NCBI GenBank assembly: GCA_001443495.1
Contig: LDXR01000026.1
Coordinates: 1 to 27,892, forward strand
Direction of reading: 5' to 3'
Length of the DNA: 27,892 nt
Source: a candidate division NC10 bacterium CSP1-5
GTDB taxonomy: Bacteria; Methylomirabilota; Methylomirabilia; Methylomirabilales; CSP1-5
In this document: positions 1 to 27,892 of the stretch, piece by piece
How positions within the stretch are numbered: the stretch's first letter is position 1
Layout: each line of letters starts with the position of its first letter
Made by a program: the position numbers and the translations under genes
Notes under the pieces: generated by a model
The model's input: the letters and a program-made list of their open reading frames with translations, nothing else
What the model was told of the DNA's origin: nothing
Database searches by the model: none

Positions 1-1
1 C

Positions 2-163
2 ATTGAACTAGAGGAGCGCGTTAAGACCATGCAGAGGACCTTAGATGCCTGGGCTGAACATACCTCTGGGCAGTTCTCGTTTAGTGAAGGGATGCCAGAG
101 TTGCTAGTGAGAATCAAGCATCTAGAGAAGTGCGCGGCGTGCCCGTTTGCGGAGGCGAAATGA
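2..163 (+). CDS. C-terminal part of a truncated hypothetical protein
   Basis: Open frame entering from the left edge and ending at TGA 161-163; only the last 53 residues are visible. The piece is hydrophilic and probably helical (IELEERVKTMQ near the edge) and ends in a C-x2-C pair (CAAC) eight residues before the stop. Its stop overlaps the next gene's start as ATGA, the coupling style used through this arm, which supports it being a real gene. No family was recognised; the N-terminus lies outside the window. Confidence 0.6.
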   Translation: MELEERVKTMQRTLDAWAEHTSGQFSFSEGMPELLVRIKHLEKCAACPFAEAK

Positions 164-570
164 GCTGGCGAATCTACAGTAGTCTTGTGGTGGGCTTATT
201 GTATGGGCTCTTCATGGGTCTTAGCGTGGGCTGCTGCTTCAAGACCATCGATCCGATGCCAGTGTATCTGGGCGATGGAGTGAATACCAAAGTCCGCGAA
301 GCCTGGCTAAAAGCACAGCGCAATCTTCAAGACCAGGGCCTCAGCGCTATGGATCTAGCCCGCGCGCGTCCTGAGAACTTCAAGTTTCACATGGTGGACC
401 GGCGCTTCTACTGTGGAGGCAAATACGTGCAGGGCTGTTTTACCCCACACGACCGTGTTGTGAGATACATTGACGAGGACCGCATTCTAATCCACGAGTC
501 CATGCACGCTATTACTTTTAGCCTCGGAATATACGACCCGCGACACGAGAAGTTCGAGTATCCTCACTAG
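160..570 (+). CDS. Membrane- or lipid-anchored protein with HExxH zinc-peptidase motif
   Basis: 136 residues from ATG 160, chosen over an in-frame GTG at 130 because GGAGG sits just upstream of the ATG at 151-155. Residues about 8-24 are hydrophobic and followed by Cys25-Cys26 (LSVGCC), a signal anchor or imperfect lipobox. Near the C-terminus HESMH (112-116) matches the HExxH zinc site of zincin metallopeptidases, with further His residues at 129 and 136 that could give a third ligand. Two Cys at about 85 and 93 could form a disulfide. If active it would work outside the inner membrane. Length is short for a complete zincin, so catalysis is not certain; the motif could be coincidental. It starts by ATGA overlap with the preceding gene. 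Confidence 0.72.
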   Translation: MSWRIYSSLVVGLLYGLFMGLSVGCCFKTIDPMPVYLGDGVNTKVREAWLKAQRNLQDQGLSAMDLARARPENFKFHMVDRRFYCGGKYVQGCFTPHDRVVRYIDEDRILIHESMHAITFSLGIYDPRHEKFEYPH

Positions 571-578
571 GAGACTTT

Positions 579-1010
579 ATGCACGTCTGGGGCGAAGAAG
601 GTGTAGACTGGAAGGGCATCGACGATGCGGCTAGCTATATCGCGCTGAATCTCAGACGGTGGGGCCGAATCCAGGTCACAGGTTACAAGGAGAAGTGGGG
701 AACCGTTCGTGTATACTGCCACTTCGGCTGCGAGGCCCTATTCTGGTTCGTGTATCCGGGATGGGTGTACTACCGGTGGCCGGACTGGGTTGCGAAGATC
801 GACCGGAGCGATATCTCGCACTTTCTTTGGAGGGCGTTTGAGTGGATCCTCGTGCCCTATCAAGTGTGCATATACAAGGCTGTCTATAATAAGGCAATAA
901 AGCGGTGGCCACATTTAAGGCAGGAGATACTAACGGACTGCGATTACCCTGATCTTGTTATGTCGAAAGAAGTCCAGAGGGAATATGGGTGGATCGACTC
1001 TGACTCTTAG
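579..1010 (+). CDS. Hypothetical phage protein with KEKWGTVRVY motif
   Basis: 143 residues, preceded by AGGAG about 6 bases before ATG 579. The segment GYKEKWGTVRVYCHFG (residues about 35-50) resembles the IKEKFGxLRxY motif seen in small uncharacterised phage proteins; this is recall of a pattern, not a search result. The protein is very rich in Trp and Tyr, with an aromatic stretch ALFWFVYPGWVYYRWPDW at about 53-70 that is probably not a true membrane helix. No catalytic motif was seen. Function unknown. It lies between the HExxH protein and the HAD enzyme in the same + strand run. Confidence 0.7.
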   Translation: MHVWGEEGVDWKGIDDAASYIALNLRRWGRIQVTGYKEKWGTVRVYCHFGCEALFWFVYPGWVYYRWPDWVAKIDRSDISHFLWRAFEWILVPYQVCIYKAVYNKAIKRWPHLRQEILTDCDYPDLVMSKEVQREYGWIDSDS

Positions 1011-1020
1011 GGAGGCCAAA

Positions 1021-1611
1021 ATGAGCCACATTCTCTACACAGACATTGACGGCGTGTTGTTACAGTTTATCCCGACTCTCCTGGACGTGCTAAAAGAGCG
1101 CAGGGAAATCCCCTGCGATGTCCTAGAAGACGACGTGAGCACGTTCTATATTGAGGAGGCCCTTGGCCTGCCTCCGTCTGTTGTGGCCAGCGCCATGAGC
1201 GAGGTATGGACACGGCCCCTACCCCCCTACCCTGGAGTACAAGACATGCTGGGAGAGCTGAATGCGATGGTTGAGGTGGTGGGGCTCACGGATCGGCCCT
1301 CGACGCAATCCCTAGAAGCCGCGAAGCGTGATCTCGCGGACTTGTGCCTGTTACAGTGGCACTCGGTGGACTCGGACAAAAAGGTGGATGTCGTGCGTCA
1401 CCGTCTCATGTTAGACGGTTTCGTGTTCGTACTGGAAGACAAGCTCAAGACTATTACTAGAATGCTTGATCTGCCCGGTCAGGACCGCCTGTTTCTCTAC
1501 CTGATGGACCGTCCGTGGAACAACTCGATGGACCTGAGAGGGATCAGACGGGTCTATACGCACGCGGCAGTGGTGGATGATGTGCGGTGGCAATTGGGGA
1601 GGGTAAGATGA
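1021..1611 (+). CDS. HAD-superfamily phosphatase / 5'-nucleotidase-like
   Basis: 196 residues from ATG 1021, preceded by GGGAGG; an earlier in-frame TTG at 955 is rejected because it overlaps the previous gene and lacks this site. HAD motif I is DIDGV (Asp8 nucleophile, Asp10 acid/base), motif II Thr90 in VGLTDRP, a Lys near 120-121 is a candidate motif III, and Glu139-Asp140 in VLEDK fits motif IV. LMDRPWN (161-167) resembles the DxPWN stretch of small phage and bacterial deoxynucleotidases. Known members hydrolyse (deoxy)nucleoside monophosphates in the cytoplasm. Placed upstream of the polymerase, it may adjust the nucleotide pool; the substrate is inference. Confidence 0.78.
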   Translation: MSHILYTDIDGVLLQFIPTLLDVLKERREIPCDVLEDDVSTFYIEEALGLPPSVVASAMSEVWTRPLPPYPGVQDMLGELNAMVEVVGLTDRPSTQSLEAAKRDLADLCLLQWHSVDSDKKVDVVRHRLMLDGFVFVLEDKLKTITRMLDLPGQDRLFLYLMDRPWNNSMDLRGIRRVYTHAAVVDDVRWQLGRVR

Positions 1612-1853
1612 GGGAGGACTGGATAGAGAACTCAATACTGCCTGAACCTGAATACGAGAAGTGGTTAAGAATTATATCCACGGCTCATGCCGCCCAACAG
1701 GAACTCCCCTTTGCTGAGTTAGAGGTACATACCGCTACAGGAAACGAGCCCTCGCCCCCGTGGGTAACAATTTTCGGCCCAGAGGATCCAGCTCCTTGTA
1801 CCTGCCCCCTCCAATCCCTCATGCGCGAGGGATGTAAGTGCGGTGGTATATGA
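1608..1853 (+). CDS. Small hypothetical protein with Cys-rich C-terminus
   Basis: 81 residues from ATG 1608, overlapping the HAD gene's TGA as ATGA. GGGAGGG lies just upstream, and a start at 1587 would extend needlessly into the HAD gene. The N-terminal part is acidic and helical (REDWIENSILPEPEYEKW). The C-terminus holds four Cys in CTCPLQSLMREGCKCGG, a CxC-x9-CxC layout that could bind a metal. No known family was recognised. Its own stop overlaps the next ATG at 1850. Confidence 0.65.
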   Translation: MREDWIENSILPEPEYEKWLRIISTAHAAQQELPFAELEVHTATGNEPSPPWVTIFGPEDPAPCTCPLQSLMREGCKCGGI

Positions 1854-1993
1854 TAAAGGCTCTATACTCTCTCATGTTTCTGGCTGGCGTTTTTATGCTG
1901 TTCATATGGGCCATCAAAAACATCATACTGGTAATTGGTGTAATTCTGATCTACATGGCGGTAGGGTATCTCAATGACCACGTGGGCGAATAA
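1850..1993 (+). CDS. 47-residue membrane protein
   Basis: ATG 1850 overlaps the preceding TGA (ATGA), with TAA at 1991-1993. The 47 residues are almost entirely hydrophobic: one segment at about 6-21 (LMFLAGVFMLFIW) and a second at about 24-40 (NIILVIGVILIYMAVGY), with a short acidic tail NDHVGE. Two membrane helices with a tight turn are likely. The composition and coupling support a real gene. Function unknown; it is far from the lysis genes and in the replication arm, so it is not called a holin. Confidence 0.6.
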   Translation: MIKALYSLMFLAGVFMLFIWAIKNIILVIGVILIYMAVGYLNDHVGE

Positions 1994-2042
1994 AAAGCGA
2001 AAGTCCCAAAACCCATACCGCGCTGCCAATGGCCTACCCTAG
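1974..2042 (+). CDS. Possible 22-residue leader peptide overlapping the polymerase start
   Basis: A short frame from ATG 1974 to TAG 2040-2042 encodes a basic peptide (MTTWANKKRKSQN at its start). It overlaps the membrane protein's last codons and runs 14 bases past the polymerase ATG at 2029. The polymerase has no visible Shine-Dalgarno site, so termination of this frame just after 2029 could support reinitiation. A weak TAGGG precedes ATG 1974. It could be chance. Confidence 0.28.
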   Translation: MTTWANKKRKSQNPYRAANGLP

Positions 2043-4878
2043 GCGCCACGGCCCCCCAACTCCGAGATTTCCAACGGGCCCGCGCTGTGGGGCCTATACG
2101 GACGAGATAAGTGGCGTAGTGCACCCAGAGTGTCCCTATCGCGCCACTTCTTTCGGCTACGCGCCATATAGCGGGAATTGCGACACATCCACATTCCTGT
2201 TTTTGCTAGAGGCTCTAGGCGCGGATGAAGTAGAGGCCGGGGCACCTGCTGTGGGCCCTACGGGGGGAATATTTAACAAGCTCCTACACGAGAATACGCC
2301 TATTCTGCGTTCCGAGCAGGTGGTCGCGAACGTGGTGTGCTGTCGCCCCGTAGAATGGGAAAGCGATGACAAAGGGGGCCAGCGTACTGTGAGGCAAGAG
2401 TGGAGCGGGGACATGGTTAATGCCAAGCCTTCCGCTGGGCAGATTAGGGAGTGTTGGACCCGTTACGGGAAGCCCCTCCTAGAAGCCTTTCAGGGCAAGT
2501 ACATTATTGGTCTTGGTAAGACGCCCATACACGCTATGACTGGGCATCCCTACTCTATATCCAAACTGAGGGGAACCATCTTCGAGCCTGGGGAGCTAGT
2601 TCCCTGTGTAACATGTAATGGCTCGGGTAAGGTCTCGGGTCGGACCGTAAAGTGTAAAGAGTGCAAGGGTCACGGGACGCTCAAGTGTCCGACCTGCGCC
2701 AAGTGGACGAAGCACGGAAAGAAATGCGGAGCTAGTAATTTTACTCAGTGTCTTGAGTGCAAAGGTACTGCCTCCGTCCCCGGCAAGACTAAAAACTGCC
2801 TCGAATGTGACGGCGCTGGGCGTACATCAAAGGACCCCGATAATGTCTACGTCTGTGAACAGCTCAAGCCTGGTCAACTCTTATTCCCCACCTACCACCC
2901 CGCCATGCTTATGCGAGAGCCGACTATGTGGCCTGTCGTGGCCCGCGATTTCTCTCGCATGGCAACTCTTGAGAATGAGCTTCACATCTCAAACGCAACC
3001 ACTATCCATGAGTTTCCCCCCGCCGGGGCCACACTTGAGATGCTTCAGGCTCGTAGCTTCAGTGTTGATATTGAAACTTCTGGGGGTCTGGACCCATCCG
3101 AAGGCGATATTGTCTGTGTCGGAGCTACTGACCGTATCGGTACAGGCTATGTATTCGATCCTGACGATGAGCGAGTCGCAAGAGTGCTTAGTGGCGACGA
3201 AATTGTTGGGCAGAACTTCGTTCTTTATGATCAGTGGTGGCTGTACAACAAGGGCCACCATATCCCTGAGACGACCAAGATATGGGATACTCGGTACGCT
3301 GGGAAGCTTTGCAACCCAGACACCCCTAATGACCTCGTATACCTTACCGGAGAGTTCGCCAACCCTCCGATTAGAGGTTATTGGAAGACCACGCAAAATT
3401 ACCGTCACCACAAACCGCGCGTCGCTTGCATTGACGTTGACGCTACACTGAGGGTCGCGCAGGGGCAGCGGGATTATTTGAAATGGACTGGTCAGCTCTC
3501 GCTTATGGAAAACTACATCATCCCGCTTTCCCGCGTGACGTTTGAGATGCGTGCGGCGGGCATGAAGATAGACAAGTCGCGGATGAAAGACGCCTCGGCG
3601 GCGATTGAGAAGACACTAGTTGAGGAGCGGGCTTTCCTGCCAGATTGGGGGGGCACTAGAACCGAGAACCAACACGCGCGGGTTCAGGAGTGTCTGTACG
3701 AGACGCTCAAGCTACCGACCCAAAAGAAACGCGGTACGGGAAGGCCGACCGCCAACGCCGAGGCTTTAGAGGAACTCCGATCTCGCTTACAGACCGGGCA
3801 TAAGTCGGTTAAACACGTCAATGAGGAGGATACAGATGACGGAATCTCATTCATCAACAGAATCCTGGAACTGCGAGATATGTCGAAGTTACAGACTTCT
3901 TTTCTCCGCTACAGGCTATCTGGAAGTTTCGTTCACCCTGCTCTCAGTCTTGGAGGATCTGCGAAAGGTAAACATGAAAGCGGTAGGGGGACCGCCTCTT
4001 TTAGATTCTCATGCACAGACCCTAATGCACAGCAGATCCCTGATTGCCGATGTTCAAAAAAGTGTTACGGAACTAACTTGGACTGCAGAGGCGCTAGATA
4101 CATATTTATCCCAGACCAGCCCGACTGGGAAGTGATGTCGGTTGACCTGGCGCAGGCGGAGATTGTGGGCTTTCTCTACCTCGCGGAGGAGTGGGGGATT
4201 CTGAAAAAGGTACTTCACGAGGGTCTTGACGCGCATCAAGCCGTGGCGAATCAGATATTAGGGAGGGACGCGAGCAAGCCTGAGCGGGACGACTTCAAGA
4301 CTACTACCTTTGCTATCCTGTTTGGCGAACAAGAGCGTACTACCGCCGCCCGCCTGCACCGCTCACTTGACGAAATCCACGCCGCCCGTGACGCCTACTT
4401 CAAGATGCTCCCCGGTGTTGACGACTACCGGACATCCGTGATAGAATCCTGTAAAAGACGTGGCTATGTCGAATCCCCGTTTGGCTTCAGGCGATACATT
4501 CGGCTCGACCGGAGTACCGGGCGCGCGGCTAACCAAGCCTGCAACGCCCCCATCCAGAACATCCCACCAACTGTCATCGGCAAGGCCATGCTCCGAATGT
4601 ATCGCCAGCTCCCCAAGCCCGCGCGCCTGTGGATGCAGGTTCACGATGAGGTGCTCATAGTGTATCCTAAGAACCTGCGCGAGGCCGTGCGAGACTGCGC
4701 CTTGTCCAACCTCCGCGCCGAGGTGCCCGAGATGCCCGCGCCTGTGCTGGGCATGGCCGGGGGGCTCAAGTTCAATGTAGACTGTGAGATAGGGCCGAAC
4801 TGGGGCGCCTTGCGTAAATATAGCGAGGTGGTGGGGATGGAAAGGGAGGGCAAGAATCCGTGGATACCGACAAGCTAG
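2029..4878 (+). CDS. Composite DNA polymerase: UDG-like + DnaJ-type zinc module + 3'-5' exonuclease + family A polymerase
   Basis: 949 residues. About 20-310 is a family IV-like uracil-DNA glycosylase fold: EALGADEVEAGAPAVGPTGG (61-80), NVVCCRP (101-107) and TYHPAML (288-294), with C20, C35, C104/C105 and C142 as possible Fe-S ligands. Inserted at 193-263 is a DnaJ-like cysteine module: CVTCNGSG, CKECKGHG, CPTC, CLECKGTA, CLECDGAG. About 343-480 is a DEDD exonuclease (SVDIET 345-350; D471 in DVDAT). The family A core follows: RFSCTDPNAQQIP (659-671), motif A D706-LAQAE, motif B R753-x3-K757-x3-F761-x3-F765-G, NAPIQN (839-844), motif C QVHDE (870-874). A second Cys cluster (C673, C675, C679, C686) follows the PNAQQIP motif. 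It is very probably the replicative polymerase. ATG 2029 is the first possible start and lacks a ribosome site. SPO1-type phages also carry UDG-like domains on PolA; whether this one excises uracil is unknown. Confidence 0.95.
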   Translation: MAYPRRHGPPTPRFPTGPRCGAYTDEISGVVHPECPYRATSFGYAPYSGNCDTSTFLFLLEALGADEVEAGAPAVGPTGGIFNKLLHENTPILRSEQVVANVVCCRPVEWESDDKGGQRTVRQEWSGDMVNAKPSAGQIRECWTRYGKPLLEAFQGKYIIGLGKTPIHAMTGHPYSISKLRGTIFEPGELVPCVTCNGSGKVSGRTVKCKECKGHGTLKCPTCAKWTKHGKKCGASNFTQCLECKGTASVPGKTKNCLECDGAGRTSKDPDNVYVCEQLKPGQLLFPTYHPAMLMREPTMWPVVARDFSRMATLENELHISNATTIHEFPPAGATLEMLQARSFSVDIETSGGLDPSEGDIVCVGATDRIGTGYVFDPDDERVARVLSGDEIVGQNFVLYDQWWLYNKGHHIPETTKIWDTRYAGKLCNPDTPNDLVYLTGEFANPPIRGYWKTTQNYRHHKPRVACIDVDATLRVAQGQRDYLKWTGQLSLMENYIIPLSRVTFEMRAAGMKIDKSRMKDASAAIEKTLVEERAFLPDWGGTRTENQHARVQECLYETLKLPTQKKRGTGRPTANAEALEELRSRLQTGHKSVKHVNEEDTDDGISFINRILELRDMSKLQTSFLRYRLSGSFVHPALSLGGSAKGKHESGRGTASFRFSCTDPNAQQIPDCRCSKKCYGTNLDCRGARYIFIPDQPDWEVMSVDLAQAEIVGFLYLAEEWGILKKVLHEGLDAHQAVANQILGRDASKPERDDFKTTTFAILFGEQERTTAARLHRSLDEIHAARDAYFKMLPGVDDYRTSVIESCKRRGYVESPFGFRRYIRLDRSTGRAANQACNAPIQNIPPTVIGKAMLRMYRQLPKPARLWMQVHDEVLIVYPKNLREAVRDCALSNLRAEVPEMPAPVLGMAGGLKFNVDCEIGPNWGALRKYSEVVGMEREGKNPWIPTS

Positions 4879-5282
4879 AAACGCCAGATTGGCTGTTCAA
4901 ACAGTTGAAGTCAGTATTTAACTTCTCGTTTGATGCGGCGGCCAGCGCGGGTAATAATAAGTGTACGCTATGGTCTGACTCTCTAGACACGGACTGGAAG
5001 GAAGTCGCGAGGGGAGGGGTGGTATGGTTGAATCCCCCATACTCGAATCCTGGGCCCTTTCTCGCTAAAGCTGCGGACGAGGCGGTAAGGGGCGTAACAA
5101 CAGTAGCTTTGATCAAGGGTGATCCCTCGACCCGTTGGTGGCAGGTCTTTGTGGAAGGTGTGGCTACTCTAGTGTGGATCCCCAATAGAATCCGATTTAA
5201 TTTGAACAGAAAACCCACAAAATACCCTGCGTCCTTCCCCTCCGTTCTTGCTGTCTATTGGGGAGTAAAATGGAAGCCGTAA
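4860..5282 (+). CDS. dam: Phage-type DNA N6-adenine methyltransferase (Dam family)
   Basis: 140 residues from GTG 4860, with GGGAGGG eight bases upstream inside the end of the polymerase gene (19-base overlap). It matches the short phage Dam family: TPDWLF (8-13), FDAAAS (24-29) for AdoMet binding, catalytic NPPY at 58-61 within WLNPPYSNPGPF, then ALIKGDPSTRWW (83-94) and RIRF (110-113). Such enzymes transfer a methyl group from S-adenosylmethionine to adenine N6, usually in GATC. Likely roles are protection from host restriction or marking of replicated DNA. Target specificity cannot be read from the sequence. Length is normal for the compact phage form. Confidence 0.92.
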   Translation: MDTDKLETPDWLFKQLKSVFNFSFDAAASAGNNKCTLWSDSLDTDWKEVARGGVVWLNPPYSNPGPFLAKAADEAVRGVTTVALIKGDPSTRWWQVFVEGVATLVWIPNRIRFNLNRKPTKYPASFPSVLAVYWGVKWKP

Positions 5283-5473
5283 GGAGGGCAGGAACTGTGG
5301 TGCCAGATTATAACGAAAAACTAATTGTGGGTAATGGTGTTTACATGTGGTGTAAGTGGTGTGATAAACTCGTAAAGATGAACAAATTTATCTTGGGCAG
5401 TCTTCACATATGTCTGACCGAGGAAGAGAAATATGTAAAGGCCAAGAGGTTAGGGTGGAAAAATTTAAGCTAG
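5270..5473 (+). CDS. Small hypothetical protein with putative zinc-finger Cys/His
   Basis: 67 residues from ATG 5270, preceded by GGGGAG inside the end of the methyltransferase gene (13-base overlap); a GTG four codons earlier is less well placed. Cys28-x2-Cys31 in MWCKWC and His46-x-Cys48 in HICL give a CxxC-x14-HxC layout that could bind one zinc. The C-terminus is charged and helical (EEEKYVKAKR). No family was recognised; a DNA- or protein-binding accessory is a guess from the motif and position. Confidence 0.65.
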   Translation: MEAVRRAGTVVPDYNEKLIVGNGVYMWCKWCDKLVKMNKFILGSLHICLTEEEKYVKAKRLGWKNLS

Positions 5474-5934
5474 TACCCTGGGAGGATCGTAGTGGAGCAA
5501 CGGGCCGATTTATTTTGCGTCTTCCTTATTCTGATATTTCCCTCATTGTGGACGAGGTTGGAAAACTGGTTTCCAAGCCTGCGGCGCTTTTGCCTCCACA
5601 CGAATCGGACCAAAACTTCACCGCCCGATGTGCCGCAGTCGCGAGGGATAAATTTCCTGAACACAAAGTCATGGTCGCGGTCGGGCGGAGCAACAGGAAA
5701 GAGTCAGAAAGTTTCCTTCGAGTCCTTGTCTCCGGTGAATTCGACGCCTTTGCTTTGCCCGTGGACATTGGAGGAAACTACACACTCCATCTCGCAGGCT
5801 TCTGGGACGCGGCTCGACTTCTCCAACCCTCTTGTTGGTATCACATATGTGGCATGTCCCTGCCACTGGTGCACAGCTTGGAACCGACGAGTGCGCGAAC
5901 AGGGGAGTGGACGTGGGGGGAGGAGGAACTTTAG
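5455..5934 (+). CDS. Hypothetical protein
   Basis: 159 residues from GTG 5455, chosen because AGAGG sits five bases upstream (5445-5449). The upstream ATG at 5410 has no such site and would overlap the previous gene by 64 bases. The frame ends TAG directly before the TTG start of the ATPase. No family was recognised: the N-terminal half is mixed (FILRLPYSDISLIVDEVGKL), the middle basic/acidic (EHKVMVAVGRSNRKESESF), and C-terminal Cys lie in PSCWYHICG. A competing frame (GTG 5492 to TGA 5938) also has a good ribosome site, but its codons start mostly with pyrimidines and its product is Ser/Arg/Trp-rich, like a shadow. A frameshift joining both frames cannot be excluded. Confidence 0.6.
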   Translation: MEKFKLVPWEDRSGATGRFILRLPYSDISLIVDEVGKLVSKPAALLPPHESDQNFTARCAAVARDKFPEHKVMVAVGRSNRKESESFLRVLVSGEFDAFALPVDIGGNYTLHLAGFWDAARLLQPSCWYHICGMSLPLVHSLEPTSARTGEWTWGEEEL

Positions 5935-7365
5935 TTGAGCAACTCCGAACTCCTCAAACTCATCACCTCCCTCGAATCCGGCTCGCGCCCGGACTTGCGT
6001 GACCTAAGCGCCTGGTTAGCCTCTCGTAACGACATTAGCGAGGACGACTGGGAAAAGGTCCAGGCGGCTCTTATAAAGGCATACAAATTCTCTGGCCCCG
6101 AGCAGCTTAGCCAGGAACTAAAGCGTCCCTCGTTCACGCGCGTTACGAACTACAAGGACGACTTTAGTCCCCTTCTTGACGAAGTGAACATGGGAGGCTG
6201 GCTCCGGCGATTCGTCGAGCACACGCGCAATATGGAGGCCCCCACCGCATTTCACTTCGCCTCGGCTCTTACCGTGCTCGGGGCGAGCCTCCGTCGTAGA
6301 GTATTCGTGGATCAGGGCTATTATAAAATATACCCAGCCATGCGTACAATGTTGGTGGGGCCCTCGGGCACCGTAAAGAAGTCTACAGCATCAGGCTACG
6401 CCGTTAAAGTGGGCCGTGCGGCGGGTTGCTACAATAACCTGATGAACACGGGCTCGGGCGAGGCCCTTCTATCTCAGCTCGCCAAGCTGTGCAAAATGCA
6501 AGGCGAATCTACGGGCCTCGTGTACGTCTCCGAGATGTCCACGCTTATCAACAAGTCCGACTACAACATCAGCCTCGTGCAGCTCCTTACCGACCTCTTC
6601 GACGATGCGGATCGAAAAGAGAAACAGACCAAGTCAAGCGGCAAGGAGATTCTCGATAACATAGCCGTCTCGTGCTTACTCGGCACGAACGAGGAGTTTC
6701 TAGTTGAGTCCGTTCCCCCCTCCGCGCTGGCCGGGGGCATGATGTCTCGATTCTTAACCTGGTATCAGGAGGATACGGATAGGGAGTTCCCCCGACCTAT
6801 CCTTGCGGACCCCAAGGAATATGAGAGTCTGGTGGGGGATCTCACACGAGTGGGGTTTGTAAAAGGTCCAGCACACACAGACGCGGAGGCCGACAAGTGG
6901 TATGAGGCGTGGTATCGGGGGCGCAAGGACCGACGCCCAGTGAATGAGCGTTTGGCCGCGTTTTGGCAGCGGATACCGGACCACCTACTGCGCCTGGGAA
7001 TGTTGTTCTCCGTATCCGACAACCCAGATCAACGCGAGAGCGTAGAGATAACGGAAACTCACCTAATTCAGGCCGAGGCGGTGCTCGCCTGGGTTCTCAA
7101 ATATCTCCCTCGTGTCTACGCCTACGTGGACGTGACTGGGTATGGCAGAGAGACCCAGCGGATAATCACATTTATCCGTAACCGAGGCGGCTACGTGGGA
7201 GGGAGCGAACTCGGGCGCAAGATGAGCGGGAGGATGTCGGCCCGGCTGCTAGATGAGCACTTGACTACCCTGACCCGCCATAATATAATAGAACGTATCA
7301 AGGCCACACCGTGGGAGAGCAGCGAGTACGGCTATAGGCTGGTGAGGAAGGAGGAGGAGCTGTGA
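5935..7365 (+). CDS. DUF3987-like P-loop ATPase (helicase/primase-associated)
   Basis: 476 residues from TTG 5935, preceded by GGGAGGAGG. The order fits DUF3987-type proteins of phages and plasmids: an N-terminal helical region, then APTAFHFASALTVLGASL (102-119), the P-loop MLVGPSGTVKKSTA (139-152), a Walker B-like strand GLVYVSEMSTLI (194-205), and a sensor-type segment VSCLLGTNEEF (245-255) with SRFL (271-274). The C-terminal 100 residues (from about 405) look like a winged helix (GGYVGGSELGRKMSGRM). It is likely the replicative helicase or helicase-primase ATPase working with the polymerase; no primase zinc finger or TOPRIM was seen. It couples to the next gene by a GTGA overlap. Confidence 0.82.
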   Translation: MSNSELLKLITSLESGSRPDLRDLSAWLASRNDISEDDWEKVQAALIKAYKFSGPEQLSQELKRPSFTRVTNYKDDFSPLLDEVNMGGWLRRFVEHTRNMEAPTAFHFASALTVLGASLRRRVFVDQGYYKIYPAMRTMLVGPSGTVKKSTASGYAVKVGRAAGCYNNLMNTGSGEALLSQLAKLCKMQGESTGLVYVSEMSTLINKSDYNISLVQLLTDLFDDADRKEKQTKSSGKEILDNIAVSCLLGTNEEFLVESVPPSALAGGMMSRFLTWYQEDTDREFPRPILADPKEYESLVGDLTRVGFVKGPAHTDAEADKWYEAWYRGRKDRRPVNERLAAFWQRIPDHLLRLGMLFSVSDNPDQRESVEITETHLIQAEAVLAWVLKYLPRVYAYVDVTGYGRETQRIITFIRNRGGYVGGSELGRKMSGRMSARLLDEHLTTLTRHNIIERIKATPWESSEYGYRLVRKEEEL

Positions 7366-7574
7366 TTACCGCCACACAGTGTGAAGGCTACACTTGTTAC
7401 AAGGTCCACCTGGAGGACGAAATATCGCGCGTCCGTATCCACTTTCACACCCCAGGCTCGCTCCGAGACCCTTACATGCGCCAACTCTCTATCGAGGCCC
7501 ACGAAATAGGCCCAGTATTCGACGCCAACGAGGTCGTGCGCGGAGACGAGAAGGACTGCGACCGCGAGTTCTAA
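7362..7574 (+). CDS. Small hypothetical protein, last gene of the + arm
   Basis: 70 residues from GTG 7362, with GGAGGAG directly upstream and GTGA overlap with the ATPase stop. The sequence is hydrophilic with a probable beta segment (YKVHLEDEISRVRIHFHTPG) and an acidic C-terminus (RGDEKDCDREF). No family was recognised. It ends three bases before the convergent terminator. Confidence 0.6.
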   Translation: MITATQCEGYTCYKVHLEDEISRVRIHFHTPGSLRDPYMRQLSIEAHEIGPVFDANEVVRGDEKDCDREF

Positions 7575-7576
7575 CT

Positions 7577-7619
7577 AAAAAGGGGCCCCTCGGCTGGGAA
7601 CCGAAGAGCCCCTTTCTCT
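7577..7619. terminator. Bidirectional intrinsic terminator between convergent arms
   Basis: AAAGGGGC (7579-7586) pairs with GCCCCTTT (7608-7615), with an inner imperfect stem TCGG/CCGA closing a seven-base loop. On the + strand the stem ends in TTTCTCT; on the - strand it is followed by TTTTTAG. It lies exactly where the two gene arms meet, so it can end transcripts from both sides. The rest of the gap (7620-7672) shows no feature. Confidence 0.85.
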
Positions 7620-7672
7620 GTGGAAGGAGGAGAGGAAGCAGTTTATGCGGTCGTGCTTCGGGACCGGTCGGA

Positions 7673-7873
7673 TTACTTCGTCTTGAGTCCCTTCAACGCC
7701 AGCGCAACATCCACTGCGCCCTGGCTCACGAAGTAACCTAAGATCAGATTCACGATCAGCTCGATAGTGGCATCGTCTAGGCCCGCAAACTCGCGCAGGA
7801 GGACAGTGAGGATACCCCCAATTAGCGCGGCGGCTTTCTTTGATGTGAGAAAAGCCTTCAGTAGCTGTAGCAT
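7673..7873 (-). CDS. Holin-like small membrane protein
   Basis: 66 residues from ATG 7873, preceded on the - strand by AGGGAG. After a basic amphipathic start (MLQLLKAFLTSKKA) come two hydrophobic segments, about 14-32 (AALIGGILTVLLREFAGL) and about 36-60 (ATIELIVNLILGYFVSQGAVDVALAL), then a basic tail KGLKTK. Size, topology and place at the end of the late operon near an endolysin fit a class II holin or related small membrane protein. The single LLREF charge pair inside the first segment is tolerated in such proteins. Alternative: an unrelated small membrane protein of the kind found beside phage tail genes. Confidence 0.6.
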   Translation of the reverse strand: MLQLLKAFLTSKKAAALIGGILTVLLREFAGLDDATIELIVNLILGYFVSQGAVDVALALKGLKTK

Positions 7874-7882
7874 TTACACTCC

Positions 7883-8182
7883 CTAGTTAATTAGTTTTGG
7901 CCTGTTTTCGGCCAGTTTAACGTAGTTCAGAAAATCCACAACAGCGTTAATCAAAGTACCAAGTTTTTCTCGTCCCATGGGGTCGGTTATGATAGATAGG
8001 AATGCTAGAGCCGCGCCAGACTTTCTCAGCTCCGCATCTGTCTCGCGGATCTCCTCGACCACATTAGTGAGAACGGCTTCCTTTTTCTCTTCGCCGCGGC
8101 CCGACCCCCGAAAATACTTCTCAGCAGTTTGAATGGCCGGGATCAGTACATTGAGGACAGTCGCGATGGCTTTGATATTCAT
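7883..8182 (-). CDS. Small hypothetical protein in the lysis region
   Basis: 99 residues from ATG 8182, with AAGGTGGAG upstream on the - strand. The N-terminus is hydrophobic and helical (IKAIATVLNVLIPAIQTAEKYF), followed by a charged helix (GEEKKEAVLTNVVEEIRET) and a second mildly hydrophobic part (SGAALAFLSIITDPMGREK). It is not a clear membrane protein. It sits nine bases upstream of the holin-like gene and probably shares its transcript. Similar short proteins accompany holins in some phages, but no family was recognised. Confidence 0.6.
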   Translation of the reverse strand: MNIKAIATVLNVLIPAIQTAEKYFRGSGRGEEKKEAVLTNVVEEIRETDAELRKSGAALAFLSIITDPMGREKLGTLINAVVDFLNYVKLAENRPKLIN

Positions 8183-8201
8183 TCTCCACCTTCCACCGTG
8201 G

Positions 8202-8230
8202 AGTCTAACACACTATCTGGGGGGTCGCAA
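8202..8230 (-). promoter_or_regulatory. Weak sigma70-like promoter candidate
   Basis: In the 80-base gap before the 99-residue gene, the - strand reads TTGCGA, 17 bases, TAGACT. Each hexamer matches four of six consensus bases, and the spacing is ideal. It could give separate transcription of the last two lysis-region genes. Such matches also occur by chance. Confidence 0.25.
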
Positions 8231-8262
8231 GGAGCAGCTACAAGATGTTGTTGGGGCGGGAC

Positions 8263-9123
8263 TTACGTAGCATCGACATACTGGAACTTCCTCCTGAACA
8301 GCCCGTTCTTCTGGAACGTCTTGACCAGGATGACCGGCGCGCCGATGGCCCTGGGGCTTAGCATCTTCTCCTCGATATAGGTCTCGGTATCTTCTACGTA
8401 CCCCTTTAACCACCCCCCCGTCACTACCGCAATAGCCTTGTTCTCGACTATCTGGCCCCCACGCGCTATCATTCGCTCAATCTTCTTGTAATCGCACTCG
8501 TGCATGTGACCCATCAGATAGACATCTGCCTCGGGCCAGTAGGGCACTACGTTATCGACTAGCTTGCCCACGGGAAACTTTCGCGAGCCAACGCCGTGGT
8601 GGGCCCATATGTTGATCGTACCACGATTTTTGTCATCCGGGCGCTGGAAGCGCATCGTGAGATAGCCGCACTTATTGAGATAGGGGGCCTCAAGCGCATT
8701 AGCTATATACTGATCCGTGTTCGTGCCGTCCTTGAACTCGTAGTAGTGATGACCCGATAAGAGCCCCATCCATCGCCCGGTCGTGTGCTGGACGATTTCG
8801 AGAAAATCGTCTGCCAGCCTCCGCGCCGCTACACTGATAAAGCTCTCTGTGGGCTGATACATTTTGGCCTTGCCAACAGAATCCCGGTTCGAGGGCGACA
8901 TGAAGTCGATATAGTCACCCATCCCGATATAATGGACGTTAGGGAAATTATCCTCAACAAACGCCATGTGGCGCTTGAAGGCATTGACGGCCACCGCACG
9001 GAACCCTTCCACGTCAGGGTCAATCAATTGCAAATCCCCAATCGGCGCGATGGTGAACTCGGACATCTCCTCCGAGAAGTCCTCTCTGGCTATAACCCTG
9101 GGCTCAAACTCTCTCAGCTCCAA
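8263..9123 (-). CDS. Calcineurin-like metallophosphoesterase
   Basis: 286 residues from TTG 9123, chosen because AAGGAGG stands five bases upstream. The longer TTG start at 9162 has no such site and would overlap the lipoprotein gene. Metallophosphoesterase motifs occur in order: GDLQL (29-33; Asp30, with Gln where DxH usually has His), GMGDYID (67-73; Asp70), LLSGHHY (121-127, replacing the usual GNHE), AHHG (174-177) and MGHMHE (204-209). The family uses two metal ions to cleave phosphomono- or diesters. The substituted residues make metal use and substrate uncertain. It lies between lysis genes rather than replication genes, which is odd for a nucleic-acid enzyme. No signal peptide was seen, so it is probably cytoplasmic. 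Confidence 0.85.
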   Translation of the reverse strand: MELREFEPRVIAREDFSEEMSEFTIAPIGDLQLIDPDVEGFRAVAVNAFKRHMAFVEDNFPNVHYIGMGDYIDFMSPSNRDSVGKAKMYQPTESFISVAARRLADDFLEIVQHTTGRWMGLLSGHHYYEFKDGTNTDQYIANALEAPYLNKCGYLTMRFQRPDDKNRGTINIWAHHGVGSRKFPVGKLVDNVVPYWPEADVYLMGHMHECDYKKIERMIARGGQIVENKAIAVVTGGWLKGYVEDTETYIEEKMLSPRAIGAPVILVKTFQKNGLFRRKFQYVDAT

Positions 9124-9140
9124 GCAGTCCTCCTTCCAGG

Positions 9141-9650
9141 TTAGACTGTAGATCTTGAGCAACTAGATGGAATACACTCCATGCACGCTACGCTTATAAT
9201 GCGCGAGGCTTCGGCCTCCATCCTCCATTTGTCCTCTGACGGGTCTTTGGTAAAGAACCTCACGCTTAGTGTTGATCTAACAGTCGTGGGAAACTCTTCG
9301 CTATAGATCTCATCAATTGGGGGCAAGCCGATAACGTCTTCCTTAATAATCCCCACGCGCTCGCACCAGTAGGTGACGGTGTAGTTGATGCTCCAAAGCA
9401 AATAGCGCGAGGGCGGCGCGAAGGTGCCTTCTTGGACATTTAACAGATCATCGTCTAGTCGCATCTCGATCTTACTCTGCGAGCCCAGCGGCGGTAGCTT
9501 CCCACCCATCACGAGGGTGAAGAAAAACTCCCTTCCCACAACAGCCTCGGGCCGGGCTAGATCGATGGTTAGGCGAAAGGGACCTTCGGTTACGGTAAGG
9601 GGCTTGGCACAGGCGGCGAGAAAGGCAAGGGCAAGGATAAGTCGTTTCAT
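9141..9650 (-). CDS. Lipoprotein of the lysis region
   Basis: 169 residues from ATG 9650, with GGGGGAG upstream on the - strand and ATGA overlap with the endolysin stop. MKRLILALAFLAACAK is a classic lipoprotein signal with lipobox LAAC and Cys14 as the lipid site. The mature part looks beta-rich (TVTEGPFRLTIDLARPE, REFFFTLVMGG) and resembles an immunoglobulin-like fold. The C-terminus holds several Cys (SVACMECIPSSCS). Placed right after an endolysin it could act as the outer-membrane half of a spanin pair, though it is longer than usual o-spanins. Alternatives are superinfection exclusion or a host-envelope decoy; the sequence does not decide. Confidence 0.75.
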   Translation of the reverse strand: MKRLILALAFLAACAKPLTVTEGPFRLTIDLARPEAVVGREFFFTLVMGGKLPPLGSQSKIEMRLDDDLLNVQEGTFAPPSRYLLWSINYTVTYWCERVGIIKEDVIGLPPIDEIYSEEFPTTVRSTLSVRFFTKDPSEDKWRMEAEASRIISVACMECIPSSCSRSTV

Positions 9651-9964
9651 TTTCTCCCCCTATCAGCTAGGCTAATATGGTTGAAGTCGCCAAAATCTCC
9701 TCCCCAAGCGCACAAAGGATCTAGGGATTTCCATACAGAGCCCAATGTTTGCCACTCGGGGCAATCACTTTGCATCCATCTCCCCCCCACAAATAGATTC
9801 ATGTCTGCTGCTAGCCTATCGTAGTGGAGTGAGCCGGGCATATGCCCGTCTAGATCCCCTCGGTAGAAATCCGAGAATGTAAGATCCCAGCCACGAGCGG
9901 TGGCATAACAGATAAGTATACCAACTAGCTTGGCGAAGAGGCTCTGTTTCTCTCGGAGAGTCAC
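9647..9964 (-). CDS. M15-family peptidase endolysin
   Basis: 105 residues from GTG 9964 (GTGA overlap with the upstream gene). It matches the short M15 L-alanyl-D-glutamate / D-Ala-D-Ala peptidase type found in phage endolysins. SLHYDRLAADMNLF (45-58) gives zinc ligands His47 and Asp54, and CAWGGDFGDFNHISL (85-99) gives catalytic Asp93 and ligand His96. The enzyme cuts peptide cross-bridges of peptidoglycan. No signal sequence or cell-wall-binding domain was seen, so it needs a holin to reach the wall, consistent with the nearby holin-like gene. About 105-130 residues is normal for single-domain forms. Confidence 0.92.
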   Translation of the reverse strand: MTLREKQSLFAKLVGILICYATARGWDLTFSDFYRGDLDGHMPGSLHYDRLAADMNLFVGGRWMQSDCPEWQTLGSVWKSLDPLCAWGGDFGDFNHISLADRGRK

Positions 9965-10221
9965 TGACCTCTTCCCGCAGAAGGTCTCGTCCGCTCATCT
10001 AGCTTCGTGCCGATCTCCGCGAGCTGTACTTTGATGGCCGTTAGCTCGCTTTTAATTAGATCCAACTGGCTCGTCTGCACGGCCTTCATGACCGCCACCT
10101 CAGCGCGCACGCTGGCGTATTGGGAGTTTCCTACAAAAGTGGAAATCCCCCCACCCAGTGCGAACGAGGCGATAAGCCCGGCTACCCACTTCCACAATCC
10201 ATTCCCGTTGGCTACACCCAT
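9961..10221 (-). CDS. Small membrane-anchored coiled-coil protein (possible i-spanin or holin partner)
   Basis: 86 residues from ATG 10221, with GGAGG about ten bases upstream on the - strand. A membrane helix at about 10-30 (LWKWVAGLIASFALGGGIS) is followed by a coiled coil at about 37-77 (VRAEVAVMKAVQTSQLDL, SELTAIKVQLAEIGTKL) and a basic tail. One anchor plus periplasmic coil, directly upstream of an endolysin, matches inner-membrane spanins or XhlA-like proteins. The lipoprotein just downstream of the endolysin could be its outer-membrane partner. Function is inferred from layout only. Confidence 0.68.
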   Translation of the reverse strand: MGVANGNGLWKWVAGLIASFALGGGISTFVGNSQYASVRAEVAVMKAVQTSQLDLIKSELTAIKVQLAEIGTKLDERTRPSAGRGQ

Positions 10222-10273
10222 CCCGCTACTACCTCCGCCAGTATATACAAGTCCCCATAAGAACGCAACTTAG

Positions 10274-11212
10274 TTACCTCTGGGCCATCCAGCTAAAGCC
10301 CCCGGCCCCAAGCCCCTCGACTGAATGGAAAAAGAATATGCAGCCCCGCTCGGGTCGGCATGAGTCCGCATAGCGCTGGATTCGAGCTTGGCTCTCTGTT
10401 ACTAGATGCCACCCGAACGTCTCCACGTCTGCCGCGCTACCGTAGGCCGTAGTCTCGCTGAGAACGGCGAGACCCCCATTTTGCCCCACAATGTCCTCAA
10501 TTTGAGACGGCGTGGGGTCCTGTGGCGAGTTGCCAGAAGTGCGCCAGGGGTGGAAGTCCGGGAAGTCTGAGCCCAAGCCCCCATCGTAGCGGTATTTGCC
10601 AGAGGGCCAGCCTAGGCTCAGATCAGTGCTCACGAGGTGGCCTGAGCGGCGCTTAAGGAGCCCAATAAGGTGCGTGACCTCGCTATGGTCGATACTGGAG
10701 CGGGGGTGGTCGTATTCGTTTACAGCCTCTAGCGCCAGGTTGTGGTAGTCCCGAGTGGCCGTGGCTACATTGAGCGCCCAAGACTCAACCTTGCGAAAGG
10801 GGGTCCGGTCCTCCTTTACTGTACAGGCGACTATAATCAGCCCGTACATGTCCTCTTCGGCTAGGATATGGAGGGTCTGTTTCAGGTCATCCAGCGCACC
10901 GTCTTCGATCCCCCTACCTTTAGGTAGCAAGCCCCCCGGCCAGCTCTGGGTCTCGGCACATATCCTGGCCGTGTTATATCCATGGCGCCGGGCCTGGCGC
11001 AGGACCATCCGTTGGATATTCTCGTGCTGTGTGGGCAGCGCGAAGGCGCTAAAGCCGTGAACATCCGTCAGCGAGAACATGGGCCCCGCATCAAAATCAG
11101 GTTCTTGTGTGGGCGGCGGGGGAACAATCGGAATGTCTGGTGCAGTCACAACTCCGTCGCCACAAAAGGCTAAAAGTAGCACAACCGAAAAGGCTAACAT
11201 CGCTCTTATCAT
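10274..11212 (-). CDS. Secreted glycoside-hydrolase-like protein (clan A-like TIM barrel)
   Basis: 312 residues from ATG 11212; an ATG four codons in has AAGAG closer to it and may be the true start. A signal segment (MLAFSVVLLLAFCGDG) ends at Cys17, but Phe before the Cys makes the lipobox imperfect. A Pro-rich linker PIVPPPPTQEPD follows. The main domain has clan A features: LALEAVNEYDHP (159-170; Asn165-Glu166 as acid/base), DFHPW (219-223) and LAVLSETTAYG (248-258; Glu253 as nucleophile). Such enzymes cleave beta-glycosidic bonds. It lies between the ejection proteins and the lysis block, so it may degrade host-surface or wall polysaccharide from the periplasm or the virion. Substrate cannot be told. 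Confidence 0.72.
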   Translation of the reverse strand: MIRAMLAFSVVLLLAFCGDGVVTAPDIPIVPPPPTQEPDFDAGPMFSLTDVHGFSAFALPTQHENIQRMVLRQARRHGYNTARICAETQSWPGGLLPKGRGIEDGALDDLKQTLHILAEEDMYGLIIVACTVKEDRTPFRKVESWALNVATATRDYHNLALEAVNEYDHPRSSIDHSEVTHLIGLLKRRSGHLVSTDLSLGWPSGKYRYDGGLGSDFPDFHPWRTSGNSPQDPTPSQIEDIVGQNGGLAVLSETTAYGSAADVETFGWHLVTESQARIQRYADSCRPERGCIFFFHSVEGLGAGGFSWMAQR

Positions 11213-11264
11213 AACTGGAGGGCGCGGGGGAGGGGGCGTACCAGGAGAAACACCCCCATCGTTT

Positions 11265-11283
11265 TCCGAGGGCCGAACTCGGA
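11265..11283. other. Short perfect hairpin after the large virion gene
   Basis: TCCGAG and CTCGGA form a 6-bp perfect stem with a seven-base loop, just downstream of the 941-residue gene's stop. No T-run follows on the - strand, so it is not a standard terminator. It may be an RNA stability or processing element, or chance. Confidence 0.35.
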
Positions 11284-11288
11284 CCCCG

Positions 11289-14114
11289 CTAACCCGTCTG
11301 TAATAGTAGGATTCGCAAGTCGAGGGGTAAGCCCCGGCGTTTGCGCTCCTTTACGGCCGTGTTCATATCTGTTCGCGCTCTGTTTATAGCGCTGTTTATA
11401 ATGTCACGTTGCGTTTCTATCGAGAGAGTAGCAAAGCCCAAGGTATTGTTTATGGCTTTCTGCGCGGCCCTTCGCTCTGCTTTGCCTTTAGCCAAGAGGA
11501 TGGTATTCTTCTCCCTCTCTGTTAACTTGATGCCCTCTTCTCTCGCGAATACTGGGAGGCTTGGGCGGCCGGGAAGCACGCCCCTGTCGGCTAGATAGTT
11601 AACTAGCGGATCCTGCGAGCGTTGGACCTGGCGCGGACCAAAGATCCGTTCAATAAATCCACCTGGAACCTCTGGTGATTCCCCAAAGGTCTGAGCACCG
11701 CGTTCTGGGACTCCGGCTCGCTCGCCTGGTATGCGCTCGGAAATCCTCTCCACTCCGACCCCTCCAGTAAGCCTAGGATCTAGGGCCCTGGCAACTTCGC
11801 TAACTAGCCCGATGGGCTGGAATACTCGTAAAACCGAATCGCTAAACGACTCTTTAGCCCGTCTCCCCTCCATGAGATTGGTGATAAACTGGGCCATGTT
11901 GGGAAGGAAGGTCGCGTCCATAGCGCTGTGCAGGGAAGAGATTGAAAACTGTTCGGCGAAGTCTCCGGGCGTTTGAATTTTGCCAGCCTTGTGTTTCTCC
12001 ACCATGTTGGAGGCTAAAGACAGAAGGCCCGCTGGGGGTCCCCATCCCCTGTAACTTACCCAACGGTCGCCAAGTTTCACGGAATATGGGGCCCATCGCC
12101 CAGCGCGGATAGCAGCATCTTTCTCGCTGTCGGTAAGGTGTTCCCCGGCGCCAGTGATTACCCCGGCGTCGGCCAGAGTACCAGCAGCGGCCACACCGGT
12201 TAGCCCTACCATCCCCCGTTGGAAACTGAGCTTACCCATCTCCCTCGTAGGGGAGTCTTTGGCAAGCATACGTAGCCCACCCAGGAGAATGTTGGCGGGA
12301 TTGTACTCAAGAGTCCGCTGTGCAATGACAGAAGGGGTCCTGACAAATGGCGCCAGGACGTAAGGACCGAAAAATGGTATTTGTCGGAATAGTCTGCCAG
12401 CATCTATTACTTTCTGTGTCGCGCCGGAAATGTTGTGCTCGCGGAACGATACCCGCCGTGCGGTGTCCCAGGCATCGGCAATTTCTCCATCATTGAGGTT
12501 AGAAAGGTTCTCTACAAACCGCTTCCCGAACTTTGCGCTAGACACACCCTCAGCAGCCGTCTTCTGAGATGCACGTAAATTGGCTTGGAGATTGAACGCT
12601 ATGGTAGTAAAAAAATCATCCTGTGCAGAGTTAAACCTTCCCGGCGTGAAGGGAATACGACTCAATATGTCCCGCAAGCCGTTACCCTGCCTTAGCATTA
12701 CGACGCCCTCAAGTAGCTCCTCGGGTATCTGTGCTCCACCCTGCTTGAGCTGTTGGGCTATTTCAGGCGTGACTCGGCCTATGCGCTGGAGTTCATCAAT
12801 ATATTCTTTAGGTAGCCTACCTTCTGCTATGACTTCTCGTAATTCCCTATTTATTCCAGTTCTCCAGCCCTCTGCCGCACTACGCCATCCATCGAATATG
12901 GCATTCTTCATTCCAGCGTAGACGTGAAAGTTTCGTGCTTTAGCTCCAGAGGAAACCCCTTGCGCTACGGTATTGCCCATTGTGCCTAGAAAGTCACGGA
13001 CTCGGCCAAACGGGGAACTCATATAGGCGTTTAGGATAAGGGACTGCGCGGGGAGCTTGCGTGTGGCCTTTTGAGCGCGGTCAACGGCTCTCCTCACTAC
13101 GCCTGGGGCATCGGGTGAGCTGGAGATTAGGCGGTCAAGTTGAAAGAAGCCTGCTTCGTCAGAGATGGCCGTGCGAGGAGCGGGGAGATCAAGCAGGACT
13201 TTCTGAGCCTCTTGCGCTAGTTTAGGCTCATTACCCAAAGCCCTATTAATCGCCGATATGGCTCTCATCCCGCTCTGTTCAACCTCCGTCGCCATCGCCT
13301 GGCGCTCTTCTGGCGTGAGCCGCTCCATAAACCTGCGCGTGGTCTTATCGTCGAAGCCGTAGTCTTTGGTGAAGTGCTTCTTGACGATAGTGTCGTACTG
13401 AAATTGGGGGTCACCAATGAGGCGCCTAAACGGCTGAGTCCCCACGTCTGCCGCCCGCGCACCGCTCGGCAACTCCTCCACGAGTCCCTTCTTGAGCGTG
13501 AGTTTGGGGAATTTTGAGACTAGGTTCGCTGCACCTACGTCATCTGAGACTTCACGTAGTCCTTTAGCTATCGTGGGGCTAATTGGACTTCTGGGCCCTA
13601 GTAATGCGCCCCCTATCGCCCCCGCACCTCCCATAAGCACAGCCTCACCTAGCGTGGTCTCGCCGGGCTCGAATGTGGCGGCAATAGCCTCGGTCGCGCC
13701 GAGCGCGGCTCTCGGGAGGAGCGTCCCTGCCGCTGCGGGCGCCGCACCGAGAAGGAACGGTGCTAACGCTCCCGCCGTTCGCGCGGACAGGAGACCCTCA
13801 CCGGTCTCCTCTCGTGGAACGGCGGCGGGTTCTACGACTTGTTGGGGGCCGGGCGCGAGCCCAGTCAGTCCTAGCCTGGACCTAATAGCCTGCCGAGATA
13901 TTTCCCCCGCCTCTACCAGCCCAGCACCAAAGCCTGTTAGGTCTTGTGCAGCGGGCTCGGGCCCGACGAATGGCGTAGCAGCCTCGGCTAGTGACTCCGG
14001 CGGAGCCGCTGCGCGAAGCCCGCCCTGTATGATATCCGCTAAGGTGGTGGCTTGTGGACGGTCCTCTGCCCGTTGAAAGAAGATCCGCAATTGCTCAAGA
14101 GGGCTTGGCGGCAT
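11289..14114 (-). CDS. Large internal virion / ejection-type protein (LPD38-like region)
   Basis: 941 residues from ATG 14114, coupled to the upstream gene by TAATG with no separate ribosome site. The N-terminal 180 residues are Ala/Gly/Pro-rich with hydrophobic stretches at about 112-150 and 158-173 (AVLMGGAGAIGGALLG). The middle is helical. GRFNSAQDDFF (492-502) and FFGPYVLAPFVRTPSVIAQ (581-599) recall the membrane-proximal segments of large phage structural proteins annotated with LPD38-type regions. A hydrophobic part lies at about 635-655 (VGLTGVAAAGTLADAG), and the C-terminus is basic (VKERKRRG). Its size and place after tail genes fit T7 gp15/gp16-like proteins injected to form a DNA conduit. 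No lytic transglycosylase motif was seen. Confidence 0.72.
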   Translation of the reverse strand: MPPSPLEQLRIFFQRAEDRPQATTLADIIQGGLRAAAPPESLAEAATPFVGPEPAAQDLTGFGAGLVEAGEISRQAIRSRLGLTGLAPGPQQVVEPAAVPREETGEGLLSARTAGALAPFLLGAAPAAAGTLLPRAALGATEAIAATFEPGETTLGEAVLMGGAGAIGGALLGPRSPISPTIAKGLREVSDDVGAANLVSKFPKLTLKKGLVEELPSGARAADVGTQPFRRLIGDPQFQYDTIVKKHFTKDYGFDDKTTRRFMERLTPEERQAMATEVEQSGMRAISAINRALGNEPKLAQEAQKVLLDLPAPRTAISDEAGFFQLDRLISSSPDAPGVVRRAVDRAQKATRKLPAQSLILNAYMSSPFGRVRDFLGTMGNTVAQGVSSGAKARNFHVYAGMKNAIFDGWRSAAEGWRTGINRELREVIAEGRLPKEYIDELQRIGRVTPEIAQQLKQGGAQIPEELLEGVVMLRQGNGLRDILSRIPFTPGRFNSAQDDFFTTIAFNLQANLRASQKTAAEGVSSAKFGKRFVENLSNLNDGEIADAWDTARRVSFREHNISGATQKVIDAGRLFRQIPFFGPYVLAPFVRTPSVIAQRTLEYNPANILLGGLRMLAKDSPTREMGKLSFQRGMVGLTGVAAAGTLADAGVITGAGEHLTDSEKDAAIRAGRWAPYSVKLGDRWVSYRGWGPPAGLLSLASNMVEKHKAGKIQTPGDFAEQFSISSLHSAMDATFLPNMAQFITNLMEGRRAKESFSDSVLRVFQPIGLVSEVARALDPRLTGGVGVERISERIPGERAGVPERGAQTFGESPEVPGGFIERIFGPRQVQRSQDPLVNYLADRGVLPGRPSLPVFAREEGIKLTEREKNTILLAKGKAERRAAQKAINNTLGFATLSIETQRDIINSAINRARTDMNTAVKERKRRGLPLDLRILLLQTG

Positions 14115-16678
14115 TATTGGAGTACCGAGCTAACGTTAGGGAATAGTCTAGCTACCAACTCGCGAATCTCATCGTCCGACCTTCCGGCAGACTTGTGAAG
14201 CTCTACAAACTGAAGCAACATTTGGGCTACGCCCTGTGTCTGGTCTGGCGGGATGTTACCTCCCTGCTCAAGCGCCACTTCTAACGCCTGGAGCTGTGGG
14301 ACGAATTCGGGCTGGAGCTGGCCGGTGAGACCTTCAGCCTGCTCTCTCTGTGCTCTCGCGATTTGCTCCTGTTGTCTACGCTCCGCTGTCTCGAAGCCAG
14401 GGAACACAGATGCCGGGTCGATACCACGAATTTCGAGGTCCTCGCGGGCCTGGGCGAAGTTTAGTTGACCGCCCTTGTCTTGTGAAGCTCTTGCTGCTTT
14501 GAGCACGGAATCGGCCTCGCCCCTGATTCTCTTGGCCTCATCTTGCGCCGCCTTTTGTTGAGCCTCCTCCTCTTCCTCCCGCGACACAACCCTCCTACTA
14601 GTGACTTCCTGTTTGATAGGGGTCTCGCGCTGGGCTAGGCCCGCCACCTCACTAGCAGCTTGGAGGGCCGCCGCCTCGGTAGGATCTACTTGGGCGTTAA
14701 TAGCTGCACCACGAGGACCAAACAGGGCCGCAGCCCTTGTCAGATCAGCCCTACGTCTGGCGTCCTGTGCTGCACGGGTAATGAACTCGCGAGGGTCCAT
14801 GGACTGCGAAGGTACTCCCAACTCTGAGACGTTCCCCTTAGCACTCAACAGATCTTCGTTGGTGAATGTCGGGACCTGCCCACCGGCCTGGAAACCCATT
14901 AGCTTTTTCATCTTCTTGACAAGCGGGTCCCTGCTCTTGGACTTCTCAAGCTCGCTCATCAGGTTGACGTGCAACACGCCCTCGCCACCCTGGGCCAGAA
15001 TTGGCACTGAGTCGGGCGGGACGCTAGGGCCCCTTATTTTGCCCCCGACGTTCATGCGAGGAACACTAGTTCTAAGAAAGTCCCCTAAGCCCCCCCCTAA
15101 CTGTAGCGCCCCGCGCTGGAAGTCTGTAGGTTGCCCAATTCCCGTACCCATCGCGCCGAAAGGCCCTCTAGTGGCTTGACCAAGCCTCTCAACAAAAGCT
15201 AGTGGATCGAAAACGTCTCGCCTACCAACTGGTTGCCGCCTTCGCGCTAATTCTGCCTCAGTCAATCTGCGCTGTCGTTCCTCCTCAGCAGCTCGAATTG
15301 AGCGCATGAAGTCGTCACTACCTGCGAAACCCCCCCTAGGGACTGGGAATTGGGCCTGCGGTAATGGAGCCCTCCTTGTAAACTGCCGCCCGAACAGCAA
15401 GTTGCTCAGGAAATCCCCTAGGTCCCCACGCCCTGCGCTGCCCACGCGACCCCCGGCCTGAAACCTAGGGCTACCTACAGAGAAAGTGTTGATACCTGGG
15501 CTACCTATACCTCTTCGGATAGCCCCAGACCCACCCCCACCCATAAAGCCGCCCCCAGCGGGCCCAAGGTTCATCTCGTTGCCTAGCGTCGGAAGCAAAC
15601 TCTGCGCGAGGCCGGATTGCCCACCTAGCCCCGTGGACCGAGCCTGAAGTTCCTGCCCAGCCGCTTGTCCCGCAACGCCCCCAGCGGTTCCGAGCGCGCT
15701 CAGGCGCTGGCCTGAGGCATCCAGTCCTGGGCCTAGAGCCGACAGTTGACGGCCTGTGGCCGCCTCGCGGGCCTGTAGTCCTCCGAGGATACCCGTCTCC
15801 CCCACTTGTGCGGATAAGTTCCCGGCGGCACGAGCTAGCGCTGACGTGCGAGCCGAGCTAGAGCCCAGCCCCAGTGCGCCAAGCTGCTCATTAATACCGC
15901 CCGTTAGGTCCTGGAAAGTTCGCCCGGCGCGAGCCTGCGCCACATCCGTGAGCGCGCCCACATCCGTAGGTAGCCCGGTTTGCAGTAGCCCAGTTAGCGT
16001 GCCTTGCGCTGCGCCCCCGACCGGCCCACCGAACGGGTCAAACTGGCGCAGTTGTCGAGTAATACCCCGCTGCGCGCCCGTGTTAGCCTGGAGCCCACCA
16101 AACCCGGTAAACAGGTTCGGTATGACGTTCGAGACCTCGCCGCCAGCCTGGAATCTCTGTAACAGGGCCCGCGCTGGGACCCTAATGGTTGCTCTTGTCT
16201 TGCCTGCCACTTGACCACCTCGTTGGAAGCCTATTTGAGGAATAGCGGGCCGCACGGCCGCTATCCCCCTTTCGTTAGCTATGAGATCCGCCATATCAAA
16301 GCCCTGTGGGTCAAAGAACTGCCCGCCAGTGGCAACATTAATGACGCCGGATAGAGTCTCGTTGATGTTCCCCGCGCCGCTAACAAGCGTCCCGGCCACC
16401 GGTTTGGGAACCCCAAGGCTTACTAGCTTCTTGGTTAGGAGCTTGCTGGTCTGCTCATGTTGCGCGAGAGCGCGGGGATCGCCAGGACCGCCCATGCCCG
16501 GGCTAAAGGTTTCAGGGTTTATGCCCAACAGACCTAACGCGGTCTCTCGCGCGCTAAGGCGGGCCTTGTTAACTACATCAAAAACCTTATCGCTGAGTGG
16601 GACCTGTCCTCCGGCCTGGTAGCCCCTTACGAGCTTCCGCGCTTTCTCTACGCCCCTTAGTTTCCTTTTTCTTGCCAT
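14114..16678 (-). CDS. Large virion protein with six [FY]QxGGxV repeats
   Basis: 854 residues from ATG 16678. Short motifs recur: GYQAGGQVP (19-27), FQRGGQV (151-157), RFQAGGEV (175-182), RFQAGGRV (405-412), RMNVGGKI (541-548) and GFQAGGQVP (595-603). Between them lie Gly/Ala/Gln-rich stretches, including a duplicated LSALG (312-316, 326-330), and a Pro/Gly segment PPDSVPILAQGGEGVLHVN (554-572) like a part of tail tape-measure proteins. The last 230 residues are helical and highly charged (REEEEEAQQKAAQDEAKRI), suggesting a coiled coil. It lies just upstream of the 941-residue protein and probably works with it inside the virion. No enzyme motif was seen. Confidence 0.72.
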   Translation of the reverse strand: MARKRKLRGVEKARKLVRGYQAGGQVPLSDKVFDVVNKARLSARETALGLLGINPETFSPGMGGPGDPRALAQHEQTSKLLTKKLVSLGVPKPVAGTLVSGAGNINETLSGVINVATGGQFFDPQGFDMADLIANERGIAAVRPAIPQIGFQRGGQVAGKTRATIRVPARALLQRFQAGGEVSNVIPNLFTGFGGLQANTGAQRGITRQLRQFDPFGGPVGGAAQGTLTGLLQTGLPTDVGALTDVAQARAGRTFQDLTGGINEQLGALGLGSSSARTSALARAAGNLSAQVGETGILGGLQAREAATGRQLSALGPGLDASGQRLSALGTAGGVAGQAAGQELQARSTGLGGQSGLAQSLLPTLGNEMNLGPAGGGFMGGGGSGAIRRGIGSPGINTFSVGSPRFQAGGRVGSAGRGDLGDFLSNLLFGRQFTRRAPLPQAQFPVPRGGFAGSDDFMRSIRAAEEERQRRLTEAELARRRQPVGRRDVFDPLAFVERLGQATRGPFGAMGTGIGQPTDFQRGALQLGGGLGDFLRTSVPRMNVGGKIRGPSVPPDSVPILAQGGEGVLHVNLMSELEKSKSRDPLVKKMKKLMGFQAGGQVPTFTNEDLLSAKGNVSELGVPSQSMDPREFITRAAQDARRRADLTRAAALFGPRGAAINAQVDPTEAAALQAASEVAGLAQRETPIKQEVTSRRVVSREEEEEAQQKAAQDEAKRIRGEADSVLKAARASQDKGGQLNFAQAREDLEIRGIDPASVFPGFETAERRQQEQIARAQREQAEGLTGQLQPEFVPQLQALEVALEQGGNIPPDQTQGVAQMLLQFVELHKSAGRSDDEIRELVARLFPNVSSVLQ
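14870..16624 (-). repeat. Six scattered [FY]QxGGxV protein-level repeats
   Basis: Copies at 16598-16624, 16208-16228, 16133-16156, 15443-15466, 15035-15058 (degenerate) and 14870-14896. Codons vary between copies, so the repeats are kept at protein level rather than being recent DNA duplications. Each copy places a positively charged or polar residue after GG and sits at the start of a segment of different composition. Confidence 0.8.
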
Positions 16679-16681
16679 CCC

Positions 16682-17248
16682 TTACGCCTTTGTTTCGCTT
16701 GTCTGCGCTTGATTAGCATGACCCTTTCGTCTGCGCGATCTCCTTCGCCTACGCCTGCGCTTAGGAGTTTCATTAGTACCTTGAGAAGGGGTTGTATTAC
16801 CCTCATTTAAGGTAAGTCCGAAAATGTCCGCATCCACAACTCGTCCGTTGTAGACCATAGCCGAGCGGAGTCTGCCCTCGTGCCGGAAGCCTAATTGCTG
16901 AGCCGCGTGCGCGACTTTTACTAGCGGGCTCGGTATGGACACGGTCAGGCGCTGTAGTTGGAACTCGGACATTATCTCGTCGAGTGTGATCTTTGCACTC
17001 GGAAGCGCGGCAGGGCCGTCCATGTTCAGTGCCCAGAGCGAGGCGCTTAGTCCCGGCACTACGTTGCGTACAAACAACCACGTCCTGTGCCCTTCTACCT
17101 GATACCACTGCGAGTCCCCACCGTCTTGGAATAGCAGATAGTCCAGCACGGCAACATCCCTGTCCGCGTCCTGCATCCGCTCTGCATTACCCGCCCACGC
17201 TTCCTTTAGCTGGCTGTAAAGCTCTAGTGATAACTCCTGGATTTTCAA
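16682..17248 (-). CDS. GNAT-like protein with arginine-rich tail (T7 gp13-like position)
   Basis: 188 residues from TTG 17248, with AGGAGGG seven bases upstream on the - strand. The first 145 residues look like a GNAT acetyltransferase. RLTVSIPSPLVKVAHAAQQL (104-123), then GFRHEGRLR, YNGRVVDADIFGL, are the usual last strands of that fold; the Q/RxxGxG/A acetyl-CoA loop is not clear. The tail from about 163 is strongly basic (KRRRRRRRSRRRKGH). In T7-like phages a GNAT-fold protein (gp13 family) sits just before the internal virion proteins, as here. So a packaged virion or assembly role is as likely as acetyl transfer. The basic tail may bind nucleic acid. Confidence 0.7.
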   Translation of the reverse strand: MKIQELSLELYSQLKEAWAGNAERMQDADRDVAVLDYLLFQDGGDSQWYQVEGHRTWLFVRNVVPGLSASLWALNMDGPAALPSAKITLDEIMSEFQLQRLTVSIPSPLVKVAHAAQQLGFRHEGRLRSAMVYNGRVVDADIFGLTLNEGNTTPSQGTNETPKRRRRRRRSRRRKGHANQAQTSETKA

Positions 17249-17260
17249 TTCTCGGCCCTC

Positions 17261-18904
17261 CTACGTAAATTCTATGACTAGACAGACCCCCGACATTCCG
17301 GTCCCGCCCGCCCCACCTGTTGCGTTATTCTGGCCCGTCCCTCCCCCACCTCCGGCACCGTACACTAGACCATTGCTACCTGTTTGTGTATTATCCGTGG
17401 TCAACGAAACTTGAGAGTTTACTGCCCCGCGCCCACCGGTTCCCCAGAAGGAGCCTCCACCCTGCCCACCGCTTGCGAACGTCAGGTCCACGGTTCCGTC
17501 CGCGCTGCCCGCAAAGCCATTCCATCCGGCGCCACCTGTGATATTCAAGAGGCCACCGGTGGGTACTCCACCAGCCCCGCCAGCAAAGGATGTGGCGGTT
17601 GCTGCGTTCGCACTGCCGGAACCTGTCCCGCCGACTCCGCCATTGGCCGTGTGCAGAGCACCGAAGGTCGTGTTACCCCCCGTTCCTCCGGTCCCTCCGG
17701 TAACGCTTCCCGCGGTTCCTACATCCCCTATGGTAACGGTCTGATTAACACCAATAGTGGCTGCAGAGAATGCTTCGATACAGGTGCCCGCGGCCCCACC
17801 GCCCCCACCTGCGGATGTTGATCCGGCGGCTGTCGTGGCGTCTCCTCCGCCCCCGCCACCTCCACCTCCTGTGGAGATAACTATGCAATGCTTCATCCCT
17901 GTTGTAGGGGTGTAGGTGTTCGCGCCGGGAGTAGTGAAGGCTTGGAGAGTCACTCCTGAGAATGCTCCCAGCATAGCTAAGGCCGAAACAACACTGATTT
18001 CCTCTACAACCCCAGCCCCCGCCGTATCACGTCCCAAAAACCTATCCGTGGCGGAGACATTCTGTATCTTGGCGTAGGTAACTGCGGAGTTTGTGATTTG
18101 TCCAGTAGCAAGCTGTGCGAAGGCCAAATTACCCGCCCCGGTACGACCTAAGACAGTCTCATCGGCGGCCACAATGTCTGCTGGATCCCCGGAGCCAGTC
18201 GTGGCTTTTCCGATAACAGAGAAGCCAGAAGAATCTCTAAGCACGGTGTTGCTCACGTCATTAGCCGCCAGATGAGCGCTAATGTTTGCGGGGGAGCCGC
18301 CGTCTTGTTGCCATTTGACGTTAACGCCGCCCGCAGGTGCCGCTGGCGTGGCGTCGTCAAGGTCAGCATCCACGACAGCGGTGGTGTTTACTGTTATGGA
18401 GTCGCCGCCCCCTCCCGTGGCGTTTATCGTAGTTCCGGCCATCGAGAGGTTGGTGCCGAGAATTATCTCTTCAGGATCCCCGGCGCCCGCTGCGCTTCCT
18501 CGGCCCAATAGACGGGAGGCCGCCGAGACGTCCTGCATCTTAGCGTAAGTCACCGAGTCATTGGAAATCTGATCCGTGACTACAGCAGCGGCTGTCAGGT
18601 CCCCGGCCACTCGGCCCACTACACTATTAATGGGGATGGTCGCGGAGATTATGTTTCCCCCCGCCCGTCCCACCAGAGCATTTGTCGGAACCGCCAGATC
18701 GGTGGGATTGGCGGTCCCTGCAGTTGCGTTGGCTTTGATAGTGTTGGCTGGCATCTCGGCCAGTTTGGCATTCGTAATCGAGTCGTCTGCCACCCCAGCG
18801 CCGGGCGGAACAGCCCACTCCCCATCAGCACGGAGGAAGTTAGTAGTTCCTCCCTTGCCCGCCGTCTGGGCATCCGCGCGAAAATCGTTTGGGTCGCGTG
18901 GCAT
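17261..18904 (-). CDS. Tail fibre protein with glycine-rich adhesin tip
   Basis: 547 residues from ATG 18904, one codon after the upstream stop (TAAATG). The shaft holds fibre repeats: SITNAKLAEMPANTIKANAT (42-61), SVTYAKMQDVSAASRLLGRG (117-136) and AVTYAKIQNVSATDRFLGRD (274-293). AFTTPGANTYTPTTGMKH (322-339) leads into a tip (340-547) built of G-runs (GGGGGGGGG 346-354, GGTGGTGGNTT 403-413, GGAGGVPTGG 442-451, GGGGGTG 518-524). That design matches phage adhesins whose polyglycine strands pack as a sandwich and expose variable loops for receptor binding. It is probably trimeric in the shaft. The tip ends in hydrophobic VCLVIEFT. Confidence 0.85.
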   Translation of the reverse strand: MPRDPNDFRADAQTAGKGGTTNFLRADGEWAVPPGAGVADDSITNAKLAEMPANTIKANATAGTANPTDLAVPTNALVGRAGGNIISATIPINSVVGRVAGDLTAAAVVTDQISNDSVTYAKMQDVSAASRLLGRGSAAGAGDPEEIILGTNLSMAGTTINATGGGGDSITVNTTAVVDADLDDATPAAPAGGVNVKWQQDGGSPANISAHLAANDVSNTVLRDSSGFSVIGKATTGSGDPADIVAADETVLGRTGAGNLAFAQLATGQITNSAVTYAKIQNVSATDRFLGRDTAGAGVVEEISVVSALAMLGAFSGVTLQAFTTPGANTYTPTTGMKHCIVISTGGGGGGGGGDATTAAGSTSAGGGGGAAGTCIEAFSAATIGVNQTVTIGDVGTAGSVTGGTGGTGGNTTFGALHTANGGVGGTGSGSANAATATSFAGGAGGVPTGGLLNITGGAGWNGFAGSADGTVDLTFASGGQGGGSFWGTGGRGAVNSQVSLTTDNTQTGSNGLVYGAGGGGGTGQNNATGGAGGTGMSGVCLVIEFT

Positions 18905-19666
18905 TTAAAGTCCCTGGAGATCCGTTCGCCGAATCCTAAAGTGGATAGAAGCGTCGTTGGCCGCCGAAGCCACCCCACGAATAGCATCATCGGCATGGAG
19001 AATGAAGGGACCCCTCCATCCAGAGGTTCCTGGGTAGGGGATCACTTCATTGAACATCCAGTATTCAGGGGCCGCGAGAGACCCTCCCGACCCCAAGTCC
19101 AGCCCGACCGATACCGTTACCGACATGGCCCCTGCATCGTTATTGACGACGTAGAACATCACTTCAAATTGCCTAAGAGCTGAAGTCCCAGGATCCCATA
19201 ATACCCCCTCAACCACTGGGATCTCTACAGGATCCACGTCCTGCCAGGCGGGAAAGTCCCGTTGCCACGGGATCCTAAAAGGATCCGTTCTGAACGAATC
19301 CGAGACTCCTGCTTCGTCCGCCCCTTGGAGCTGGACTTGAACTTGCTGATCATCGTTCGTCCGAAACGGATCAATGTTGCCCGCCGAGTCCTTCCCATGA
19401 TTGACTACGTCCTGCTCGCCAGTGGTTTCCACCTTGATGGCTGTACTAGCACCGGAGGCTTTTCCGTATAACGAGGCCGTAGCCTTACCGTCCGTCTCAC
19501 TTAGCCACCTTCTCTGCACGGTGCCATCGTGAAGAATAAGCTGCGAGCGGTCAGTGCCATCAGCCTCGCCAAGCTGCTGTATATCCGCACCCGTACTCGT
19601 GGTGAGCCAGTTCCGAACATTCCCGAACCACTCTTTGAGCCCGAGCGGACTTCTAAGTACCGGCAC
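18905..19666 (-). CDS. Structural protein between nozzle and fibre
   Basis: 253 residues from GTG 19666, preferred over GTG 19693 because GGGGAGGCG lies seven bases upstream and it joins the upstream stop as TAGTG. The N-terminal 110 residues look like an elongated beta structure with short repeats (DIQQLGEADGTDRSQLILHD, SLYGKASGASTAIKVETTG). DPFRTNDDQ and DPFRIPWQ form a small repeat. The C-terminal half is beta-rich, jelly-roll-like (FEVMFYVVNNDAGAMSVTVS, GWRGPFILHADDAIRG, SIHFRIRR). No family was recognised. Position suggests a tail or fibre-attachment component. Confidence 0.68.
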   Translation of the reverse strand: MPVLRSPLGLKEWFGNVRNWLTTSTGADIQQLGEADGTDRSQLILHDGTVQRRWLSETDGKATASLYGKASGASTAIKVETTGEQDVVNHGKDSAGNIDPFRTNDDQQVQVQLQGADEAGVSDSFRTDPFRIPWQRDFPAWQDVDPVEIPVVEGVLWDPGTSALRQFEVMFYVVNNDAGAMSVTVSVGLDLGSGGSLAAPEYWMFNEVIPYPGTSGWRGPFILHADDAIRGVASAANDASIHFRIRRTDLQGL

Positions 19667-22395
19667 TAGGGCGCCTCCCCAGCGGGTTCCCACTCGACCC
19701 AGGCTTCAGTCAGCTCGAACGGCTCATTAACCGGACTAGCGCCGTCTGTCTCAACGTGCTCGAACTCTAGCTTGAACCTAATCCGCCTCCCGTTAAGCGG
19801 GCCTACGTCTAGCGCGAACTGGTCATAGGATCCGTCTGCGTTGCCCCCCAGAACGAACGAGTTGGCCGTGTTGAATGTGAGCCCTCCATCCTGCGATGCG
19901 CTGACATTCACACTGAACGGGCCGCGGTCTATATAGCCAATGTATATACGGTGGACTATGACATGCAGTGGGAAACCGTCAGGCCCGGCAAACGCCAGGT
20001 CCCCGGTCTCAATCGTGGACGTGATAAATTCTTTGAACCTACCAACAATGCCATCCTCGGCGGGGTCAGTAGGTAGAATTGAATCATCATCCGCTTCGCC
20101 AGGCGAGATCACGTCAAACGTCACATCATAGTCAGTTTTGAATGGAATCCCCTGCCCGGTCCCAATCATCATGTTGTCATTGCCACGAAGCGCAAGGGAC
20201 GTAGTTACCGAGTCGTCACGGATGGTCCATCGACCCGCGCATGAGGCAAAGTAGGGTAAGGTGACCCTATACCACTGGCCCTGTCGAAGGCTGTAGAAAA
20301 AGCCGTTAGTGGGGAGGATTTCTTCACCCTCGGGCACAAATAACCAATAGCCAGCCCCCTGCGGGTCAATCTCTGCAAATGAGTTCGAGGCGATGGTCAT
20401 GGGGTTAGAGTCGTCACGCAATTCCTTATGGATCTCATCCCCCACCGCTCGTACCTGCGACCCGTCGAACATGAACACGTTAAGGCCCTTGGCGGGGCTA
20501 AAGCCTAGCCATAGCTGAATAGTATTGCCATCGGGCGTAATAACAGTTTGAAAGGTGCGGGGGGCCACAATGCCTGAATGAAAATCAATCACGTCGCGAA
20601 TAAATGGGATGACGCTGTTACCTGTGCGCCGGAGCAAGTAAACCCCCTGCTCCTTGACCGCCGTGCAGGTGTCTTCAGTTATGACGCCTAGTGCTAGAAT
20701 CCCCCCAGGAGTATCTAACAGGTCCGCATCGCCAGCCGAGGCTCCATTGTGGGTTCCCCCGTTTTGAAACACAGACCACGCAATACGCTCGGGGGTCTGC
20801 GTACCGTCCTCATTGACCCATCCGTAGAATATGCGATCCGCGAAAGCCTCCACGCACCGGCCTGTTATGGGGTTGGCGCCATCCAGGTTTGTCGAAAGCG
20901 CCTCGAACACGCCTCCAGCCGTAGGATAGCGCCGGGTATCGTCTATACCGTTGACCACATAAAGCTGGCCATAGAGGATCGTATGGTCTAGAGGTACTGG
21001 ACCAGTGGTTATATTAGCTGTGCCTCCAGCCACATCAAGTATGGCTTGACCGAAGGCATCGGTCCCGAGTTTGAAGTAGTTATTAGTCGTAACGTAAATT
21101 GCCGACTTGCCTAGCACGTTGTCGTCAGCGTTGTTATCTGCGGTGGCTTGCAGAATATCGATCGCAAGATAGTCTATGCCTACTTGGGGGGCCGAGGAGA
21201 GCTTCCCCCCGATAAACAACCCAGTCTGGTCGATTACAAAATTCTGCCCGCCGCCCACGTACTTGAAAATAAACTGCCCGCTGGTTATGTCCGCTGTGGT
21301 CCATGCCAGAGACGTAGCCGGATTGAGCGGGGATGCGGCTAGAATATCGAAAGCCCTGTACACGCTATCAAAGTTGGAGATTTCAACATTTGACCCAAGT
21401 GTGTATTCAACGCCGCCCACCTTATAGATAATATCTAGCTTGGGCTCGGCTAGTTGCACTTTATTCCCGCCCACGAGTAACACAAGCTCATTTATGGTGC
21501 TAAAGGTGCTATTGGGTGCGGGAAACGTGAATCCCTGCTTGTCGTTTAGTCCGCCCGGCCCTGGATCCGGCTGTACACCATTCAACTGGTGAGCCGGGGG
21601 AGCGTCCCACAGGACCCAAGGGGATTCATTAAAATCTGCAAAGCTGGCAGTGGACAGGTCCTCGGCATCACGCCATGCAGTATCGTCGCCATTACCGTTA
21701 GGCAACAACATATCCACGCCGCTTATGTCCCCGTCCACGTACTGGATGATTATCTCATCGTCGCTCCAGACGCCCTGAAGTTGAATGTTATCCCACTCAG
21801 AAGTACCGGAGTCCGTAGCGGAGACCGATATGGTCGCTGTGCCAATGAGGTTATCATCAGATATGCTGCCAGCGTAGAAGTTCAGAACCGCCCGCGTGCC
21901 GTTAATGGCTAACAGTCTGGCGCGGCCCCGTAGCACTCGGCCCACGGTGATGTCTGGGGAGTTGACAGGATCCACAAATCCTATAGCCACATCCGCGCCG
22001 AGCGTGGGCGTCCTAATAACCGCCGCATCGAGCGTGCCCGTCTCGTCTATATCTAAGTGGAGGTTGGTCGTAGTAACCCCGTCATTCCTGAACCACCCGT
22101 TATTAGTCCCCGTCGCGTCGGGACGAATCGTCTCCGCCACGTATGAGTAACCCGACCGGCCTTCGGCAGACGAGCCAGGATTGTTAATCTCCGCGATAAC
22201 TACCGTAGTTCCTACTTGTGTATTGTCTGGGAGATTCTCGTTCCGTACGCCCTTGGGATTGACAAACCCCGGCCTGCGCCTGAGCGCACCATCGCGCGCT
22301 ATTACATTCGTGAGCGTCCGCCACTTGACTTCGTTAGCGGGCCGACTTGATCTGAGGCCCTGGTCATCGAGCGGAGTTAGCTGTGTAAAGGGCAT
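19666..22395 (-). CDS. Tail nozzle / tubular protein B-like (T7 gp12 or P22 gp10 type)
   Basis: 909 residues from ATG 22395 (TAATG overlap with the adaptor gene). The start carries the signature of podovirus nozzle proteins: RPANEVKWRTLTNVIARDGA (18-37) then LRRRPGF. The rest is almost all beta strand with blade-like units, e.g. AFADRIFYGWVNEDGTQTPE, TCTAVKEQGVYLLRRTGNS and ERIAWSVFQNGGTH, which suggests a propeller-type core. The C-terminal 200 residues have a beta-sandwich pattern (GPFSVNVSASQDGGLTFNTA). It likely forms the tube tip below the adaptor ring. It is about as long as or slightly longer than T7 gp12. Confidence 0.78.
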   Translation of the reverse strand: MPFTQLTPLDDQGLRSSRPANEVKWRTLTNVIARDGALRRRPGFVNPKGVRNENLPDNTQVGTTVVIAEINNPGSSAEGRSGYSYVAETIRPDATGTNNGWFRNDGVTTTNLHLDIDETGTLDAAVIRTPTLGADVAIGFVDPVNSPDITVGRVLRGRARLLAINGTRAVLNFYAGSISDDNLIGTATISVSATDSGTSEWDNIQLQGVWSDDEIIIQYVDGDISGVDMLLPNGNGDDTAWRDAEDLSTASFADFNESPWVLWDAPPAHQLNGVQPDPGPGGLNDKQGFTFPAPNSTFSTINELVLLVGGNKVQLAEPKLDIIYKVGGVEYTLGSNVEISNFDSVYRAFDILAASPLNPATSLAWTTADITSGQFIFKYVGGGQNFVIDQTGLFIGGKLSSAPQVGIDYLAIDILQATADNNADDNVLGKSAIYVTTNNYFKLGTDAFGQAILDVAGGTANITTGPVPLDHTILYGQLYVVNGIDDTRRYPTAGGVFEALSTNLDGANPITGRCVEAFADRIFYGWVNEDGTQTPERIAWSVFQNGGTHNGASAGDADLLDTPGGILALGVITEDTCTAVKEQGVYLLRRTGNSVIPFIRDVIDFHSGIVAPRTFQTVITPDGNTIQLWLGFSPAKGLNVFMFDGSQVRAVGDEIHKELRDDSNPMTIASNSFAEIDPQGAGYWLFVPEGEEILPTNGFFYSLRQGQWYRVTLPYFASCAGRWTIRDDSVTTSLALRGNDNMMIGTGQGIPFKTDYDVTFDVISPGEADDDSILPTDPAEDGIVGRFKEFITSTIETGDLAFAGPDGFPLHVIVHRIYIGYIDRGPFSVNVSASQDGGLTFNTANSFVLGGNADGSYDQFALDVGPLNGRRIRFKLEFEHVETDGASPVNEPFELTEAWVEWEPAGEAP

Positions 22396-23054
22396 TAGAA
22401 ATCGCTATTGATACCAGTGTTAGAGATCGGGTACATCTGGGACCACGAGGACTCGTCCTCAATTCCCTTGGGGCTCTCGCGGGAGGAGATCATTTGCTCG
22501 TAAACTGCAAACTTGGCGCTTGCTTTGGCCTCGGCATTGAGGTCTAACATAGTCAAAGCTGAGGCATATTGTTCCACCGGCAGGAGCCATTCCTCGTTCA
22601 GCGGGAACGTATCTCCGCTATTCACTAGGTCGGTGAAGTCTTTCAGATACGTGAGCTTTATTGTTCGGCTAGTACCATCGGGGATTTTCGAGTATAGGAT
22701 CAAGTTATTGCCCTGTCGGGTCCAGCGCCGAGGATCCCCCAGATTGGACGTGTCTGAAGTATCCTGTTGCAGCCTATTGAAGTGCTCGATGTCGCCTCGG
22801 AGCAGGGGAACATCGTCCGTGTTATCCCGGACGTATAGAACCGCTAACAAGTCCGTAGCGATGGTCGAGAACGCATAGCTAGAGGTCCCGCTAGACGTAG
22901 CGAACGTGGCCGTGGTTTGCATCTCTTGCGGGCGAGCGCGTAAAATCGTATGTCGCGTGGCCTCGTTAATATTCGCCGTGACCTGCGAGTCCGCGCCCGT
23001 CTTGGACCCCGAGCGAAACTTGACCCGCGCTAGGATGTCAGAAAGTACCGCCAT
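22395..23054 (-). CDS. Head-tail adaptor (tubular protein A / gp11-like)
   Basis: 219 residues from ATG 23054 (TAATG overlap with the LamG gene), with GAAGGA upstream on the - strand. The layout fits adaptor proteins: N-terminal helices (ILARVKFRSG, VTANINEATRHTILRARPQEM), a beta segment TTATFATSSGTSSYAFSTI, then DNTDDVPLLRGDIEHFNRLQ, GDPRRWTRQGNNLILYSKIP and a C-terminal helix EQYASALTMLDLNAEAKASA. Such proteins form a ring between portal and nozzle. The nozzle gene follows directly, as in T7-like phages. Exact family name not certain. Confidence 0.78.
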   Translation of the reverse strand: MAVLSDILARVKFRSGSKTGADSQVTANINEATRHTILRARPQEMQTTATFATSSGTSSYAFSTIATDLLAVLYVRDNTDDVPLLRGDIEHFNRLQQDTSDTSNLGDPRRWTRQGNNLILYSKIPDGTSRTIKLTYLKDFTDLVNSGDTFPLNEEWLLPVEQYASALTMLDLNAEAKASAKFAVYEQMISSRESPKGIEDESSWSQMYPISNTGINSDF

Positions 23055-24034
23055 TATCTGTCCTTCTCTTCCTTGTCGTCCTCACGGTCTTGGAAGATCA
23101 TCGAGAGGAAGTCGGTGTGGGGCTGCTCTTCTCTAGTTGTGTCGTCCAGCTCGTCCTGGCCCATGCGCTGCCCGTAGCCTGGTATCCCCTCCCGCTTTTC
23201 TACGAAGGTGTCCCCGCGCGGGTACAGGAATCCCGACCGTTCCGACATGAACCACCTGAGCCCCGGCGTAGGCCACTTGGCATGATGGCGATAGGGGCTA
23301 AGATCCGAGTCGTTAGCCGGTGTACCGACCATATTAAAAGACCCACCAATACCCTTGTTCTGGCCAAAGGCGGGCCCATAGCCATGCAGAAATACCGAGG
23401 GCCTCGCGCCAGTAGCGAAACTCGCGTCGTGTCCGTAGCCTACGGGCTTATATTGAACTCCCGGCTCTGACTTGAGAAACTCCCCCTGGCTATTACTAGA
23501 GTTGTCCTGTGAAACAAATTTACCAAGCTCGTCCGAATCGCTCAGGTCAACGAAGGTCGTAGGGTCGAAAAATACCTCCGCAATATCGCCGTTCCAGAGC
23601 CTCGCAGCATCATGACTCCGCGCACCGGCCGCTGCCGTAGTCCCCGTGTAGTCAATATTCGCGTCAGTCTGCGTAACGACCGTCCCGCGAGCCTCGACCC
23701 TGTCCAGATAGAGGTGGAACTCGGCGTTAGCTAAATCCCAGCTCGTGACGAGGTGGTGGTAGTTGGTGAGGTTGGTGATTGCTACGTCAGCGGGGTAGGC
23801 GAGAATACTAACACCGGCCGAATTCGACCCGGCCACTTGCACCAGATTCGCAGCGTCGAGCGTGACGGAGAAACGCTCGCTGGCCCCCTGGCTTATAGAG
23901 AACAGCGTCTGTATGGATCCAATCGCCGCTCGCCTAAACCAGCAGGCAAACGTCCCCACCTTCGCGTCGGCCGCGCTTTTGAGCCCGTCCGACCTTAGAT
24001 AGTATTCGCTCGTGCCATCAAGCGTTACAGCCAT
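23054..24034 (-). CDS. LamG / concanavalin-like virion protein
   Basis: 326 residues from ATG 24034; an upstream in-frame GTG at 24064 has no ribosome site, and MAVTLDGTSEYYLR is a typical LamG beginning. Residues about 1-180 show the jelly-roll pattern (TFACWFRRAAIGSIQTLFSI, NYHHLVTSWDLANAEFHLYL, RLWNGDIAEVFFD). LamG-type folds bind sugars or act as passive structural sandwiches. The C-terminal part is polar and ends in an acidic/basic run (QDREDDKEEKDR). It sits between head and connector genes, so a head- or neck-associated decoration protein is likely; host glycan binding is a possibility. Confidence 0.75.
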   Translation of the reverse strand: MAVTLDGTSEYYLRSDGLKSAADAKVGTFACWFRRAAIGSIQTLFSISQGASERFSVTLDAANLVQVAGSNSAGVSILAYPADVAITNLTNYHHLVTSWDLANAEFHLYLDRVEARGTVVTQTDANIDYTGTTAAAGARSHDAARLWNGDIAEVFFDPTTFVDLSDSDELGKFVSQDNSSNSQGEFLKSEPGVQYKPVGYGHDASFATGARPSVFLHGYGPAFGQNKGIGGSFNMVGTPANDSDLSPYRHHAKWPTPGLRWFMSERSGFLYPRGDTFVEKREGIPGYGQRMGQDELDDTTREEQPHTDFLSMIFQDREDDKEEKDR

Positions 24035-24102
24035 AGGGCGGGAACCCTGCCAAAGGGCCCCCACCCCCGGCCGATGTTCGGGTAGGCCATATTAGCCCTC
24101 CC

Positions 24103-24450
24103 CTACAGTCCGCTTGCTTCGTGCCCGTGGTAGACGTAGACTTTGGCGTTTAGTGGGAGATCGTTGATATAAATCCCGTCCACTACTTGATTCACCACAT
24201 GATCCGTGACCGCGTTTGCAGCCGCCGTGACTATGGGCAAAATCTCGTAGCGTGCGTGGTCGCCGCTAGATGTGTTCTGGCGCGACAAGATCTCAACCGT
24301 TCCGCCGTCGCCTCCCATGATTTTGATGCGAGAGACGTAGGGCTTGACCTCGCTAAAGTTGACAGCTACGCCGTCCTCGTTAGGGCCAAACCCCTCGCCT
24401 TGACCTTCGGCATCGAAGACCCAAGGGTTGGCCTTAATGTCTTTTGGCAT
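24103..24450 (-). CDS. Small virion-region hypothetical protein
   Basis: 115 residues from ATG 24450, with GGGGGT upstream on the - strand. It is predicted mostly beta (VKPYVSRIKIMGGDGGTVEI, HARYEILPIVTAAANAV, NAKVYVYHG) and has no catalytic motif. It lies between the beta-helix protein and the LamG protein in the head gene cluster, so a minor head or neck protein is plausible. No family recognised. The 68 bases downstream of its stop (24035-24102) show no feature. Confidence 0.68.
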   Translation of the reverse strand: MPKDIKANPWVFDAEGQGEGFGPNEDGVAVNFSEVKPYVSRIKIMGGDGGTVEILSRQNTSSGDHARYEILPIVTAAANAVTDHVVNQVVDGIYINDLPLNAKVYVYHGHEASGL

Positions 24451-24468
24451 TAGAGATACCCCCCTGGA

Positions 24469-25425
24469 TTAGTTATCGAACGTGGAACCGTCAACCACCC
24501 CAATCGCGTTGTAGTTGCCAACGAAACGGAAGCTCGTGCCCGAGATGTCAATCTTAGTCGCGTCGAGCGCCGCATCGTCTCCGAAGTAATTGCCAGAGAT
24601 TAAGCCACTATTCGTAGCCTCATCCCCGCCCGAGAAACTAGCCTGGTCCATATCGAGATAGACCGCCTTGTCGATTGAGACGAACTGGTTGCCATAGATT
24701 ACAACATCCTGGCAAATACCAGCCCCGCCCCCCGACGCTCCAGCCGCAGTAGCAATATCGTCACCGGTGTTGTCGATGAAGCGATTGTAGAGGATTTGAT
24801 TGTGAGTCGTGCCAACTCCATTTGGGGCATCCGCATGCTGCATAATCAGCGCATCCGTATTGCCGTCCCTGAAGAGGCAATTCACAACCGCACCTTCTGA
24901 CGCTGTGAAACTATCGTCAGTCGCATCGCCAACAAGTTGGAGCAGACCGCTATCGCCAGTACGACCGTCGAAAACGCAGTCCTCGTACAAGAACCCGTTT
25001 CCTTCCTGCCGCACAGCCACAGCACTTGCCCGAGCCCGGAACCTAAGACTCCTAACGACCACGCCCTGTGAGTTATCCACAAACAGGGCACGGCCACTAG
25101 CGGGCTCCACGTCCGGCCTACCGTAACCCGAGCGAACGCCCATGATGGTCACGTAGTCCTTAGACGTAACGGTGACAGTTTCGACGTAGGTGCCAGGATA
25201 GACGAGAATGACATCGCCCGCTCCGCTGGTCGAGAGATCCACTGCTTGCTGAATCGTCTGGACTGGGTGCTCGGCAGTGCCGTCAAACTCATCTGACCCA
25301 TTCGTGCCGTCTACGAAGAGAACCTTACCGGGGGTGGCTGGATTGGGAACACCCAACCACGGTCCGCCGCCAAACTGGGGAATCCCGAAGGAGGTGGCGC
25401 CATTCTGAAAGTTAGTGAAAGGCAT
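24469..25425 (-). CDS. Right-handed beta-helix virion protein
   Basis: 318 residues from ATG 25425, preceded by GGAGGTGA, one of the best ribosome sites here. After a Gly-rich leader (FGIPQFGGGPW), VLFVDGTNGSDEFDGTAEHP (35-54) and TIQQAVDLSTSGAGDVILVYPGTYVE are the standard entry of pectate-lyase-type beta-helices. Turns follow: VVVRSLRFRARASAVAV, NGFLYEDCVFDG, GAVVNCLFRDGN, HNQILYNRFIDNTG, DVVIYGNQFV, GLISGNYFGDD. The fold is usual for tailspikes and polysaccharide lyases. But the gene lies beside the capsid gene, not with the fibre, suggesting a head decoration or capsid spike. No catalytic triad was identified. Confidence 0.85.
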   Translation of the reverse strand: MPFTNFQNGATSFGIPQFGGGPWLGVPNPATPGKVLFVDGTNGSDEFDGTAEHPVQTIQQAVDLSTSGAGDVILVYPGTYVETVTVTSKDYVTIMGVRSGYGRPDVEPASGRALFVDNSQGVVVRSLRFRARASAVAVRQEGNGFLYEDCVFDGRTGDSGLLQLVGDATDDSFTASEGAVVNCLFRDGNTDALIMQHADAPNGVGTTHNQILYNRFIDNTGDDIATAAGASGGGAGICQDVVIYGNQFVSIDKAVYLDMDQASFSGGDEATNSGLISGNYFGDDAALDATKIDISGTSFRFVGNYNAIGVVDGSTFDN

Positions 25426-25438
25426 TCGTCACCTCCCC

Positions 25439-26365
25439 CTAGAATCCCTTAGAGCCATAAACGCCAGGCCACCGACCGAACGATGTGAACAGCCGCGAAC
25501 GGGTCTTTACGATCAAATTCCCGGTCGGGAAGTCAATGCTCGTCTCAAACTGCGGGTGAACACGAATGAACATATTCAGGTCGTGCTTCCGCTTCTCAGA
25601 GAGCAAGAACCACTGGTTGGTGGCAGTGAAGTAACGAGACGCGATAAACTCGCTAATCCCGTTCATGTCCGGACCCTGCTTTACCCAGTTTTCCTCATGA
25701 TTCGCTGTGTCGTAGCGCATCGCGTTCTTGAAGATCTTAGCCGCGATGAACTGGTCACTGGTATCAACAATCGCCAGACTTGGGGTGTGGAAGACCGGGA
25801 AGCCCTTCTCGTTAGTCCACGCGGTCATGGTGTTAACCGCGTTTTCTACTGCGAGCTGGGAAAGCGTCACATCGGTCGTTGGTTTGTTTGCTTGTGTATC
25901 CGGGTTGCCCAGATTCGGGTGGACCGCACTCAGAAGCGCCAGCCCGTCAAAACCCTGTAGCCGCGTGGTCGTGGCTGTGGTCGAGTTGTTCAGGATGTTA
26001 TATGCCTGAACCTCGAACAGGTTTCGCTGGGACTCCCGAAGGCCCTCAGTCATCCGGCCCATAATCCCGTGAAGCTCGTCCTCTCGGAGCACCTGGGTGA
26101 TAATGTAACCACCCACATACTCCAGCGGAGCGTACCTCTTCGTTGTGCCCTCGATTGCGTCTTCAAACAGGGGGGTCGAGCCCTCAGTGTGCTGAGGAAT
26201 CGAACCGAACTCTGCCATCCGCAAATCATCCTCGAATGCCCGCTTGGTCTCAACGATGTTGATCCAGCGCTGGTATTCGGGGCGAGAATTTTCGAGAGAA
26301 AGGAAGAAGATTTTCCGCAAGGGCGTATCGAGCAACTCAGGGAAATCAGAAGATCGCATCGCCAT
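25439..26365 (-). CDS. Major capsid protein (Mu gpT-like, HK97 fold)
   Basis: 308 residues from ATG 26365, preceded on the - strand by GGAGGT. Features of Mu-like head subunits: RPEYQRWINIVETKRAFEDD (28-47), LRMAEFGSIPQHTEG, RYAPLEYVGGYIITQVLRED (77-96), then a core with GFDGLALLSAVHPNLG and PSLAIVDTSDQ, and QWFLLSEKRKHDLNMFIRVH near the end. The protein forms the icosahedral shell. It lies directly downstream of a cement-like protein, the usual order. No N-terminal scaffold or protease domain is present. Confidence 0.88.
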   Translation of the reverse strand: MAMRSSDFPELLDTPLRKIFFLSLENSRPEYQRWINIVETKRAFEDDLRMAEFGSIPQHTEGSTPLFEDAIEGTTKRYAPLEYVGGYIITQVLREDELHGIMGRMTEGLRESQRNLFEVQAYNILNNSTTATTTRLQGFDGLALLSAVHPNLGNPDTQANKPTTDVTLSQLAVENAVNTMTAWTNEKGFPVFHTPSLAIVDTSDQFIAAKIFKNAMRYDTANHEENWVKQGPDMNGISEFIASRYFTATNQWFLLSEKRKHDLNMFIRVHPQFETSIDFPTGNLIVKTRSRLFTSFGRWPGVYGSKGF

Positions 26366-26394
26366 TGGAAACTACCTCCAGTTAAATTTAAAAA

Positions 26395-26952
26395 CTACTG
26401 CTGGGGCTCGTCATCGAGCACTGTGGCCAGGACCTTGAACAGGAGCCTGTCACCAGCATTAAGCGCCGAGGCGACCGCGTTAGGGTCAACTCCGCGCCGG
26501 GTTGCATCACGTGGGTCGAGTCCGATGACCTCAACAAAGGGGGAAGCCTCACCGGCTGCCCTTTCGAGGCCCCACTCATCTCCGTCTCCCGCTGTAGCCG
26601 ACATCTTGATCAAGGCGTAATTCTCCGCCACGTCGGTATCGTAATCCGGCGCGACAGTCGTGTCCTGATCAGTCAGTACAGCAGCAGTGAAGACATCACC
26701 AGGCTGGGGGATCAAAACATCAATCTCTGATCCCGCCGTCCCCGTCGCATCCTCTAGGGCAAAGCCCAGGAGAATGACAGAGTTGGGGACACCGGCCGTT
26801 GTAGCCAGCTCCTCAACTTCCTTCGAGGTCGAGTCGAGAACCACCGCAGCACCCTTTTTGAAGGTCTGCGAAGCCTCCTCGGCATACGACCTGATGGTCT
26901 TCGGACTTGCGTGCTCGTTCCTGACCCACTCAACAGTGTATTGAGTAGCCAT
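26395..26952 (-). CDS. Capsid cement / decoration-like protein
   Basis: 185 residues from ATG 26952, with GGAGG about nine bases upstream on the - strand. The pattern AEEASQTFKKGAAVVLDSTS, then SVILLGFALEDATGTAGSEI and VLIPQPGDVFTAAVLTDQDT, resembles small beta-rich decoration proteins (DUF2190-like) that start with a gain-of-value loop and stand just upstream of the capsid gene. Acidic overall. It probably stabilises the head shell. The family name is not certain. Confidence 0.65.
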   Translation of the reverse strand: MATQYTVEWVRNEHASPKTIRSYAEEASQTFKKGAAVVLDSTSKEVEELATTAGVPNSVILLGFALEDATGTAGSEIDVLIPQPGDVFTAAVLTDQDTTVAPDYDTDVAENYALIKMSATAGDGDEWGLERAAGEASPFVEVIGLDPRDATRRGVDPNAVASALNAGDRLLFKVLATVLDDEPQQ

Positions 26953-26977
26953 TCAGTTAAACCTCCGTTAGTGAAAA

Positions 26978-27574
26978 CTAGTTGTACTTAATCTGGCCGT
27001 CCTCTTCCTCAAAGGTACGAACGCCTTGACTGTACCCGAGGTCGTGGAATTGGCCCTTCGGCGCCATGTTCCATTTGGCTACGCGCTCTACGTCCTGGGC
27101 TACAAGTTCCTCCCAGAGCCGTTTCGGCGCGAACATAAGAACACAATCGCCGTTGCGAACATGCCCGGTGACTGTGCATTCGTAGAGTCCAGTACCCTTG
27201 AGTCCGCGCTCAGAGAATCCTGACTGATTTCCACCGTTATACAGGCAGAACTTATAGCCCAGGACCCTGTATTTGCTTACGTGCGCGTCAGATACCCAAC
27301 AATAGGCATAGTCGTCGGGCATCTTGACCCTACGCTCAACGTCAATATCCTGGTCATAGGCAAACTCGGGTACATGCGTCATGTCGGGGCGCCGGGTGCC
27401 TGAGATATAGTCACGCTGCGCTGGGACTTTGGTGGCGTCCCTATCGGGCGAGCGACCGATTTGATCGTCCACCGCTACAGTCTGGACCTCACCGCTCATG
27501 ATCTCCTCGACAGCCCTCGCGGCTATGGCCTTCGTATCCGGCTTGTTCACCTTAGCTGCTTTCGTAGTTGACAT
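26978..27574 (-). CDS. Hypothetical head-region protein
   Basis: 198 residues from ATG 27574, with AAGG close upstream on the - strand. The first 70 residues are helical, basic then polar (MSTTKAAKVNKPDTKAIAAR). The core is mixed (DYAYCWVSDAHVSKYRVLGY, GLYECTVTGHVRNGDCVLMF, APKRLWEELVAQDVERVAKW). The NGDCVLMFAPKRL stretch resembles uncharacterised proteins found upstream of podovirus capsid genes; this is recall only. A scaffolding or minor head role is plausible. The 48-residue gene upstream overlaps its first 23 bases. Confidence 0.7.
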   Translation of the reverse strand: MSTTKAAKVNKPDTKAIAARAVEEIMSGEVQTVAVDDQIGRSPDRDATKVPAQRDYISGTRRPDMTHVPEFAYDQDIDVERRVKMPDDYAYCWVSDAHVSKYRVLGYKFCLYNGGNQSGFSERGLKGTGLYECTVTGHVRNGDCVLMFAPKRLWEELVAQDVERVAKWNMAPKGQFHDLGYSQGVRTFEEEDGQIKYN

Positions 27575-27698
27575 TCGCCTTACCCTTTCCTGTCTGAATC
27601 ATTGCCGAGGTTTTGATCGGCAACTTTCGGCCACCCTCTATGTCGTCCCACTCGTCGGGGGTCATGTTGAGTCTAACCTGACGGTTGAAACTCTCCAT
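27552..27698 (-). CDS. 48-residue hypothetical protein
   Basis: ATG 27698 is preceded on the - strand by GAGGAG three bases away, and TAA lies at 27552-27554. The peptide is polar with LNMTPDEWDDIEGGRKLPIK in its middle, and has no membrane segment. It overlaps the next gene's start by 23 bases, a longer overlap than elsewhere in this arm. No family was recognised. Confidence 0.5.
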   Translation of the reverse strand: MESFNRQVRLNMTPDEWDDIEGGRKLPIKTSAMIQTGKGKANVNYESS

Positions 27699-27740
27699 AA
27701 TCTCCTCACGCGCCCAGTTCAGACCGTCGTCCTTACGCTC

Positions 27741-27890
27741 TTAACGAGCCGAGCCCCTCGGCTGTGACACTGGCATAGACACTGTTTGCTCCACTGCGCG
27801 GGGGCGGGTTGGTGTCCGCATCTGTCCGCCGTCTGGCGCGAGGTTGGAATCTTCTTTAGCCTTGTGCCCCTCGCGCTCCTTGGCCCTGCG
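27741..27890 (-). CDS. C-terminal part of a truncated gene at the right edge
   Basis: Open frame running in from the right end and stopping at TAA 27741-27743; 49 residues are visible. They are polar and disordered-looking, with a basic helical start (RRAKEREGHKAKED) and a Pro/Arg/Ser tail (MRTPTRPRAVEQTVS). The position upstream of the head genes fits the end of a portal or scaffold protein, but nothing in the visible part proves it. Confidence 0.5.
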   Translation of the reverse strand, partial: RRAKEREGHKAKEDSNLAPDGGQMRTPTRPRAVEQTVSMPVSQPRGSAR

Positions 27891-27892
27891 CT

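Follow-up and report, generated by a model that had tools for sequence, protein, structure and literature searches.

The gene at positions 2029-4878 (+) of a phage contig encodes a 949-residue protein, P0001, in which a UDG domain is fused to a 3'-5' exonuclease and a family A DNA polymerase, and in which a cysteine-rich insert takes the place of one hairpin turn in the UDG fold. We propose that P0001 would be the replicative polymerase of the phage, with an N-terminal Fe-S UDG of family-4 type excising uracil at the replication fork. The insert of 98 residues, standing in for the beta-hairpin turn just before the HPA loop, would fold into two or three small zinc knuckles in a row, like those of DnaJ and Anti-TRAP. 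The resulting arm would point away from the uracil pocket and offer an additional surface on which a replisome partner or flanking DNA could dock. Taken as a whole, a probably active UDG-polymerase with a zinc-knuckle arm that points away and docks a partner or flanking DNA, we give this proposal an even chance of being correct.

Genomic context

The window analysed is an entire contig (C26, 27,892 bases) of a bacterial assembly of 40 contigs that is 99.7% complete. The contig is that of a phage, with replication genes on one strand and, on the opposite one, genes for a holin, an internal virion protein, a tail fibre and head proteins. It may be partial, because neither a terminase nor a portal could be recognised in the genes scanned, and no exact repeat common to both ends was found in the 15-199 base range tested. 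The reading frame of P0001 is complete from ATG to stop. Its neighbours are genes for a Dam-type DNA N6-adenine methyltransferase (4860-5282, +; Pfam Dam, 1.5e-24) and a DUF3987 primase/helicase-type replication protein (5935-7365, +; Pfam DUF3987, 2e-10; phrog_14296, 1.2e-25). A DUF3987 primase/helicase gene also adjoins the fusion in vir526 and Mel-JY34, and by reading of the locus one lies downstream of it in L134. In several unrelated phages (the window, L034, L035 and L134) a UDG-PolA gene and a DUF3987 gene are adjacent or nearly so.

The UDG, exonuclease and polymerase domains

Pfam UDG (PF03167) matches the N-terminal 330 residues at 5.7e-8, over the gathering score and in an alignment that crosses the insert, and Pfam DNA_pol_A matches the polymerase region at 9e-43, which bears out the preliminary description of this gene as a UDG-like domain fused to PolA. 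The main UDG motifs, described there as kept, were located at residues 61-76, 101-107 and 287-292. The insert divides the domain into two parts. The first (aa 20-185; 2086-2583, +), supported by Pfam, by the conserved columns and by a comparison of the predicted model with Thermus UDG 1ui1, carries the putative Fe-S ligands C20, C35, C105 and C142 together with E61 and N101, and the second (aa 284-315; 2878-2973, +) comprises a strand, the H290-P291-A292 catalytic loop and the last helix. The catalytic motifs are retained as E61 (the GEAPG motif reads LEALG here), N101 (of TNVVKCRP) and H290-P291-A292 (HP[AS]). C20, C35, C105, C142, E61, N101 and H290 are near-invariant in 60 aligned IMG/VR UDG-PolA fusions, and P0001 has all of them; the columns of the four cysteines hold Cys in 55-58 of the 60 relatives. 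The first Fe-S cysteine pair of P0001 is spaced 15 residues apart, compared to 3 normally.

In the AlphaFold model of residues 1-335 the pLDDT of the UDG core is mostly >85. The model has the UDG alpha/beta fold and superposes on 1ui1 with a Z score of 24.4 and an rmsd of 1.7 A over 181 residues spanning 22-319. Family 4 UDGs were its best Foldseek matches, and a profile built on 74 UDG rows, which comprise the query, fusions and free-standing phage UDGs, hits Thermus UDG 1ui0 at 4e-64. The score against the curated family-4 model falls below the cut-off (TIGR00758 UDG_fam4, 51.2 bits vs 125.3). Since the superfamily threshold of PF03167 is passed but that of TIGR00758 is missed, we assign the domain to the UDG superfamily as a family-4-like member. 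Judged from its sequence, it is an intact family-4-like UDG in which Fe-S and active-site residues are kept, and at the replication fork it is probably still able to bind uracil in DNA and cut it out.

The 3'-5' exonuclease domain (aa 340-480; 3046-3468, +) gives a weak Pfam match and retains D347, E349, D401 and D469. The tyrosine of exonuclease motif III, present in 57 of 60 relatives, is replaced by V465 (window 3421-3423), a change that may weaken proofreading. The polymerase domain (aa 481-930; 3469-4818, +) belongs to family A by its Pfam match and by the motif A, B and C residues D706, K757 and H872-D873; E711 and F761 are also kept, and Foldseek aligns the polymerase with Bst Pol I at E 1e-32. 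The Foldseek matches of the full-length model point to nothing beyond polymerase and UDG. Within the polymerase domain, flanked by QQIP and RYIF, is a second small cysteine cluster, CRCSKKCYGTNLDC (aa 673-686; 4045-4086, +), whose C679 and C686 fall in columns that are empty in 58-59 of 60 relatives.

The cysteine-rich insert

In the alignments the insert (aa 186-283; 2584-2877, +), ~98 residues long, fills precisely the interval from the RG segment to the strand that runs into the catalytic HPA loop. For most of the other fusions and free UDGs in the survey, 19-36 residues separate RG from HPA. A DnaJ-type insert within the UDG domain had been claimed before; the placement holds, but the extent of 193-263 given then was too short (now ~186-283) and missed C233 and C276. 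Twelve of the 31 cysteines of P0001 (193, 196, 209, 212, 220, 223, 233, 241, 244, 257, 260 and 276) fall within residues 193-276 (hypergeometric p 4e-6), and H229 lies among them. The three perfect CxxCxGxG motifs at 193, 209 and 257, the degenerate copy at 241 (CLECKGTAS) and the CPTC at 220 were all found as originally described. At the DNA level the CxxCxGxG pattern occurs 3 times in the window vs 0.28 expected, a number reached in 0 of 100 shuffles. Composition shuffles of the protein gave a mean of 0.007 CxxCxGxG and a maximum of 1 in 20,000. A recent foreign origin of the insert was considered and rejected, as its GC and GC3 are not clearly different from those of the rest of the gene.

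Unit 1 (aa 193-217; 2605-2679, +; CVTCNGSGKVSGRTVKCKECKGHGT) and unit 3 (aa 241-265; 2749-2823, +; CLECKGTASVPGKTKNCLECDGAGR) are DnaJ half-modules with 42% identity to each other (11 of 26 aligned residues). Between them lies putative unit 2 (aa 220-233; 2686-2727, +), CPTC-x5-H-x3-C, which on its predicted ligands could form a third zinc site. When an HMM made from 30 cysteine-rich domains of DnaJ proteins in related genomes is used, residues 190-219 and residues 238-266 both align to one and the same DnaJ half, motifs 1 and 2. Four motifs in the order and spacing of a DnaJ cysteine-rich domain are not present in the insert: three are exact and one is degenerate, and they are spaced 16/32/16 vs 17/22/14 in DnaJ. 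Of the two profiles suggested earlier, UDG gave a match over the gathering score, but the DnaJ profile (Pfam PF00684) on the excised insert stayed under it (21.8 bits vs 32.7, E 2e-4). What survives of the DnaJ-type zinc module is therefore two half-modules and not a whole DnaJ cysteine-rich domain. By its sequence pattern the insert is best described as two motif-1/2 half-modules flanking a CxxC/H/C unit, and it putatively binds zinc. In both AlphaFold2 models the pLDDT is <50 over most of the insert.

Likeness to the DnaJ CxxCxGxG motifs raises the question of a true DnaJ-like co-chaperone, in which the insert would recruit host DnaK or bind unfolded protein, and the authors of the HMO-2011 study cite the part of DnaJ in lambda replication (PMC9038755). 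No HPD motif of a J domain is present anywhere in P0001, which makes a chaperone role unlikely. Moreover, only the first half of DnaJ is matched, twice and with different spacing, so the DnaJ pairing of zinc sites is not expected to carry over. We regard a co-chaperone as highly improbable.

The closest working analogue of the insert is Anti-TRAP (RtpA), a protein with two CxxCxGxG motifs that depends on zinc both to oligomerise and to function, and that exerts its effect by binding to the TRAP protein (PMC2896485). CxxCxGxG pairs ~16-17 residues apart are common to Anti-TRAP, the DnaJ cysteine-rich domain and the insert. The insert differs from both in not being a full DnaJ module and in being embedded in another domain. 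A genome of the same order encodes a free-standing protein of 100 residues with three tandem CxxCxGxG half-modules (L343 1489-1788, G010:C251; Pfam Anti-TRAP 2e-10, DnaJ 8e-9). Over 83 columns it shares 40% identity with the insert, a likeness that in part reflects merely the common Cys/Gly pattern.

Proposed orientation of the arm

In the model, the active-site motifs follow or end strands: 56-62 (E61), 98-103 (N101) and 284-288 (before H290). The turn that carries the insert is at the start of strand 284-288 and H290 is at its other end, so the insert should be far from the pocket. From this topology we infer that the arm projects away from a flipped base, and we take the insert to be an optional docking arm built on zinc, not a uracil reader.

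The insert could instead read DNA or lesions, its knuckles gripping the template beside the UDG pocket and tuning the recognition of uracil or modified bases during synthesis. Zinc knuckles often bind nucleic acids, and the insert does precede the HPA loop in sequence. Several relatives (L032, L038, L339 and L340) have thymidylate synthase and/or dCMP deaminase genes close to the UDG-PolA gene, which hints at a link to uracil/thymine-base metabolism, and uracil or modified bases may therefore be of importance in those phages. Set against this are the position expected for the turn from the topology of the model, at the strand end opposite the active site, the finding that no base-modification genes were recognised beside the P0001 gene, and ~50 other fusions that do without any such element. 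A DNA-reading role seems unlikely to us, though it deserves serious weight. Base recognition by the insert, one of the two functions first suggested for it, is unsupported, and recruitment of a partner, the other, would be the better reading. As a guess, a candidate partner of this putative docking arm is the neighbouring DUF3987 protein.

Recurrence of loop inserts in relatives

Close relatives of the whole protein were found neither in IMG/VR or GTDB contigs with exact peptide patterns nor in genomes of the same class, and no relative covering 80% of it was found in GenBank phages or plasmids. The UDG query matches 135 phage records; those among the matches listed are mostly annotated as DNA polymerase, some of them as DnaE (Rhizobium phages). 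In Rhizobium phage RHph_X66 (L341) a UDG-like domain is located at the C-terminus of a DnaE-type polymerase, which belongs to another polymerase family.

IMG/VR was scanned for CxxCxGxG upstream of an HP motif; such pattern scans register CxxCxGxG only in exact form and at fixed distances, so that zinc motifs of other kinds escape them. Three loci from the scan (L073, L087 and L111) proved to be UDG-PolA fusions in which this UDG loop holds a Cys4 insert. Expansion of this family, whose members are 52-73% identical to L120, uncovered the loop insert in L120, L121, L122 and L127 and its absence from L123-L126 and L128-L131. Three members (L127, L128 and L130) carry a DnaJ half-module (CPACSGTG...CPACKG and variants) in the polymerase fingers, instead of or besides the UDG-loop insert, and two (L123 and L131) have longer UDG loops without cysteines. 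None of ~50 other fusions checked has Cys modules in the UDG loop, and no further fusion of the set of 60 carries a CxxC cluster there; of the 295 loci that one scan gave, the loop survey took in the best 80. Planctomycete UDG genes that emerged from a pattern scan of genome contigs were discarded: LRGRW in another frame mimics CxxCxGxG, and the translated examples lack a zinc insert.

A FastTree phylogeny of 61 fusions implies at least four changes of the UDG-loop Cys insert and one of the fingers insert, with mixed supports (0.07-1.0) inside the L120-L131 family. Within that family the sequences indicate that the loop inserts have been gained or lost repeatedly. No relative found has the exact insert of P0001. 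P0001 is a deep lone branch, ~21% identical to the L120-L131 family, and its insert was therefore most likely gained independently.

Such lability could also mean that the turn is a permissive surface site, gathering small self-folding modules that are neutral or nearly neutral and have no specific role. Presence and absence do vary among members of one family, and the extensions of L123 and L131 occupy the same turn. On the other hand, DnaJ-type half-modules and not arbitrary sequence recur in the UDG loop, in the fingers and in the HMO-2011 thumb, and the ligand cysteines of units 1 and 3 in P0001 are all intact. We consider a neutral insertion quite unlikely. A broader form of the docking reading is that family A replisomes of phages repeatedly make use of DnaJ/Anti-TRAP half-modules as plug-in docking devices. 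These half-modules would have been inserted independently into the UDG loop (P0001; L120-L131), the fingers (L127, L128 and L130) and the thumb (HMO-2011), and would tether the polymerase to a partner or DNA, comparable to the thioredoxin-binding insert of T7 polymerase. We offer this generalisation tentatively and hold it to be possible but somewhat doubtful.

UDG-polymerase fusions occur widely among phages, and the open-licence literature searched yielded no study of their function. Near relatives that differ in the zinc arm of one loop provide a natural, clean comparison of the role of that loop. Should the modules be docking arms, they would be leads to new replisome partners in uncultivated phages, and a polymerase with a putative Fe-S cluster and several putative zinc sites would be unusual.

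Comparison with known systems

Fusions of UDG and polymerase are common in phages and already known. DNA polymerase I of Pseudomonas phage PaBG is a published example (PMC7412058), and the polymerase of Thermus phage phiLo has been solved (PDB 9qhs). Like P0001, these and the SPO1-group polymerases combine an N-terminal UDG-superfamily domain with a 3'-5' exonuclease and a family A polymerase. In contrast to P0001, the UDG loop of phiLo and of the SPO1-group protein has no Cys insert. The earlier comparison with SPO1-type phages is apt as far as the fusion goes, but P0001 does not belong with the SPO1-group UDG-like domains. In Bacillus phage Goe2 (L340) of that group the region is degenerate, lacking any Fe-S cysteines and with motif 1 altered, whereas the family-4-like domain of P0001 is intact and keeps all four. 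The fold, the four Fe-S cysteines and the catalytic motifs are shared with family 4 UDGs (T. thermophilus 1ui0/1ui1 and S. tokodaii 4zbx) and UdgX, which unlike P0001 are free-standing and have no insert.

A zinc module in the UDG loop was not described in the open-licence literature searched, and modules at this position appear to be undescribed. The preliminary view of the arrangement as uncommon thus stands for the position but not more widely, given the same-loop Cys4 inserts of the L120-L131 family and the DnaJ-type module already published for PolA of HMO-2011-type phages (PMC9038755, PMC6918029). The polymerase of Puniceispirillum phage HMO-2011 is, like P0001, a family A enzyme with a DnaJ CxxCxGxG half-module. 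P0001 is not of the HMO-2011 type: there, a single half-module is located between the exonuclease and polymerase domains (aa ~293-330, thumb) and no UDG is among the Pfam matches, whereas the half-modules of P0001 are in the UDG domain. The L120-L131 fusions (~890-1000 aa) are similar to P0001 in that the same UDG loop of four members accommodates a CxxCxGxG-containing Cys4 insert; these fusions differ in that the insert is a single four-Cys unit and that three members carry the separate half-module in the fingers.
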